Positions 1-64,000 of a stretch of DNA of 64,000 nucleotides are shown one piece after another; position 1 is the stretch's first letter; every line of letters starts with the position of its first letter. Source of the stretch: Actinomycetospora soli (GTDB taxonomy: Bacteria; Actinomycetota; Actinomycetes; Mycobacteriales; Pseudonocardiaceae); contig NZ_JAJNDA010000007.1 of NCBI RefSeq assembly GCF_021026295.1, forward strand, positions 124,001 through 188,000, written 5' to 3'. The notes under the pieces were generated by a model that saw nothing but the letters and a program-made list of their open reading frames with translations, ran no database searches and was not told the origin of the DNA. Position numbers and translations under genes: made by a program.

Positions 1-1
1 G

Positions 2-175
2 GTCAACGCGGGCTGGGGCACCGGCGGGTTCAAGGCGACACCCGGGATCGGGTGGGCCTTCGCCGACACCGTCGCCCACGGCCGCCCGCACCCGCTGGTC
101 GCCCCGTTCGCCCTCGACCGGTTCGTCACCGGCGCCCTCGTCGACGAGCACGGCGCCGCCGGCGTCGCGCACTGA
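2..175 (+). CDS. soxB: Sarcosine oxidase subunit beta, C-terminal end (partial)
   Basis: Only the last 57 residues are in the window; the start lies off the left edge. The peptide contains [16 protein letters not shown] and ends in VAH. A glycine-rich GW.T.GFKA.P..G segment near the C-terminus is typical of the FAD-binding beta subunit of heterotetrameric sarcosine oxidase. Identity rests mainly on context, because soxD, soxA and soxG follow immediately in the standard soxBDAG order. In the family the beta subunit carries the covalent FMN and non-covalent FAD that oxidise sarcosine to glycine, passing the one-carbon unit to tetrahydrofolate. The gap to soxD is 32 bp, consistent with one transcript. 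Confidence 0.85.
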
Positions 176-207
176 GCCCACCACCCGCACCGACCCCGGA
201 GACCCCC

Positions 208-470
208 GTGCAACTCATCACCTGCCCCTGGTGCGGGCCCCGCGAGGAGACCGAGTTCCGCTACGGCGGCCAGGCCGACCTCGCCTACCCGGCCGACCCG
301 TCCGCCCTCGACGACGAGCAGTGGGCCCGGTTCGTGTTCTTCCGCGACAACCCCGAGGGCGCCTTCGCGGAGCGCTGGTGCCACGACGCCGGGTGCCGCC
401 GCTGGCTGCGCGCCGTCCGCGACACCCGCACCTACGTCTTCGCCGAGACGCGTCCGTACGGGAGGACCGC

Positions 471-474
<4 letters not shown>
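208..474 (+). CDS. soxD: Sarcosine oxidase subunit delta
   Basis: This encodes 88 residues from a GTG at 208. The protein opens MQLITCPWCGPREETEF and later has WCHDAGCRRW. The CPWCG pair plus the later HDAGC match the zinc-binding delta subunit of heterotetrameric sarcosine oxidase, usually about 90-100 residues. An upstream in-frame start at 52 would run back through the soxB coding end, so the GTG after a GGAG-like sequence is preferred. The stop overlaps the soxA start (ATGA), implying translational coupling. SoxD is a structural subunit of the cytoplasmic SoxABDG complex that converts sarcosine to glycine. Confidence 0.93.
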
Positions 475-6304
<5,830 letters not shown>

Positions 6305-6331
6305 CCCGGACCCGCCGTCGAGAGGCCATCC

Positions 6332-6832
6332 GTGCGCAACCGGACCGTCGAGGGGTTCCTGGAGGACCTGGCGACGCGCGCCCCCGCCGCCGGCGGGGGC
6401 GCCGCCGCCGCGCTGCACGCCGCCCACGGGGCGGCGCTCGTCGCGCTGGCGGCGCGGCTGGGCGCGGGGGAGGGGCCCGACGAGGTCGCGGCGACGGTCC
6501 GGCGGCGCGCCGACGAGCTCCGGGGTTCGGCGCTGGAGCTGGTCGACGCGGCCGACCCGGTCCGCGTGGTCACCCTCGTCGGGCAGGTCCTCGCCCTGGC
6601 GGAGACGCTGCGTCCGGTGGCCCGGCGGGCGGTGCTCGGCGATGTCGCGGCCGCCGCCGAGGTGCTGCGCGCGGCGGCCGGCACCGCGCGCGTGCGGATC
6701 GAGGCGGCCCTGCCGGGCGTCACCGACGCGGCGGAGCGTGCGGACCTGCTCGAGGTCGCCGACCACGTCGACGACCTCGTGCTGCGGGCGGCCAAGGTGA
6801 CGGCCGCCGTGCGGGAGCAGCTGGTCAGATGA
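6332..6832 (+). CDS. fchA: Cyclodeaminase/cyclohydrolase family protein (methenyl-THF cyclohydrolase-like)
   Basis: This encodes 166 residues from a GTG. The N-terminal TVEGFLEDLATRAPAAGGGAAAA and the all-helical alanine-rich body are typical of the FTCD_C family: formiminotetrahydrofolate cyclodeaminase and the stand-alone methenyltetrahydrofolate cyclohydrolase FchA. It is slightly shorter than the usual 190-210 residues. It lies 27 bp behind the dimethylglycine oxidase gene, which makes methylene-THF, so a role in moving one-carbon units toward formyl-THF is plausible. I cannot distinguish cyclohydrolase from cyclodeaminase activity from sequence. Its end overlaps the converging gntR gene by 8 bp. 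Confidence 0.8.
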   Translation: MRNRTVEGFLEDLATRAPAAGGGAAAALHAAHGAALVALAARLGAGEGPDEVAATVRRRADELRGSALELVDAADPVRVVTLVGQVLALAETLRPVARRAVLGDVAAAAEVLRAAAGTARVRIEAALPGVTDAAERADLLEVADHVDDLVLRAAKVTAAVREQLVR

Positions 6833-7493
6833 CCGCCCGGACCGCCTTCTCGAAGCCCTGCACGTGTTGGCGGGCGCGGCGGGCGGCACCGTCGCCGTCC
6901 CCGTCGGCGATGGTGCGCAGGAGGCCGGCGTGCTCCTCGACGTGCGAGACGAAGTCCGGCATGCGGTCGAGGAACAGGCAGAAGATGCGGGTCGCGAGGT
7001 TGTCGTAGCGCACGAGGGTGTCCTCGAGGTGCGGGTTCCCCGCCGCGCGGTAGATCGCGCGGTGCACCCGCAGGTCCCACCGCATCAGCTCGTCGCGGGT
7101 CAGGGTCGGCACGTCGAGGCGCTCGGTCGCGTCGGCGAGCTCGCGCAGCTCGTCCCGGAGGTCCGCGCTGCTGCCGTCCGCGGCCCGACGGGCGGCCAGG
7201 GGCTCGAGCTGGACCCGGATCTCGGAGATGTAGGCGAGGTCGGTGATGTCGACGGCCGTGGCGAAGGTGCCCCGGCGGGCGTAGGAGACGACGAGCCGGT
7301 CCACCTCGAGCCGCTTCAACGCCTCGCGCACCGGAGTGCGGCCGACCCCGAGGGAGGCGACGAGGCCGACCTCGTCGATCGGGGACATCGGGGGGATGTC
7401 CAGCATGATCAGCTTGTCCTGGATGGCGGCGTAGGCCTGCTCGGACAGCGACAGCGGGCCACGCGTGGTCGGCGCTTCCGGGAGAGCGGTCAC
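6825..7493 (-). CDS. GntR-family regulator with FCD ligand domain
   Basis: This encodes 222 residues. A winged helix-turn-helix occupies about residues 15-75 (LSEQAYAAIQDKLI, PIDEVGLVASLGVGRTPVREAL), followed by an FCD helical domain (about 85-215). The latter contains conserved metal/ligand positions such as DLRVHRAIYRAAGN and HVEEHAGLL. FCD regulators usually sense carboxylic acids or amino acids. The gene is divergent from sdaA and converges with fchA, so it most likely controls the serine/one-carbon genes around it. A TATGAT element ends about 7 nt before the GTG start, suggesting a leaderless mRNA. An AT-rich palindrome in the shared promoter region is its probable operator. Confidence 0.92.
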   Translation of the reverse strand: MTALPEAPTTRGPLSLSEQAYAAIQDKLIMLDIPPMSPIDEVGLVASLGVGRTPVREALKRLEVDRLVVSYARRGTFATAVDITDLAYISEIRVQLEPLAARRAADGSSADLRDELRELADATERLDVPTLTRDELMRWDLRVHRAIYRAAGNPHLEDTLVRYDNLATRIFCLFLDRMPDFVSHVEEHAGLLRTIADGDGDGAARRARQHVQGFEKAVRAVI

Positions 7494-7499
7494 CCGCTG

Positions 7500-7528
7500 A
7501 TCATACCCCGTCGTCGCGAAGTCTTCAC
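7500..7528 (-). promoter_or_regulatory. Candidate promoter of gntR (leaderless)
   Basis: On the minus strand, GTGAAG (7528-7523) and TATGAT (7505-7500) are separated by 17 bp. TATGAT matches the -10 consensus at five of six bases and is striking in such GC-rich DNA. Transcription would start at about 7493-7494, at or next to the GTG codon, so the message would lack a Shine-Dalgarno sequence. Start-site position is inference. Confidence 0.5.
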
Positions 7529-7552
7529 CTCGTTGCCGAAGACTAATATACT
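7524..7552 (+). promoter_or_regulatory. Candidate promoter of sdaA
   Basis: TTCACC (7524-7529) and TATACT (7547-7552) are 17 bp apart, giving 4/6 and 5/6 matches to -35 and -10 consensus. The predicted start at about 7559 gives a 5' leader of about 32 nt containing GGAG before the ATG at 7591. The -10 lies inside the palindrome at 7542-7555, which would let a bound regulator block initiation. Confidence 0.5.
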
Positions 7553-7555
7553 AGT
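7542..7555. promoter_or_regulatory. Candidate GntR operator palindrome
   Basis: ACTAATATACTAGT is an inverted repeat (ACTA-N6-TAGT), AT-rich against a strongly GC background, and lies between divergent gntR and sdaA. Just upstream is a second symmetrical element, GAAGTCTTC (7518-7526). A related 14-mer sits upstream of the transporter gene at 14429-14442. Assignment to the neighbouring GntR protein is inference from position and symmetry. Confidence 0.5.
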
Positions 7556-7590
7556 TGGGTACGAAGTCGCCCGGCGGGTGGGAGCCCCTG

Positions 7591-8964
7591 ATGAGCATCT
7601 CGGTGTTCGACCTGTTCACGGTGGGGATCGGGCCGTCCTCCTCGCACACCGTCGGGCCGATGCGCGCGGCGTTCCTGTTCGCCACCCGGCTCCGCGAGTC
7701 CGGGGCGCTGGCGCGGGTCGGGCGCGTGCGGTGCGAGCTGTACGGCTCCCTCGGGGCCACCGGCCACGGGCACGGCAGCGTGCCCGCCGTCGTCCTCGGT
7801 CTGCTCGGGGAGCAGCCGCACCTGGCCGACCCGGCCGCGACCGGTCCGCTCGTCGAGGCGGTGCGGGCCGACGCCTCCCTCCTGCTCGCGGGCAAGCACC
7901 CGATCGCCTTCGACGTCGACGACGACGTCGTCCTGCACCGCCGGGCGACGCTGCCGTTCCACAGCAACGGCATGGTGTTCACCGCCCACGACGACGACGG
8001 TGCGCTCGTCGAGCGCCGCGAGTACTACTCGGTCGGCGGCGGCTTCGTCGTCGACGAGGACGAGACCGGCCGGCCGGTGCTGCGCGAGGCGCAGGTCCCC
8101 GTGCCGCACCCCTTCGCGAGCGGCGACGAACTCGTGGCCCGCGCGAGTGCGGCCGGGCTGCGGATCAGCGACGTGATGCTCGCGAACGAGGCCGCGTACC
8201 GCCCGGAGGCGGAGACCCGGGCCCGCCTGCTGCACCTCTGGGCCGTGATGCGGGAGTGCGTCGAGCGCGGCAGCACCGCCGAGGGCGTGCTGCCCGGCAG
8301 CCTGCGGGTGCGGCGCCGCGCCGCGGCGATGCGCCGACGCCTCGAGCAGGACGCGGCCGCGGGCGCGGACACCCAGCCGACGGACCACGTCGCGCTGTGG
8401 GCGCTCGCGGTGAACGAGGAGAACGCCGCGGGCGGTCGGGTGGTCACCGCCCCGACCAACGGCGCGGCCGGCATCGTGCCCGCCGTCCTGCACCACGCCG
8501 CGGCGGTCCTGCCGGGGTTCTCCGACGACCACGTCGTGCGCTTCCTGCTCACCGCGGGCGCGATCGGCATGCTGTTCAAGCGCAACGCCTCGATCTCCGG
8601 CGCGGAGGTCGGCTGCCAGGGAGAGGTCGGGTCGGCCTGCTCGATGGCCGCGGCCGCCCTCGCGGAGCTGCTCGGGGGCACACCGGAGCAGGTGGAGAAC
8701 GCCGCCGAGATCGGGATCGAGCACAACCTCGGGCTCACCTGCGACCCGGTGGGCGGCCTCGTCCAGATCCCGTGCATCGAGCGCAACGCGGTGGCGTCGG
8801 TCAAGGCCATCACCGCGGCCCGGATGGCCGTCCGCGGGGACGGCGCGCACCACGTGTCGCTCGACAAGGCCATCCGGACGATGCGCGAGACCGGGGCCGA
8901 CATGAAGGTCAAGTACAAGGAGACGGCCCGCGGGGGTCTCGCCCTCACCGTGGTCGAGTGCTGA
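7591..8964 (+). CDS. sdaA: L-serine ammonia-lyase (iron-sulfur, single-chain)
   Basis: This encodes 457 residues, normal for the single-chain enzyme with fused beta and alpha domains. [27 protein letters not shown] is the N-terminal signature. The alpha domain has [10 protein letters not shown]-like [25 protein letters not shown], and [19 protein letters not shown], whose cysteines ligate the 4Fe-4S cluster. The ATG at 7591 behind GGAG is chosen over the TTG at 7555, which lies inside the promoter. It deaminates L-serine to pyruvate, disposing of serine made from glycine plus methylene-THF (by GlyA, not in the window). purU follows after 10 bp. Confidence 0.95.
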
Positions 8965-8974
8965 GGAGGCGAAC

Positions 8975-9823
8975 GTGAGCGAGACCCTGACCCTCACCCT
9001 GAGCTGCCCGAACCGCAGCGGCATCGTGCACGCCGTGTCGCGGCACCTCGCCGCGCGGGGCTGCGACATCGTGGAGCACCAGCAGTTCGACGACGCGGTG
9101 CGTCGGCGGCTCTTCCTGCGCACGGCGATCGCGGTGCCCGACGGCACCGGGGTGGACGAGGTCGCCGACGGCTTCGCCGAGGTCGCCACGGAGTTCGGGA
9201 TGGAGTACGAGTTCCACCCGGCGCGGGACGTCCGCGTGCTCGTCATGGTGTCGAAGCTCGGGCACTGCCTGAACGACCTGATCTTCCGGTGGCGCTCCGG
9301 CGGGCTGTCGGCGAAGCTCGTCGGGGTGGTGTCCAACCACGAGGACCTGCGCCCGATGGCCGAGGCGGCGGGGCTGCCGTTCGTGCACCTGCCGGTGACG
9401 CCCGCGACGAAGGCCGACGCGGAGGCCGAGCTGCTCGCCGTGGTCGACCGGTTCGACGCGGAGCTCGTGGTGCTCGCGCGCTACATGCAGATCCTCTCCG
9501 ACGCGACGTGCACCGCGCTGCGCGGCCGGGCGATCAACATCCACCACTCGTTCCTGCCCGGCTTCAAGGGCGCGAAGCCCTACCACCAGGCCTACGACCG
9601 CGGCGTGAAGCTCGTCGGCGCCACCGCGCACTACGTGACCGCCGACCTCGACGAGGGCCCGATCATCGAGCAGGAGGTGATCCGGATCGACCACTCCTAC
9701 GACCCGCACGCCCTGCAGCTGGTGGGCCGGGACGCCGAGGCGCTCGCGCTCTCGCGCGCCGTGCGCTGGCACTGCCAGCACCGGGTCCTGCTCGACGGGC
9801 ACAGCACCGTCGTCCTGCGCTGA
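8975..9823 (+). CDS. purU: Formyltetrahydrofolate deformylase
   Basis: This encodes 282 residues with the usual two-part layout. An N-terminal ACT domain (LTLSCPNRSGIVHAVSRHL, about 5-80) is followed by a formyltransferase-like catalytic domain (about 90-280). The catalytic Asn-His-Asp set is visible in INIHHSFLPGFKGAKPY and in VTADLDEGPIIEQ. It hydrolyses 10-formyl-THF to formate and THF, regenerating free THF for the sox and dmg oxidases. The GTG start follows GAGGAGG by 5 bp, and only 10 bp separate it from sdaA. PurU is a recurrent neighbour of sarcosine oxidase genes. Confidence 0.95.
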   Translation: MSETLTLTLSCPNRSGIVHAVSRHLAARGCDIVEHQQFDDAVRRRLFLRTAIAVPDGTGVDEVADGFAEVATEFGMEYEFHPARDVRVLVMVSKLGHCLNDLIFRWRSGGLSAKLVGVVSNHEDLRPMAEAAGLPFVHLPVTPATKADAEAELLAVVDRFDAELVVLARYMQILSDATCTALRGRAINIHHSFLPGFKGAKPYHQAYDRGVKLVGATAHYVTADLDEGPIIEQEVIRIDHSYDPHALQLVGRDAEALALSRAVRWHCQHRVLLDGHSTVVLR

Positions 9824-9970
9824 CTCGGGGCGTCGGTCGAGCTCCCGGGTCGGGCTCGGCCGGCGCTCGTGCCGGGGCGCGAGAGGGACACCAGGCATCC
9901 CGACGAGGCCCGCGGCCTGCTTCACGTACACCTCGCGGCATGGGCGGGAGTGGTGCGGGCGCGCCGATGC

Positions 9971-9995
9971 GGGGCCCGGCCGGTGGCCGGACCCC
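9971..9995. terminator. Hairpin between convergent purU and the gbcA operon
   Basis: GGGGCCCGGCC and GGCCGGACCCC form an 11-bp stem with one mismatch around a GGT loop. It lies in the 187-bp gap between purU (plus) and the end of the minus-strand operon, so it could terminate either side. There is no T-tract, as is common in actinobacteria. Nothing else was recognised in 9824-10010. Confidence 0.5.
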
Positions 9996-10010
9996 GCGAA
10001 CGTGCGCTGC

Positions 10011-10199
10011 TCAGGCCCGGGCGTCGTCCTCGGCGTCGAGGGCGCGCGCGAGGTCGCGCAGCAGGAACGGCAGCCGGCCCGCGCAGCGCGGGCAGACGCA
10101 GTCGCTGCCGTGCACGGCGAGCTGGTCGGCGACCGCGAAGGCGTCGGCCAGCGGCTCGGGGGCGACCGGGTGCGGGGCGGGGTCAGGGTGGTGGGGCAT
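10011..10199 (-). CDS. Small CxCxxC protein downstream of gbcA
   Basis: This encodes 62 residues. Nothing is recognised by family. The protein has a proline/histidine-rich start (MPHHPDPAPHPVAPEP), a short helix, then GSDCVCPRCAGRLPF, giving a C-x-C-x2-C cluster that could hold zinc or an Fe-S cluster. It ends in an acidic helix. It lies 41 bp downstream of gbcA on the same strand and is probably cotranscribed. An accessory role for the oxygenase is conceivable but unproven. Codon usage matches its neighbours, which favours a real gene over a chance frame. Confidence 0.6.
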   Translation of the reverse strand: MPHHPDPAPHPVAPEPLADAFAVADQLAVHGSDCVCPRCAGRLPFLLRDLARALDAEDDARA

Positions 10200-10240
10200 G
10201 GCGGCTCGTCTCGGCGGAGGGGTGGGGGACGGGGGAACGG

Positions 10241-11386
10241 TCAGCCGATGCGCTCGCGCACCCAGTCGTGGAACTCGCCGATGTGGTGCTCGCTGGGCAC
10301 CAGCACCCCGCCGCGGGCGTAGGAGCGCGAGTCCATCGACACCTGGCAGCGCTCGCAGGCGTCGAAGTCCTGCTGGTTGACGCGGTGGAAGAGCTCCACC
10401 GAGCGGTCCAGGTCGGCGCCCGAGTCGACGACCTCGGGGAGGTAGAGCCAGTCGCAGAGGACCAGGGTCCGGTCCGGCGCCAGCGGGAACATGCGGTGGA
10501 AGACCACGTGGTCGGGCACGAGGTTGACGAACACCTGCGGCCGGACGGTGATGGCGTAGTACCGACGGTCCTGCTCGGCGCCGACGCCGGGCAGCGGGGC
10601 GAGCCCGGCCGAACCGTCGACGGTGAAGCCCTGGACGTCCTCGCCGAACTCCGCGCCGTGGCCGACGAAGTACTGCGCGGCGAGGCCGTCGGCGAACTCG
10701 GGGAGCACCTCGGTGAGCTCGGGATGGATCGTCCCGCAGTGGTAGCACTCCATGAAGTTCTCGACGATCTGCTTCCAGTTCGCCCGCACGTCGTAGGAGA
10801 TGCGGCGGCCGAGCTTCAGTCCGGCGACGTCGTAGCCGACGATCGCGTCCGGGGAGCCGAGCCGGGCGGTGACGTCGCCGATCACGGTGTCGGCGAACGA
10901 CGGCGGCTCGTCGGCGAGGCAGACCCAGACGTAGCCGAGCCACTCGCGGACCGCGACGCGGTTCAGCCCGTAGGCCCGGCGGTCGATGTCCGGCATCGAC
11001 GCGATGTTCGGCGCGGAGATCAGCTTGCCGTCGAGCCCGTAGGTCCACGCGTGATACGGGCACTGGAAGGACCGCCGGACGGAGCCCTTCTCCTCGGTAC
11101 ACAGCCGGGCACCGCGGTGGCGGCACACGTTGAGGTAGGCGTGCACGTCGCCGGTGCGCCCGCGCGCGACGATCACGCTCTCCCGGCCGACCTGCACGGT
11201 CTCGAAGTCCCCGGCGGTGGGGATGTCCGCCGCGAGGACCGCGCAGAACCAGCCCTCCTCGAGGATGAGGGCCTGTTCGGCGGCGAAGATCGTGGGGTCG
11301 GTGTAGTACCGCCCCGGCAGGGTCTCCCGCAGGCTCGCCGGGAGCTGGGGGTCGGCGATCGCGCCGACGTACTCGCCAGTGGTCAT
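10241..11386 (-). CDS. gbcA: Rieske non-heme iron oxygenase, GbcA-like (glycine betaine demethylase)
   Basis: This encodes 381 residues. A Rieske 2Fe-2S centre is visible as C88-x-H90 and C109-x2-H112 (NVCRHRGARLC, FQCPYHAW). The mononuclear iron site is in ENFMECYHCGTIHPE (E213, H216, H221). Length and the CYHCGTIHPEL style fit the glycine betaine monooxygenase/choline monooxygenase group. The adjacent dimethylglycine and sarcosine oxidases favour glycine betaine to dimethylglycine plus formaldehyde. Another quaternary amine is not excluded. GAGGAG precedes the ATG; a longer upstream frame lacks a good site. The promoter has a TTGACA box and the GTTGCG/CGCAAC pair shared with the reductase and ferredoxin genes. 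Confidence 0.85.
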   Translation of the reverse strand: MTTGEYVGAIADPQLPASLRETLPGRYYTDPTIFAAEQALILEEGWFCAVLAADIPTAGDFETVQVGRESVIVARGRTGDVHAYLNVCRHRGARLCTEEKGSVRRSFQCPYHAWTYGLDGKLISAPNIASMPDIDRRAYGLNRVAVREWLGYVWVCLADEPPSFADTVIGDVTARLGSPDAIVGYDVAGLKLGRRISYDVRANWKQIVENFMECYHCGTIHPELTEVLPEFADGLAAQYFVGHGAEFGEDVQGFTVDGSAGLAPLPGVGAEQDRRYYAITVRPQVFVNLVPDHVVFHRMFPLAPDRTLVLCDWLYLPEVVDSGADLDRSVELFHRVNQQDFDACERCQVSMDSRSYARGGVLVPSEHHIGEFHDWVRERIG

Positions 11387-11465
11387 CGTACTGCTCCTCG
11401 ACGTGGTGCCCGGCCGTGGCGAGCGGACCGTCGACGCCCGACACTTCGGACATCGACTCCCGCGT

Positions 11466-11536
11466 GTTGCGCTATGTTGAACACCATTGCTCATCGCGCA
11501 ACGAAAACGGTCCACGGTCCGAACGACCCGTGTCAA
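11466..11536 (-). promoter_or_regulatory. gbcA promoter and paired-half-site operator
   Basis: Read on the minus strand, a perfect TTGACA (11536-11531) is followed 34 nt later by GTTGCGC (11502-11496). A matching GCGCAAC (11472-11466) then follows, giving GTTGCG-N25-CGCAAC. The half-site starts are 31 bp apart, about three helical turns on one face. The same arrangement occurs at the two other redox-component genes. The spacer also contains the symmetrical TGTTGAACA (11475-11483). Confidence 0.6.
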
Positions 11537-11581
11537 GGGCCGGGCGGGTCCGGTCGCCGATCTCGCAATCCGAATCGCCGC

Positions 11582-11651
11582 TTGACAACGCCGAGGGCGT
11601 CTCCCACGGTCTGAGTTGCGCATGAAGGATCACGTGCGCGGAGAACGCAAC
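11582..11651 (+). promoter_or_regulatory. Ferredoxin reductase promoter and paired-half-site operator
   Basis: A perfect TTGACA (11582-11587) is followed after 17 bp by CACGGT (weak -10), then GTTGCGC (11615-11621) and CGCAAC (11646-11651). The GTTGCG-N25-CGCAAC spacing is identical to the gbcA promoter. The first half-site sits at the expected transcription start, which fits a repressor or a downstream-acting regulator. The ATG lies at 11714. The rest of the 327-bp divergent region 11387-11713 holds no recognisable gene. Confidence 0.6.
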
Positions 11652-11713
11652 AAGGGAACGGACCCGCGAGGGCCACGACGCCCGGCGGTCCTCTCGCGTA
11701 CCGAGGAGCGCGC

Positions 11714-12895
11714 ATGCAGACGATCGCCATCGTGGGGGCCTCCGTGGCCGGGGTGCGGTCCGCCCACGCCCTGCGGTCGGCCGGGTTCGACGGCCGGCTC
11801 ACGCTGCTCGGGGACGATCCGCACGCCCCCTACGACCGGCCGCCGCTGTCCAAGGCGTTCCTCGCCGGGACCACCGACGAGGCCGGGATCGCGCTCCTCG
11901 ACGCCGAGGACCTCGCCGACCTCGACCTCGACCTGCGTCCCGGGGTCCGGGCCACGGCCCTCGACACCGCGGCGGGCGCGCTGCGCCTCGCCGACGGCAC
12001 GGACCTCGCCGCGGACGGCGTCGTGCTCGCCACCGGCGGGTCCGCGCGGCGCCTTCCCGGGACCGCGGAGCTGGCGGGCGTGCACACCCTGCGCACCCTC
12101 GACGACGCCCGGGCGCTGCGGGCCGAGCTGGTGCCGGGCGCCCGGGTCGTCGTCGTGGGCGGCGGGTTCATCGGGGCCGAGGTGGCCTCCACCTGCCGGG
12201 CCCTCGGGCTCGACGTCACGGTGCTCGACGGGCTCGCGACGCCGCTGGCCCCGGTGCTCGGTCCCACCCTCGCCGCGTCCTGCGTCGCGCTGCACGCCGA
12301 GCACGGCACGACGCTGCACACCGGCGCCGCCGTCGACGGGTTCGCCGCCGCCGCGACGGGCGACGGGAGCAGGCGGGTCACCGGCGTGCGGCTGCGCGAC
12401 GGGCGGGAGGTCCCGGCCGAGGTCGTCGTCGTGGGCGTCGGGATCACCCCGAACACCGCGTGGCTGCAGGGGTCGGGGGTCAAGGTGGACGACGGCGCCC
12501 GCACCGACGACGGCCTGGTCACCGACGTGCCCACCGTCGTGGCGGTCGGCGACGTCGCCCGCTGGAGCCGCGGAACGTCCTCGCACCGCCACGAGCACTG
12601 GACGAGCGCGGGGGAGCAGGCGGAGGTCGCCGCGGCCAACCTGCTGGCCGGCACCACGGTGCGGCGGGTCGCGCCCTCGGGCTACGTCTGGTCCGAGCAG
12701 TACGGCCGGATGCTCCAGCTCGCCGGGCACCCCGACCCCGGTGACGCGGTCGAGGTGCTGCACGGCGAGCTGGACGCCGGACGGTTCGTGGCCCGCTACC
12801 GCGGCGCCGACGGCACGACGACGGGTCTGTGCGGCCTGGGCGAGCCGCGGGCGTTCGGGCGGCTGCGGCGCTCCGAGCTGCCCCGCACGCGCTGA
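11714..12895 (+). CDS. FAD-dependent NAD(P)H:ferredoxin reductase
   Basis: This encodes 393 residues, the size of BphA4/rhodocoxin-reductase-type enzymes. An FAD-binding segment opens the protein (TIAIVGASVAGVRSAHAL). YDRPPLSKAFLAG is a family signature. The NAD(P)H motif is VVVVGGGFIGAEVAS (about 145-160), and TDVPTVVAVGDVARW is the second FAD contact. It should pass electrons from NAD(P)H to a 2Fe-2S ferredoxin; the Rieske ferredoxin at 14581 and the oxygenase GbcA are the natural partners. Its promoter carries the same operator as both. It converges with the transporter gene, 15 bp apart. Confidence 0.9.
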   Translation: MQTIAIVGASVAGVRSAHALRSAGFDGRLTLLGDDPHAPYDRPPLSKAFLAGTTDEAGIALLDAEDLADLDLDLRPGVRATALDTAAGALRLADGTDLAADGVVLATGGSARRLPGTAELAGVHTLRTLDDARALRAELVPGARVVVVGGGFIGAEVASTCRALGLDVTVLDGLATPLAPVLGPTLAASCVALHAEHGTTLHTGAAVDGFAAAATGDGSRRVTGVRLRDGREVPAEVVVVGVGITPNTAWLQGSGVKVDDGARTDDGLVTDVPTVVAVGDVARWSRGTSSHRHEHWTSAGEQAEVAAANLLAGTTVRRVAPSGYVWSEQYGRMLQLAGHPDPGDAVEVLHGELDAGRFVARYRGADGTTTGLCGLGEPRAFGRLRRSELPRTR

Positions 12896-12910
12896 GCGGG
12901 CCCGCCGGGG

Positions 12911-14347
12911 TCAGTCCCGGGGGTGCTCGAGGAAGACGCCGTCCGGGGAGCGCTCGGGCGGCGGCAGCTCCGCGCTCGAGGCGAGCGGGCGGGCGCCCGC
13001 GAGGGGGCGCCCGGCGCTCTCCTCGAGGAACGCCACGCTGACGATGCCGACCACCCCGGCCCCGACGAGGAACCAGCCGGCCCAGTCCAGGTTCCCGGTC
13101 CACGTCGTGAGCGCCGCGATGGCGGTGGGGGAGGTGCCGGCGAAGACCGACACCGCGACGTTGAAGGTCAGCGCGAGGCCGCCGTAGCGCACCAGCGTCG
13201 GGAACACGGCGGGCAGCGTCGAGGGGGCGACGGCGGCGAAGCAGAGCAGGCACGTCCCCATCAGCAGCAGGCCGCCGACCTGGCCGGCGAGGCCCTGGCG
13301 GAGCAGCCAGACCGAGGGCAGCCCGGTGACCACCAGGGCGATGCTGCCCGCGAACAGGAGGGGCCGGCGACCGATGCGGTCGCTGAGCCGACCGACGCCG
13401 GTGATCGCCAGGAGCATGAACAGCATGACGGCCACCTGCAGCCCGGTGGCCCCGGCGGTGCCCGTCCCCGCCTCGCCGTACTCGACGAGCGTGCTGGTGA
13501 GGTAGGTCGGCACCCAGCTCGTCATCACGTAGTTCGCCACGTTCCAGGCGACGACGAGCCCGCCCGCGACCAGCACCCCGCGCCGGTAGCGCACCAGCAC
13601 GATCGTCAGGGCCCGGCGCAGCGGCATCCCGGAGACGGCGGGGGAGCGGTCGAGGAGCTGGCGGAAGGCCGGGGTGTCCTCCAGGCGCAGGCGCAGGTAG
13701 ATACCGGTGATCCCGAGCGGCAGCGCGAGCATGAACGGGATGCGCCAGCCCCAGGCGAGCAGGGCGTCGTCGGGAAGGAGGGCGATGACCAGGGCGCTCG
13801 CCCCCGCCCCGAGCGTGTAGCCGGTCAGCGTGCCGAACTCCAGCCAGCTGCCGAAGAAGCCCCGCCGGCGGTCCGGGGCGTACTCGGCGATGAGGGTGAG
13901 GGCCCCGACGTACTCCCCGCCCGCCGAGAAGCCCTGCAGCATGCGGATGGCCAGGACGAGGATCGGTGCGGCGACGCCGATCGTCCCGTGGCCCGGCACG
14001 AGCCCGAGCAGCAGCGTGGCGGCCGCCATGAGCACGACGGTCGCGGAGAGGACCCTGGTGCGTCCGATCCGGTCGCCCAGCGGGCCGAAGACGAGGCCGC
14101 CCAGCGGGCGCATGACGAAGGCCGCGGCGAACGCCCCCAGGGTGTAGACGGACGCCCAGGGCCCCGCGTCGGGGAAGAACACCCGGCTCAGCACCGTGCC
14201 CGCGAGGTAGGAGTAGAGGCCGAAGTCGTACCACTCCGCGACGTTGCCGACGGCGGCGGCGGCCGCGGCCCGACGCAGCACGTGCTCGCCCTCGACGGCA
14301 GGGGCGTGGGCCCCGCCCCGGTGCCACGGGGGCGGTGGGTCGATCAT
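12911..14347 (-). CDS. MFS transporter, metabolite:H+ symporter (MHS/ProP-like)
   Basis: This encodes 478 residues with about 12 predicted membrane helices. MHS-subfamily marks include GNVAEWYDFGLYSYLAG near residue 35, RPLGGLVFGPLGDRIGR, LIRMLQGFSAGGEY-like LAIRMLQGFSAGGEYVG, and AEYAPDRRRGFFGSW. This subfamily includes the proline/betaine importer ProP and several organic-acid symporters. Position between the betaine oxygenase components suggests uptake of glycine betaine or a related compound across the cytoplasmic membrane; substrate is inference. The ATG follows GGGGGAG. An ACTGA-CATA-TCAGT palindrome lies 82-95 bp upstream. Confidence 0.85.
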   Translation of the reverse strand: MIDPPPPWHRGGAHAPAVEGEHVLRRAAAAAAVGNVAEWYDFGLYSYLAGTVLSRVFFPDAGPWASVYTLGAFAAAFVMRPLGGLVFGPLGDRIGRTRVLSATVVLMAAATLLLGLVPGHGTIGVAAPILVLAIRMLQGFSAGGEYVGALTLIAEYAPDRRRGFFGSWLEFGTLTGYTLGAGASALVIALLPDDALLAWGWRIPFMLALPLGITGIYLRLRLEDTPAFRQLLDRSPAVSGMPLRRALTIVLVRYRRGVLVAGGLVVAWNVANYVMTSWVPTYLTSTLVEYGEAGTGTAGATGLQVAVMLFMLLAITGVGRLSDRIGRRPLLFAGSIALVVTGLPSVWLLRQGLAGQVGGLLLMGTCLLCFAAVAPSTLPAVFPTLVRYGGLALTFNVAVSVFAGTSPTAIAALTTWTGNLDWAGWFLVGAGVVGIVSVAFLEESAGRPLAGARPLASSAELPPPERSPDGVFLEHPRD

Positions 14348-14428
14348 GCGGCTCCCCCGACGGGCACGAGACGGACACGGCCGTGCGCGGGCAGTGTGTC
14401 ACCCGGATTGCGCACGGGTGTCCGGCGC

Positions 14429-14442
14429 ACTGACATATCAGT
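14429..14442. promoter_or_regulatory. Palindromic operator upstream of the transporter
   Basis: ACTGACATATCAGT is an inverted repeat with 5-bp perfect arms and an AT-rich core. It matches the palindrome at 7542-7555 in 10 of 14 positions (ACT-N-A-N-ATA-N2-AGT). It sits in the 233-bp divergent region between the transporter and ferredoxin genes, 82 bp from the transporter start. The same GntR regulator may bind both sites; this is inference. Confidence 0.45.
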
Positions 14443-14488
14443 CGAGTACCAGCCGTGTCATCCAATGGCAACAGACGAGCCGCGAATC

Positions 14489-14570
14489 GTTGCGCGGGCC
14501 TCTTGACGGCGGTTTCGCGAATCGTCACTCTCATGTTGCGGATAGCAGGACGCAGTGCGTAATACGCAAC
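14489..14570 (+). promoter_or_regulatory. Ferredoxin promoter and paired-half-site operator
   Basis: TTGACG (14503-14508) is followed by GTTGCG (14535-14540) and CGCAAC (14565-14570), a GTTGCG-N24-CGCAAC pair ending 10 bp before the ATG at 14581. An extra GTTGCGC half-site lies upstream at 14489-14495, and the pair encloses the small palindrome ACGCAGTGCGT. The layout matches the gbcA and reductase promoters within one or two bases. Confidence 0.6.
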
Positions 14571-14580
14571 AGGAGACATC

Positions 14581-14916
14581 ATGATCTACGTGGGTGAGCT
14601 CGCGGACATCCCCGACGGCGAGTCGGTGCGGGTCGAGGGGACGGTGGCGATCGCCGTCTTCCACGTCGAGGGCGAGTTCTTCGCCATCGACGACACCTGC
14701 ACCCATCAGGACGCGTCGCTCTCCGACGGGTTCCTCGAGGGGTGCGCGGTCGAGTGCCCGCTGCACGCGGCGTGCTTCGACCTGCGCACCGGGCGCCCGG
14801 ACGGGCCGCCGGCGAAGAAGCCGGTCCGCACGCACGCCGTGTCCGTCGCCGACGGCCAGGTGTGGGTGCAGGAGACGGTGGGGGTCCCCGCCGCGGAGAT
14901 GGCGCCCGCCGTCTGA
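14581..14916 (+). CDS. Rieske-type [2Fe-2S] ferredoxin
   Basis: This encodes 111 residues, typical for BphA3/BphF-type Rieske ferredoxins. The cluster ligands are C40-x-H42 (DDTCTHQDASL) and C59-x2-H62 (VECPLHAACFDL). CAGGAGA lies directly before the ATG. It should shuttle electrons from the FAD reductase (11714) to the GbcA-like oxygenase. The three genes are not contiguous but share the same operator, which supports one three-component system. A role with another oxygenase is possible. Confidence 0.9.
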   Translation: MIYVGELADIPDGESVRVEGTVAIAVFHVEGEFFAIDDTCTHQDASLSDGFLEGCAVECPLHAACFDLRTGRPDGPPAKKPVRTHAVSVADGQVWVQETVGVPAAEMAPAV

Positions 14917-14953
14917 GGTCGGGCCGCGCCCGCCGCGGTCCTACCATCACGGG

Positions 14954-15811
14954 GTGACGACGAAGGTCGTGGTGCCCCGTCCGCCCGGCACGGTCCCCCC
15001 GGCGCGGTTCCGACCGCGCTTCCACTACGAGCTCATCACCTGCGGGCTCCGGGGGCACGCCCTGCTCGGGACCGACGCGGCCACCCTCGCCTCCGACGAC
15101 GACGGGTTCGACGTCGCCCTGGTCGTCCGGGCGGGCGACGGGTGCCGCTGGCACCGCTGCCTGCGGTGCGACTCCTGGGTGCCCCTGCCCCCGCCGGAGG
15201 CCCCCACGACCGACCGGCTGCCCGCGCGTCGCGAGGTCGACCTCCCGCTGCGCGGCCGGGCCCTGCGCGACCGCTTCGTCCTGCGCCTGATCGCGATCGA
15301 CCGCCTGCTGCACTTCCTCGGTCTCGCCCTCGCCGCCGTGGCGGTGTTCGTCTTCCTCGCCGACCGCGAGGCCCTGCGCACGCCGTTCTTCGCCGTGCTC
15401 GACACGCTGCGGACCACCCTCGGGTTCGGCGACTCGCTGCGCGACGGCATCCTCGGCGAGCTGACCAGCGCCTTCACCGCCCAGGACCGGACCATCGTCC
15501 TCGTCGGGACCGCCCTGGCCGCGTACGCCCTGCTGGAGGGCGTCGAGGCGATCGGGCTGTGGCGCGGCCGGCGGTGGGCGGAGTACCTCACGCTCGTCGC
15601 GACCTCGGTGCTGCTGATCCCCGAGATCTACGAACTGACGGTGCGGGTGACCCCGACGAAAGTGGTGGCCCTCGTCGTCAACGTCGCGGTCGTGATCTAC
15701 CTGCTCGTCGCGAAGCGCCTGTTCGGCCTGCGTGGCGGGGCGAGGGCCGAACAGGACGCCCGCGCGGCCGACCAGGGCTGGGACGCCCTCGCCCGGACCG
15801 CGCCCGCCTGA
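14954..15811 (+). CDS. DUF2127 membrane protein
   Basis: This encodes 285 residues from a GTG at 14954, just after CTACCATCACGGG. The N-terminal 100 residues are soluble and include a CxxC-like WHRCLRCDSWVP. The remainder carries about four membrane helices with the DUF2127 pattern: LRLIAIDRLLHFLGLALAAV, an amphipathic loop, YALLEGVEAIGLWRGRRWAEYLT, then IPEIYEL. The function of DUF2127 is unknown. The CxxC N-terminal extension may be a zinc-binding addition. It converges with the tetR gene. Confidence 0.8.
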   Translation: MTTKVVVPRPPGTVPPARFRPRFHYELITCGLRGHALLGTDAATLASDDDGFDVALVVRAGDGCRWHRCLRCDSWVPLPPPEAPTTDRLPARREVDLPLRGRALRDRFVLRLIAIDRLLHFLGLALAAVAVFVFLADREALRTPFFAVLDTLRTTLGFGDSLRDGILGELTSAFTAQDRTIVLVGTALAAYALLEGVEAIGLWRGRRWAEYLTLVATSVLLIPEIYELTVRVTPTKVVALVVNVAVVIYLLVAKRLFGLRGGARAEQDARAADQGWDALARTAPA

Positions 15812-15850
15812 CCACCGCGCCCGCCTGGCCACCCCACCCGCCTGACTGCT

Positions 15851-15870
15851 CCGACCCGGTCGCCGGTCGG
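15851..15870. terminator. Weak hairpin between convergent genes
   Basis: CCGACC (15851-15856) and GGTCGG (15865-15870) form a 6-bp stem with an 8-nt loop in the 64-bp gap between the DUF2127 and tetR stops. It is a short stem and only its placement argues for a terminator. Confidence 0.3.
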
Positions 15871-15875
15871 GCGGA

Positions 15876-16601
15876 TCAGGGTTCGCGGGAGGCCCGGTAG
15901 CGCTCGGCGTCCGGACGCGGCCGGTCCTGCCAGCCCGACGCCCGCCAGGCCGCGGCCCAGGCCGGCGCGGTCATGATCGGGACGAGGCCCTCCCACGACT
16001 CGGACATGCGCGTCCACAGGTCGTCCGGGCCGTCGGCGACGCTGTAGTTGCCCGAGGCCACGGCCACGACCGCGCGGGCCGCCCGTACCGGGTCGACGCC
16101 GGCGGCGAGCAGCCCCGCGGCCTCGGCCCCGCGCAGCCGGTCGGCCGTCGCGTGCTCCCACCCGGCGAGCCACGCCAGACGGTGCTCCCGCAGGTCGGGC
16201 TCGGAGATGGCGCGGCTGATGCCGCGGACCAGCGGGTCGTACATCCACCGGGCCACGTACGCGTCGGTCTCGAGCAGCAACTGCCACATCGGGTCGACCC
16301 CGAGGCGGCCGATCTCCTCCACGAGCAGCAGCCACGAGTCGCAGACCTCGACGAGCAGTGCCTCCGCCAGCGCCTGCTTCGACCGGAAGTGGAAGTACAG
16401 CGCGCCCTTGGTGAGGCCGGCGACGGCGAGGATGTCGCTCAGCGCGGCACCGCTGTAGCCGTGGGTGTCGAACACCGTCGCGGCCGCGAGCAGCAGCCGG
16501 CGGCGGGTCCGACGGGTCCGTTCACCGATCTCCCCGTCGGCCCACGCCGAGACGGGGACGGGCAGGTCCGGGACCGGCGGCGCGGGCTCGGACGGCGTCA
16601 C
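15876..16601 (-). CDS. TetR-family regulator
   Basis: This encodes 241 residues from a GTG at 16601. The N-terminal helix-turn-helix is clear at about residues 28-75: RRTRRRLLLAAATVFDTHGYSGAALSDILAVAGLTKGALYFHFRSKQALAEALL. The remaining helical domain resembles the ScbR/gamma-butyrolactone-receptor-like TetR group in its YVARWMYDPLVRGISRAISEP region. That assignment is weak. No obvious target genes are adjacent except the divergent small gene and quinone oxidoreductase. No operator was identified. Confidence 0.88.
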   Translation of the reverse strand: MTPSEPAPPVPDLPVPVSAWADGEIGERTRRTRRRLLLAAATVFDTHGYSGAALSDILAVAGLTKGALYFHFRSKQALAEALLVEVCDSWLLLVEEIGRLGVDPMWQLLLETDAYVARWMYDPLVRGISRAISEPDLREHRLAWLAGWEHATADRLRGAEAAGLLAAGVDPVRAARAVVAVASGNYSVADGPDDLWTRMSESWEGLVPIMTAPAWAAAWRASGWQDRPRPDAERYRASREP

Positions 16602-16626
16602 GCGCGCATCGTACGACCACGGACGA

Positions 16627-16830
16627 TCATGACCGTCGCAGGGCGTGACGCGGCGTGTGCTCCTCCCGCGCGGCCGCGAGCAGGGCGAGCACGGTCCGAG
16701 CCGTCCCGGGCGTCGCCCGCGCGCGGTCGAACGACAGCATCGTCGGACCCGCCCCGGCCGGGCCGTGGGCCCAGCGGTCGACCTCGTCGAAGATCGGGGT
16801 GGTCCGGAACGTGCCGACGTCGGAGGACAT
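16627..16830 (-). CDS. Small hypothetical protein
   Basis: This encodes 67 residues starting MSSDVGTFRTTPIFDEVDRWAHGPAG and ending RHALRRS. No family is recognised. The composition (balanced acidic and basic residues, an aromatic pair, a helical C-terminal half LALLAAAREEHTPRHAL) is more protein-like than the overlapping frames. It sits between the tetR start and the oxidoreductase start on the tetR strand. The start could be an upstream in-frame GTG. I regard it as a possible gene only. Confidence 0.4.
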   Translation of the reverse strand: MSSDVGTFRTTPIFDEVDRWAHGPAGAGPTMLSFDRARATPGTARTVLALLAAAREEHTPRHALRRS

Positions 16831-16921
16831 GTCCGACGACGCTGCCACCGTCGCGCGCCGGCACCCAGCGCCGTCATCACAACGGGGCGTGGCGGTCCGC
16901 CCGTCGGGGGACACCCGGGGC

Positions 16922-17872
16922 GTGCGCGCCATCGGAGTGACCGAGTTCGGAGGGCCGGAGGCCCTGCACGTCGTCGAGCTGCCCGACCCGCAACCGGGGC
17001 CGGGCGAGGTCGTCGTGGAGGTGGCCGCGGCCGCCGTCAGCCCCACCGACACCCTCCTGCGCAACGGGGCCCGGGCCGAGGCGCTGCGGAAGGACCCGCC
17101 GCCCTACGTGCCGGGGATGGACGTCGCCGGGACGGTGGCGGCGCTCGGGGAGGGGACCGGGGACGCCGGGCTCGCGGTCGGCGACCGCGTCATGGGCATC
17201 GTCGTGCCGTCCGGGTCGCACGGCGGGTACTCCTCGCGGATCGCGCTCCCGGCCGACTCGGTGGCGCCGGCCCCCGCCGGGACCGACCACGCCGCGGCCG
17301 CCACGCTGCCGATGAACGGGCTCACCGCCCGGCTCGCGCTCGACCTCCTGGCGCTGCCCGCGGGTGCGACGATCGCGGTGACCGGCGCGGCCGGGGCGTT
17401 CGGGGGCTACGTGGTCCAGCTCGCCCGGGCGGACGGGCTGCGGGTGGTGGCCGACGCCTCGGAGACGGACGAGCAGCTGGTCCGGGACCTCGGGGCGGAC
17501 CTCGTGGTGCGGCGCGGCGACGGCGTGGCCGAGCGGATGCGTGCGGCCGCGGGCGGGGGCGTCGCCGGGATCGCGGACGGGTCGCTGCAGACCGACGAGC
17601 TCGTGCCCGCGCTCGCCGACGGGGGCCGCATCGCGACCGTGCGCGGCTACGGCGGACCCGAGGGCGGCAGCGGGCGCGGCATCACCTGGCACCCGGTGTG
17701 GGTGCGGGACTACGCCCGCAACCGGGCCGCGCTCGACCGCCTGCGCGAGCAGGTGGAGGCCGGGCAGGTGACGCTGCGCGTCGCGGGCACGGTGCCCGCC
17801 GACGAGGCCGCCGAGACCCACCGCCGGCTCGAGGCGGGCGGCGTGCGCGGGCGGCTCGTCATCACCTTCTGA
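16922..17872 (+). CDS. NAD(P)H:quinone oxidoreductase, zinc-less MDR family
   Basis: This encodes 316 residues from a GTG at 16922. The layout is that of QOR-like medium-chain reductases: a GroES-like N-terminus (EFGGPEALHVVELPDPQPGPGEVVVEV, YVPGMDVAGTVAALG) and a Rossmann domain with ITVTGAAGAFGGYVVQLA-like TIAVTGAAGAFGGYV. The structural zinc cysteines of alcohol dehydrogenases are absent. The predicted role is NADPH-dependent reduction of a quinone or enone in the cytoplasm; the substrate is unknown. Its stop lies 4 bp from the stop of the converging proline-rich gene. Confidence 0.85.
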   Translation: MRAIGVTEFGGPEALHVVELPDPQPGPGEVVVEVAAAAVSPTDTLLRNGARAEALRKDPPPYVPGMDVAGTVAALGEGTGDAGLAVGDRVMGIVVPSGSHGGYSSRIALPADSVAPAPAGTDHAAAATLPMNGLTARLALDLLALPAGATIAVTGAAGAFGGYVVQLARADGLRVVADASETDEQLVRDLGADLVVRRGDGVAERMRAAAGGGVAGIADGSLQTDELVPALADGGRIATVRGYGGPEGGSGRGITWHPVWVRDYARNRAALDRLREQVEAGQVTLRVAGTVPADEAAETHRRLEAGGVRGRLVITF

Positions 17873-17876
17873 CGCG

Positions 17877-18374
17877 CTAGAGGGTCGGGAGCACCGCCAC
17901 CACGAGCAGCGCGAGGACGGCCAGCACCATCCCGACGACCGCGACCGGGCGCCGGACCGGGGTGCGCAGCCCGATCGCGCCGGCGAGGACGCCGACGAGC
18001 GCGACCGCGATCCCGGCGACGCCGTCCCACGCGAGCGCCATGCTGCCGAAGGCGAGCGGCCGGAGGCTCACGAGCAGGGCCAGCACGCCGAGGACCGCGG
18101 AGAGGGCGGCCGCCGGGTTACCGGGACCGCGGGGGTCCTCGACGTCGTAGGGGTCCTCGGCGATCGGTGCCCACCCGCCGGTCGGCGGCGGCCAGCCGCC
18201 GTAGCCGGGCGGGGCCTGCCGGGGCAGCCCGGACGGCGGGAACGGCGGGGCCGGATGCGGGGCGTACCGCGGTCCGCCGCCCGTCGGGCGCGGGCCGGGC
18301 TGCGGCGGGCGACGGTCGAGCACCGCGCCGTCCCGCTCGTCCGGTCCCGGCTGCTGCGGTGTCCCCTGACTCAT
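17877..18374 (-). CDS. Proline-rich membrane protein (DUF4190-like)
   Basis: This encodes 165 residues. The first about 95 residues are rich in Pro and Gly (PPQPGPRPTGGGPRYAP, PPFPPSGLPRQAPPGYGG), with no globular domain. About three hydrophobic segments follow (AALSAVLGVLALLVSL, GVAGIAVALVGVLAGAIGL, AVVGMVLAVLALLVVAVL). This organisation resembles DUF4190 actinobacterial membrane proteins, but the match is by layout only. MSQG at 18374 is chosen over an arginine-rich upstream start at 18413. Function is unknown. Confidence 0.7.
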   Translation of the reverse strand: MSQGTPQQPGPDERDGAVLDRRPPQPGPRPTGGGPRYAPHPAPPFPPSGLPRQAPPGYGGWPPPTGGWAPIAEDPYDVEDPRGPGNPAAALSAVLGVLALLVSLRPLAFGSMALAWDGVAGIAVALVGVLAGAIGLRTPVRRPVAVVGMVLAVLALLVVAVLPTL

Positions 18375-18501
18375 GCCTCGCCCCCGATGGCGCCGGCGGC
18401 CCCGCTCCGTCACGGGGCCCTCGACCGGCGCATCGTCGGTGGGGCCGTCGGCGTTAACGCGGGACGCCGGATCGGGTGAACGGACCCTCGGCGAGAGCGG
18501 T

Positions 18502-19494
18502 TCAGCGGGCCTCGGCGTCGTGCGTCGCGTCGACGCACAGCGCCCACAGCGCCGCGCGCTGCGCGGCGGTCTCCTCGCCGAAGAGGTAGTGCGTGGGGCG
18601 CGGGGCGCGGTCGTGCCAGAACAGGCCGCTGCAGTGCCCGGGCTCGACGGCCGTCTGCAGCCACACCGCCGTGTCGGCGCCCTGCTCGGCGGTGCGCAGC
18701 AGCGGGCCGGTGACGCGGTGGAAGCCGGGCAGCGAGTCGGCGACGCCGGGGGTGTCCGCCCACCCCGGGTGCATGCTGTGGACGATTACCCCGGCGGCGG
18801 CGAGGTCGTCGGCCAGCAGTTCGGCCAGCACGACCTGCATGCGCTTGGTCCGGGCGTAGGCCGCGCCCCCGGAGTACCGCCCCTCGGCGTACTCCGGGTC
18901 GTCGGTGTGCAGCGAGGCCGTGTACATCCCGCCGGAGGACACGAACACCACCCGTGCGGGAGCGCCGGGGCGGTCCGGCGGGGACCCGGCGCGCAGCAGC
19001 GGGAGCAGCTCGCGGGTGAGCAGGAACGGTGCCAGGACGTGCGTGGCGAGGCAGAGCTCGTGGCCCTGCGCGGTCTCGGTCCGCGCGGCCGGGAGCACCC
19101 CGGCGTTGTGGACGAGGCCGTGCAGGGCCAGCAGGCGGTCGCGGGCGTCCAGGGCGTAGCGGCGCACGTCGGCGAGGTCGGACAGGTCGCAGCGCGCCAC
19201 GGTCACCTGCGCGCCGGGGTGCGCCGCGAGCACGGTGTCGCGGGCGGCCTCCCCACGGCCCCGGTCCCGGACGACGAGCTCCACGGCGGCCCCGAGCCCG
19301 GCGAGCCCGACCGCGGTGGCGGTCCCCAGGCCCGAGCTGGCCCCGGTGACGGCGATCGTCCGGCCCGCGAGCGCGTCGGCGGGGAGGTCGGGCCACCCGG
19401 CGGAGCGCGCGAGGTAGCCCAGCCGGGAGTACCCGGGGACGACGAGGCGGTCGAGGACGGCGTCGACGAGGCGCGGGAGTCGCGGGAGCGGCAC
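18502..19494 (-). CDS. Short-chain dehydrogenase/reductase
   Basis: This encodes 330 residues from a GTG at 19494. The NAD(P) motif TGASSGLGTATAVGLAGLG lies at about 50-68. LVHNAGVLP follows, and the catalytic Ser-Tyr-Lys set appears in VVFVSSGGMYT and AYARTKRMQ. The N-terminal extension of about 40 residues (LPRLVDAVLDRLVVPGYSRLGYLARS) and the C-terminal region resemble retinol-dehydrogenase/DHRS12-like SDRs. The substrate is unknown; such enzymes often act on lipophilic alcohols or ketones. The adjacent lipoprotein gene lies 47 bp upstream on the same strand. Confidence 0.88.
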   Translation of the reverse strand: MPLPRLPRLVDAVLDRLVVPGYSRLGYLARSAGWPDLPADALAGRTIAVTGASSGLGTATAVGLAGLGAAVELVVRDRGRGEAARDTVLAAHPGAQVTVARCDLSDLADVRRYALDARDRLLALHGLVHNAGVLPAARTETAQGHELCLATHVLAPFLLTRELLPLLRAGSPPDRPGAPARVVFVSSGGMYTASLHTDDPEYAEGRYSGGAAYARTKRMQVVLAELLADDLAAAGVIVHSMHPGWADTPGVADSLPGFHRVTGPLLRTAEQGADTAVWLQTAVEPGHCSGLFWHDRAPRPTHYLFGEETAAQRAALWALCVDATHDAEAR

Positions 19495-19541
19495 GGCGCC
19501 GACCCTACGGGCGTGACCGCGCCCCGGCAGGCCGTGATCAT

Positions 19542-21116
19542 CTACGGCGGGCAGACGGTGCCCTCCCGGGGGACGTCCTCGCGCAGCAGGTAGTCGTCCA
19601 CCACCCCGCTGATGCACGGCGTCGCCGGGTAGGCGCCGTGCCCGGCACCCAGCCAGGCGACGAGCGCCGAGCCCTGCATCCCCGCGGCCACGCGCTGGCT
19701 CTCGGCCAGCGGCACGAGCGGGTCCGCGGAGGTGCCGAGCAGCAGCGTGGGGACCGCGGTGCCCGCGAGCGGTGCCGGCGGGTCGGTCGGGACCGGCCAG
19801 GAGGAGCACACCAGCGCCCGCTGGGCGAACCAGCCGCCGAAGACGGGGTCGACCCCGCGGGCGCGGGCGGCGGCCTGCGCGACCTGGTCGACCGTCGGTC
19901 GCTCGGCCTGGTCGTTGCAGGCGGAGACCAGGCCGAGGTCGAACCCGCCGTCGTTCTCGGACTCCTCGGCGAGCCCCAGCACCCCGGCCGGGTCCCCGGA
20001 CCGCGCCGCCGCGAGCGCCGCGGCGAGGCCGGGCCACGTGTCGGGGTCGGCCAGGCGCGGCACGAGGACGCTGACCACGGTGCCCGCGGTGACCTCCCGG
20101 CCGGGCACCGAGCCGGTCGCGCTCGGGGAGGCGGGCAGGGGCGCCGTCCGCAGCCGCGTCACGAGGTCGGTCACCGCGCCCCGCGGGTCCGCCCCGAGCG
20201 CGCACCCGGTCGCGACGCAGTTCTGCGCGAACGCGTCGAGCGCGCGGCGGGCGGCGTCGGCGCGCTGGTCGGCGGTGAGGCCGACCGCGGCGGTCGGGTC
20301 GGGGAGGGCGTCGAGGACGAGCCGACCCTGCTGGTCGGGGTGACCCTGGGCCCAGCGGGCGAGGGTGGCGGCCCCGCCGCCGAGGCCGACGGCGTGCAGT
20401 CGGACGGCCCCGAGCGCCCGCCGGACCTCGTCGAGGTCGTCGGCGTCGGTGGCCGTGCCGTACTCGGTGAGGGAGTCCTCGAGCAGCTGGGAGCAGGTCC
20501 GGGCGGCCGTCGCCGCCGCGGTGGCCAGCGGCGCGAGCGCGGCCGGGTCGGCGGCCGTGGGGTCGGCGTCGTCCAGGGCGGCTCGGGTGGTGGGGGTGAT
20601 GCAGTCGACGCCCCCCGCGGCCGCGCCGCGGACGTCGACGCCGTAGAGCGTCCGCCCGTCGAGGAGGTCGGCCGGGGCGCGCGCCGCGAGCCGCACGGCC
20701 TGGTCGGTCCCGGTACGCCGGCCCGGGTCGCCGAGCACCGCGATCGGCACGGTCGGGGCCGCCGGGGCGGGCCCGAGCGTCACGCGCGTGACGTCGACCT
20801 CGGCCGCGCTCGTGGCGGACCCGCTCGCGTAGCCGCCGCCGACCGGCACCGTCGCGCAACCCAGCCGCAGGTCCCGGCCGCCGAGCACCGCGGCGCCGCC
20901 GAGCCGGGCGACCTGTCCGGCGGTGCACTCGGTGAAGTCGAGCTGCGGGGTGGACGCGATCAGCGGGGGCAGCAGGGACGGCGGCGGGGGCGGCGGCGCC
21001 ACGCTGCTCGGGGCCGGGGCGGCCGGCTCGTCGCTGTTGACGGTGGCGACCGGCGGGCGGCGGCTCGGGCCGACCGCACAGCCGGCGAGGAGCACCGCGA
21101 GCAGCACGAGGAGCAA
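19542..21116 (-). CDS. Lipoprotein alpha/beta hydrolase, tripeptidyl-aminopeptidase-like
   Basis: About 524 residues follow the TTG at 21116. A lipobox (VLLAGC) is followed by a Pro/Ser-rich linker and an alpha/beta hydrolase fold. DFTECTAGQV and VCSSWPVPTDPPAP followed by TPTLLLGTSADPLVPLAESQRVA match the secreted SlpD/SlpE-type peptidases with a TAP-like C-terminal domain. The GxSxG nucleophile appears altered (AVGLGGGAATL), so catalysis is uncertain. The TTG start gives no positive signal-peptide n-region. Six codons upstream, IRRPRW would supply it, but that frame offers only ATC at 21134 behind GAGAGG. Confidence 0.75.
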   Translation of the reverse strand: MLLVLLAVLLAGCAVGPSRRPPVATVNSDEPAAPAPSSVAPPPPPPSLLPPLIASTPQLDFTECTAGQVARLGGAAVLGGRDLRLGCATVPVGGGYASGSATSAAEVDVTRVTLGPAPAAPTVPIAVLGDPGRRTGTDQAVRLAARAPADLLDGRTLYGVDVRGAAAGGVDCITPTTRAALDDADPTAADPAALAPLATAAATAARTCSQLLEDSLTEYGTATDADDLDEVRRALGAVRLHAVGLGGGAATLARWAQGHPDQQGRLVLDALPDPTAAVGLTADQRADAARRALDAFAQNCVATGCALGADPRGAVTDLVTRLRTAPLPASPSATGSVPGREVTAGTVVSVLVPRLADPDTWPGLAAALAAARSGDPAGVLGLAEESENDGGFDLGLVSACNDQAERPTVDQVAQAAARARGVDPVFGGWFAQRALVCSSWPVPTDPPAPLAGTAVPTLLLGTSADPLVPLAESQRVAAGMQGSALVAWLGAGHGAYPATPCISGVVDDYLLREDVPREGTVCPP

Positions 21117-21252
21117 CCACCTGGGACGACGGATGGCGTGACCTCTCGACGGGGCGGGGGGACGGGCGCGCCCATGATGCCCGGGGCCGGGTCGACCCGC
21201 GGTGAGGGCCCGGGGCGCGCCCGGCGCGGGGTCGGGGCGGGCCGGGGCGGCG

Positions 21253-22317
21253 TCAGGCGGGCGGCAGGATGTCGGCGAGGTCGAAGCTGGTGGGCCGCTC
21301 GAGCTGGTCGTAGGTGCACGACGACGGGTCGCGGTCCGGGCGCCAGCGGACGAACTGCGTGGTGTGCCGGAAACGGTCGCCCTCGAGGTAGTCGTAGCGC
21401 ACCTCGACCACCCGCTCGGGGCGCAGCGGGACGAACGACAGGTCCTTGCCGGCGTTCCACCGGCTGGTCTCGTTCTTGCGCGGCGTCCGTTCGCCCTGCT
21501 CGTGGGCGGCCCAGTTCCAGGGGTGCTCGTCGAAGGTGGTGACGAGCGGCTGCAGCTCGGCCATCAGCTCGCGACGACGGGCCATGGTGAAGGCCCCGAC
21601 GACGCCGACGCTCGCGAGCGTCCCGTCGGCGGTGTGCAGTCCGAGCAACAGCGACCCGAGCGCGTCGGGCCCCGACTTGTGCACGCGGTAGCCCGCGACG
21701 ACGCAGTCGGCGGTGCGCTCGTGCTTGATCTTGCTCATGACGCGCTTGTCGGGCTGGTAGGTCAGGTCGGGCTTCTTCGCGATGAGCCCGTCCAGGCCGG
21801 CGCCCTCGAACCGGACGAACCAGTCCTGCGCCTGGTCGTGGTCGGTGGTCATCGGGGTGACGTGCACCGGGGCGCGGTCGTCGACCACCTCGACGAGCCG
21901 GGCGCGGCGCTCGGCGAAGGGCCGCCGGGTGAGGTCCTCGTCGTCGACGGCGAGCAGGTCGAAGGCCACGAACGACGCCGGGGTCTGCCCGGAGAGCAGG
22001 GTGACCCGCGAGACGGCGGGGTGGATGCGCTGCTGGAGCGCCTCGAAGTCCAGGCCGTGCCCGTCGGCGGTGGCGACGATGATCTCGCCGTCGACCACGC
22101 ACCGCGGGGGCAGGTGCTCCTTGAGGGCCGCCACGACCTCGGGGAAGTACCGCGTCATCGGCTTGGTGTTCCGGCTGCCGATCTCCACCTCGTCGCCGTC
22201 GCGGAAGACCACGGCCCGGAAGCCGTCCCACTTGGGCTCGAAGCACTGGCCGTCCGGGATCGACTTCACGGGCTTGGCCAGCATCGGGAGCACCGGCGGC
22301 ATCACGGGCAGGTCCAC
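21253..22317 (-). CDS. ligC: ATP-dependent DNA ligase, LigC-type
   Basis: This encodes 354 residues from a GTG. FEPKWDGFRAVVFRD contains the adenylated lysine (K29, motif I). GSRNTKPMTRYFPEV (motif Ia), VVDGEIIV (motif III), DGLIAKKPDLTYQPDKR (motif IV) and MSKIKHERTADCVVAGYR (motif V) follow. An OB-fold C-terminal domain completes the protein. The size matches mycobacterial LigC1/LigC2-type stand-alone ligases rather than LigD with polymerase and nuclease domains. These seal nicks with ATP and support alternative end joining or excision repair. No Ku gene is in the window. Confidence 0.9.
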   Translation of the reverse strand: MDLPVMPPVLPMLAKPVKSIPDGQCFEPKWDGFRAVVFRDGDEVEIGSRNTKPMTRYFPEVVAALKEHLPPRCVVDGEIIVATADGHGLDFEALQQRIHPAVSRVTLLSGQTPASFVAFDLLAVDDEDLTRRPFAERRARLVEVVDDRAPVHVTPMTTDHDQAQDWFVRFEGAGLDGLIAKKPDLTYQPDKRVMSKIKHERTADCVVAGYRVHKSGPDALGSLLLGLHTADGTLASVGVVGAFTMARRRELMAELQPLVTTFDEHPWNWAAHEQGERTPRKNETSRWNAGKDLSFVPLRPERVVEVRYDYLEGDRFRHTTQFVRWRPDRDPSSCTYDQLERPTSFDLADILPPA

Positions 22318-22344
22318 CGCGACAGTCTCCCGAACGCCGGCCCG

Positions 22345-22947
22345 CTACTGCACGCGCGGGCTGCGCGAGGCCGCGGCGTCGAGCTCGAGGCGGACCGCGG
22401 TGGGCAGCGCGTCCACCGAGAACGCCTGCCGGGCACGGGCGAGGACCCGGCCGTCGATGTCGGCCCAGACGTCGCGGACGTCGGTGCCCTCGACCAGCCA
22501 CAGCGACATGCGCAGCGCGGGCCTGCGCTCGGTGCCGACCATCCGCACGCGCGCCCGGCTCACCCCGTCGATGGCCTCGGCGTCGTGGCGGACGGCGTCG
22601 GCGATGGCCGAGTGGTCCACCGTCAGGCGCTCGCCCGGGGTCTCGGAGAGCACGACGTCGGGTCGCGGCTCGGGGCGCAGCGAGCGCACCGCCCAGGTCA
22701 GCCCGACGACGAGCAGGACGACCCCGGCCGCGATCGCGATCCAGCGGGACAGGTCGGCGTTCTGGGTCACCCAGCCCGTGACGACCGGGTCGAACAGCGG
22801 GCGCTGGGCCCGGTTGGACCCGAACACCCCGGTGCCGAGCAGCACCACCAGGACGCCGAGGGCGAGCAGGACGAGCCCGGAGAGGACGACGAGCGTGCGG
22901 TCGCCCGCGGCGGAGCGGGCGACGGCGGCCCGGGAGCGGCGGCTCAC
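22345..22947 (-). CDS. Asp23-operon membrane anchor-like protein (AmaP family)
   Basis: This encodes 200 residues, two N-terminal membrane helices (LVVLSGLVLLALGVLVVLLG and WIAIAAGVVLLVVGLTWAV) followed by a soluble alpha/beta domain. The layout matches the alkaline-shock membrane anchor AmaP found in Asp23/Gls24 operons. It would hold Asp23-type proteins at the cytoplasmic membrane. It is the last gene of the seven-gene operon, and its GTG overlaps the preceding stop (GTGA). The gene ends 28 bp before the ligase start, so read-through is possible. Confidence 0.75.
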   Translation of the reverse strand: MSRRSRAAVARSAAGDRTLVVLSGLVLLALGVLVVLLGTGVFGSNRAQRPLFDPVVTGWVTQNADLSRWIAIAAGVVLLVVGLTWAVRSLRPEPRPDVVLSETPGERLTVDHSAIADAVRHDAEAIDGVSRARVRMVGTERRPALRMSLWLVEGTDVRDVWADIDGRVLARARQAFSVDALPTAVRLELDAAASRSPRVQ

Positions 22948-23477
22948 TTGACCCCCTTGGTGGCGGCGACGGTGACGGAGACGCGCGGGCGGCGGGCGAG
23001 GGGCAGGCGGCCGAGGACCTCGTCGACCCGTTCCCGCACGGCGGTGCGCACCTCCTCCGGGGTGTCGAGGGTCCCGGCGCGCACGACGACCTTCTTCTGC
23101 GAGGCCACCACCGAGGCGGAGACGACCTCGGCGTGCGAGCGGACCTCGTGGCCGACGGCGCGGGCGAGCGAGCGCGGCGAGGTGGTGACGGTGACCTCGG
23201 GGACGGGCTCGGTGAGCGTGACGTCGTGGCGGCGGGCCACCAGGCCGACGAGCAGCACGAGCAGCCCGACGACCGCGACGCCGATCGCGATGCCGCGCAC
23301 GGTCCCCGAGGACCAGGTCAGGCCCGCGACGGCGGCCTGCCACGTGGGCCACGGCACCACCAGCGGCGAGGACGTCGGCGCCACCCAGGCGACGATCACC
23401 TCGAGGGCGGTGAGCACGCCGACGCCGGCGACGAGCAGGCCGAGCAGCGGCGAGAGCAGCCGCAGGAGGACACGCAT
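22944..23477 (-). CDS. DUF6286 membrane protein of the Asp23 operon
   Basis: This encodes 177 residues with two hydrophobic segments (LLGLLVAGVGVLTALEVIVAWV and GIAIGVAVVGLLVLLVGLVA). A soluble tail of about 90 residues follows (TVTTSPRSLARAVGHEVRSHAEVVSASVVASQKKVVV). The order and the tail fit the DUF6286 family of actinobacterial Asp23 clusters. It overlaps its upstream neighbour by one base (TGATG) and its downstream neighbour by four. Function in the family is unproven; a membrane partner of Asp23 proteins is inferred. Confidence 0.78.
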   Translation of the reverse strand: MRVLLRLLSPLLGLLVAGVGVLTALEVIVAWVAPTSSPLVVPWPTWQAAVAGLTWSSGTVRGIAIGVAVVGLLVLLVGLVARRHDVTLTEPVPEVTVTTSPRSLARAVGHEVRSHAEVVSASVVASQKKVVVRAGTLDTPEEVRTAVRERVDEVLGRLPLARRPRVSVTVAATKGVK

Positions 23478-23902
23478 CACTGCACCCGGGAGGTGGGGGC
23501 CGCGGGACCGGCCGGGACGGACAGGGCGGACACGGAGACGTCGAGCGAGCGCACCGCGTACCCGGTGAGGGTCTGCACGCGCTCGCGGACGTTGCCGCGG
23601 ACCGCGTCGACGGTGAGCGCGATCGGCGCGGGGTAGGCCAGCGGGACCTCGAGGCGCAGGTCGACCTGGTCGCCGTAGCCGGAGACCTTCGCCGACGCCC
23701 CGGCCTCGCCGAAGCCCAGCCCGGCGACGCGGCGCTCGGTGCGCACCGTGCCCTCCGTCGAGTCGGCGGCGTGCTCGGCGATGCGGCGCACCACCCCGAA
23801 GGAGATGTCGAGGCTGCCGCGGCCGCCGGGCTCGTCGTCGGCCGCGGGCGTGGACCCGACGACCGGGACGGGCGTGGTGGCGTCCGAGGACGGCGTGCTC
23901 AT
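23477..23902 (-). CDS. Asp23/Gls24 family envelope stress protein (second copy)
   Basis: This encodes 141 residues. After a disordered Pro/Thr-rich N-terminus of about 30 residues comes the Asp23 domain: LDISFGVVRRIAEHAADSTEGTVR, VSGYGDQVDLRLEVPLAYPAPI, and NVRERVQTLTGYAVRSLDVSVSAL. Asp23 proteins are small, abundant, membrane-associated factors linked to cell-envelope stress. It overlaps the DUF2273-like gene by 4 bp upstream. This is one of three Asp23-type proteins in the operon and shorter than the first copy. Confidence 0.88.
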   Translation of the reverse strand: MSTPSSDATTPVPVVGSTPAADDEPGGRGSLDISFGVVRRIAEHAADSTEGTVRTERRVAGLGFGEAGASAKVSGYGDQVDLRLEVPLAYPAPIALTVDAVRGNVRERVQTLTGYAVRSLDVSVSALSVPAGPAAPTSRVQ

Positions 23903-24078
23903 CGGTCGCGACCGCGGCCGGTGAACTGCGTGATGTCGAGCTCGCCGTCGAGCACGCGGCCGACGACGAGGCCCAGGATGCCGAGCACGAGGGCGATGAA
24001 GAATCCGACGAGACCGCCGGCGGCGGCGGCGACGCCGAGCAGGAGGCCGACGAACAGGCCGGCCGTGGTGGCGCTCAT
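23899..24078 (-). CDS. Small DUF2273-like membrane protein
   Basis: This encodes 59 residues: two closely spaced hydrophobic segments (TTAGLFVGLLLGVAAAAGGLVG and FFIALVLGILGLVVGRVLDG) and a polar tail DITQFTGRGRDR. Small double-helix membrane proteins of this type (DUF2273) recur in Asp23 operons. Its stop overlaps the next Asp23 start. It begins 35 bp after the J-domain-like gene, the only appreciable gap in this otherwise overlapping run. Confidence 0.75.
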   Translation of the reverse strand: MSATTAGLFVGLLLGVAAAAGGLVGFFIALVLGILGLVVGRVLDGELDITQFTGRGRDR

Positions 24079-24113
24079 GAGATGGAGCTCCCGAGATCGA
24101 GGGTGGGGCGGGG

Positions 24114-24464
24114 TCAGACGACCCGGCGGGTACGGACCGGGTTGAGGGGGGCGCGGCCCAGCCAACGACGGCCGGCCCGCAGGGTGCGGGGGACGACGTG
24201 GCCGGAGACCGCGACGATCGGGGCGTCGAGCCGCGGGTCGTCGTCGGCGATCCGCCAGCGGGGCGGGGCGTCGGTGCGGGCCCCGGGGCCGCCGGCGGCG
24301 GTGCCGGTGCCGTCGGGTGCGGTCCCGACGGCCTCGAACGGGGAGCGCCCGGCGCGGAACGCCGCCAGACCCCGCCGGAAGACCTCCGGGTCGCCGCCCA
24401 CGTCGGGGTGGTGCCGGCGGACGAAGGCCCGGAACTCGCCGGCCGGGGTCGGGGCGGCGCTCAC
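24114..24464 (-). CDS. Small protein with J-domain-like HPD segment
   Basis: This encodes 116 residues from a GTG that overlaps the upstream stop (GTGA). The N-terminus reads AGEFRAFVRRHHPDVGGDPEVFRRGLAAFRAG, containing the HPD tripeptide and the following helix seen at the end of DnaJ J-domains, but without a full J-domain. The middle is a Gly/Thr-rich linker and the tail is basic (RRWLGRAPLNPVRTRRVV). It sits inside the Asp23 operon. Contact with an Hsp70 partner is conceivable from the HPD motif but not shown. Confidence 0.65.
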   Translation of the reverse strand: MSAAPTPAGEFRAFVRRHHPDVGGDPEVFRRGLAAFRAGRSPFEAVGTAPDGTGTAAGGPGARTDAPPRWRIADDDPRLDAPIVAVSGHVVPRTLRAGRRWLGRAPLNPVRTRRVV

Positions 24465-24898
24465 GGTGCGGGCGCCCCGGCGGGATCGGTCGGGTCGGTC
24501 GGGTCGGCGAGGTCGGTGACGACGACGTCGACCCGGCGGGCGCCGGTCTCGGCCGCCACCAGCGCCCGGAGGGCCTCGGCGGTCGGCCGCACCCGTGCGC
24601 CGAGCCGGAGCACCACGCTGACCCGGGCGGGCTCGTCACCGTCGCCGAGGGCGACGCCGACGAGCCGACGCCCCGGCAGGTAGGTGGCGACGGCCCCGAA
24701 GGTGCCGCCGGAGAGCCGGACCACGTCGGGGTGGGCGAGCAACGCCCCCGCGACCCGCTCGGAGAGCGAGCCGCGTCCGGGGGCGTCGGCCGATCCGGGC
24801 GACACGGCGCGCACGCCGGCGGCCGCGGCCGTGTCCAGCTGCGGTCCGCGGGGCGGCACGGCGCCGGCGGCCGGGCCCGGCCCGGCGGGCCCGCTCAC
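24461..24898 (-). CDS. Asp23-operon protein, divergent Asp23-like
   Basis: This encodes 145 residues. A flexible Pro/Ala-rich N-terminus is followed by GSLSERVAGALLAHPDVVRLSGGTFG and a strand-helix pattern (SVVLRLGARVRPTAEALRALVAAETGARRVDVVVTDL). That pattern recalls the dodecin/Asp23 alpha-beta core. It ends in an unusual acidic DPTDPTDPAG repeat. Both ends overlap neighbours by 4 bp, indicating tight coupling with the first Asp23 gene and the HPD protein. The family assignment is tentative. Confidence 0.65.
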   Translation of the reverse strand: MSGPAGPGPAAGAVPPRGPQLDTAAAAGVRAVSPGSADAPGRGSLSERVAGALLAHPDVVRLSGGTFGAVATYLPGRRLVGVALGDGDEPARVSVVLRLGARVRPTAEALRALVAAETGARRVDVVVTDLADPTDPTDPAGAPAP

Positions 24899-25380
24899 TC
24901 GACCCGCGAGGTCGGGGCCGGCGCGGGCTGCGAGTCGTCCTCGTCGCCGGGCATGTGGATGTCGTTGACGGCGATGTTGACCTCGATGACCTCGAGGCCG
25001 GTCATCTGCTCGACGGCACCGATGACGTTGCGGCGGACCGCGCGGGCCAGCTCGACGATGCCGGCGCCGTACTCGACGACGATGTCGAGGTCGATCGCGG
25101 CCTGCTTCTCGCCGACCTCCACCTGCACGCCCGCGGCCTGCGAGGTGCCGGTGCCGCCGGGGATGCGCTCCCGGATGGCGCCGAAGGCCCGCGAGACGCC
25201 GCCGCCCATCGAGTAGACGCCCGAGACCTCGCGCGCGGCGATGCCGGCGATCTTCTGCACCACGCCGGAGGCGATCGTGGTCTTGCCCTGCCCCGAGTCG
25301 TCCGCGAGGCGGGAGGGGGTGGCGCCGCCGGTCCGCGGCGCGGCCGGCGTGGTCGTGGCCGAGTCGGAAGGGGTCGTCAT
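24895..25380 (-). CDS. Asp23/Gls24 family envelope stress protein (first copy)
   Basis: This encodes 161 residues and is the first gene of the operon. The Asp23 domain is well preserved: TTIASGVVQKIAGIAAREVSGVYSMGGG, VQVEVGEKQAAIDLDIVVEYGAGIVELARAVRRNVIGAVEQMTGLEVIEVNIAVNDIHM. It ends in TSRVE, echoing the TSRVQ end of the second copy. A role in envelope or alkaline stress tolerance is inferred from the family. The 112-bp gap upstream (25381-25492) holds a run of ten G residues at 25400-25409 and should contain the operon promoter, which I could not place. Confidence 0.9.
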   Translation of the reverse strand: MTTPSDSATTTPAAPRTGGATPSRLADDSGQGKTTIASGVVQKIAGIAAREVSGVYSMGGGVSRAFGAIRERIPGGTGTSQAAGVQVEVGEKQAAIDLDIVVEYGAGIVELARAVRRNVIGAVEQMTGLEVIEVNIAVNDIHMPGDEDDSQPAPAPTSRVE

Positions 25381-25492
25381 GAGGGGCGCTCCTCTGCGCG
25401 GGGGGGGGGCGGGGACGGTCCGTGTCCTGCCGGACGGTGCGGCCGCGTGTTCGCGGCCGACTACCCGTCGGACGGCGGGCGCCGGGGAACCG

Positions 25493-26251
25493 TCACGGAT
25501 TGTCACCCGAACGGACGAACGTGTACCGGAGCAGGAGCCCGTCGTCGTGCGCGAGGGCCGCGGCGAGGCGCAGGGGGAGCGGCGTCGGCAGCCCGGGGCC
25601 GGCCAGGATGCGCCCCGGTCCGCCCCCGACCAGCGACGGCGCCACCGAGAGACAGAGCTCGTCGACCAGCCCGGCCGCGGCGAACGAGCCGAACAGCACG
25701 GGCCCGCCCTCGCACAGCACGCGCGCCAGGCCGCGGGCGGCGAGGGCGTCGAGCACCGCCGCGGGGGAGAGGTCGCCCGCGTCGAGGACGTCGGCCACCG
25801 ACCCGTAGCGGCGCGCGGCCGCCGGGGCCGCCGCGGTGGTCGTCACGATCAGCGGGGGGACCCTGGTGTCGGTGAACAACGCCGCCCCCGGGTCGAGGGC
25901 GGGCGAGGCGGTGACCACCGCGACGGGCGGGACCGCGGCCTGGCCGCGCCCACGACGGCGTGCCCGCATCGCCTCCGACGTCCGGGCCCCGCGGTAGTCC
26001 TCCGCGCGCACCGTGCCCGACCCGGCCACGATCACGTCGGCGAGCTCCCGGAGCAGGCCGAACACCGTGCGGTCGCCGGGCGCGTCCAGGCCCGCGGAGC
26101 GCCCGTCGACGCTGACCGCGCCGTCGGCGCTGGCGGCGAAGTTCACCCGGACGAACGGGCGGCCCGTCGGCGCCGGATGCGCGTAGAGGGCCGCGAGGGC
26201 GTCCCGGTCGAGCTCGCCGTCGGGCCCGCCGGGCGGCCAGACGTGCCTCAC
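25493..26251 (-). CDS. RibD C-terminal-like pyrimidine reductase
   Basis: This encodes 252 residues from a GTG. It has the DHFR-like fold of the RibD reductase domain: RPFVRVNFAASADGAVSVDGRSAGL, DRTVFGLLRELADVIVAGSGTVRAEDY, VLCEGGPVLFGSFAAAGLVDELCLSVAP and GGGPGRIL. The deaminase half of RibD is absent. It may reduce the riboflavin intermediate 5-amino-6-ribosylamino-uracil phosphate with NADPH. Stand-alone members are common in actinobacteria and some have other roles. It starts 7 bp after the DUF3072 stop. Confidence 0.85.
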   Translation of the reverse strand: MRHVWPPGGPDGELDRDALAALYAHPAPTGRPFVRVNFAASADGAVSVDGRSAGLDAPGDRTVFGLLRELADVIVAGSGTVRAEDYRGARTSEAMRARRRGRGQAAVPPVAVVTASPALDPGAALFTDTRVPPLIVTTTAAAPAAARRYGSVADVLDAGDLSPAAVLDALAARGLARVLCEGGPVLFGSFAAAGLVDELCLSVAPSLVGGGPGRILAGPGLPTPLPLRLAAALAHDDGLLLRYTFVRSGDNP

Positions 26252-26258
26252 CCCCGCC

Positions 26259-26729
26259 TCACTGCTGCGTGCGCTTCTGCAGGTCGTCGATCGCGCGGGA
26301 GGCCTGCGACTTCGTCAGGTCGGCCGGCGGCTCCTCCCCGGCCCGCTGGGCGAGCGTCTCCAGGTAGCTCGCCTGCGGGCCGGTCATCGGCTCGTCGCCG
26401 GTGACCCACTCGCCCGTGGGCCGCTCCTGGCGGTCCGAGTCGGCCGAGCCCTGCAGGCGCTCGATCTCGTCGGAGGCCTGCGCCTTGGTCAGCTCGGTGG
26501 GCGGCTCCTCGCCCGCCTGCTGGGCGAGTGTCTCCAGGTAGCTGGCCTGCGGGCCGGTCATCGGCTCGTCGCCGGTGACCCAGTTCGCCGGGTCCTTCTC
26601 CGCGGCGGACCCCTCGCCCTGCTGCTTCACCTCGTGCGGATCCGGAGGTGTGACGCCCGCGTGACGGGAGGGGTCTTGGCCGGACGGCGTGTCGCCCGGC
26701 AGACTGTCCCGCGTGTCGGTCTCGCTCAT
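26259..26729 (-). CDS. Tandem DUF3072 protein
   Basis: This encodes 156 residues. A polar N-terminus precedes two nearly identical copies of one unit. Each starts WVTGDEPMTGPQASYLETLAQ, continues AGEEPP..LTK.QAS..I..LQ and is separated by a short acidic/Gln linker. The unit is DUF3072, a short helical module of unknown function seen in actinobacteria; most proteins have one copy. The strong conservation between copies at DNA level indicates a recent internal duplication or gene conversion. Glycine- and aspartate-rich, it is likely a soluble cytoplasmic protein. Confidence 0.85.
   Translation of the reverse strand: MSETDTRDSLPGDTPSGQDPSRHAGVTPPDPHEVKQQGEGSAAEKDPANWVTGDEPMTGPQASYLETLAQQAGEEPPTELTKAQASDEIERLQGSADSDRQERPTGEWVTGDEPMTGPQASYLETLAQRAGEEPPADLTKSQASRAIDDLQKRTQQ
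26337..26599. repeat. Direct repeat encoding the two DUF3072 units
   Basis: Two copies of one coding segment lie about 180 bp apart (about 26337-26418 and 26511-26599 on the complementary strand). They share long identical blocks such as CCGGTCATCGGCTCGTCGCC. The translated units differ at only a few positions. The near-identity of synonymous positions points to recent duplication. Confidence 0.7.
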
Positions 26730-27345
26730 GATGGCTCCCGAGGTCTCGGCCGTCGTGCGGCGTGGTCGGCTGGTGACGGGCGACGATCGCACCGCGGGTC
26801 GGCACAGACCCGCCGCACGGTCGAACACCCGTTCGACACGGTAGCGGCATACCCCGACACCGGGGCCCCGATACCCGACGGACCCCGCAGATCGGGCTGC
26901 GGCAGGCACCGTCGGACGACCGGGACCGGCCGCCCGCCGCGGTGACCCCGCGCGGCGCGCCGGCAGCCGCCCTCCACCAGGCACCACCGTCCCGCGTGAC
27001 AGCGTCGTCACGGCCGGGGGACCACCGGGCGACGGGACCGTTGCCGGAACGTGGCGATCAGCACGATTCGAATCAGCGACGCATGCGTGCGCCGGGCGAT
27101 CACCACCGTTAACGTCAGGTTGCTTCGGCCACCACACGGCCACGACGTCCGGCGCGGGCCGCACGGACGCGTCCCGGCCGCCGGAGCCGGCCCGAACCCC
27201 ACCCGGACCTGCTGACCACCGCCCGCCGCCGGGCGGCACACGCGTGCCGCCCACCGACCCACCCCGGGGACACCCCGGCGCCGCATCCTCCGTGCCCGGA
27301 CCGGGCCGGGACCACCACACGACGACGACGGGAGGGCACGAGGCC
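26730..27345. other. 616-bp region between DUF3072 gene and gltB
   Basis: No convincing gene. It serves as the promoter region for gltBD to the right and the DUF3072 gene to the left. Visible elements are the GTGAC-N6-GTCAC inverted repeat (26996-27011), the perfect GATTCGAATC palindrome (27066-27075) and a GTTAAC hexamer near 27109. GGAGGG lies shortly before the gltB GTG. No -10/-35 pair stands out. Confidence 0.6.
26996..27011. promoter_or_regulatory. GlnR-box-like inverted repeat upstream of gltB
   Basis: GTGAC, six bases, then GTCAC. The first half fits the GTnAC half of the actinobacterial GlnR box (GTnAC-N6-GaAAC) and the second half matches at three of five bases. It lies 335 bp from the gltB start. 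Nitrogen control of glutamate synthase is biologically reasonable, but the site is unproven. Confidence 0.35.
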
Positions 27346-30300
27346 GTGACCATCACCTCCGGGGCTGCCGCCGACGGCACCGCCGCCACCACGACCCCTG
27401 CGACCCCTGCCACCGGCCCCACCAGCGGCGCCACCGCCCAGGGCCTCTACGACCCGGCCCACGAGCACGACGCGTGCGGGGTCTCCTTCGTCGCGGACAT
27501 CGCCGGCCGCCGGGACCACGGGATCGTCGCGAAGGGCCTGACCGCCCTGATCAACCTCGAGCACCGCGGCGCCCGCGGCGCCGAGCACGCGACCGGTGAC
27601 GGCGCGGGCATCCTCATCCAGCTCCCGGACGGGCTCTACCGTCCGGTGCTCGCCGAGCAGGGCGTCACCCTGCCCGAGGTCGGCCGCTACGCCGCGGGCG
27701 TCGCGTTCCTGCCCGGCGACCCGGAGCAGGCCGCCGCGGCGACGGCGATCGTCGAGCGGCTCGCCGCCGAGGAGGGCGTCGACGTCCTCGCCTGGCGCGA
27801 CCTGCCGGTCGACCCGGACGGTGCGGGGATCGGACCGACCGCCCGGAAGGTCATGCCGACCTTCCGCCAGCTGTTCGTCGGGCTCCCGGCCGACGTGGAC
27901 AGCGTCGTCGACACCCCGAACGCGGGTGACGACGAGGCCGGGATCGAGCTCACGATGGAGCGCCGTGCCTTCGCGCTGCGCAAGCGCGCCGAGCACGAGA
28001 CCCGCGCCGCGGGCTGCGAGACCTACTTCCCCTCGCTGTCGAGCCGCACCGTGGTCTACAAGGGCATGCTCGCCGAGGAGCAGCTCGGCCCGTTCTACGC
28101 CGACCTGACCGACGAGCGGACCACCAGCTCGATCGCCCTGGTCCACAGCCGGTTCTCCACGAACACGTTCCCGGCGTGGGGCCTCGCGCACCCGTACCGG
28201 TACCTCGCCCACAACGGCGAGATCAACACGCTGCGCGGCAACCGCAACTGGATGCGGGCCCGCGAGTCGATGCTCGCCACCGGCGCGTTCTCCAAGTACG
28301 ACATGGACCGGCTCTTCCCGATCGTCACGCCCGGCGCGAGCGACTCGGCGAGCTTCGACGAGGTCCTGGAGCTGCTGCACCTCGGCGGGCGCTCGCTGCC
28401 GCACGCGGTGCTCATGATGATCCCGGAGGCGTGGGAGAACCACACCGAGATGGACCCGGCCCGCCGGGCCTTCTACCGGTACCACTCCACGCTCATGGAG
28501 GCCTGGGACGGCCCCGCGCTCGCGGCCTTCACCGACGGCTCCGTGATCGGCGCGGTGCTCGACCGCAACGGCCTGCGCCCCGCGCGGTACTGGGTCACCG
28601 AGGACGGCCTGGTCGTGCTCGGCTCCGAGGTCGGCGTCCTCGACATCGAGCCCTCGGCGATCGTCCGGAAGGGTCGGCTGGAGCCGGGTCGCATGTTCCT
28701 CGTCGACACCGTCGGGCGGCGCATCGTCGACGACGACGAGATCAAGGGCGAGCTGGCCGCCGAGCACCCGTACGGCGAGTGGCTGCACGCCGGGATGATC
28801 GAGCTGGCCGACCTGCCGGCGCGTCACCGCGTGCCGTTCGACCACGACGTCCTGGTCCGCCGCCAGCAGACCTTCGGCTACACCGGCGAGGAGCTCACCC
28901 TGCTCCTGCGCCCGATGGCCACCGGCGGCGCCGAGGCCACCGGCTCCATGGGCAACGACGCGCCGCTCGCGGCCTTCTCCAGCCGCAGCCGGTCGCTGTT
29001 CGACTACTTCACCCAGCTCTTCGCGCAGGTGACCAACCCGCCGCTGGACGCCTACCGCGAGGAGCTCGTCACCTCGCTGCAGGTCCAGCTCGGCTCCGAG
29101 ACCAACCTGCTCGAGGTCTCGCCCGCGTCCTGTCGCCGGGTGGTGCTGCCGCTGCCGGTGATCGACGACGACGAGCTCGCGCAGCTGGTCGGGATCAACG
29201 ACGACGGCAACCTGCCCGGATTCGCGCCGCACGTGGTCTCCGGGCTCTACGAGGTCGCCGGCGACGGCGACGCCCTGCGCGCCCGGCTGGCCGAGATCCG
29301 CGCCGAGGTGTCGTCCGCGATCGCCGAGGGCGCCCGCGTGATCATCCTGTCGGACCGCAACTCCGACGCCCGGTTCGCGCCGATCCCGTCGCTGCTGCTG
29401 ACCGGCGCGGTGCACCAGCACCTCGTCCGGGAGAAGACCCGCACCCGGGTCGACCTCGTCGTCGAGGCCGGCGACGTGCGCGAGACCCACCACGTCTCGC
29501 TGCTGCTGGGCTACGGCGCCTCCGCGGTGAACCCCTACCTCGCGCTCGACTCGGTCGCCGACCTCATCGACCGCGGCGTCATCACCGGCGTCGGCGTCCC
29601 CACCGCCACCCGCAACGTGGTCGAGGCGCTGGCCAAGGGCGTCCGCAAGATCATGAGCAAGATGGGTGTCTCGACGGTCGCGTCCTACATCGGCGCGCAG
29701 ATCTTCGAGGCGATCGGTCTCGGCGACGAGGTCGTCGAGGACTGCTTCGCGGGCACCACCTCGCGGCTGGGCGGGATCTCCTACGAGGTCCTCGCCGAGG
29801 AGGTCGCGCAGCGGCACCGGGTGGCGTGGCCGGCCGACGGCGTGCACGCCGCGCACCGCGAGCTCGTGGTCGGCGGCGAGTACCAGTGGCGCCGCGAGGG
29901 CGAGCTGCACGTGTTCAACCCGCACACGGTGTTCAAGCTGCAGCACTCCACCCGCACCCAGAACTACGACACGTTCAAGGAGTACACCCGCGCCGTCGAC
30001 GAGCAGTCGAGCTCGCTGCTGACGCTGCGCGGCCTGTTCGGGTTCAAGGACGGCGAGCGGACCCCGGTGCCGATCGAGGAGGTCGAGCCGGTCTCCGCGA
30101 TCGTCAAGCGGTTCAACACCGGCGCCATCTCCTACGGGTCGATCTCGCAGGAGATGCACGAGGTCCTCGCGATCGCGATGAACCGCCTCGGCGGCCGCTC
30201 GAACACCGGGGAGGGCGGGGAGGACCCGTCGCGCTTCACCCGCGACCCGAGCGGGGACTCGCGCCGGTCCGCCGTCAAGCAGGTGGCCTCCGGGCGCTTC

Positions 30301-32028
30301 GGCGTGACGAGCGAGTACCTCGTCAACGCCGACGACATCCAGATCAAGATCGCGCAGGGCGCGAAGCCCGGCGAGGGCGGGCAGCTGCCCGGCCACAAGG
30401 TCTACCCCTGGATCGCGAAGACCCGGTTCTCGACGCCGGGTGTGGGCCTGATCAGCCCGCCGCCGCACCACGACATCTACTCGATCGAGGACATCGCCCA
30501 GCTGATCCACGACCTGAAGAACGCCAACCCGGCGGCGCGGGTCCACGTGAAGCTCGTCAGCCAGGTCGGGGTCGGGACGGTCGCGGCCGGCGTGTCCAAG
30601 GCCAAGGCCGACGTCGTGCTCATCTCCGGGCACGACGGCGGGACCGGCGCCTCGCCGCTGTCCTCGATCAAGCACGCGGGCGGTCCGTGGGAGCTCGGCC
30701 TCGCCGAGACCCAGCAGACGCTGCTGCTCAACGGGCTGCGCGACCGGATCGTCGTGCAGACCGACGGCCAGCTGAAGACCGGCCGCGACGTCATGATCGC
30801 CGCGCTGCTCGGGGCCGAGGAGTACGGCTTCGCGACGGCGCCGCTGGTGGTCTCGGGCTGCATCATGATGCGCGTCTGCCACCTCGACACCTGCCCGGTC
30901 GGCGTCGCGACGCAGAACCCCAAGCTGCGCGCGAAGTTCGACGGCAAGGCCGACTACGTGGTCGCCTTCATGGAGTTCGTCGCGCAGGAGGTGCGCGAGC
31001 ACCTCGCGGCGCTGGGCTTCCGGTCGCTCGAGGAGGCCATCGGGCACACCGAGGTGCTCGACACCCGGGCGGCCGAGTCGCACTGGAAGGCCGAGGGCCT
31101 CGACCTGGCGCCGGTCCTGCACCGCCCCGAGCTGACCGGGTCCTACGCCGAGCAGACGCTGTACTGCTCGAAGTCCCAGGACCACGGCCTCGAGAAGGCG
31201 CTCGACCACACCCTGATCCAGCTCGCCGAGGGCGCGCTGGCCGACGGGTCGCCGGTGCGCCTCGAGCTGCCGGTGCGCAACGTGAACCGCACCGTCGGCA
31301 CGATGCTCGGCAGCGAGGTGACGAAGCGCTGGGGTGGCGCGGGCCTGCCCGACGACACCATCGACGTCACCTTCACCGGCTCCGGCGGACAGTCGTTCGG
31401 CGCCTTCCTGCCACGCGGGGTGACGCTGCGTCTGGTGGGCGACACGAACGACTTCTGCGGCAAGGGCCTCTCCGGCGGGCGCATCAGCGTGCGGCCGCAC
31501 CCGGACGCCCCGCTGGTCGCCGAGGAGAACATCGTCGCGGGCAACGTCATCGCCTACGGCGCCACCGAGGGCGAGATCTTCCTGCGCGGCAAGGTCGGCG
31601 AGCGCTTCTGCGTCCGCAACTCCGGGGCGCACGCGGTCGTCGAGGGCGTGGGCGACCACGGCTGCGAGTACATGACCGGCGGCCGCGCGGTGATCCTCGG
31701 GCCGATCGGGCGGAACTTCGCGGCCGGCATGTCCGGCGGCGTGGCCTACGTGCTCGACCTGCCCGAGCAGCGGGTGAACCACCAGATGGTGGAGCTGGAG
31801 GTGCCGGGCGCCGCCGACCTCGACGAGCTGCGCGCCCTGGTGGAGAAGCACTACGCGGCGACCGACTCCGCCGTCGCGCACGGGCTGCTCACCGACTGGG
31901 CGACCGCGGCGATGCGGTTCACCAAGGTGATGCCCGTGGACTTCAAGCGGGTCCTGGAAGCGACCGCCGACGCCGAGCGCGACGGCCGGGACGTCAACGA
32001 CGCGATCATGGAGGCGGCTCGTGGCTGA
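27346..32028 (+). CDS. gltB: Glutamate synthase large subunit
   Basis: This encodes 1560 residues from a GTG at 27346. A propeptide of about 43 residues precedes C44 ([10 protein letters not shown]), the expected N-terminal nucleophile of the type 2 glutaminase domain after processing. The FMN-binding synthase domain follows, with [16 protein letters not shown] and [14 protein letters not shown]. The 3Fe-4S cluster segment is [21 protein letters not shown] from residue 1172. The C-terminal GXGXG domain includes [12 protein letters not shown]. It makes glutamate from 2-oxoglutarate and glutamine with GltD. The frame overlaps gltD by 8 bp. Confidence 0.98.
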
Positions 32029-33484
32029 CCCCCGCGGATTCATGACCACCGGGCGCGAACTCCCGCGCCGCCGGCCCGTCGACCTGCGCCTGAAGGACTG
32101 GCACGAGGTCTACGAGGAGCTCAACGAGACGACGCTGAAGAAGCAGGCGGGGCGCTGCATGGACTGCGGCATCCCGTTCTGCCACCAGGGCTGTCCGCTC
32201 GGGAACATGATCCCGGAGTGGAACGACCTGGTCTGGCGCGACGACTGGTCGGAGGCCATCGAGCGCCTGCACGCCACCAACAACTTCCCGGAGTTCACCG
32301 GGACGCTGTGCCCCGCCCCGTGCGAGGCGGCGTGCGTGCTCGGGATCAACAACGACCCGGTCACCATCAAGCAGGTCGAGATCGAGATCATCGACCGTGC
32401 CTGGGAGGAGGGCTGGGTCCGCCCGCAGCCCGCCGAGACGAAGACCGGGTTCTCGGTCGCCGTCATCGGCTCCGGGCCCTCGGGCCTCGCCACCGCCCAG
32501 CAGCTGACCCGCGCCGGGCACGACGTCACCGTCTACGAGAAGGCCGACCGCATCGGCGGCCTCCTCCGCTACGGCATCCCCGAGTTCAAGATGGAGAAGC
32601 GGCGGCTCGACCGGCGCCTCGGGCAGATGGCCGCCGAGGGCACCCGGTTCGTCGCGGGCGTCGAGGTCGGCGGCTCGGGGGAGCACGACATCTCCGTCGC
32701 CGAGCTGCAGGAGCGCTTCGACGCGATCGTGCTCGCCGTCGGGGCGACCGCCTGGCGCGACCTGCCCATCCCGGGCCGGGAGAACCACGGCGTGCACCAG
32801 GCCATGGAGTACCTGCCCCCGTCGAACCGGGTGCAGCAGGGCGACTACGCGCGCTCGGACATCGACGCGGCGGGCAAGCACGTCGTCGTGATCGGCGGCG
32901 GGGACACCGGCGCGGACTGCGTCGGCACCGCCCACCGCCAGGGCGCCGCGTCGGTGACGCAGCTCGAGATCATGCCGATCCCGCCGTCCGAGCGGCCCGC
33001 CACCAACCCGTGGCCGACCTACCCGGCGATCTTCCGGGTGTCCTCGGCGCACGAGGAGGGCGGCGAGCGGCTGTTCTCGGTCAACACCGAGGAGTTCCTC
33101 GGCGACGGGCAGGGGAACCTGCGGGCGCTCAAGCTCGTCGACGTGCAACGGGTCGGCGGGCGGTTCGAGCCCGTCGAGGGCAGCGAGCGCGAGATCCCGG
33201 CCGACCTGGTGTTCCTCGCGATGGGCTTCCTCGGCCCGCAGCGCGAGGGCCTGGTCGAGGCGCTCGGCGTCGAGCTGGACGAGCGCGGCAACGTGCGCCG
33301 CGACGCGTCCTACGAGACCTCGGTGCCGGACGTGTTCGTGGCCGGCGACGCCGGGCGCGGGCAGTCGCTCATCGTGTGGGCCATCGCGGAGGGCCGCTCG
33401 GCCGCCCGCGGGGTCGACGAGAAGCTGACCGGCCGCACCGTGCTGCCGCGCCCGATCAACCCGGGGGACCGGGCGTTCGCCTGA
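32021..33484 (+). CDS. gltD: Glutamate synthase small subunit
   Basis: This encodes 487 residues from a GTG inside the end of gltB. The N-terminal Fe-S cysteines are in [17 protein letters not shown] and [12 protein letters not shown]. An FAD site follows ([17 protein letters not shown]), then an NADPH site ([15 protein letters not shown]) and [18 protein letters not shown]. It feeds NADPH electrons to GltB. Length is standard. A strong hairpin terminator follows the stop, so gltBD form a two-gene operon. Confidence 0.98.
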
Positions 33485-33502
33485 TCTCCTCACCCGGCCG
33501 CC

Positions 33503-33550
33503 ACGAACGGGCCGTCCCTCACGGTGGACCGTGACGGACGGCCCGTTCGT
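33503..33550. terminator. gltBD terminator (bidirectional)
   Basis: Two 22-nt arms, starting ACGAACGGGCCGTCC and ending GGACGGCCCGTTCGT, pair with one mismatch around a TGGA loop. The hairpin begins 19 bp after the gltD stop and ends 12 bp before the stop of the converging gene, so it likely serves both. Confidence 0.85.
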
Positions 33551-33561
33551 CCGTTCCGGGG

Positions 33562-33897
33562 CTACGCGGTCCGGCTGACCAGCGGCTCGGTGTTGATCGC
33601 CGGCACCGTGACCTGCAGCCGGTGCGAGGTGACCTGCCAGAACCGGCGCTCCGGGTCGACGGTGCGCCACGCCTCGGCGGCGGAGTGCACCTCCTCCTGC
33701 GCGAGCCCGTCGCTCGGCACGACCGCCACGGCCGGACGGAAGCCGAACCGGCGCCGCGGGGGCGCGGCCGGGGCCACCCCGACGGCGGCCGCGAGGGCCG
33801 CCCAGGCGTCCACGGCGCTGCCGTGCACGCTCACCGTGGTCGGGCCGACCCCGTCCCCGAGCAGCACGGTGTAGGCGCTGACCGCGTCGTACGTCAC
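33562..33897 (-). CDS. Hypothetical protein
   Basis: This encodes 111 residues from a GTG preceded by AGGAGGAATCC, an excellent ribosome-binding site. The sequence (TYDAVSAYTVLLGDGVGPTTVSVHGSAVDAWAALAAAVGV, then FWQVTSHRLQVTVPAINTEPLVSRTA) shows mixed strands and helices and no membrane segment. No family is recognised. The RBS and codon usage support it as real. It shares the gltBD terminator on its 3' side. Confidence 0.65.
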   Translation of the reverse strand: MTYDAVSAYTVLLGDGVGPTTVSVHGSAVDAWAALAAAVGVAPAAPPRRRFGFRPAVAVVPSDGLAQEEVHSAAEAWRTVDPERRFWQVTSHRLQVTVPAINTEPLVSRTA

Positions 33898-34071
33898 GGA
33901 TTCCTCCTCCTGCCCCCGGGGTGGGAGCGGCCTGTCCAGCACAACGGCCGGACGCCCCCGCAGGCCAGCCGACACGCAGGTACCCGCGCCGGGCTGAACC
34001 GATTCCGCGTCCGACGGTCCACTCCAGCGGCGGTCACTCGACCGGCCGTACCGCCGGGCGGGAGGCGGCCC

Positions 34072-34836
34072 TCACTCCGCCGAGCAGCGCAGCAGGACGA
34101 TGACGACGTCGCGGGAGTCCAGGAGCCCCCCGAGCACGGCCGTCTGCTCCTGCGCCTGGTGCCAGGCCGGGTCGTCGGCGTGCCGGTCGGCCAGGAAGCG
34201 CTCCACGGTGTCGGCGCGCTCGGTCCACGGCGACGGGGCGTCGGGCAGCGTCGAGGCCTCCACCCGGTCGTGCACCCGGAAGCCGGTGGCGGCGAGATCG
34301 CGGTGCAGGTCGACGTCGGTGGGGAAGGTGTTCGACTCCAGCTCGGCGGCGCGCTCCCCACGGGCCACGGGCACGAGGAGCCCCAGCCGCCCGCCGGGGC
34401 GCAGCACGCGACGCAGCTCGGTGAGCACCGCCCGCCGGTCCGGGACCGTGTCGAGCACACCGAGGGCCCACGCGGCGTCCACGCCGTCGTCGGGCAGGGG
34501 CAGCTGTTCGGTCCACGCCGCCACGGCGGGGTGCCCGAAGAGCTGCACCGAGGCCGTCGCGGCGTGCACCATCGGCTCGGCGAGCAGCACCGGGCCCCGC
34601 CAGCGCCAGGAGTACTCGGTGACCAGCCACGCCGTCGGGCCGCCGAGGCCGGCGCCGGCGTCCAGGAAGCGGTCGCCGTCGGTCAGCTCGAGGCCGTCCG
34701 CGAGCCACGCGAGGTCCGCGGGCCGCCCGGACCCCCGGCACGCGGCCGGGATCGCGTAGTCGGACCCGAGCTCGGCGACCGCCTCCTCGGTCCACGCCGC
34801 GACGGTGTCGAACTCGACCTCCAGCGCCTCCTGCAC
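34072..34836 (-). CDS. Class I SAM-dependent methyltransferase
   Basis: This encodes 254 residues from a GTG at 34836. Motif I is RFLDAGAGLGGPTAWL at about residues 56-71. A motif-IV-like segment DAAWALGVLDTVPDRRAVLTELRRVLRPGGRLGLLVPVA is typical of small-molecule methyltransferases. The substrate is unknown. It starts 11 bp after the MTHFR-like gene, so the pair probably form one operon; the link of methyl transfer with folate one-carbon metabolism is suggestive only. The 174-bp gap on its right (33898-34071) shows nothing recognisable. Confidence 0.85.
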   Translation of the reverse strand: MQEALEVEFDTVAAWTEEAVAELGSDYAIPAACRGSGRPADLAWLADGLELTDGDRFLDAGAGLGGPTAWLVTEYSWRWRGPVLLAEPMVHAATASVQLFGHPAVAAWTEQLPLPDDGVDAAWALGVLDTVPDRRAVLTELRRVLRPGGRLGLLVPVARGERAAELESNTFPTDVDLHRDLAATGFRVHDRVEASTLPDAPSPWTERADTVERFLADRHADDPAWHQAQEQTAVLGGLLDSRDVVIVLLRCSAE

Positions 34837-34847
34837 CCCACGCTCCC

Positions 34848-35906
34848 TCACCCGGGGCGGAGGGCCGCGCTCTCCGCCTGGTGGGCCGCGCGCACGCGGC
34901 GCCCCACCTCGGCCTTCAGTTCGGCGGCTGGTACCCAGCCCGCGCTCGAGCCGACACCGGAGAGATTCACCCCGACCACCCCGTCGAGCGCGAGCAGCGC
35001 CCGGGCCTCGGCGACCGCCACCGCGATACCGGCCTCGACGGGGTCGTCGGCGTCGAGCACGGTCGCGACCGCCGCCGGGTCCAGGTCCAGCCCGGGCAGG
35101 TCGGCCAGCCCGCGGGCGGTGCGGGCGTCGGTGAACACGGCGACCCCCGCGATCACCGGGATGTCCACCCCGGCCGCGCGACCCGCCGTCAGGAAGTCGG
35201 CGAGCGCCGCCGGGGAGGCGACGTGGTTCGTGACGACGAGCCGGGCCCCGGCGGCCTGCTTGGCCGCGAGACCCGCGGCCCGTCCGGCGTGGGGCGGGGC
35301 GGCCGGGGCGGCGGTGACGGTCGCGACCAGCCCGGCGGACGCCGCGAGGTGCGCGAGCCGGGTCGCGTCGAGGTCGAACACCTGGGTGGCGCCCGCGCCG
35401 ACCGTGGTGCCCGCGCCGCTGCCGGGCCGGCTGTCCCCGGTCACGCACAGCACGCCACCCACGCCGAGCGCCGCGAGCCCGACGACCTCCTGCTCGAGCA
35501 CCACCCGGTTGCGGTCCCGGCAGGTGAGCGTCACCCACGGCCGGACGTCGGCCTCGAGCAGCTGCGCGGCGAGCATCGTCGGCGGGAAGTCGGCGCGGTC
35601 GTGCAGGTCGGCCACGAGCACGGCGTCCGAGCCGGTGGCGAGACGGTCGGCCACCGCCCGCAGGGTCGCGGGGTCGCGGGCCGGCACCGAGAGGTCGGAG
35701 AGCACGAGCGGCGGGTCGGCGACGGCCGGGGCGTCCGGCTCCGGACCGTCCCAGGCGAGCACCGGCGACCCGGCGGTCCACGGGCAGGGGAGCGCCTCGT
35801 CGAGCTCGCAGGCGCCGGAGGGACGGACCCCGCCGCACGGCCCGAACCGCATCCGCTTCGGACAGCTGATCACCGCGCGGGGGTGCCCCGTCCCGGCACG
35901 TCGCAC
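34848..35906 (-). CDS. Methylenetetrahydrofolate reductase-like protein with N-terminal Cys domain
   Basis: This encodes 352 residues from a GTG at 35906; a GTG at 35873 would give 341. The N-terminus has CPKRMRFGPCGGVRPSGACE, the signature of the small MTHFR_C domain that accompanies clostridial/acetogen-type reductases. A TIM-barrel reductase domain follows (VLVADLHDRADFPPTM, VTLTCRDRNRVVLEQEV, GVLCVTGDSRPG, DIPVIAGVAVFTDARTA). Family members reduce methylene-THF to methyl-THF. The fused order and absence of a separate MetF here make the exact activity uncertain. Confidence 0.75.
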   Translation of the reverse strand: MRRAGTGHPRAVISCPKRMRFGPCGGVRPSGACELDEALPCPWTAGSPVLAWDGPEPDAPAVADPPLVLSDLSVPARDPATLRAVADRLATGSDAVLVADLHDRADFPPTMLAAQLLEADVRPWVTLTCRDRNRVVLEQEVVGLAALGVGGVLCVTGDSRPGSGAGTTVGAGATQVFDLDATRLAHLAASAGLVATVTAAPAAPPHAGRAAGLAAKQAAGARLVVTNHVASPAALADFLTAGRAAGVDIPVIAGVAVFTDARTARGLADLPGLDLDPAAVATVLDADDPVEAGIAVAVAEARALLALDGVVGVNLSGVGSSAGWVPAAELKAEVGRRVRAAHQAESAALRPG

Positions 35907-36055
35907 CCCTGCGCGACAGGGGGCGGTCCCTACCTCGGATCCGGGGGCCCGCCCCGGCCGCCCGGGGGTCGACCCGATCGGCCCGCAGGCCGCTGACCAG
36001 CAGAGTTCTCCTCGTCACCGCCGGATCGCGACGACCACCGAGGAGGCCCGACACC

Positions 36056-37903
36056 ATGCTCACCGCGACCGCACCGCACCCCGCCACCCCCGCCGTCGGC
36101 CACCCGGTCGTGTCCGTCGTCGTCCCCACCTTCGACGAGGCGGGCAACGTCGACGAGCTGATGGACCGGCTCGCCGCGGCCCTGCCCGCCGGCGCCGAGG
36201 TGATCGTCGTCGACGACTCCCGCGACGACACCGCCGCCCGGGCCCGCGCCGCCGCCGCCCGGGTCCCGTTCCGCCTCACGGTGATCCACCGGGAGGCCCC
36301 GACCGGCGGCCTCGGCGGCGCCGTCGTGGTCGGCCTGCGCGCCGCGCGGGCCGACTGGGCGGTCGTCATGGACGGCGACCTCCAGCACCCGCCGGCGACG
36401 ATCGGCCGGCTGCTCGCCGCGGCCCCCGGCCACGACGTCGTCGTCGCGACCCGCTACGCCGGGGACGGCGACGGGTCGGGCCTGGGCTCGACGTACCGGC
36501 ACGCGGTGTCGCGGGCGTCGAAGGCGCTCGCCGCGCGGCTGCTCGGCGGGGCCGTCGGCGCGATGAGCGACCCGCTCTCGGGCTTCTTCGCGGTGCGCCG
36601 GGCCGCGCTGGACCTCGACGCCGTCGACCCCATCGGCTACAAGATCCTGCTCGAGCTGGTCGTTCGCTCCGGGCTCACCCGCATCGCCGAGGTGCCGTTC
36701 ACCTTCGCGCCGCGCCACGCCGAGGCCTCGAAGTCGACCGCCCGCGAGGGGCTGCGCTTCCTGCGCCACCTCGCCGCCCTGCGCCGCGCCCCGGCCGTCG
36801 GGGCCCCGGTCGACGGCCCCCTGCGGATCCTCGTGATCACCAGCGAGGCACCGCCGATCGTCTCCGGCATCTCGCGGTGCGTGGAGCGGCTCACCGTCGG
36901 CCTGCGCGGGCGCGGGCACACCGTCGACGTCCTGTCCTCGGTGCAGATGCCCCGCCTGATGCTCGGCGAGTACCGCTTCAGCCCGCTGCTGGCGCACTGG
37001 CGCCGGGTGTCCCGCACGATCGCGCGGTACGACGTGGTCAACCTGCACGGGCCGGTCCCCACGATGAGCGACGTCGTCCTGCTCCTCGCCGGCGCCCGGC
37101 GCGGCGTCCCGGTGGTCTACACCCACCACAGCGCCCTGGCCGTCCGCGGCGCGGAGACCCTGTCCGACGTCTACAACCGCCTGCACCGGGTCCTGTCCGG
37201 CCGCGCCGACCGCATCCTCACCACCTCGCAGTACTACGCGGACGCCGAGCGCCGGCCCGGCGGACCGCCGGTGGAGGTCGTGCCGTGGGGGGTCGACCTG
37301 CGCCCGCTGCCGGCGCGTCCCCGCACCGAGGGCCCGCTCAAGGTCCTGTTCGTCGGCCAGATGCGCCCGTACAAGGGCCTGGAGTGGCTCATCCCGGCCG
37401 TGGTCGGCCGCCCCGAGCTGCAGCTCACCCTCATCGGTGACGGAGCGCATCGGGCCGACTACGAGCGACTCGCCGATCCGAGTGACAACGTGCTGTTCCT
37501 CGGGCGGGTCAGCGACGACGATCTGCACCGTGCCTACGACACCCACGACGTGGTCGTCCTGCCCTCGGTCACCCGGGCGGAGGCGTTCGGCCTCGTCGTG
37601 CTCGAGGGGATGGCGGCCGGCTGCGTCCCGGTGGTGTCCGACCTGCCCGGGGTCCGCGACCTCGTCGACCACGCCGGAGAGGTGGTCCCGGCCCGCGACG
37701 CCGACGCCCTCGGCGCCGCCCTGCTCGCCCTCGCCGGGGACCGCGCCCGGCTCGCGGTGCTCTCCCGCCGCGCCCGCCGCCGCGCCGAGGGCCTGGGCTG
37801 GGACGCCTGCGTTGAGCGCTACGAGGCCGCCGTGACGGCCACCCTCCGGGCCCGCGGCCGCCGCAGCCGCACCGCCGCCCCGACGCTGAGCCGGGCCGGG
37901 TGA
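36056..37903 (+). CDS. Fused GT2-GT4 glycosyltransferase
   Basis: This encodes 615 residues, two enzymes in one chain. Residues about 18-245 are a GT2 domain like dolichyl-phosphate mannose synthase: VSVVVPTFDEAGNV, VIVVDDSRDDT, VVMDGDLQHPP (D106-x-D108), SDPLSGFFAVRR. The usual C-terminal membrane segments are missing. Residues about 258-600 are a GT4 domain: ILVITSEAPPIVSGISRCVERL, VLFVGQMRPYKGLEWLI, and EAFGLVVLEGMAAG. It probably makes a polyprenyl-linked sugar and adds a sugar during surface polysaccharide synthesis. It opens the polysaccharide cluster after GAGGAGG. Confidence 0.88.
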   Translation: MLTATAPHPATPAVGHPVVSVVVPTFDEAGNVDELMDRLAAALPAGAEVIVVDDSRDDTAARARAAAARVPFRLTVIHREAPTGGLGGAVVVGLRAARADWAVVMDGDLQHPPATIGRLLAAAPGHDVVVATRYAGDGDGSGLGSTYRHAVSRASKALAARLLGGAVGAMSDPLSGFFAVRRAALDLDAVDPIGYKILLELVVRSGLTRIAEVPFTFAPRHAEASKSTAREGLRFLRHLAALRRAPAVGAPVDGPLRILVITSEAPPIVSGISRCVERLTVGLRGRGHTVDVLSSVQMPRLMLGEYRFSPLLAHWRRVSRTIARYDVVNLHGPVPTMSDVVLLLAGARRGVPVVYTHHSALAVRGAETLSDVYNRLHRVLSGRADRILTTSQYYADAERRPGGPPVEVVPWGVDLRPLPARPRTEGPLKVLFVGQMRPYKGLEWLIPAVVGRPELQLTLIGDGAHRADYERLADPSDNVLFLGRVSDDDLHRAYDTHDVVVLPSVTRAEAFGLVVLEGMAAGCVPVVSDLPGVRDLVDHAGEVVPARDADALGAALLALAGDRARLAVLSRRARRRAEGLGWDACVERYEAAVTATLRARGRRSRTAAPTLSRAG

Positions 37904-37910
37904 GACGGCG

Positions 37911-39418
<1,508 letters not shown>

Positions 39419-39422
<4 letters not shown>

Positions 39423-40456
39423 CCGTCCCCCGCACCGTCCGCCAGGAGGTGTACGACGCCGACCCGGACGCCGTCGTCACGCAGTCCCCGGCCTGGTCCG
39501 ACGCCCTGGCCGGCCGCGGCCACCGCGACGTCTCACGGCTCTACACGCTGCCCGACGGCCGCCGCCTCGTGCTGCCGCTGGTCGGCCGCGCCGGGCTGAG
39601 CGAGGAGTCGTGGCCCTACGCGTGGGGCTACGGCGGCGCGGTCGTCGAGGGCGGGGAGCTCACCGTCGCCGACGCCCGGCTCGTCCTCGACGACCTCCGC
39701 CGCCGCCCCGCCCTGCTCCGCTCGGTGGTCCCCATGCCGCTGCGCGGCGCCGTGTGGGCGGAGGCCGCCGGCGCCGACGCCCGGCGCGTCCCGTACACCG
39801 CGCAGGTCGTCGACCTCGCGCCCGGCTGGGACGAGCTCTGGGCCCGCGGCTTCCGCCGGCAGGCCCGCAACTCGGTGCGCAAGGCCGAGCGGTTCGACCT
39901 CGACGTGCGCCGCGAGACCGGTGCCGACCCCGACGCCCGCGGCCTCGACGTCTTCCGCACGCTCTACGCGCAGTCGGTCGACCGCTGGGCCGCCGACCGC
40001 GGCCAGCCCCTCCCGCTCGCGCGCGCCCTGGCCGCCCGCCGCGACCGGCCCGGCCAGGTCGCCGCCGCGGCCCGCGCGCTCGGCGAGCGGTGCGTCGTCT
40101 GGTCGGTGCTGCGCGACGGCGAGCCGGTCGCGGCCAACGTCGTGCTCCACGAGCCCGGCACCCGCCACGCGCTCGGCTGGATGTGCGCGATGGACACGAC
40201 CGGCATCGCGCGCGAGACCCTGGCGACCTACCTCCTGCACTCGCTCGCCATCCGGGACGCCTGCGCGGCGGGCGCCCGCTGGTTCCACATGGGCGAGTCC
40301 GACGCCGGGTCGGGCCCCGAGCACTTCAAGCGCTACTTCGGCGCCGTGGCCGTCCCCTACGCGGCGCTGCGCTTCGAGCGGCTGCCGTTCTCCCGCGCCG
40401 AGCAGGCCGCCCGCTCGGCCCTCGGCGCGGTGTCGCGGTGGCGGAGGGCGTCGTGA
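39419..40456 (+). CDS. FemAB/GNAT-like acyltransferase
   Basis: This encodes 345 residues. The fold pattern is that of lipid II FemAB-like and CelD/BioF2-type GNAT proteins: QSPAWSDALAGRG near the start, FRRQARNSVRKAERFDLDVRRE in the middle, and VVLHEPGTRHALGWM and ARWFHMGESDAGSGPEHFKRYFGA at the end. Such proteins transfer an acyl or aminoacyl group to glycans or peptides. In this cluster it may decorate the polysaccharide. It is coupled to the flippase and to the downstream GT4 through ATGA/GTGA overlaps. Confidence 0.75.
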
Positions 40457-41667
40457 ACCGTGCGGGGCGGGTGGTGCTGTCGATCTACGACGACGTCGGC
40501 AACCCGCACTACGGCGGGGGCGGGGCCGTGGTCGTCGCCCGGATCGCGGCGCGCCTGCACGCCGACGGGCACGACGTCACCGTGTACTGCGGCTCCTACC
40601 GCGGCGCGCGCTCCGGGCGCCGCGACGGTGTGCGCTACGTCCACCTGCCCGTCGGCTGGGCGGGCCCGCGCGGCGGTCAGCTGGTGTTCTCGCTGCTCGT
40701 CCCGCTGGTCGCGCTCGTGGTGCGCCCGGACGTGTGGATCGAGAGCCTCACCCCGCCGGTGTCGGCGAGCCTGCTGCCGCTGACGGCGCGCTGCCCGGTG
40801 GTGGGCCTGGTGCAGATGCTGTGCGGCGCGGACATGGCGCGCCGCTACCACCTGCCGTTCGAGGCCGTCGAGCGCCGCGGCCTCGCGCTCTACCGCCACC
40901 TCGTGGTGCTCAACGACGTCGACGCCGCGCTGGTCGGGGCCGCCGCGCCCCGCGCGTCCGTGACCGTGCTGCCCAACGGCATCGACCTGCCGGACGCGAC
41001 CACGCCCGCCGTCGGGACCGGCCTGCTCTTCCTCGGCCGGATCGACGTGCGGCAGAAGGGCCTCGACCTGCTGCTCGAGGCCCTTCCCGACGACGGGTGG
41101 CTCGAGATCGCGGGCACCGGCACCCCGGCCGAGGAGGCCCGGCTGGCCGCGCTCGTCGCCGACGACCCGCGCGTGCGGCGGCTGGGCCGGGTGGACGGGC
41201 CGGCGAAGGAGGCGGCGCTGCGCCGGTGCGCGGTGATGGTGGTGCCCTCGCGGTACGAGACGTTCTGCCTCACCGCGCTCGAGGCGATGGCGCACGGCCG
41301 CCCGGTGGTGCACTTCGACCTCGACCGGCTCGGGTGGATCGGCGACGAGGCCGGGGTCGCGGTGCCGGCGTTCTCGGTGCCGGCGCTGCGGACCGCGATC
41401 ACCGACCTGCTCGCGGACCCGGAGCGCCGGGTCGCGGCGGGGCGGGCGGCGCGGGAGCGCAGCCTCGCCTACGACCGGCGGTTCACCGAGGAACGCTGGT
41501 CGGCGCTGGCGGGGGAGCTCGTGGACCGCACCGCGGCCGAGCGGAGCCGGTTGCGGGCGGTCGAGAGCCGGTCGCGGGTCTCCGGCGTCAGCCGCGCGAC
41601 GATCCCGGTGCGGGCCCGGGCGGCCGTGGCCAGGGCGGTGCGGTGGGCCGGGCCGGTGAGGCGGTGA
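40453..41667 (+). CDS. GT4 glycosyltransferase
   Basis: This encodes 404 residues from a GTG overlapping the previous stop. The N-terminal fold opens VVLSIYDDVGNPHYGGGGAVVVARIAARL. The donor-binding half has VTVLPNGIDLP, LLFLGRIDVRQKGLDLLLEAL and ETFCLTALEAMAHGRPVV, the E-x7-E type motif. It should transfer a nucleotide-sugar-derived residue to a lipid-linked intermediate in the cytoplasm. The last about 66 codons (41469-41667) overlap, in antisense, the end of the converging acetyltransferase gene. Confidence 0.88.
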   Translation: MNRAGRVVLSIYDDVGNPHYGGGGAVVVARIAARLHADGHDVTVYCGSYRGARSGRRDGVRYVHLPVGWAGPRGGQLVFSLLVPLVALVVRPDVWIESLTPPVSASLLPLTARCPVVGLVQMLCGADMARRYHLPFEAVERRGLALYRHLVVLNDVDAALVGAAAPRASVTVLPNGIDLPDATTPAVGTGLLFLGRIDVRQKGLDLLLEALPDDGWLEIAGTGTPAEEARLAALVADDPRVRRLGRVDGPAKEAALRRCAVMVVPSRYETFCLTALEAMAHGRPVVHFDLDRLGWIGDEAGVAVPAFSVPALRTAITDLLADPERRVAAGRAARERSLAYDRRFTEERWSALAGELVDRTAAERSRLRAVESRSRVSGVSRATIPVRARAAVARAVRWAGPVRR

Positions 41668-42620
41668 CCGAAGAGCTGCAGCCGGACCTGCGCGCGGACC
41701 CCGCTCGCGAGGTCGGCCTTGTAGGACTCGGCGTCGCCGAGCAGGTCGAGGTCGTCGAGCTCCGGGTCGGTGCAGCAGTGGTCGACCAGGTGGTGGGTGA
41801 GGACCACTCCCGGCCCGAGCCGCGCGGCGTCGTCGGCCATGCCGAGCTTGAGGAAGTGCAGGGTGCGGTGGGCGCGCAGGCAGTAGCCGAAGGCCACCGC
41901 CCGCCCGTCGATGCGCAGGAACGCGAGTCGCAGCAGGCCCGCTCCGGCGGCCCAGCGGGCGCCCTCGGAGTAGAACCGCACGGTCTCGGGGGAGGACAGG
42001 ATCGCCGACCCGGCGGCGAGCTTCCACGCGCGGGCCTCGAGGCGGAACCCCTCGTCGAGCCGCGCCGCCAGGTCCCCCGACCCGTCGTCGAGATCGAGCG
42101 TGACCGTGCCGGCGTCGGCCATCCGGTGGCGCAGGCGCCGCAGCCCGTGGCGCCGGTTCTTCGAGAGTCGGCGCAGGAACGCCTCGGCCGTGCCGGTGGT
42201 GTCGATCCAGGGCGACCGGCAGACCGGTCGTTCGAGGGTCGGCAGCCCGGTGGCGCGCAGCGCCGCGGTGCCGGCGTCGTCGGCCGGGAGGGCGGACAGG
42301 TCGACCGGCCTGCCGAGCCGGGCGAGCCGGTCGGCCAGCTCGGCGGCGGCGTCCGCGTCGGCGACGACCGGGGCGAACCGCGCGGTCTCGTGGTTCGTGG
42401 GGGAGCGCCACCCCCAGGGGCGGGCGGTCAGGGGCAGCACCGCGACCAGCTCACCGTCGCGCTCGACGGTCAGCAGCCGCAACGCGTCCGCGCGGCCGAA
42501 GGCGTGCGTCCAGGCGTCGAGCCAGCCCGGCCGGACGAAGGGCGGCGCCCCGGTCGCGACGGCGAGGGCGTCCCAGCGCGCGGTGAGGTCCGGGTCCGGG
42601 ACACGCACCGCACGGCTCAC
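41469..42620 (-). CDS. GNAT-fold acyltransferase (CelD/BioF2-like)
   Basis: This encodes 383 residues from a GTG at 42620; longer upstream starts read into low-complexity sequence. Family marks are PPFVRPGWLDAWTHAFG, LLTVERDGELVAVLPLTAR, FLRRLSKNRRHGLRRLRHRM and AFGYCLRAHRTLHFLKLGMAD, as in CelD-type proteins of exopolysaccharide operons. It is the only minus-strand gene in this part of the cluster. Its final about 66 codons overlap the end of the GT4 gene, an unusually long convergent overlap. The donor and target are unknown. Confidence 0.82.
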   Translation of the reverse strand: MSRAVRVPDPDLTARWDALAVATGAPPFVRPGWLDAWTHAFGRADALRLLTVERDGELVAVLPLTARPWGWRSPTNHETARFAPVVADADAAAELADRLARLGRPVDLSALPADDAGTAALRATGLPTLERPVCRSPWIDTTGTAEAFLRRLSKNRRHGLRRLRHRMADAGTVTLDLDDGSGDLAARLDEGFRLEARAWKLAAGSAILSSPETVRFYSEGARWAAGAGLLRLAFLRIDGRAVAFGYCLRAHRTLHFLKLGMADDAARLGPGVVLTHHLVDHCCTDPELDDLDLLGDAESYKADLASGVRAQVRLQLFGHRLTGPAHRTALATAARARTGIVARLTPETRDRLSTARNRLRSAAVRSTSSPASADQRSSVNRRS

Positions 42621-42814
42621 CCGCCGGGACGCTAGCGGCCGTGCAGGCCCCTGACCAGCGGCGTTGCCGTGCGTGGTGGGACGGACGAGGAGCGTGACCG
42701 CGCCGCGGGGGTAGGGCCGTCCCCACCTCGGTCGGAGGGTCCGCACCATCGGCCGGCAGGGCGCGCGGCGCGACGCTTCAGGGGCCGCACCGCCCGAGGA
42801 GCCTGGAGCCCGCC

Positions 42815-43243
42815 GTGACCGTCATCGCCCCCCGACCCTCCGCCCTCGACGCGCCCACCGTGTCGGTGCCGGTCCGGGATCCCGAGGCCACGGTGCCGCT
42901 CCCGGTCCGCCGCCCGGTGCCGTTCGCTCCGCCCCTGCCGTTCCCTCCGCTCCCTCCAGGTGGCCCGCGACCGCTCGGCTATCCCGGTCCTCGCGCCTAT
43001 CCGGTCCCACCGCTCGCCGCGCCGCACGGCCCCGCGGGGCTCGCGGGCGCACCGGTGCCGTGGGGCCCGCCGTCGGGACCGCTCCCGGTCGCCCCGCCGG
43101 CGCGCCCCCGCCGTCCCGCGACTGCGGTCCTGGTCGTCCTCCTCGTGGCCGTCCTGCTCGTCGGCGGCGGGATCGCCGCCTGGGTCGGCTTCAGCGTCGG
43201 CCCCGCGTACTCCACGGGCGCCGTCGTGGACGGTGCCCGGTGA
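42815..43243 (+). CDS. Proline-rich single-pass membrane protein
   Basis: This encodes 142 residues from a GTG. The first about 95 residues are dominated by Pro (RRPVPFAPPLPFPPLPPGG, PLGYPGPRAYPVPPLAAP). One membrane helix follows (AVLVVLLVAVLLVGGGIAAWVGF), then a short extracytoplasmic tail. There is no recognised domain. The stop overlaps the membrane glycosyltransferase start (GTGA), so the two products are likely made together. It could be an interaction partner or scaffold. The 194-bp gap 42621-42814 is the divergent promoter region and shows no clear element. Confidence 0.7.
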   Translation: MTVIAPRPSALDAPTVSVPVRDPEATVPLPVRRPVPFAPPLPFPPLPPGGPRPLGYPGPRAYPVPPLAAPHGPAGLAGAPVPWGPPSGPLPVAPPARPRRPATAVLVVLLVAVLLVGGGIAAWVGFSVGPAYSTGAVVDGAR

Positions 43244-45558
43244 CCGCGCGTACCGCCCTGCGTCCGGTTCCGTCACAGGGGGGTGCGCCCCCTCCCGGCA
43301 CCGGCCGGATGCCGTCGAGGCTGACCGCCGTGCGCGCCAGCCTCGGACGCCGCGGGCCCGCGCCCGAGTGGCTCGTCGCGCTCGTGGTCGCCGTGGTGTC
43401 GGCCGTGCCGGTCCTGTGGAACATCGGCTCCGCGCCGGACACGATGTTCGACGAGGTCTCCTACGTCATGGCGATGCGGAACATCGCCCTCGGCGGGGAC
43501 TACACCTGGTCGAACCAGCCGGTGTTCGTCCACCCGCCCCTGTCGTTCGTGCTCCAGGCGGGCTGGCAGTGGCTGTGGGGCCTCGCCGACGCCGACCTCG
43601 AGACCTCCGTGCGCGGCGCCCGGGTGTTCGCGGGGCTCGCGACCGTCGCCGTCGTCGTGCTCACGGTCCTGATCGCCCGGCGCCTCATGACCGCCGCCAC
43701 CCCGCGTCGTCGCGCGGTGCTCACCGTGGTGATCGTCGCGCTGGCGGCCACCGACCCGATCCTGCTGCGCTACCTGCGGATGGCGATCATCGAGCCGTTC
43801 GCGGTGGCCCTCTCGCTGTTCGTGCTCCTCGTCGCGATGCGCCTCGACGCCCACCGGCCCGCCGTGTACGTCCCGCTGATCGGCACCTCGACCGGCCTCG
43901 CGCTGCTCACGAAGGAGATGTCGGTCTTCCTCGTGGCGACCCCGCTCGTGGCGGCCGTCCTCGCCCGGGACGTCCCGCGCGTGAAGCGGTCGCTCGGCGC
44001 GCTCGCGGTGGGCGGCGTGGTGTGGCTCGCCTTCCCGGCCTGGGCGATCGGCCTCGGCCTCGGGAAGGAGTTCGCCGACGAGAAGCTGCTGCTGTTCTAC
44101 CGGCTGCTCGGCATCGTCCAGACCACGGGCTGGAACCGCCCCGGCTTCTCCTCGCGCTCGCTGCTCGAGGCGACCGCGATCGCCGGCCGGGACTACGGCA
44201 CCTCCTACCTCGTGCTGCTCGGCGGCGGCCTCGCGCTGGTCCGGCTGCTCCTGTGCGTTCCCGACGGCGGGGCGCGGTGGCTGCTGGCCTGGCTGCTCAC
44301 CAGCTACGGCTTCGGCGGCTACATGGTGGCGTTCGGCAGCCTCAACGAGCACCTCTTCGTCTACCTCGTGCCCGCCGCGGTCGTCGGGACTGTCCTCGTC
44401 GGCGACGCGCTCGTCGCCCGGGCCCGCCCGGCCCGCGCGGTCGCCCTGGGGCTCGTCGTGGTCGCGGTCGGCTTCTCGCTCGGCGGCTGGGTCCGCAACG
44501 ACGCCGTCGACGGCGACGGCGTGTTCCGCTCGGCCGCCCACCTGCGCGACACCCGTCCCGCCTGCGACGTCGTCAACGGCATCGGCGACTCCGGCAAGTG
44601 GGCGCCCCTGCTGCCCGGCCGCGAGCTCACCGACTTCGGCACCGGGCAGGCCGCGGCCAGCCACGGGGTGCACCTGTTCTTCGTCTCCGGCAAGGACCCC
44701 GCCGTCGGGAACGCGCTGCCGGAGCTGCCCGCGTGGATCACCGCGCACGGCACCCGCCTCGCGAGCTTCCCGAGCGCGACCTACGGCGGCCTCGAGCTCT
44801 GGGAGGTCCCCGCGGACCCGTTCGACCCGCTCGCCGACGTCGAACCGACCCGCGACGGGGTGTTCGTGACGACCGTCGGGTCGCGCTGCGGCGGCTACCC
44901 GGTCCTCGGTGCCCTCGCCGCCCGGTGGGAGGAGCGCGGCGGCAAGGGCGTGCTCGGCCCGCCCCGCGGCTCCGCGTCAGGGACGACCCAGGTGTTCGCC
45001 GGGGCCGTCCTCACCGACGCCGGCGCCCGCCCCGTCGTCCGCGAGCTCGCCGCCACCGACCCCGCCGCGTACGCCGCCGCGGGCCTGCCCCCGGTCACCG
45101 CCCCGGGCGGTCTCGACGACGGCGCCCTCACCGACCCCGCGATCCGCGCCGCCTACCTCCGGGCCCCGGAGGGCACACCCGGGGCGTTCACCTCGGCCGC
45201 GAACCGCCTCGGTGCCCCGCTCGGGCCCCCGACGACGGGTCCGGACGGGTCGGTGTCCCAGCCCTTCGCCGCCGTCGTCCTCACCCGGGCGGCCGGCTCC
45301 GACGTCGTCCGCGCGGCCCCGGTCGGCGACCTCGCCGTGCGTGCGGGCCTCGTGGCGCTGCCGCCGGAGTCGACCGTCCCCGTCGCCCCGCCGCCGCTGG
45401 CGGGGGAGACGGCCCCCGACCAGCCGTCGAGCCTGCGCGGCTTCGCCGGGGCGCTGCTGGTCCTGCTCGTGGGCGTGGCCGGGGTGCCCGCCGTCGTCGT
45501 CCTCGCCCGCCGGCGCCCGTCCGGCGCCGCACCGCACCGCCAGGAGGAGCAGCCGTGA
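43240..45558 (+). CDS. PMT/GT39-type membrane glycosyltransferase with C-terminal LGFP-like region
   Basis: This encodes 772 residues. About 10 membrane helices fill residues 30-430. The catalytic first loop is SAPDTMFDEVSYVMAMRNIALGGDYTW followed by HPPLSFVLQ, as in ArnT/PMT_2 enzymes that use polyprenyl-phosphate sugars outside the membrane. The extracellular part continues to a final helix at about 733-755. It includes a GGYPVLGALAARWEERGGKGVLG segment resembling LGFP repeats, which bind cell-wall glycans in actinobacteria. It is coupled on both sides by 4-bp overlaps. Confidence 0.82.
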   Translation: MTARTALRPVPSQGGAPPPGTGRMPSRLTAVRASLGRRGPAPEWLVALVVAVVSAVPVLWNIGSAPDTMFDEVSYVMAMRNIALGGDYTWSNQPVFVHPPLSFVLQAGWQWLWGLADADLETSVRGARVFAGLATVAVVVLTVLIARRLMTAATPRRRAVLTVVIVALAATDPILLRYLRMAIIEPFAVALSLFVLLVAMRLDAHRPAVYVPLIGTSTGLALLTKEMSVFLVATPLVAAVLARDVPRVKRSLGALAVGGVVWLAFPAWAIGLGLGKEFADEKLLLFYRLLGIVQTTGWNRPGFSSRSLLEATAIAGRDYGTSYLVLLGGGLALVRLLLCVPDGGARWLLAWLLTSYGFGGYMVAFGSLNEHLFVYLVPAAVVGTVLVGDALVARARPARAVALGLVVVAVGFSLGGWVRNDAVDGDGVFRSAAHLRDTRPACDVVNGIGDSGKWAPLLPGRELTDFGTGQAAASHGVHLFFVSGKDPAVGNALPELPAWITAHGTRLASFPSATYGGLELWEVPADPFDPLADVEPTRDGVFVTTVGSRCGGYPVLGALAARWEERGGKGVLGPPRGSASGTTQVFAGAVLTDAGARPVVRELAATDPAAYAAAGLPPVTAPGGLDDGALTDPAIRAAYLRAPEGTPGAFTSAANRLGAPLGPPTTGPDGSVSQPFAAVVLTRAAGSDVVRAAPVGDLAVRAGLVALPPESTVPVAPPPLAGETAPDQPSSLRGFAGALLVLLVGVAGVPAVVVLARRRPSGAAPHRQEEQP

Positions 45559-46160
45559 GTCCGCCCGCCCTCGGGGTCGTCGCCCGCCCGCCCCGCCGCA
45601 CGGTGCTGCTGCGCGGGGCGCTGCTCGCGGCCCTGGCCGTCCTGGTCGTCGTCGTGAAGGCCGGCGGCCTGCTGTCCTCGCCCCCGCCCGAGGCGCCCCC
45701 GATGCCCGGCGGCGCGGTCGTCGTACCCGGCCTGCTGCGGGCGACGGCCCCGGGGGAGTCCGACCTGGTGCTGCTGCGCGACACGTTCGGGGTCCGGACG
45801 GTCGTCGCGGTCACCCGGGCGGGCGTCGAGGAGCGGGCGACCGCCCGCGCCCTCGGCCTGCGTCTCGTGGAGCTCGGGGTCGGGGCCGACGGGGTGCCCA
45901 CCCCGGCGCAGGTCGCGACCGTCCTCGGGCTGCCCGGCCCGGTGTTCCTGCACGACGACACCGGCGACGGCCCGGTGGCCGTCCTGGCCGGCATGGTGCA
46001 GCTCGTGCGCGGGATCCCCGCGACCGACGTCGCCGCCGGGCTGACGCCGGCGGAGGCGGCTCGCCTCACCCCCGAACAGCGCCGCGCGCTCGCCGAGGTG
46101 GCCGGCGCCGTCGACGGGTCGCGGCCCGCGAGCCCCTACGCCGGGCTGCGGGGGCGGTGA
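45555..46160 (+). CDS. Membrane-anchored phosphatase-like pseudoenzyme
   Basis: This encodes 201 residues from a GTG overlapping the previous stop. There is one membrane helix (about residues 18-38), then an extracytoplasmic domain built like a dual-specificity phosphatase (LLRDTFGVRTVVAVTRAGVEERATARALGLRLVELG). The expected HCx5R catalytic loop reads H133-D-D-T-G-D-G-P140 (VFLHDDTGDGPVAV). Both the nucleophilic Cys and the Arg are replaced, so tyrosine-phosphatase chemistry is not possible as normally understood. It may bind a phosphorylated lipid or sugar. The ATG of the next gene shares its last base. Confidence 0.7.
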   Translation: MSPPALGVVARPPRRTVLLRGALLAALAVLVVVVKAGGLLSSPPPEAPPMPGGAVVVPGLLRATAPGESDLVLLRDTFGVRTVVAVTRAGVEERATARALGLRLVELGVGADGVPTPAQVATVLGLPGPVFLHDDTGDGPVAVLAGMVQLVRGIPATDVAAGLTPAEAARLTPEQRRALAEVAGAVDGSRPASPYAGLRGR

Positions 46161-47368
46161 TGCGCCCGCTGCTCGCCGGGCTGCTCGCGGGCTGCCTGCT
46201 CGTGGGGTGCGGGGCGTCGGTGACGCCCAGCGCGGCCGTCGCCGGCGTCCCGACCGCGGGGACGCTGCTCTCGGCCGTGGAGCACTCCCCGGCCGAGGCG
46301 GCCGCGGGGGTCCGGGCCGCGATGGTCGAGCTGTCCTGGGCGCGCGTCGAACCCGAGCCGGGCCGGATCGACGTCGCGGCCCTGCGCGCGCTGCGCGCGG
46401 ACGTCGACGCCCTGCGCCGCGACGGGCGGTCGGTGTCGCTCGGGCTCGGCCTGCACGACACCCCGGACTGGGTCCTGGCCCTCCCCGACGCCCGCCTGGT
46501 CGACGCCTCCGGCCGGACCTCGCCGTACGCCGCGATCGTGTTCGACCGGCGGCTGCGCGCGCTCGCCGAGGCCTACCTCGCCCGCGTCGCCGCGGTGGTC
46601 GACCTGCGCGCGGTCGACTCGATCCGGCTCGGCGCCGGCGGGCTCGGCGAGGTCCTCTACCCCGACGGCGGGTGGTGGGCCTTCGACCGCAACGCGCGGA
46701 ACGGCCCGGACCTGCCGTCCTCGATGCCGCGCAACCCCGCCCCGGGCTGGGTGCCGGGCTCCGGCGGGCTGCCCGCCGACGGCGTCCGCGCCTGGGCCGA
46801 CTGGTACGTCGGGGCCCTCGTGGACGTGGTGCGCTGGCAGATGACGACGCTGTCGGACCTGGGGTTCGGCGGGTCGTTCGAGGTGCTGACGCCCGGCGTG
46901 GGCGTGGTGCCCGCGGCGTACGACGCGGCGGTCGCGCGCGGGCTGTCCGACGACCGCCTCGGGACGGGCGCGGCGTGGGCCGCGCTGTACGCGGCCCTCC
47001 CGCACGACGGCCGGGTGGTCGCCTCGGTGACGTCGGTGGCCGACGGCTCCGGCGGGGACGACCCCTGCACGCCCGACGACCGCGCCGTGGCGCTGGACGA
47101 CCCGGTGGTCGGGGAGTGGTCGGCGACGCGGTGGATCACGCGGGTGGCCGGTGAGCACGGCCTGGCCGTGACCGGGGAGAACCCCGGCTACGGCGCCTCG
47201 GCCGACCTCGACGCCGCCTACCGCGACCCGTCGGAGCAGGGCATGGCCGCGGTGGCCTGGCGGCAGGCACGTGCGTGCGGGTTGCGCACGCTCTCCTGGG
47301 CGCACGACCGGCAGCTCTGGGACGGCACGCTGCCCCTCGCGGCGTTCGCCGACCGGGCGCGGGGCTGA
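46160..47368 (+). CDS. Glycosidase-like lipoprotein (TIM-barrel)
   Basis: This encodes 402 residues. A lipoprotein signal is present (MRPLLAGLLAGCLLVGCGAS). The mature part resembles beta-galactosidase-like barrels: ELSWARVEPEPGRIDVAALRALRADVDALRRDG, SLGLGLHDTPDWVLALPDARLVD, IRLGAGGLGEVLYP and TGENPGYG. A catalytic Glu pair may be the residues in GLGEVLYP and TGENPG, by analogy with GH42/GH5-like enzymes. It likely trims or modifies the polysaccharide outside the cell. It ends 1 bp from the stop of the converging deacetylase. Confidence 0.72.
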   Translation: MRPLLAGLLAGCLLVGCGASVTPSAAVAGVPTAGTLLSAVEHSPAEAAAGVRAAMVELSWARVEPEPGRIDVAALRALRADVDALRRDGRSVSLGLGLHDTPDWVLALPDARLVDASGRTSPYAAIVFDRRLRALAEAYLARVAAVVDLRAVDSIRLGAGGLGEVLYPDGGWWAFDRNARNGPDLPSSMPRNPAPGWVPGSGGLPADGVRAWADWYVGALVDVVRWQMTTLSDLGFGGSFEVLTPGVGVVPAAYDAAVARGLSDDRLGTGAAWAALYAALPHDGRVVASVTSVADGSGGDDPCTPDDRAVALDDPVVGEWSATRWITRVAGEHGLAVTGENPGYGASADLDAAYRDPSEQGMAAVAWRQARACGLRTLSWAHDRQLWDGTLPLAAFADRARG

Positions 47369-47369
47369 A

Positions 47370-48143
47370 TCAGGACGACCAGTACGTCTCGGCGGTCCGC
47401 GGGATCACGCCGGACGGGAAGAGCGCGTCGACCTGGGTGCGGTAGCCGCGGACCAGGGCGTCCTTCCGGTCCAGGACGGTGTCGGGGTGTTCGTCGACGG
47501 AGTGGGGCCGCAGGCCCTCGCGGCGGACGAAGGCCGCGTCGGGAGCGTGCGAGAGGGCGTAGGGGAGGTCGGCGTAGTAGACGACGCGGCCGGGCCAGGT
47601 CGGGCCGAGGTCCCGGGTGACGAGATGGTCGACGTGGCGGCCGACGCCGAGCGGGGCGAGCAGCAGGTCGACGTCGCGGACGCGGCGGGCGAGGTCGGTG
47701 GCCAGAGCGGCACGCAGGGCCCGGTCGCCGCGGGAGACGCGGCCGCGGGCGATGTCGAACCGGTAGGTCGGGTAGCGGTGCGCGAGCTCGGGCAGCACCC
47801 GGCCGACGGCGCCCGGGACCGCACGGCGCCGGAACAGGGCGTCGACGTGGCCGGCGTGCTCGGCGCGTGCGTCGAGCCGGCCCACCACCTCCCGGTCCTC
47901 GGCGCGGCGCGCGGCGAACAGGGAGGCGGCGTCCGGGTGGGCGCACTGGCGCAGGAAGGAGCGGGCGGCCCGGGTGTGGGGCCCGGGCGAGCACGCGGTG
48001 AACAGGGTGAGCACGGTGATCTCGCTGCGGGTCAGCGTGGACAGCAGGGCGCCGCAGGAGAGGACGCCGTCGTCGAGGTGGGGGGACAGGACGAGGATGC
48101 GGGCGCCGCCGCGGCGGGCGTCGTCGAGCGGCGCGGGGAGCAT
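47370..48143 (-). CDS. PIG-L/LmbE-type deacetylase
   Basis: This encodes 257 residues. The zinc motif is SPHLDDGVLSCGALL (H22, D24, D25; the usual Glu is Gly here) and the second metal ligand lies in VGRHVDHLVTRD. The family removes N-acetyl groups from GlcNAc-type sugars, as in mycothiol and GPI synthesis. In this setting it may deacetylate a polysaccharide precursor. Its ATG overlaps the stop of the upstream 63-residue protein gene. No mycothiol genes are nearby. Confidence 0.82.
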   Translation of the reverse strand: MLPAPLDDARRGGARILVLSPHLDDGVLSCGALLSTLTRSEITVLTLFTACSPGPHTRAARSFLRQCAHPDAASLFAARRAEDREVVGRLDARAEHAGHVDALFRRRAVPGAVGRVLPELAHRYPTYRFDIARGRVSRGDRALRAALATDLARRVRDVDLLLAPLGVGRHVDHLVTRDLGPTWPGRVVYYADLPYALSHAPDAAFVRREGLRPHSVDEHPDTVLDRKDALVRGYRTQVDALFPSGVIPRTAETYWSS

Positions 48144-48334
48144 CAGGCGGCCCGGTCGGGGGCGTCCAGCAGCCCGGCCGCGCGGAGGCGGGCGGCGACG
48201 AACTGGTCGGCCAGCGGGAGGCCGTCGACGAGGATGCGGCCGGCCACGACGGTCCCGCGTCCGGCGGCGATCGCCGCGAGGACGGCGCGGTCCCGGGCGG
48301 AGAGGGCGGCGGCGGGGGCGAGGGTGGTGGTCAT
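48143..48334 (-). CDS. Small helical protein coupled to the deacetylase
   Basis: This encodes 63 residues: MTTTLAPAAALSARDRAVLAAI, then AGRGTVVAGRILVDGLPLADQFVAARLRAAGLLD. The pattern suggests a compact winged-helix-like or DNA-binding-like fold, but no family is assigned. It overlaps the deacetylase start by 1 bp and would be translated with it. It is preceded by GAGGAGCCCGCC on its strand. Confidence 0.6.
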   Translation of the reverse strand: MTTTLAPAAALSARDRAVLAAIAAGRGTVVAGRILVDGLPLADQFVAARLRAAGLLDAPDRAA

Positions 48335-48424
48335 GGCGGGCTCCTCGGGTCGTCGGTGATGAGGAGAAGCGTGGCGGCCGTCGGGGTTGCGCCGCGGTGG
48401 TGCGGACCCTCCGACCAGGTGGGG

Positions 48425-49978
48425 TCAACCCCCCAGCAGGAGGACCACCCCCGTGGCGAGCGCGGCCACGACGAGCAGGACCACGAGCACGAGCAGCACC
48501 GTGCGGCGGCGTCGGCCCGGGGTCGCGGCCGGAGCCGCGGGTCCGGGCTGTCCGGGCTGCCCGGGTGGGCCGGACCGGGCAGGGGCACCGGGTGGGAACG
48601 GACCGGGAGGACGGCCCGGCCCGGGCGGCCGGGGGCCGGGCGGGCCGGGGCGGAACGGTCCGGTGGGCGGGCCCGGGCGCCCGGGGCCGGTGGGCGTCGG
48701 TCCGGGCGTCAGCCCGGGGAGCGGTCCGGGGAACGGCCCGGTGTGCGTCCCGGGCGGATGTCCGGGCGCGCGGACCGGGCCCGTGCCCGTGCCCGCGGGC
48801 GGCCGGGGACGGGTCGGGGCGCCGGGCGTGGCCCGGACGGTCGTCGTCCGCGCGTCCTCCGCGGCCGGACGCAGCGGGGTGAGCGTGGTGCGTCCGTCCT
48901 CGCCGCCGGCCGCCGCGGCGGGGACCCCGGCGGCGGGTGGGGCCGCGCCGAGCCGGACGGCACCGAGGGCGACGACGTGGTCGGGCCGGGCCTCGACCAC
49001 CACGGGCGCGGTCATCGCGGTCCGGACCGATCGGACGAGCAGCGGCACGCGTGCCGACCCGCCGACCAGCACCACGGCGACCGGAGCGGCGTCGCCGCCG
49101 GCGGCCTCGACGGCCTGCCGCAGCGTCGCGACCGCCCGCTCCACCACCGGCGCGATCCGCTCCTCGAACGCGGCGCGACGTACCGGCACGTCGACGTGTC
49201 GGCCGGGCAGGAGCAGGGGCACCGCGACCTCGTCGTCGACCGAGAGGGCCTCCTTCGCCGCCGCGCAGTCGGCGCGGAAGCGGGCGAGGGTCGGGCCCGA
49301 CGACGGGTCCTCCGGGTCGAGATCGGCGAGCAGGCCCCCGGCCGTCTCGTCGACCAGCGCGGCGAGGGCCTCGTCCAGGTCGTCGCCGCCGAGCCGCTCG
49401 ACGGCGACGGGGACGCCGCGCACCGCGCCGTCGGCGACGACGGCCGCCTCGCACGAGGTGCCCCCCAGGTCGAGTACCGCCACCGGCCCGGGCGGGAGTC
49501 CGCGGACGGCGTCGACCTGGCGGACCGCGGCCTCGGGGTCGGTCACGGTGTGGACGGCCTCGATCCCGGCGGCCGCCGCGACGTCCTCGACGAGCCCGCG
49601 GCGGTAGGGCCCCCACGACGCGGGGTGGGTGAGCACGACCCGGTCGGGCCGCCCGCCGCGGGCGGCGACGGCCCGGTCGACGGCGCCGCGCAGCACGGCG
49701 GCCAGCAGGTCCGTCGGCGAGGCGCCCTCCCCGCCGAGCAGGACCGGCGTCGGGTCCCCGAGGCGGCGGCGGACCGCGCGGGCGACCCGGTCCGGGTCGG
49801 CCACGGCGCGCCGCAACGCCGCGTCGCCCGTGACGAGTGCGCCGTCGGGGCGGCGGGCGACCACGGCCGGGGCGAGCAGCGCGGCGTCGCCGAGGGCCAC
49901 CGCGTCCGCCCGGTCGGCGTCCCCGGCGGCGGCCGCGACCGTCGTCGTCCCGAGGTCGACACCCAGGACGTAGAACAC
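48425..49978 (-). CDS. Membrane-anchored Hsp70-like protein
   Basis: This encodes 517 residues from a GTG at 49978 behind GGGGAGGGG. Residues 1-about 345 form an actin/Hsp70-type ATPase: VLGVDLGTTTVAAAA (phosphate 1), VAVLDLGGTSCEAAVV (phosphate 2), and VAVVLVGGSARVPLLVRSV (adenosine). The peptide-binding domain of DnaK is missing. In its place are about 145 residues of Pro/Gly-rich linker and a C-terminal membrane helix (TVLLVLVVLLVVAALATGVVLLLGG). It may be a membrane scaffold or wall-synthesis factor. It is divergent from the kinase-regulator genes. Confidence 0.85.
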   Translation of the reverse strand: MFYVLGVDLGTTTVAAAAGDADRADAVALGDAALLAPAVVARRPDGALVTGDAALRRAVADPDRVARAVRRRLGDPTPVLLGGEGASPTDLLAAVLRGAVDRAVAARGGRPDRVVLTHPASWGPYRRGLVEDVAAAAGIEAVHTVTDPEAAVRQVDAVRGLPPGPVAVLDLGGTSCEAAVVADGAVRGVPVAVERLGGDDLDEALAALVDETAGGLLADLDPEDPSSGPTLARFRADCAAAKEALSVDDEVAVPLLLPGRHVDVPVRRAAFEERIAPVVERAVATLRQAVEAAGGDAAPVAVVLVGGSARVPLLVRSVRTAMTAPVVVEARPDHVVALGAVRLGAAPPAAGVPAAAAGGEDGRTTLTPLRPAAEDARTTTVRATPGAPTRPRPPAGTGTGPVRAPGHPPGTHTGPFPGPLPGLTPGPTPTGPGRPGPPTGPFRPGPPGPRPPGPGRPPGPFPPGAPARSGPPGQPGQPGPAAPAATPGRRRRTVLLVLVVLLVVAALATGVVLLLGG

Positions 49979-50172
49979 GACCCCTCCCCGCTGGCCACCG
50001 ACTCGGGCACGGATCGTAACCAGGGATGGTGCGGACGGGCGAGTGTTTCGGGCACGATGCGCGGATGCGCCACGCATGGTCACGCGCCGGCCGCGTCAAG
50101 GGGGTCAGCCCTCCGAGCTACGGGGATCCGCCCCCTGCCGCGGTCCACCGCTTGCGCCCCAGACTCGCGACC

Positions 50173-50721
50173 ATGACGACGGCGGACGGCCCCACCCGCC
50201 GTCGGGACGTGCGGCGGGAGCACTGGACACGCCGCCGGCAGCTCGAGCGACGCCTCCACGACGGCGCGGCGGTGCGCATCTCCTCCCTCGCCCTGCGCCT
50301 GGGGGTGCTCGACGCCCCGCGCGAGCAGATCGAGGCGCTGCAGGACGAGGTGGCCGCGGCCCTCGACGAGCTGCGCGCCGTGGCCGCCGGGATCTACCCG
50401 CCCCTGCTGCACGAGGCCGGGCTCGGACCGGCCCTGGCCGAGCGCGCCCGGGCCACCGGCGTCGACGTGGCGCTCGACGTCGCCGACGACCGCTGCGGCC
50501 CGGCCGCCGAGGGCGCCGCGTACTTCGCGCTCGTCGAGGTCCTCGCCGCCGCCCGCGGCCCGCTGGCCGTCACCGTCCGCCGGGACGGCGCCACCCTCGT
50601 CGTCGCGGTCGCGGGCGCCGACCCGGGGCTGGCCGCCGTGCTCGCCGACGAGGCCGGCCCGCTCGGCGGGGACGTCGCGGTCACGGCGGCGGAGATCGTC
50701 GGGAGGTTCCCGTGCGGGTAG
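50173..50721 (+). CDS. Histidine-kinase-like protein with degenerate ATPase
   Basis: This encodes 182 residues, no membrane segment. An H-box of HisKA_3 type is present (RRQLERRLHDGAAVRISSLALRLG, H29), followed by RAVAAGIYPPLLHEAGLGPALAERA. The ATPase half is eroded: the Asn box reads VEVLAAARGPLAV and no G1/G2 glycine box is visible. It could receive or pass phosphate through H29 but probably cannot bind ATP. It overlaps the response regulator by 10 bp. The 194-bp gap 49979-50172 is the divergent promoter region. Confidence 0.75.
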   Translation: MTTADGPTRRRDVRREHWTRRRQLERRLHDGAAVRISSLALRLGVLDAPREQIEALQDEVAAALDELRAVAAGIYPPLLHEAGLGPALAERARATGVDVALDVADDRCGPAAEGAAYFALVEVLAAARGPLAVTVRRDGATLVVAVAGADPGLAAVLADEAGPLGGDVAVTAAEIVGRFPCG

Positions 50722-51380
50722 CGCTGGCCGAGGACGGAGCCCTGTTCCGGCAGGGCCTGGTCATGCTGCTGGAGGCGGCCGGGCACGAGGTCGTCGCCGT
50801 CGAGCCCGGGGGCGACGAGCTGCTCCGCGCACTCGCGGGCCGCCCCGTCGACGTGGCGGTGCTCGACATCCGCATGCCCCCCGAGCCCGACGGCGGGCTC
50901 GTCACCGCCGAGCGGCTCCGCGCGAGCCACCCGGACACCGGCCTGCTGTTCCTCTCGCACTACGCCGAGTCGCACTACCTCGTGCGCATCCTGGAGATCG
51001 GCACCGAGCGGATCGGCTACCGGCTCAAGGAGAAGGTCGGCAGCGTCGACGTCCTGTCCGACACGCTGACCCGCATCGCCGAGGGCGAGATCGTCATCGA
51101 GCCGGTGCTGGCCCGACGGCTCGTCGAGAAGCCCCGCACCGACCGCGCGAACGTCGTGGCGGCGCTCTCCGAGCGGGAGCGCGACGTGGTCCGGCTGATG
51201 GCCGAGGGGCGCTCCAACGGCGCCATCGCCGGGGAGCTCTTCGTCAGCGGCAAGGCCGTGGAGAAGCACATCGCGAGCATCTTCGACAAGTTCGGGCTGC
51301 ACGCCGACGCGACCGAGAGCAACCGGCGGGTGCTGGCGGTGCTCACCTACCTGCGGTCGCAGCAGGGCGAGCGGTCGTGA
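50712..51380 (+). CDS. NarL/LuxR-type response regulator
   Basis: This encodes 222 residues from a GTG. The receiver domain (1-about 125) keeps the acidic pair in LAEDGALFRQGL, the phosphoacceptor Asp in DVAVLDIRMPP, and the Lys in GYRLKEKVG. The HTH domain follows (LSERERDVVRLMAEGRSNGAIAGELFVSGKAVEKHIASIFDKFGL). Unlike its neighbours it looks fully functional. It is flanked by three kinase-like genes in one overlapping operon, the likely phosphodonor being the large kinase at 52627. Confidence 0.92.
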   Translation: MRVALAEDGALFRQGLVMLLEAAGHEVVAVEPGGDELLRALAGRPVDVAVLDIRMPPEPDGGLVTAERLRASHPDTGLLFLSHYAESHYLVRILEIGTERIGYRLKEKVGSVDVLSDTLTRIAEGEIVIEPVLARRLVEKPRTDRANVVAALSERERDVVRLMAEGRSNGAIAGELFVSGKAVEKHIASIFDKFGLHADATESNRRVLAVLTYLRSQQGERS

Positions 51381-52630
51381 CGCCGGGCGCGCTGCGCGCC
51401 CTCGCCGTCGCCGGGGTCGTCGCGATCTGCCTGCTGCTCGCGGTGGTGGCCGGGGAGCTCGCGCTCGGCCCGGCGGGTCCGGTGCTCGCGCCGTTCGCCG
51501 GGGTCGCGCTCGCGGCCGTCGTCCTCGCCGCCACCGGTCTCGCCGGACCGGGCACGGGTCGGTCGTCCGACGTCGGACGGTCGGCGGTGCTCGCCGCGGC
51601 GACCGGGGACGTCGGGTCGCTCCCGGCGCTCGCCCGGGTGCTCGGGGAGGGCACCCGCGCCCTCCACGCCGACGTCTGGCTGGCGGGCGTCGACGGCCTC
51701 GTCGGGCGGACCGGCGAGCGGGTCGGGGACCTCGCGACGCTGCTCGCGCGCCCCGACGTCGACCACGCCCACCCCGTCCTCGACCGGCCGACGGGGGCGA
51801 CGGGACCGGAGCTGCGCGCGGTGCTCACCGTCGGGAAGCCGGGCCGTCCGGTGACGGCGGCCGACCGGGCGCTGGTGGCCGACGTCGCCGACGCCACCAC
51901 CCTGCTCGTCCGCGGCCTGGCCCGCGGCGAGGAGCTCCGCGGCCGGGTCGCCCGGGTCGCCGAGCTCGCCCGCCAGACCGAGGAGTCCCGGCGCCGGCTG
52001 GGCCACGCGCGGGAGGCGGAGCGGCGGCGGCTCGCGGCCGAGCTGGCGGAGGCCACCGGCGGGCGGCTCGCCGCGCTGCGGCGCGCCGTCGACGATGCCG
52101 GGGAGGTGCTCGACGACGGCCTGGCCCCGGACGCCGACGACGCCGACCGCGACGAGGCCGCCGGCCTGGCCCGCCACCACCTGGACGCCGCCCGGTCCCG
52201 GCTCGAGGAGCTGCTCGACCGCTTCCGCGTCATCGCTCGCGGGGTGCACCCGGCGGTGCTGCGTGACGAGGGCCTGCGCGCCGCGCTGGAGGAGGTGGTG
52301 GCCGACCTCCCGCGCCCGGTCCACCTCGCCGGCCGCTGGCCCGACCGGTTGCCGTGGGAGGTGGAGTCCGGGCTGTACTACGCCGCCGTCGCGGTGCTCG
52401 CCGCCGTGCCCGGGGACGCCCCGCTCGAGGTGACGCTGGGCCGGGCGGGCGACCGTGCGACCGTCGAGGTCACGTTCCCGCCGGGGGAGGGCGCGCCGGA
52501 GCCCGCGAGGGTGGCCGCCGGGCTCGCCGCAGAGGCCGACCGGCTCGTGGCGCTCGGCGGGGCGCTCGACGTCGACGCCGGCGGCCTGCGCGCCCGGCTC
52601 CCGGTCGAGCTGGCGCCGGAGGCCCGGTGA
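51377..52630 (+). CDS. Membrane sensor kinase-like protein lacking the phosphoacceptor His
   Basis: This encodes 417 residues from a GTG. Two N-terminal membrane helices (about 8-58) are followed by a GAF-like segment (DVWLAGVDGLVGRTGERVGDLATLLARPD). A HisKA_3-like helix reads AREAERRRLAAELAEATGGRLAAL. At the position of the usual HD pair (ERRRLAAELHDG) the sequence has A224-E. The ATPase region lacks a recognisable Asn box (YYAAVAVLAAVPGDAP). It is probably a signalling pseudokinase that pairs with the complete kinase next to it. It overlaps genes on both sides by 4 bp. Confidence 0.75.
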   Translation: MTPGALRALAVAGVVAICLLLAVVAGELALGPAGPVLAPFAGVALAAVVLAATGLAGPGTGRSSDVGRSAVLAAATGDVGSLPALARVLGEGTRALHADVWLAGVDGLVGRTGERVGDLATLLARPDVDHAHPVLDRPTGATGPELRAVLTVGKPGRPVTAADRALVADVADATTLLVRGLARGEELRGRVARVAELARQTEESRRRLGHAREAERRRLAAELAEATGGRLAALRRAVDDAGEVLDDGLAPDADDADRDEAAGLARHHLDAARSRLEELLDRFRVIARGVHPAVLRDEGLRAALEEVVADLPRPVHLAGRWPDRLPWEVESGLYYAAVAVLAAVPGDAPLEVTLGRAGDRATVEVTFPPGEGAPEPARVAAGLAAEADRLVALGGALDVDAGGLRARLPVELAPEAR

Positions 52631-55600
52631 GCACGGCCGCGCCGGTCCGCCGGTCGCCGGCGCGGGTGGCGTACTGGATCGTGTTCGGCGTCGTCACGGC
52701 CATGACGCTGGTGTGGCTGGCCGTGGGTGCGCTCGTCGCGGTGTCGGGCGCGACCGGTCCGGGCGCGTTGAACGAGCCCCCGGGGCAGGCGGTCGTCGAC
52801 TACCTCGCGAGCGGGGTGGCGCTCGTCGTCGCCGGGGTCCTGCTGCGCTTCGGCGGCACCGCGTGGCCGACCCGGCTGCTCGCCCTCGCGATGGTGGGCA
52901 CGGCGGGCGCGTTCAACCTGCAGGCGCACGCCGCCACCTCCGCGGTCCGCGCGGTGACCGGGGTGGAGATCGGGGAGCTGCACCAGGTGCTGCTCCACGG
53001 CATCGCGGGGGCAGCGTACGCCGGCGCGCTGCTGACCGTCGTCGACGGGCCCGCAGGGCGACGGTCCCGGGTGCTGGTGCCGGTGGTGGCCGCCGTGCTC
53101 TTCCTCGCGGGGCTCGGGACGGCCCTGCTCCCGCACACCGTGAGCTGTGTCGTGTTCTTCGGGTTCGGGGTGCCGCTGCTCGGGCTCGCCGCGGTGGGGC
53201 CCGCCGTGCGCCGCGGCCCGGACCCGGAGGCCCGCGCCCGGGCCCGGCTGCTCACGAGCGTGCTGGTCGCCGCGCTCGGCGCCGCCCTCGTGCTCGCGGT
53301 GCTGACGCTCGTGCTCGCCCTGCTCGACCGGCCGGGGCTGACGATCGACGACCCCACCGCCCGGCACGGCGGACCGGGCGCCGGTCTGCCGCTCGCCCTG
53401 CTGTTCTGGTTCGCGCGGCTCACCGCGGCCGTGGTCGCGCTCGCGGTGCTGGCGGCCCGGCGGGCCCGCTCGGCGGAGCGGCTGCTGCACCGCGGTCTCG
53501 CGGGCCTGCTCACGGTCGTCGCGCTCGGCGGGCTCGCCGTGCTGCTCGCGACCCTGGTGTCCGCGGGGCTGGGCCGGGCGACCGGCGGGACGGTCACCGG
53601 CTGGGTGGTGGCCACCGCCGCCGTCGCGGCGTCGTGGCTGCCCGCCGCCCGGGCGGCCGACCGGCTCGCCGAGCGCCTCCTCTACGGCGACCGGGCCACC
53701 CCGGCCGGGGTCCTCGCGCGCCTCGGTGCCTCCACCCGCGGCGACGCGCCGCTCGACGCGGTGCCCGAGGCCGTGGGACGGGCCCTCGGCGCCCGGGCGG
53801 TGCGGTTGACGGTGCAGCGCGACGGCCTGCGCGACCGGGTGCTGACCTGGCGGGAACCCGGCGCCGGCGACGAGGAGGTCCGGTTCGGCGTCCACCACGG
53901 CGGCCGCGAGGTCGGCGCGCTCGCCGTCGACGCCGAGGCCCTCGCCGGGGGCGGGGACCGCACGCGGCTCGTGGCCGAGGTCGCCGACGGCCTCGGCGGG
54001 GTCCTCGCGGCGCACCGGCTGGAGATCGAGCTCGAGCGCCAGCTCCGCGCCGGGGTCGCGCACGCCGAGCGGATCGCGGCGGCCCGGCGGCGGCTCGTCG
54101 CCGAGACCGACGCCGAGCGGCGCGGCCTCGAGCGCGACCTCCACGACGGTGCCCAGCACCACCTGGTCTCGCTGCGGCTCACCCTCGGCCTGGTGGAGCA
54201 CCTCGTCGGCGCGGGCCGGCTCGCCGAGGCCCGGACCCGCCTCGACGTGCTCGTCGACCAGCTCGACACCGCCGCGGCGGTGCTCGACGAGACCGCGAGC
54301 GGCGTCTCCTCGGCGGCGGTGGCCCGGCTCGGCCTCGTCGCCGCCCTCGAGGCCGACCTCGCGGGCGATCCCGCGGTCACCCTCGCCGCCGACGGCGTCG
54401 GCCGGTACGACCCGGAGGTGGAGGAGGCCGCGTACTTCGTCTGCCTGGAGGCGGTGAACAACGCCCGCAAGCACGCGGGCGGCGCGCTGGTGCGCGTCCG
54501 GCTCACCGGGCGGCCCGAGGTCCTGCGCCTCGAGGTCGCCGACGAGGGCCCGGGGTTCACCGTGCGCCACGACGGCCCGGGCCGGGGCCTGCGCAACCTC
54601 GACGCCCGCCTGACCCGGGTCGGCGGGCACGTCTCCGTCGCCTCGGCACCGGGGGAGGGGACGACGGTCCGCGCCGAGCTCCCCGTGCGCACCGCGGACG
54701 AGCCGGAGGCCCCCGCCGCCGCCCGGACCGGCCTGGTGGCGGCGCTGGTCGACGGGACCGGCCCGGGGGAGCGGGACGCCGCCCGGGAGCGGGTCGCGGC
54801 CGGGGCCCGGGCCCTCGTCGCCTCGGTCGCCCCGCCGCGTGCGGCGGGTCCCGCTGAGGTCGCCGACACCCGACTGCTCGCCGTGGTGCCCGGCCTCGCC
54901 GCGGGCCCCCGCACCTCCGGCGCCGCCGTCGGGCCCCCGCTGCCCGACGCCGGGTCGGGACTCTTCGACGCCACCCAGACCCTCCTGCGCCGGGCCGTCG
55001 AGCAGGTCCCGGTCGGCGACCCCGCCGCGGGTGCCGTGGCCGACCTCGCGGCCGCGGCCGTCGCCCCGTGGCGGTACGGCGTCACCGGGCCGACCCCGGC
55101 GGACGCCGCCGCCGTCGCGGCCGCGGTCGCCGGGGTCGTCGAGCGCCCCGCCGTCGTCGTGGACCTCGCCGCCCGGGCCGCCCTCGGCCCGCTGACCGCC
55201 GACGAGCTCGTCGACGCCCTGGTGCTGCTCGCCGAGGACGACACGGGGACGCGGGTGCCGGACTGGCTGGCCGACGTCCCGTCGGTCGCGGCCCGGGTCG
55301 TGCCCGCGGTGTCGGTGTCGGTCGAGGACCCGCTCACCGGCGTCGTCCGGGTGGCCCTGCCGGGGCCGGGCGCGCTCGGGGGCCGCAACGTGGGCCGGCT
55401 CGCGACGGTGCTCGTGGCCCGCTGCCGACCGCGGGCGGCGCGCCGCCGGGCGGCGACGGCCCTCGACGCGGCCGACCGGCTCGTCGCGGCGGCGCCCGGC
55501 CGCCCGTGGACCCGGTGGCTCGCCGTCGAGCTCGACCGGGTGCGGTCGGCCGGCGCCCGCGAGCTCGCCGAGGCCGCGCTCGCCGACGCCCTCGACACCG

Positions 55601-55851
55601 GCCGGGTCGTGCTGCCGGCGGGACGGCGGGACGCGGCGGTCCGCCTGCTCGCCGGCGGCGACCCCGCGCTGCGGCTCGGGGCGGATGCCGGCACCGACCC
55701 GGTCGAGCTCGCCCGGCTGGCCCGCGAGCAGCGGGCGGCGTGGGCGCGGCTCGCCGGGCACCCCGGGACCGGTCGCGACGTGCGCGAGGCCGCCACGGTG
55801 CTCGCGGCCTCGTGCGAGGGGGTGCTGGGGACCCTCGCCGACGGCGGCTAG
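52627..55851 (+). CDS. Large membrane sensor histidine kinase with C-terminal extension
   Basis: This encodes 1074 residues from a GTG. About 8 membrane helices span residues 15-345. A GAF-like region follows (about 370-470). The phosphoacceptor is H506 in GLERDLHDGAQHHLVSLRL. The ATPase Asn box is EAVNNARKHAGGALV (N611/N612), with VADEGPGF and GPGRGLRNLDARL as glycine boxes. After the ATPase ends at about 690, roughly 380 residues of Ala/Arg-rich sequence continue, with no recognised domain. This is the only complete kinase in the operon and the likely partner of the response regulator. Confidence 0.88.
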   Translation: MSTAAPVRRSPARVAYWIVFGVVTAMTLVWLAVGALVAVSGATGPGALNEPPGQAVVDYLASGVALVVAGVLLRFGGTAWPTRLLALAMVGTAGAFNLQAHAATSAVRAVTGVEIGELHQVLLHGIAGAAYAGALLTVVDGPAGRRSRVLVPVVAAVLFLAGLGTALLPHTVSCVVFFGFGVPLLGLAAVGPAVRRGPDPEARARARLLTSVLVAALGAALVLAVLTLVLALLDRPGLTIDDPTARHGGPGAGLPLALLFWFARLTAAVVALAVLAARRARSAERLLHRGLAGLLTVVALGGLAVLLATLVSAGLGRATGGTVTGWVVATAAVAASWLPAARAADRLAERLLYGDRATPAGVLARLGASTRGDAPLDAVPEAVGRALGARAVRLTVQRDGLRDRVLTWREPGAGDEEVRFGVHHGGREVGALAVDAEALAGGGDRTRLVAEVADGLGGVLAAHRLEIELERQLRAGVAHAERIAAARRRLVAETDAERRGLERDLHDGAQHHLVSLRLTLGLVEHLVGAGRLAEARTRLDVLVDQLDTAAAVLDETASGVSSAAVARLGLVAALEADLAGDPAVTLAADGVGRYDPEVEEAAYFVCLEAVNNARKHAGGALVRVRLTGRPEVLRLEVADEGPGFTVRHDGPGRGLRNLDARLTRVGGHVSVASAPGEGTTVRAELPVRTADEPEAPAAARTGLVAALVDGTGPGERDAARERVAAGARALVASVAPPRAAGPAEVADTRLLAVVPGLAAGPRTSGAAVGPPLPDAGSGLFDATQTLLRRAVEQVPVGDPAAGAVADLAAAAVAPWRYGVTGPTPADAAAVAAAVAGVVERPAVVVDLAARAALGPLTADELVDALVLLAEDDTGTRVPDWLADVPSVAARVVPAVSVSVEDPLTGVVRVALPGPGALGGRNVGRLATVLVARCRPRAARRRAATALDAADRLVAAAPGRPWTRWLAVELDRVRSAGARELAEAALADALDTGRVVLPAGRRDAAVRLLAGGDPALRLGADAGTDPVELARLAREQRAAWARLAGHPGTGRDVREAATVLAASCEGVLGTLADGG

Positions 55852-56603
55852 TTCGTCCGGTCCGCGAGCTCGGCGCGCCACTCGGCGGTGCGGGGCCGGT
55901 AGGCGGCCGCGCACACCACCGAGCGCTCGTCGAGCATCCGCTCGAAGGCGGGCACGGTGTCCGCGACCTCGTGCGGCACGCAGTGCGTGGAGAGCTCGAC
56001 CCGCTCCCGCCCGCTCGGGAAGCGGAAGTGCTCCAGGTCGGCGCGGCGCAGTCCCCAGCGCGAGGCGGCGACCTTGACGCGGCTGACCACGAGCGGACCG
56101 TGCACCCGCAGGTCGCGCAGGCACCGCTCGTCGACGGCTCCCTCCCCGCCCCGGCAGGCCCACGCCCGCTGCGCAGGGGAGAGCAGGTCGGCGCCCGCCC
56201 CCGCCCCCTCGATCACCCGGGTGGCGACCCGCGGGTCGACCTCGCTGCGCACCTCGACGTCGAGCCACAGGCCCCCGGGCACGACGTCGAGCTCCACCCG
56301 GCCCCCGCGCGGCGTGCCGCAGCGCGCCGACGAGCCCGCCCGGCGGGCGGACACGGCCAGGTCGTAGCGGCCGCGGGCGCGGCGGCGCAGCCGCACCTCG
56401 ATCCCGACGCGCAGCAGGTCGAGCGCCGGGGTGTCGACGAGGTAGCTGCGCCGGGTGCTCCACGTGGGCGCGGCGCGCCCGGTGAGCACCTCGGCCACGG
56501 GGCCGGCCGGGCCGGCGAGGAGCGTCTTCAGCTCGACCGAGTCGGCGAGGCCGTGCTCGGCCGTCAGCCGTGACAGTGCTTCGGGCATCCCGAACCTGGG
56601 CAC
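55848..56603 (-). CDS. CYTH-like fold protein
   Basis: This encodes 251 residues. SVELKTLLAG near the start, RRSYLVDTPALDLLRVGIEVRLRRRARGRYDLAVSARR and VELDVVPGGLWLDVEVRSEV follow the strand pattern of CYTH/triphosphate tunnel proteins (YFDTPDL.L...G..LR.R). The opening ExExK motif is only partly kept. CYTH proteins act on polyphosphate, thiamine triphosphate or form cAMP; the activity here is unknown. Its end overlaps the large kinase by 4 bp in convergent orientation. Confidence 0.6.
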   Translation of the reverse strand: MPRFGMPEALSRLTAEHGLADSVELKTLLAGPAGPVAEVLTGRAAPTWSTRRSYLVDTPALDLLRVGIEVRLRRRARGRYDLAVSARRAGSSARCGTPRGGRVELDVVPGGLWLDVEVRSEVDPRVATRVIEGAGAGADLLSPAQRAWACRGGEGAVDERCLRDLRVHGPLVVSRVKVAASRWGLRRADLEHFRFPSGRERVELSTHCVPHEVADTVPAFERMLDERSVVCAAAYRPRTAEWRAELADRTN

Positions 56604-57027
56604 CGCGGCCCTCCCGACGGCAGGGGTGTCGACGGTCCGCGTCGATCCGTCGCGGGTGACTCTAGGGCCTGTCCGCGGCGGCGATAAGAGGCTCGCCGTG
56701 ATCGAGATCCGACGCGCCGTCCACGATCCACTTGCCGTCGACCGGCGCGGTATCTATGGTCGGAAGTGGCTCAGCACACACCGCTCGGCGACTGATCATG
56801 TGCAGTCGTCGCCGTCCGTGGCGTGTCCTGCCGCCCAGCGGCCGACGTCGTCGGCCGAACGGTCGATCAGACCGTGGCGGCATCGTGTGCGCACTTCCCG
56901 GGACCCTGCGCAGGCACACGGCCGGGCGGGCCGTTTCCTCGGCCCGTCCCCCGCTCGACGCCGCCCACCCCGTCGTGCCCCACCGGCGCGGGGGATCCAT
57001 GCAGTCGTGACGAGGAGGGGACGGCCG
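56604..57027. other. 424-bp promoter region of the PQQ island
   Basis: No gene is supported here. The sequence is less GC-rich than the surrounding DNA in places (GATAAGAGG, GTATCTATGG). A candidate promoter, TTGCCG (56732-56737) and TATGGT (56755-56760) 17 bp apart, would give a leader of about 260 nt. CGAGGAGGGG at 57011-57020 is the ribosome-binding site for the next gene. Confidence 0.5.
56732..56760 (+). promoter_or_regulatory. Candidate promoter of the PQQ operon
   Basis: TTGCCG-N17-TATGGT, each hexamer 4/6 to consensus. It is the most promoter-like pair I see in the gap, but other starts nearer to 57028 cannot be excluded. Confidence 0.3.
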
Positions 57028-57492
57028 ATGACGGCCACGGCAGACGATCGAGCGGACGAGCTCCACGCTGCGGGACTGGACGGACAGAACCGCACCACGT
57101 TGGGCCGGATGCTCGGCACCGGCAACGTGGGGTACGCCGAGGAGGGCGAGGACGGCGTCATGCGCGCCACCGTCCGCATCCCCGAGGACCAGCTGATCTT
57201 CGACCCGAGCATCATCGTGTTCCCGCACGGCGGGGACATCGAGCTCACGTTGATCAACGACGACAAGAACACCCACTGCGCCCTCCTGCCGCACAACGGT
57301 GACCCCAAGATCATCTGGCTGGTCAACCACTCGAAGGGCACGGCGCGGCTGAACCTCGACGGTCCGGGGGCCTACTGGTACGGCTCCACCACCGGCAACG
57401 ACGAGGGCCGCGGGCTGACCGCCGCCCTGGTCATGGGTGGCGAGGTGCCGGACTCGGCCAAGCTCGACCGTCCGGCGCAGCCCCGTCCCTGA
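57028..57492 (+). CDS. PQQ-associated cupredoxin-like protein (MSMEG_3727 type)
   Basis: This encodes 154 residues, no signal peptide. The IPEDQLIFDPSIIVFPHGGDIELTLINDDKNTHCALLPHN segment and the end loop GPGAYWYGSTTGNDEGRGL match the cupredoxin fold and the family found next to actinobacterial PQQ dehydrogenases. In copper-binding members the end loop is like YWYxCxxPGH.xxGM; here Cys, His and Met are replaced, so a type 1 copper site cannot form at that loop. H83, C84 and H89 remain as possible ligands. It precedes the dehydrogenase by 19 bp and probably works with it. Confidence 0.8.
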   Translation: MTATADDRADELHAAGLDGQNRTTLGRMLGTGNVGYAEEGEDGVMRATVRIPEDQLIFDPSIIVFPHGGDIELTLINDDKNTHCALLPHNGDPKIIWLVNHSKGTARLNLDGPGAYWYGSTTGNDEGRGLTAALVMGGEVPDSAKLDRPAQPRP

Positions 57493-57511
57493 GACCCGAG
57501 AGGAGCACACG

Positions 57512-59200
57512 ATGACCGACTACGTCGACGCCGGCGAGGCCGTCGCCCACCGCACACTGTCCAACGTCAAGGGCGAGGCGCCCGCGACGCGCAACGTCGA
57601 CTACGAGCGCATCCAGGGTGCCCGGTCGGAGCCGGAGAACTGGCTCACGTACTACGGCACCTACGACGGACAGCGCTACTCGACGCTGAACCAGATCACC
57701 AAGGACAACGTCCGCAAGCTGGTGCCGGCCTGGGTCTTCCAGGCGGGGTCGACCGGCATGCACTCCGGCGCGTCCACCTACTCCTTCGAGGCCACCCCGC
57801 TCGTCGTCGACGGCGTCATGTACGTCTCCGGCCCCGACGGCAAGGTGTGGGCCATCGACCCGAAGACCGGCGAGGAGCTGTGGCGCTACAAGCACGCGTC
57901 GCCGTTCGACACCTCGCTGTGCTGCGGCAACGTGAACCGCGGCGTCGCCGTGGGCCACGGCAAGGTGTACATGTACACCCTGAACGCCCACCTCATCGCG
58001 CTCGACGCGACGACGGGCGAGAAGGTCTGGGACACCACCAACGGTGACGTCCGGGCCGGCGAGAGCGGCTCGGCCGCCCCGCTGATCGTCAAGGACATGG
58101 TCGTCGTGGGCAGCGCCGGCGGCGAGTTCGGCGTCCGCGGCCACCTCGACGCGTTCGACGCCCAGACCGGCGAGCGGCGCTGGCGCTGCTACACCGTGCC
58201 GAAGCCGGGCGAGCCCGGCTCGGAGACCTGGCCGGAGGACGGCGAGGCCTGGCAGCGCGGTGGCGCGAACTGCTGGATCACCCCGACCTACGACCCCGAG
58301 CTCGAGCTGCTCTTCCAGGGCACGGGCAACCCGGCGCCGGACTTCGACGGCGGCGTGCGCCCGGGGGACAACCTCTACACCGACTCGGTCGTGGCGATCG
58401 ACGTGAACTCCGGCGAGATCCGGTGGCACTACCAGTTCACGCCGCACGACCTGTGGGACTACGACTCGACGATGGAGAACCTGCTCTTCGACGCACCGGA
58501 CGGGCGCAAGCTGCTCGCCCACGCGGACAAGAACGGCTACTTCTTCGTCATCGACCGCACCAACGGCGAGCTCGTCCGGGTCTTCCCCTTCGTCGACCGC
58601 ATCACCTGGGGCGAGATCAGCCCCGACGGCAAGGTGACGCCGAAGATCTACCCCGACGAGGAGGGCGTCCCCGTCCACTTCTGGCCCGGCCCGGCCGGTG
58701 GCAAGGAGTGGACGCACATGTCGTACAACCCCGAGACCGGGCTGATCTACATCCCGGTCCAGGAGGTCGGCGCGACCGCCACCCGCCGTCGTCGGGAGTT
58801 CAAGGAGTCGATCCCCTACTGGGGCGCCGGCGTGGCCGTCGACCTCGACGACCACTACGGCTTCGTCAGCGCGGTCGACCCGCTGACCGGCGAGGAGAAG
58901 TGGCGCTGGAACCACGAGTACCCGATGTGCGCGTCGAACGTGTCGACCGCGGGCGGGCTCGTCTTCCAGGGCACGCCGAGCGGCGAGTTCGTGGCCCTCG
59001 ACGCGCAGACCGGCGAGAAGCTCTGGCAGTTCCAGTGCGGCAGCGGCCACCACTCGAGCCCGATCACCTTCGAGGTCGACGGGCGCCAGTACGTGGCCGT
59101 GCCGACCGGCTGGGGCGGCTGGGTCGAGGGCTTCCTGCCCGGCCTGCTCGGCGCCGCCGCGGGTGACGCGCTGTTCTGTTTCGCACTGCCCGAGGACTGA
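57512..59200 (+). CDS. PQQ-dependent alcohol dehydrogenase, lanthanide type
   Basis: This encodes 562 residues, an eight-bladed quinoprotein propeller. The vicinal disulfide is C137-C138 (TSLCCGNVN). Metal/PQQ residues are E205 (GGEFGVRG), N273 (GTGNPAPD) and D316 (HDLWDYDST). D318, two residues after the catalytic Asp, is the extra carboxylate that marks lanthanide-dependent XoxF/ExaF-like enzymes; calcium enzymes have Ala there. Alcohols such as methanol or ethanol are likely substrates. The N-terminus MTDYVDAGEAVAHRTLS has no signal peptide, unusual for a normally exported enzyme. No cytochrome c gene is adjacent. Confidence 0.9.
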   Translation: MTDYVDAGEAVAHRTLSNVKGEAPATRNVDYERIQGARSEPENWLTYYGTYDGQRYSTLNQITKDNVRKLVPAWVFQAGSTGMHSGASTYSFEATPLVVDGVMYVSGPDGKVWAIDPKTGEELWRYKHASPFDTSLCCGNVNRGVAVGHGKVYMYTLNAHLIALDATTGEKVWDTTNGDVRAGESGSAAPLIVKDMVVVGSAGGEFGVRGHLDAFDAQTGERRWRCYTVPKPGEPGSETWPEDGEAWQRGGANCWITPTYDPELELLFQGTGNPAPDFDGGVRPGDNLYTDSVVAIDVNSGEIRWHYQFTPHDLWDYDSTMENLLFDAPDGRKLLAHADKNGYFFVIDRTNGELVRVFPFVDRITWGEISPDGKVTPKIYPDEEGVPVHFWPGPAGGKEWTHMSYNPETGLIYIPVQEVGATATRRRREFKESIPYWGAGVAVDLDDHYGFVSAVDPLTGEEKWRWNHEYPMCASNVSTAGGLVFQGTPSGEFVALDAQTGEKLWQFQCGSGHHSSPITFEVDGRQYVAVPTGWGGWVEGFLPGLLGAAAGDALFCFALPED

Positions 59201-59247
59201 GTCCGAGGGACAATGGACGGACCGAATTCGAGGAAGGGAGGTCTGAC

Positions 59248-59328
59248 ATGGAGTGGGAGACCCCGGAGTTCACCGAAATCGGTGTCGCCCCTGAGGTGAC
59301 GATGTACGTCGCCCAGATGGACGACTGA
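59248..59328 (+). CDS. pqqA: PQQ precursor peptide PqqA
   Basis: This encodes 26 residues: [17 protein letters not shown] then TMYVAQMDD. The conserved E-V-T-M-Y core is present with E16 and Y20, the residues that become cross-linked to form PQQ. The size (usually 22-29) and position before pqqBCDE leave little doubt. The ATG follows AAGGGAGG by 6 bp. A strong hairpin starts 15 nt after its stop and probably keeps this peptide in excess over the downstream enzymes. It lies 47 bp after the dehydrogenase gene, so substrate and user enzyme are likely co-expressed. Confidence 0.95.
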
Positions 59329-59342
59329 TCTGGTAATGCCGC

Positions 59343-59372
59343 CAGGGGCGTCGGAGAAATCCGGCGCCCCTG
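59343..59372 (+). terminator. GAAA-capped hairpin between pqqA and rubredoxin gene
   Basis: CAGGGGCGTCGGA (59343-59355) and TCCGGCGCCCCTG (59360-59372) pair over 13 bp, with one G-T wobble, around a GAAA tetraloop. It begins 15 nt after the pqqA stop and ends 32 nt before the rubredoxin start. It likely acts as a partial terminator or a 3' stabiliser for the pqqA message rather than a full stop, because the operon continues. Confidence 0.7.
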
Positions 59373-59404
59373 CTCGGCGTGTGGAGCGAGAAACGGGGAA
59401 CCCG

Positions 59405-59605
59405 ATGAGTGCGCCGCCCGTGGCCAGCAAGTGGATCTGCGAGATGTGCGGGCTCATCTATGATCCGGAGGAGGGTGACCCCGACAGCGGCATCCCGCCC
59501 GGGACGCCCTTCGAGGACATTCCCGACGACTGGATGTGCCCGATCTGCGGCGCCGAGAAGGCGGATTTCCGTGAGGTGCAACCGGGAGAGGATCTCGACC
59601 TATGA
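59405..59605 (+). CDS. Rubredoxin
   Basis: This encodes 66 residues. The iron site is C12-x2-C15 ([12 protein letters not shown]) and C45-x2-C48 ([12 protein letters not shown]). The [22 protein letters not shown] spacer is standard rubredoxin. It carries single electrons in the cytoplasm. Its stop overlaps the next gene's ATG by 4 bp, so it is probably the electron donor for the R2-like diiron protein. A rubredoxin between pqqA and pqqB is not part of the classical pqqABCDE set. The ATG at 59405 is taken over an upstream start inside the hairpin. Confidence 0.93.
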
Positions 59606-60366
59606 TCACCGGGTACGGCCACTTCGTCCAACTCGCCGAGTCGCTGCAGTGGGACGAGAAGGCCATCGACCTCACCGGCGACGTCGAGGCGTGGCCGGAG
59701 CTCGAGGCCTCCGAGCGCGAGCGGGTGCTCGGCCTGATCGCCGGTTTCTGCGTGGGGGAGATGGCGGTCGCGACCCACCTCGGCTCGTTCGAGGACCGGG
59801 CGAGCACCGACGACCAGATGGCCGGCTGCTTCCGGGCCCAGGCGCGCGACGAGGCCCGGCACGCCCGCTTCTTCGACCGCGTCGCCGGCGAGGTGGTCGG
59901 CATCCCCGGCGAGAGCCTCGCCGACCGGCTGGACACCCTGCGCGACCGCGTGAGCCCCGAGCTGCTGGAGCTGTTCGAGGAGCGCCTGCCCACCCTCGCC
60001 GCCGACCTCGCCGCCGGGGAGAAGGACCTCACCGCGGCGGTCAGCCTCTACCACATGATCCTCGAGGGCGTGGTGCTCACGGCGGGCCAGCACGCCCTGC
60101 TCGCCGCCCTCGACCGGTGCTCGGTGAGCCTGCCCGGCGTGCACAAGGGCATGGAGCTGGTGCTGCGCGACGAGCGCTGGCACATCGGCTTCGGCTCGCG
60201 GGTGATCCAGAGCGCCGACGTCGTCTCCGACGAGATGGAGGAGCTCCTCCAGCAGGGGATGAAGGCCGCGCACGCCTGGGGCGAGCTCATCGACCGCAAG
60301 GACATCGAGAAGGTGGAGCAGCTGCACAAGCGCCGCCTGAAGTCCGTCGGCATCAAGTTCTGGTGA
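59602..60366 (+). CDS. R2-like (ferritin-like) diiron protein in pqq operon
   Basis: This encodes 254 residues, entirely helical. The diiron ligands of a ribonucleotide-reductase-R2-like four-helix bundle are complete: E53 ([10 protein letters not shown]), E84-x2-H87 ([10 protein letters not shown]), E155 ([10 protein letters not shown]) and E191-x2-H194 ([10 protein letters not shown]). Databases often label such proteins ribonucleotide reductase beta-like, but no nrdA is near. Its coupling with rubredoxin suggests an oxygen-activating oxidase or hydroxylase. Location within the pqq genes suggests action on PqqA, a PQQ intermediate or the alcohol dehydrogenase. Function is inferred, not established. 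Confidence 0.8.
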
Positions 60367-60373
60367 CCGCCCC

Positions 60374-61261
60374 GTGAAGGTCCGCGTCCTCGGGTCGTCC
60401 GCCGGTGGCGGGCTCCCGCAGTGGAACTGCTCCTGCGCCGGCTGCGCGGCCGCCCGCGCGGGCACGGTCGAACCCCGCACGCAGTCGTCCGTCGCGGTCA
60501 TCGACGACGGACCCGCTGGTGCTCGTGCATTTCTCGTCAACGCCTCGCCCGACGTCCGCCAGCAGCTCACGGCGGCTGCCGACCTGCACCCGGGCAGCAC
60601 GCGACGGAGCCCGGTCGAGGCGATCCTGCTGACCGACGCGGAGATCGACCACACGCTGGGCCTGCTCATCCTGCGCGAGGGTTCCGGGGTGACCGTGCAC
60701 GCCACCGCCGCCTCCGAGGCGGTGCTGCGCGAGGGGACCGGCTTCCTGACGACGCTCGAGGCCTACTGCCCGGTCACGGTGGTCGGGGTGGGGATCGGGG
60801 TCGAGCACGCCCTCACCGACGACCTGACCTACACGGCGTTCGACCTGCCGACGGGCAAGACCCCGCGGTTCCCGACGTCGGGTCCGGAGGAGGGCCGCGT
60901 CGTCGGCTACCGGTTCCACGACCGCCGGACCGGCGGCGTCGTGGTGTACGCGCCGGGCGTGGCCGACCTCGCGCCGCTGCGCGCGGCGTGCACGGGCGCG
61001 GACGTGCTGCTCGTCGACGGGACCTGCTTCCACGACGACGAGCTCGTCCGGCTCGGGCTGGGCCGCAAGACCGCCGCCGACATGGGCCACGTCGCGCTCG
61101 AGCGCTCGCTGGACGCGTTCGCCGACCTCGGCGTGCCCCGGATCGTGCTGGTGCACGTCAACAACTCGAACCCGATCCTCCTGCCCGGGGCCGCGGAGGG
61201 CCTCGTCGTCGGGAAGGCCGGGGTGGAGATCGGGACCGACGGGACGGAGATCGTGGCATGA
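60374..61261 (+). CDS. pqqB: PQQ biosynthesis protein PqqB
   Basis: This encodes 295 residues from a GTG. MKVRVLGSSAGGGLPQWNCSCAGCAAAR is the PqqB signature, with the zinc-binding C19-x-C21-x2-C24. The metallo-beta-lactamase-like metal site is represented by LTDAEIDHTLGLLILRE. In the family PqqB acts as an iron-dependent hydroxylase of the cross-linked Glu-Tyr intermediate. It lies 7 bp after the diiron gene and overlaps pqqC by 4 bp. Confidence 0.95.
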   Translation: MKVRVLGSSAGGGLPQWNCSCAGCAAARAGTVEPRTQSSVAVIDDGPAGARAFLVNASPDVRQQLTAAADLHPGSTRRSPVEAILLTDAEIDHTLGLLILREGSGVTVHATAASEAVLREGTGFLTTLEAYCPVTVVGVGIGVEHALTDDLTYTAFDLPTGKTPRFPTSGPEEGRVVGYRFHDRRTGGVVVYAPGVADLAPLRAACTGADVLLVDGTCFHDDELVRLGLGRKTAADMGHVALERSLDAFADLGVPRIVLVHVNNSNPILLPGAAEGLVVGKAGVEIGTDGTEIVA

Positions 61262-61944
61262 CGGCGGTGGCGGAGACGACGTTGACCGAGCGGCTGCGCT
61301 CGCAGGCCTCGCGCTACCACGCGGCGCACCCGTTCCACGTGCGCATGAACGACGGCGAGCTGTCCCCGGCCCAGATCCGCGGGTGGGTGGCGAACCGCTT
61401 CGCCTACCAGGAGGCCATCCCGATCAAGGACGCCGCGATCCTGTCGAACTGCCCGGACGTGACCGTGCGCCGGCGGTGGATCCGGCGGATCACCGACCAC
61501 GACGGCGTCGGGGACGACCCGGGCGGGATCGAGGCCTGGCTGCGGCTCGGCGAGGCGTGCGGCGTGCCGCGCGACGAGATGACCTCGCACGTGCACCTGC
61601 GCCCCGGCGTGCGCTTCGCGGTCGACGCCTACATCACCTTCGCGCGGACGAAGCCGTGGCCGATCGCCGTGGCGTCGTCGCTCACCGAGCTGTTCGCGCC
61701 CGACCTCATGGCGACCCGGCTCGCGGCGTTCGAGAAGTACTACACCTGGATCGACCCGACCGGCCTGCAGTACTTCCGCAACCGGCTGCACCAGGCCCCG
61801 CGCGACTCCGAGCACGCCCTGGAGGTGGTGCTCGAGCACTGCCGGACCCCGGAGCTCGAGCAGGCCGCCTACGACGCGCTGGCGTTCAAGAACGACGTGC
61901 TGTGGTCGATGATGGACGCGATCGACGCGGCGTACCCGGGATGA
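61258..61944 (+). CDS. pqqC: Pyrroloquinoline-quinone synthase PqqC
   Basis: This encodes 228 residues. The haem-oxygenase-like helical fold carries YHAAHPFHVRMNDGELSPAQIRGWVANRFAYQEAIPIKDAAILSNC, a highly conserved PqqC block. FARTKPWPIAVASSLTELFAP and YFRNRL follow. It performs the last oxygen-dependent ring closure and eight-electron oxidation to PQQ without a metal. Both ends overlap neighbours by 4 bp (ATGA). Length is normal (family about 240). Confidence 0.96.
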   Translation: MTAVAETTLTERLRSQASRYHAAHPFHVRMNDGELSPAQIRGWVANRFAYQEAIPIKDAAILSNCPDVTVRRRWIRRITDHDGVGDDPGGIEAWLRLGEACGVPRDEMTSHVHLRPGVRFAVDAYITFARTKPWPIAVASSLTELFAPDLMATRLAAFEKYYTWIDPTGLQYFRNRLHQAPRDSEHALEVVLEHCRTPELEQAAYDALAFKNDVLWSMMDAIDAAYPG

Positions 61945-62252
61945 GCGGGGACGCGCGCAGCGGAGCCGGACCGTCGACCCTGCCGGTCCCGACGACGGGT
62001 GTCCCGCGTCTCGGGCGCGGGGTGAAGTTCCGCTACGACCGGGCCCGCGACCGGCACGTGCTCCTGCTGCCCGAGACCGTGGTGGAGCTCAACGGCTCCG
62101 GCGCCGCGATCCTCGAGCTCTGCGACGGGGTGCGGACGGTCGCCGAGATCGAGGCCGCCCTGCGGGAGCGCTACACCGACGTGCCCGAGGGGCAGGTCGT
62201 CGCCTATCTGACCAAGCTCGCCGAGCGTCGACACGTGGAGATCCATGACTGA
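61941..62252 (+). CDS. pqqD: PqqA-binding chaperone PqqD
   Basis: This encodes 103 residues, slightly longer than the usual 90 because of an N-terminal tail of about 20 residues. The winged-helix peptide-binding fold is seen in VKFRYDRARDRHVLLLPETVVELNGSGAAILELCDGVRTVAEIEAAL. PqqD binds the PqqA peptide and presents it to PqqE. Its end overlaps pqqE by 8 bp, fitting their stoichiometric partnership. Confidence 0.95.
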   Translation: MSGDARSGAGPSTLPVPTTGVPRLGRGVKFRYDRARDRHVLLLPETVVELNGSGAAILELCDGVRTVAEIEAALRERYTDVPEGQVVAYLTKLAERRHVEIHD

Positions 62253-63366
62253 CGTCGAAGGGGCAGCGCAGCGGAGCGCGACCGCGGTGGAGGGGCCTCT
62301 CGGCCTGCTCGCGGAGCTGACCTACCGGTGCCCGCTGGCCTGCGCCTACTGCTCGAACCCGACCGAGCTCGCCGCCTACCGCGACGAGCTCACCACGGCC
62401 GAGTGGCAGCGGGTGATCACCGAGGCCGCGGACCTCGGGGCGCTGCAGTGCCACCTCTCCGGCGGGGAGCCGCTGCTGCGCCGCGACCTCGTCGACCTCG
62501 TGCGCACCGCCTCCGAGCAGGGGCTCTACACCAACCTCGTCACGAGTGCGCTCGGCTTCACCCCCGAGCGGGCGGCCGAGCTGCACGACGCCGGGCTCGA
62601 CCACGTGCAGGTGTCGCTGCAGGCCGACGAGCCGACGCTGTCCGACCGGATCGCGGGCTCGCCGTCGTTCGCGCGCAAGATCGACGCCGCCCGGCGGGTG
62701 CGGGAGCTGGGCTGGCCGCTCACGCTCAACGTCGTCCTGCACCGGCAGAACATCGACCGGGTGGCCGAGGTCCTGGCCGCCGCCGAGGAGCTCGAGGCCG
62801 ACCGCATCGAGCTCGCGAACACCCAGTACTACGGCTGGGCCGCGGTGAACCGCGCCTCGCTGCTGCCCTCGCGCGACCAGCTGGCGGCGGCCGAGGTGGT
62901 GGTCCGCGAGGCGAAGGAGCGCCTGCGCGGGCGCATGGAGATCATCTACGTGATCCCGGACTACTACGCGACCTACCCGAAGCCGTGCATGGGTGGCTGG
63001 GGCGCGCGCCAGCTCGTCGTCGTGCCGAACGGGAACGCCCTGCCCTGCCTCGCGGCGCACGACCTGCCGCTGCCGGCCGCGAACGTGCGGGAGCACCCGC
63101 TGGCCTGGATCTGGCGGGACTCGCCGATGTTCTCGGCCTACCGCGGCACCGACTGGATGCAGGACCCGTGCCGGTCGTGCTCGCGTCGGGAGATCGACCT
63201 CGGCGGCTGCCGCTGCCAGGCGTTCGCCCTCACCGGCGACGCCACCCGCACCGACCCGGTCTGCCACCTCGCGCCCGACCACGGCATCGTCGAGGCCGCC
63301 GTGGCCGAGGCGAACGAGGAGTCGCGTCCGGTCGAGCTCCCGCTGGTGGCGCGGCCGCACGCCTGA
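62245..63366 (+). CDS. pqqE: Radical SAM PqqA peptide cyclase PqqE
   Basis: This encodes 373 residues. The radical SAM motif is C29-x3-C33-x2-C36 (RCPLACAYC), with LSGGEPLLRRDLVDLV as the second SAM-binding segment. The SPASM region holds further cysteines (KPCMGGWGARQLVVVPNGNALPC, DPCRSCSRREIDLGGCRCQAF, DPVCHLAPDH) for auxiliary clusters. It forms the Glu-Tyr carbon-carbon cross-link in PqqA. It is the final gene of the operon and ends 14 bp before the hairpin. No pqqF-like protease is visible in the window. Confidence 0.96.
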   Translation: MTDVEGAAQRSATAVEGPLGLLAELTYRCPLACAYCSNPTELAAYRDELTTAEWQRVITEAADLGALQCHLSGGEPLLRRDLVDLVRTASEQGLYTNLVTSALGFTPERAAELHDAGLDHVQVSLQADEPTLSDRIAGSPSFARKIDAARRVRELGWPLTLNVVLHRQNIDRVAEVLAAAEELEADRIELANTQYYGWAAVNRASLLPSRDQLAAAEVVVREAKERLRGRMEIIYVIPDYYATYPKPCMGGWGARQLVVVPNGNALPCLAAHDLPLPAANVREHPLAWIWRDSPMFSAYRGTDWMQDPCRSCSRREIDLGGCRCQAFALTGDATRTDPVCHLAPDHGIVEAAVAEANEESRPVELPLVARPHA

Positions 63367-63380
63367 GGGGGCTTCGCCTC

Positions 63381-63420
63381 GTGAGTACTTGTGACGGCTA
63401 TCGCCGTCACAAGTACTCAC
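63381..63420. terminator. Perfect 18-bp hairpin ending the pqq operon
   Basis: GTGAGTACTTGTGACGGC and its exact complement flank a TATC loop. It lies between convergent pqqE and the exchanger gene, so it probably terminates both. The sequence is AT-richer than its surroundings and perfectly symmetric. Confidence 0.85.
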
Positions 63421-63433
63421 ACGCTCGGCACCT

Positions 63434-64000
63434 CTAGTCGTCCATCGGCACGCCGCCGAAGGCCACCAGGCTGACGACGAAGTAGGCGACGTACAGGGCG
63501 AGCAGGACGATCCCGTGCCAGCGGCGCAGCCGGCCGGTGGCGAGGAAGCCCGCCGCGATCGCCGTCATGACGATGAGCACGGGCAGGTGCCAGGCCACCA
63601 CGTCCTCGTCGACCGCGATGGCGCCGCCCGTGAGCAGGATGATCCCGAGCTTGCCGGTGACCGAGAAGACGACGCTGCCGATGACGTTGGCGACCGCGAT
63701 CTCCGGCGCCCCCCGGCGCTGCGGCTCGGCGGTGAGGAAGATGTCCTCGAGCGACAGGGCCAGCGTCGCGATCGTGACGCCGAAGACGGTCCCCTCGATC
63801 CCGAGGGTCTCGATCACGCCCTCGGTGGCCTGACCGGCCGCGACGGCGCCGATCACGAGCCCGACCAGGGCGAGGACGGCGAGCCCGAGCCCCACCGCGG
63901 GGGAGTGCGCGCGGGCCTTGAGGAAGCCCTGGTCGACCCGCAGGTCGGCCGGCAGCGTGAAGTGGTGGCCCGGGGTGGCCGGCGGCTCGTCGCGCAGCGC
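63434..64000 (-). CDS. Sodium/calcium exchanger-family membrane protein (partial)
   Basis: Frame is open to the right edge, so only the C-terminal about 188 residues are present. Several hydrophobic helices are visible (LGLAVLALVGLVIGAVAAGQA and later segments). A CaCA-type alpha-repeat-like stretch reads GVTIATLALSLEDIFLTAEPQRRGAPEIAVANVIGSVVFSVTGKLGIILL. These antiporters exchange calcium or another cation for sodium or protons. The closest motif is not canonical (SxEDxxxT in place of a more typical ST.PE.), so substrate is uncertain. It converges on the pqq operon. Confidence 0.7.
   Translation of the reverse strand, partial: ALRDEPPATPGHHFTLPADLRVDQGFLKARAHSPAVGLGLAVLALVGLVIGAVAAGQATEGVIETLGIEGTVFGVTIATLALSLEDIFLTAEPQRRGAPEIAVANVIGSVVFSVTGKLGIILLTGGAIAVDEDVVAWHLPVLIVMTAIAAGFLATGRLRRWHGIVLLALYVAYFVVSLVAFGGVPMDD

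What the first reader, a model, noticed from the sequence alone, without database searches (positions are those of the whole stretch)
59405..60366. Rubredoxin plus R2-like diiron protein inside the PQQ biosynthesis operon
Between pqqA and pqqB lie a rubredoxin and a protein with a full E/ExxH/E/ExxH diiron site, coupled by a 4-bp overlap. Classical pqq operons do not contain them. An electron donor next to an oxygen-activating diiron protein suggests an oxidation of PqqA, of a PQQ intermediate, or of a dehydrogenase cofactor precursor. It could act beside or before PqqB's hydroxylation. I rate this the best candidate here for an undescribed system.
Basis: partly seen in the sequence, partly recalled or inferred. 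Interest (0 to 1): 0.78.

Follow-up and report, generated by a model that had tools for sequence, protein, structure and literature searches.

The report
Rubredoxin-fed oxygen enzyme beside PQQ dehydrogenase
A small electron-carrier protein and an oxygen-activating two-metal enzyme sit inside a vitamin-like cofactor (PQQ) operon, but comparison of many genomes suggests they work with the neighbouring alcohol-oxidising enzyme rather than in making the cofactor, which gives a testable lead on an enzyme family whose natural role is unknown.

Summary
In detail: a rubredoxin (59405-59605) and an R2-type dimetal protein (59602-60366, 4-bp overlap) lie between pqqA and pqqB. All six metal ligands are invariant in 24 aligned relatives, and the predicted fold matches R2-like ligand-binding oxidase (R2lox) best; but the protein scores far below curated R2lox cut-offs and forms its own short family. 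Rubredoxin lies directly upstream in 32 of 44 fetched loci.

The pathway guess is weaker. In 200 family genomes pqqE occurs in 133, the protein in 17. It follows a subclade of the adjacent MSMEG_3727-type protein and PQQ alcohol dehydrogenase (ADH): on 60 paired clusters, holding bearers together is not rejected on the ADH or MSMEG_3727 trees, but is on pqqB, pqqC and pqqE trees. One Pseudonocardia-genus genome keeps closely related pqqABCDE without this ADH type or the pair. Most other MSMEG_3727-linked ADHs of the family have katG instead. Against this, one Solirubrobacterales genome keeps the protein beside pqq, away from the ADH.

Best reading: a rubredoxin-fed R2lox-like oxygenase or oxidase serving a probably cytosolic, lanthanide-type PQQ-ADH module. 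Substrate and reaction are inferred. A PqqA/PQQ role is less likely, not excluded.

The parts
59405..59605 (+). rubredoxin (66 aa), proposed electron donor
   Evidence: PF00301 85 bits, NF045768 92 bits; directly upstream of the R2-like gene in 32 of 44 fetched loci
59602..60366 (+). short R2lox-like dimetal-carboxylate protein (254 aa)
   Evidence: PF00268 49.8 bits; six ligands invariant in 24 of 24 aligned; AF2 pLDDT 92.7; Foldseek ranks 1-32 all R2lox
57028..57492 (+). MSMEG_3727-family PQQ-associated protein; part of the module the pair follows (start codon chosen by eye)
   Evidence: TIGR04339 267 bits, PF23509 257 bits (on 57019-57489)
57512..59200 (+). PQQ-dependent alcohol dehydrogenase with HDLWDYD and CC motifs; no signal peptide seen by eye
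   Evidence: TIGR03075 626 bits; motifs in 77 of 77 aligned ADHs; trees
59248..59328 (+). pqqA precursor peptide (EVTMY core)
   Evidence: TIGR02107 32.2 bits against cut-off 20
59329..59404 (+). strong hairpin between pqqA and rubredoxin
   Evidence: RNA fold -44.2 kcal/mol, z -4.83; a similar stem in at least 15 of 16 Actinomycetospora loci
60374..61261 (+). pqqB
   Evidence: TIGR02108 320 bits
61258..61944 (+). pqqC
   Evidence: PF03070 164 bits
61941..62252 (+). pqqD
   Evidence: PF05402 54 bits
62245..63366 (+). pqqE
   Evidence: TIGR02109 514 bits

Best explanation
The pair is a two-component oxygen-activating system. Rubredoxin passes electrons (from a rubredoxin reductase encoded elsewhere; inferred, not searched for) to an R2lox-like dimetal protein, which reduces O2 and oxidises a substrate. 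It belongs to the functional module of the MSMEG_3727-type protein and the lanthanide-type PQQ alcohol dehydrogenase next door, not to PQQ synthesis as such. Most likely step: it hydroxylates (or otherwise oxidises) a small hydrophobic compound whose alcohol the dehydrogenase then oxidises. Shown here: gene pair, ligand set, fold relationship, conserved pairing, co-distribution with the ADH subclade. Inferred: electron transfer, O2 activation, substrate, order of steps. I put about 0.6 on 'serves the ADH module' and about 0.35 on 'hydroxylase upstream of the ADH'.
For: Co-distribution: all 17 family genomes with the protein also have MSMEG_3727; 35 further MSMEG_3727 genomes lack the protein. 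The MSMEG_3727-linked ADHs of 16 of the 17 bearers (G042 was not fetched) fall in one ADH group, and none of the ADHs of the 35 does. Paired test on 60 clusters (35 with, 25 without): label changes 2 on MSMEG_3727, 3 on ADH, against 6 on pqqC, 6 on pqqE (51 rows) and 5 on pqqB (53 rows). AU test for 'bearers are one clade': p 0.379 (MSMEG_3727) and 0.478 (ADH); 1.4e-7 (pqqC), 4e-72 (pqqE) and 2e-4 (pqqB). Natural experiment: G155 has pqqABCDE sister to a bearer (L032; support 99 on pqqE, 92 on pqqC) but its single MSMEG_3727-ADH is of the other type (L166) and it has no pair. In L016 and L018 the pair stays with MSMEG_3727-ADH-pqqA while pqqBCDE is on another contig; in L040 the protein sits beside MSMEG_3727-ADH, with pqqB-E more than 20 kb away on the contig. 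Fold and ligands are R2lox-like. In a Solirubrobacterales genome a more distant R2lox-like protein is followed by a rubredoxin 76% identical (54 aa) to this one and by an FAD reductase with a Reductase_C domain (L207), the arrangement of an NAD(P)H-fed oxygenase.
Against: In Solirubrobacterales genome G597 the protein lies beside pqqE while MSMEG_3727-ADH is on another contig. L045 and G643 also have it beside pqqE with no ADH near, on short contigs, and no MSMEG_3727 was found in G643. None of the 7 Solirubrobacterales loci has a rubredoxin next to it (two of them have under 600 bp upstream). Two genomes (L217, L218) have an ADH inside the bearer group without the protein, and L187 is a bearer genome outside it. 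In a Solirubrobacterales sample of 101 genomes, 9 of the 11 with a relative of the protein (E<1e-46) lack pqqE, and 3 of the 5 with pqqE lack the protein, so deeper relatives live without this module. The pqq-tree rejections rest largely on the gap between the two bacterial groups; the trees are quick searches; a large AU p does not show a clade. No substrate or catabolic cluster was recognised among the neighbours, which were read by eye only.
Confidence: 0.45

Rival explanations
1. PQQ-pathway oxygenase: the pair oxidises PqqA, the cross-linked peptide or a PQQ intermediate, beside or before PqqB.
For: Position between pqqA and pqqB in the window; pqqB, C or E in 29 of 44 fetched loci; a second locus in one genome holds only pqqA plus the protein (L015); protein beside pqqE away from the ADH in G597.
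Against: pqqA-E complete beside it; 117 of 133 pqqE genomes of the family lack it; pqqB/C/E trees reject bearers as one clade while ADH and MSMEG_3727 trees do not; G155 keeps bearer-type pqqABCDE without it.
Confidence: 0.2
2. Peroxide or O2 scavenger: a rubrerythrin-like peroxidase/oxidase that does for this ADH what the neighbouring katG does for the other ADH clade.
For: katG lies upstream of MSMEG_3727-ADH in 35 of 37 ADHs of the sister clade (the other two are cut at a contig end) and in 0 of 33 bearer loci with an ADH, 30 of them with at least 1.5 kb upstream of MSMEG_3727, nor in four more bearer loci. In three genomes with both ADH types, katG is beside one and the pair beside the other (G046, G079, G139).
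Against: The mutual exclusion may amount to one gain on each side. Ten genomes of another family and six non-bearing loci of a middle group have neither. The position three residues after E155, where rubrerythrins carry an extra Glu (recalled), is V in 24 of 24. Some katG genes of the sister clade lie 1.6-2.0 kb upstream, so 1.5 kb is not proof of absence.
Confidence: 0.2
3. Electron sink: reduced PQQ-ADH passes electrons to rubredoxin and the R2-like protein reduces O2 to water, a soluble terminal oxidase for a cytosolic quinoprotein.
For: ADH and MSMEG_3727 show no signal peptide by eye, so the usual periplasmic cytochrome acceptor would not fit (recalled). A cytochrome partner was not searched for.
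Against: Rubredoxin potentials are low for a PQQ-ADH acceptor (recalled); Solirubrobacterales bearers have no adjacent rubredoxin; the other ADH clade occurs without the pair.
Confidence: 0.1

Closest known systems
R2lox (R2-like ligand-binding oxidase; M. tuberculosis 3EE4, G. kaustophilus 4HR0)
   Same: Fold (Foldseek ranks 1-32), E/ExxH/E/ExxH ligands, Val and Tyr aligned with the ether cross-link positions (roles from PMC6060897, part 1 of 4 read)
   Different: Shorter (254 aa), best R2lox model 74.7 bits against a cut-off of 194, separate clade, rubredoxin partner. Two R2lox papers appear in the listing (15 of 90 listed), both with 0 occurrences of rubredoxin
R2lox-like protein - rubredoxin - FAD reductase row in a Solirubrobacterales genome (L207)
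   Same: R2lox-like protein followed directly by a rubredoxin 76% identical to the window's
   Different: R2lox-like protein only 31% identical; reductase in the row; no pqq or ADH match in the 15-kb locus
Rubrerythrin and ferriperoxin
   Same: Ferritin-like peroxidase; ferriperoxin lacks the rubredoxin domain (PMC3317640, start of abstract seen)
   Different: The extra Glu recalled for rubrerythrins is absent; PF02915 18.9 bits, below its cut-off of 22.8
PQQ biosynthesis operon pqqABCDE
   Same: Shares the operon in the window; pathway steps as in PMC10906245 (passages seen)
   Different: Pair absent from most pqq-bearing genomes of the family sample and not following pqq phylogeny
AlkB-rubredoxin-alcohol dehydrogenase alkane routes (recalled)
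   Same: Rubredoxin-fed di-iron oxygenase feeding an alcohol dehydrogenase, as an analogy of logic
   Different: Unrelated soluble R2-like protein; substrate unknown

Membership tests
R2lox | E/ExxH/E/ExxH dimetal ligand set | tested here: met
   E53, E84, H87, E155, E191, H194 invariant in 24 of 24 aligned
R2lox | Val and Tyr at the cross-link positions (V72, Y162 in G. kaustophilus) | tested here: met
   V56 and Y150 in 24 of 24; but V in 33 and Y in 33 of 36 other R2-like rows, and V in 2 of 3 R2lox rows as aligned, so not diagnostic
R2lox | Score above curated NCBIfam cut-off | tested here: not met
   Best 74.7 bits against 194; an R2lox of the same taxonomic family scores 569.5 against 286
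R2lox | Falls with R2lox in a tree | tested here: not met
   31 rows of this family and near kin form one side of a branch at SH-aLRT 100, apart from the 3 R2lox rows (quick tree)
R2lox | Mn/Fe cofactor, ether cross-link, bound fatty acid | not testable with these tools
   Needs protein
Class I ribonucleotide reductase R2 | Score above NrdB models | tested here: not met
   Best NrdB model 25.4 bits against 309
Class I ribonucleotide reductase R2 | nrdA partner nearby | not tested
   Not searched for
Rubrerythrin | Extra Glu three residues after the third ligand (recalled) | tested here: not met
   V158 in 24 of 24
Rubredoxin | Two CxxCG knuckles and family score | tested here: met
   PF00301 85 bits against 23; NF045768 92 against 90; CEMCG and CPICG in the translation
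PQQ biosynthesis gene | Present with pqq genes and sharing their descent | tested here: not met
   17 of 200 against 133 of 200 genomes; AU rejection on pqqB, C, E
PQQ biosynthesis gene | Needed for PQQ formation | not testable with these tools
   Needs deletion and PQQ assay

The most novel reading that the evidence does not exclude
A distinct R2lox-like family uses rubredoxin as its natural electron donor and, together with a cytosolic lanthanide-type PQQ alcohol dehydrogenase and its MSMEG_3727 partner, forms a two-step soluble oxidation route (C-H to alcohol to aldehyde). That would be a physiological assignment for an R2lox-type oxygenase.
Probability: 0.28. Interest if true: 0.75.

Novelty: new variant of a known kind. 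Interest (0 to 1): 0.55.

Why it matters
[quoted passage not shown] Here a close structural relative comes with its own rubredoxin and a defined metabolic neighbour, so donor, cofactor and substrate class can be tested directly. It also corrects a tempting inference: sitting inside pqqABCDE does not make a gene part of PQQ synthesis.

Tried and rejected
Rejected: plain R2lox membership; ribonucleotide reductase R2; rubrerythrin proper; replacement of PqqB (pqqB is present in the window, and in four Solirubrobacterales bearers); modification of a bearer-specific MSMEG_3727 residue (no column at least 95% fixed in 40 bearers and at most 20% in 55 others).

Led nowhere: MSMEG_3727 structure (pLDDT 57.5; no fold search made of it). 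Promoter and terminator scan around the pair, nothing found. An order-level search centred on G280 (order not named), 0 of 16. Papers, judged from listings: PQQ + rubredoxin + pqqA, 0; PQQ + rubredoxin + diiron, 0; MSMEG_3727, one paper, which mentions the locus MSMEG_3721-3727 only in passing (passages seen); four further searches listed nothing on this pair; some searches gave background.

Open: whether Pseudonocardiaceae and Solirubrobacterales recruited the protein once or twice (AU p 0.0935).

Rows dropped or set by hand: eight of the 60 clusters join an ADH and a pqq set from different loci of one genome (G155, G595, G597, G600, G602, G604, G607, G608); L179 and L187 were set as bearers because the protein is elsewhere in their genomes; re-fetched duplicates (L184-L186) and short pieces were left out; L250 was left out because its ADH is only 34% identical. 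L046 (partial) was left out. Second MSMEG_3727 copies L174-L178 were left out.

Full report
What is there. The window carries an MSMEG_3727-type gene, PQQ alcohol dehydrogenase (ADH), pqqA, rubredoxin, an R2-like dimetal protein, pqqB, pqqC, pqqD and pqqE on one strand. The rubredoxin stop overlaps the R2-like start by 4 bp. Rubredoxin scores 85 bits against a cut-off of 23, the R2-like protein 49.8 against 33.6.

The R2-like protein. One scan of genome contigs gave 44 loci: Actinomycetospora, Pseudonocardia, Saccharopolyspora, Solirubrobacterales and a few metagenome bins. I aligned 24 sequences (window and 23 of the 44). All six ligands are invariant, as are V56 and Y150, which align with the Val and Tyr that form the ether cross-link in R2lox (positions from PMC6060897, part 1 of 4 read; alignment). 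The model is confident (pLDDT 92.7, pTM 0.90) and Foldseek ranks 1-32 are R2lox entries. Yet it is not R2lox by the curated models (74.7 against 194 bits), and in a quick tree of 70 R2-like proteins it forms, with near kin, a group of 31 rows at support 100 apart from three R2lox rows. The V/Y pair is common in other R2-like rows too (33 of 36 each), so it is not diagnostic.

The pairing. Rubredoxin lies directly upstream (gap -4 to +47 bp) in 32 of 44 loci. Of the 12 without, three start at a contig end (L034, L038, L042), seven are Solirubrobacterales, and L015 and L025 lack it. Four more bearer loci fetched later all have it. A Solirubrobacterales genome has a more distant R2lox-like protein, then a rubredoxin 76% identical to this one, then an FAD reductase with a Reductase_C domain (L207), which supports rubredoxin as donor to this kind of protein.

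Neighbourhood. Of the 44 loci, 33 hold MSMEG_3727 and ADH, 29 hold pqqB, C or E, 26 hold both and 8 neither (several are cut by contig ends). Of 15 genomes behind 16 odd loci, 11 have pqqE over the cut-off; one has it split over two contigs; three metagenome bins lack it (those of L034, L036, L037).

Spread. In a phylum sample of 396 genomes only the window's own has the protein at full strength; 16 others have distant R2-like relatives (124-156 bits), none with a pqq match in the short loci read. In 101 Solirubrobacterales genomes, 11 have a relative at E<1e-46, 5 have pqqE (4 over the cut-off), 3 have MSMEG_3727; relative and pqqE coincide in two, G596 and G643. So deeper relatives occur without PQQ genes.

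Which neighbour does it follow? In 200 family genomes the protein (E<1e-100) is in 17, pqqE in 133, MSMEG_3727 in 52. All 17 have MSMEG_3727, and 16 have pqqE on the same contig within about 6.2 kb (start to start); in G037 pqqE is broken over two contigs. The MSMEG_3727-linked ADHs of 16 of the 17 (all but G042, not fetched) fall in one group, and no ADH of the 35 non-bearing MSMEG_3727 genomes falls in it. I then took 60 clusters with ADH and pqqC from the same cluster or genome, 35 with the protein and 25 without (eight of the 60 join two loci of one genome). The label needs 2 changes on MSMEG_3727, 3 on ADH, 5 on pqqB (53 rows), 6 on pqqC and 6 on pqqE (51 rows). Holding bearers together is not rejected for MSMEG_3727 (p 0.379) or ADH (0.478) and is rejected for pqqC (1.4e-7), pqqE (4e-72) and pqqB (2e-4). 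These are quick searches, the groups were seen before testing, and the rejections lean on the distance between the two bacterial groups.

Single cases. G155 (genus g5, that of G122, which is L025, Pseudonocardia hydrocarbonoxydans) keeps pqqABCDE sister to bearer L032, but its one MSMEG_3727-ADH is of the other type and it has no pair. L016 and L018 keep the pair and pqqA with MSMEG_3727-ADH while pqqBCDE is on another contig. Against: in G597 the protein is beside pqqE and MSMEG_3727-ADH is on another contig; L045 and G643 look alike on short contigs, and G643 shows no MSMEG_3727 at all. In the 94-row ADH tree, L217 and L218 are non-bearers inside the bearer group and L187 is a bearer genome outside it.

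katG. The sister ADH clade carries catalase-peroxidase upstream of MSMEG_3727 in 35 of 37 cases, the two others being cut. Bearer loci: 0 of 33 with an ADH (30 with at least 1.5 kb upstream of MSMEG_3727), 0 of four more, and none in the window. In G046, G079 and G139, which have both ADH types, katG sits with one and the pair with the other. But ten genomes of another family and six non-bearing middle-group loci have neither, so the exclusion may be one gain each, and neither gene is obligatory for the cluster.

Mechanism. The evidence supports a rubredoxin-fed R2lox-like protein in the ADH module. Ligand chemistry and the L207 row favour an oxygenase or oxidase over a rubrerythrin-type peroxidase. 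The ADH has HDLWDYD or HDVWDYD in 77 of 77 rows, which I recall as the lanthanide-type signature, and no signal peptide by eye. Bearer ADHs differ from non-bearers at positions otherwise fixed (F338 is A in 32 of 35 bearers, A403 is M in 32 of 35; F in 53 of 53 and A in 52 of 53 others), which would fit another substrate; these were not mapped on a structure, and the Solirubrobacterales bearers mostly keep the common residue. Electron transfer, substrate and reaction are not shown.

Verdict. Observation confirmed; PQQ-biosynthesis interpretation weakened; new variant of a known kind, with a testable role for an R2lox-like protein.

Noticed in passing
window 59329-59404; L004-L014, L016-L019, L036: A long GC-rich hairpin follows pqqA before rubredoxin in the window and in at least 15 of 16 Actinomycetospora loci (L007's longer gap was printed only in part), possibly an attenuator or processing site.
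   Followed up: partly
L007-L014, L017, L019: Ten Actinomycetospora loci carry two pqqA copies, one before the rubredoxin and one before pqqB, both with an intact EVTMY core.
   Followed up: partly
L110, L135-L173 (sister ADH clade): katG lies upstream of MSMEG_3727-ADH in 35 of 37 loci of the sister clade, and a LytTR-type regulator is near in most: an unexplained catalase-peroxidase and quinoprotein linkage.
   Followed up: partly
window 63434-64000 (minus): Sodium/calcium exchanger family protein (PF01699) after pqqE; relatives in 17 of 44 distinct bearer loci and 12 other ADH loci, perhaps metal supply for the ADH.
   Followed up: no
L040 5135-5671; L041 5312-5839; L217-L226: MntP-type putative manganese efflux protein beside the ADH/pqq cluster in L040, L041 and most of L217-L226.
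   Followed up: no
window 55848-56603 (minus): Protein without a Pfam or NCBIfam match at the thresholds used, beside MSMEG_3727; similar proteins lie near the pair in Pseudonocardia loci.
   Followed up: no
L174 (G000:C4:91658-92110): A second MSMEG_3727 gene with no ADH match within about 7 kb in the window's genome, and likewise in G042, G075 and G118.
   Followed up: no
L207 4697-7090: R2lox-like protein, rubredoxin and Reductase_C FAD reductase in a row, with a relative of the window protein on the opposite strand.
   Followed up: partly
L037 5061-6777: An R2lox-like protein in tandem with a relative of the window protein in a Solirubrobacterales bin.
   Followed up: no
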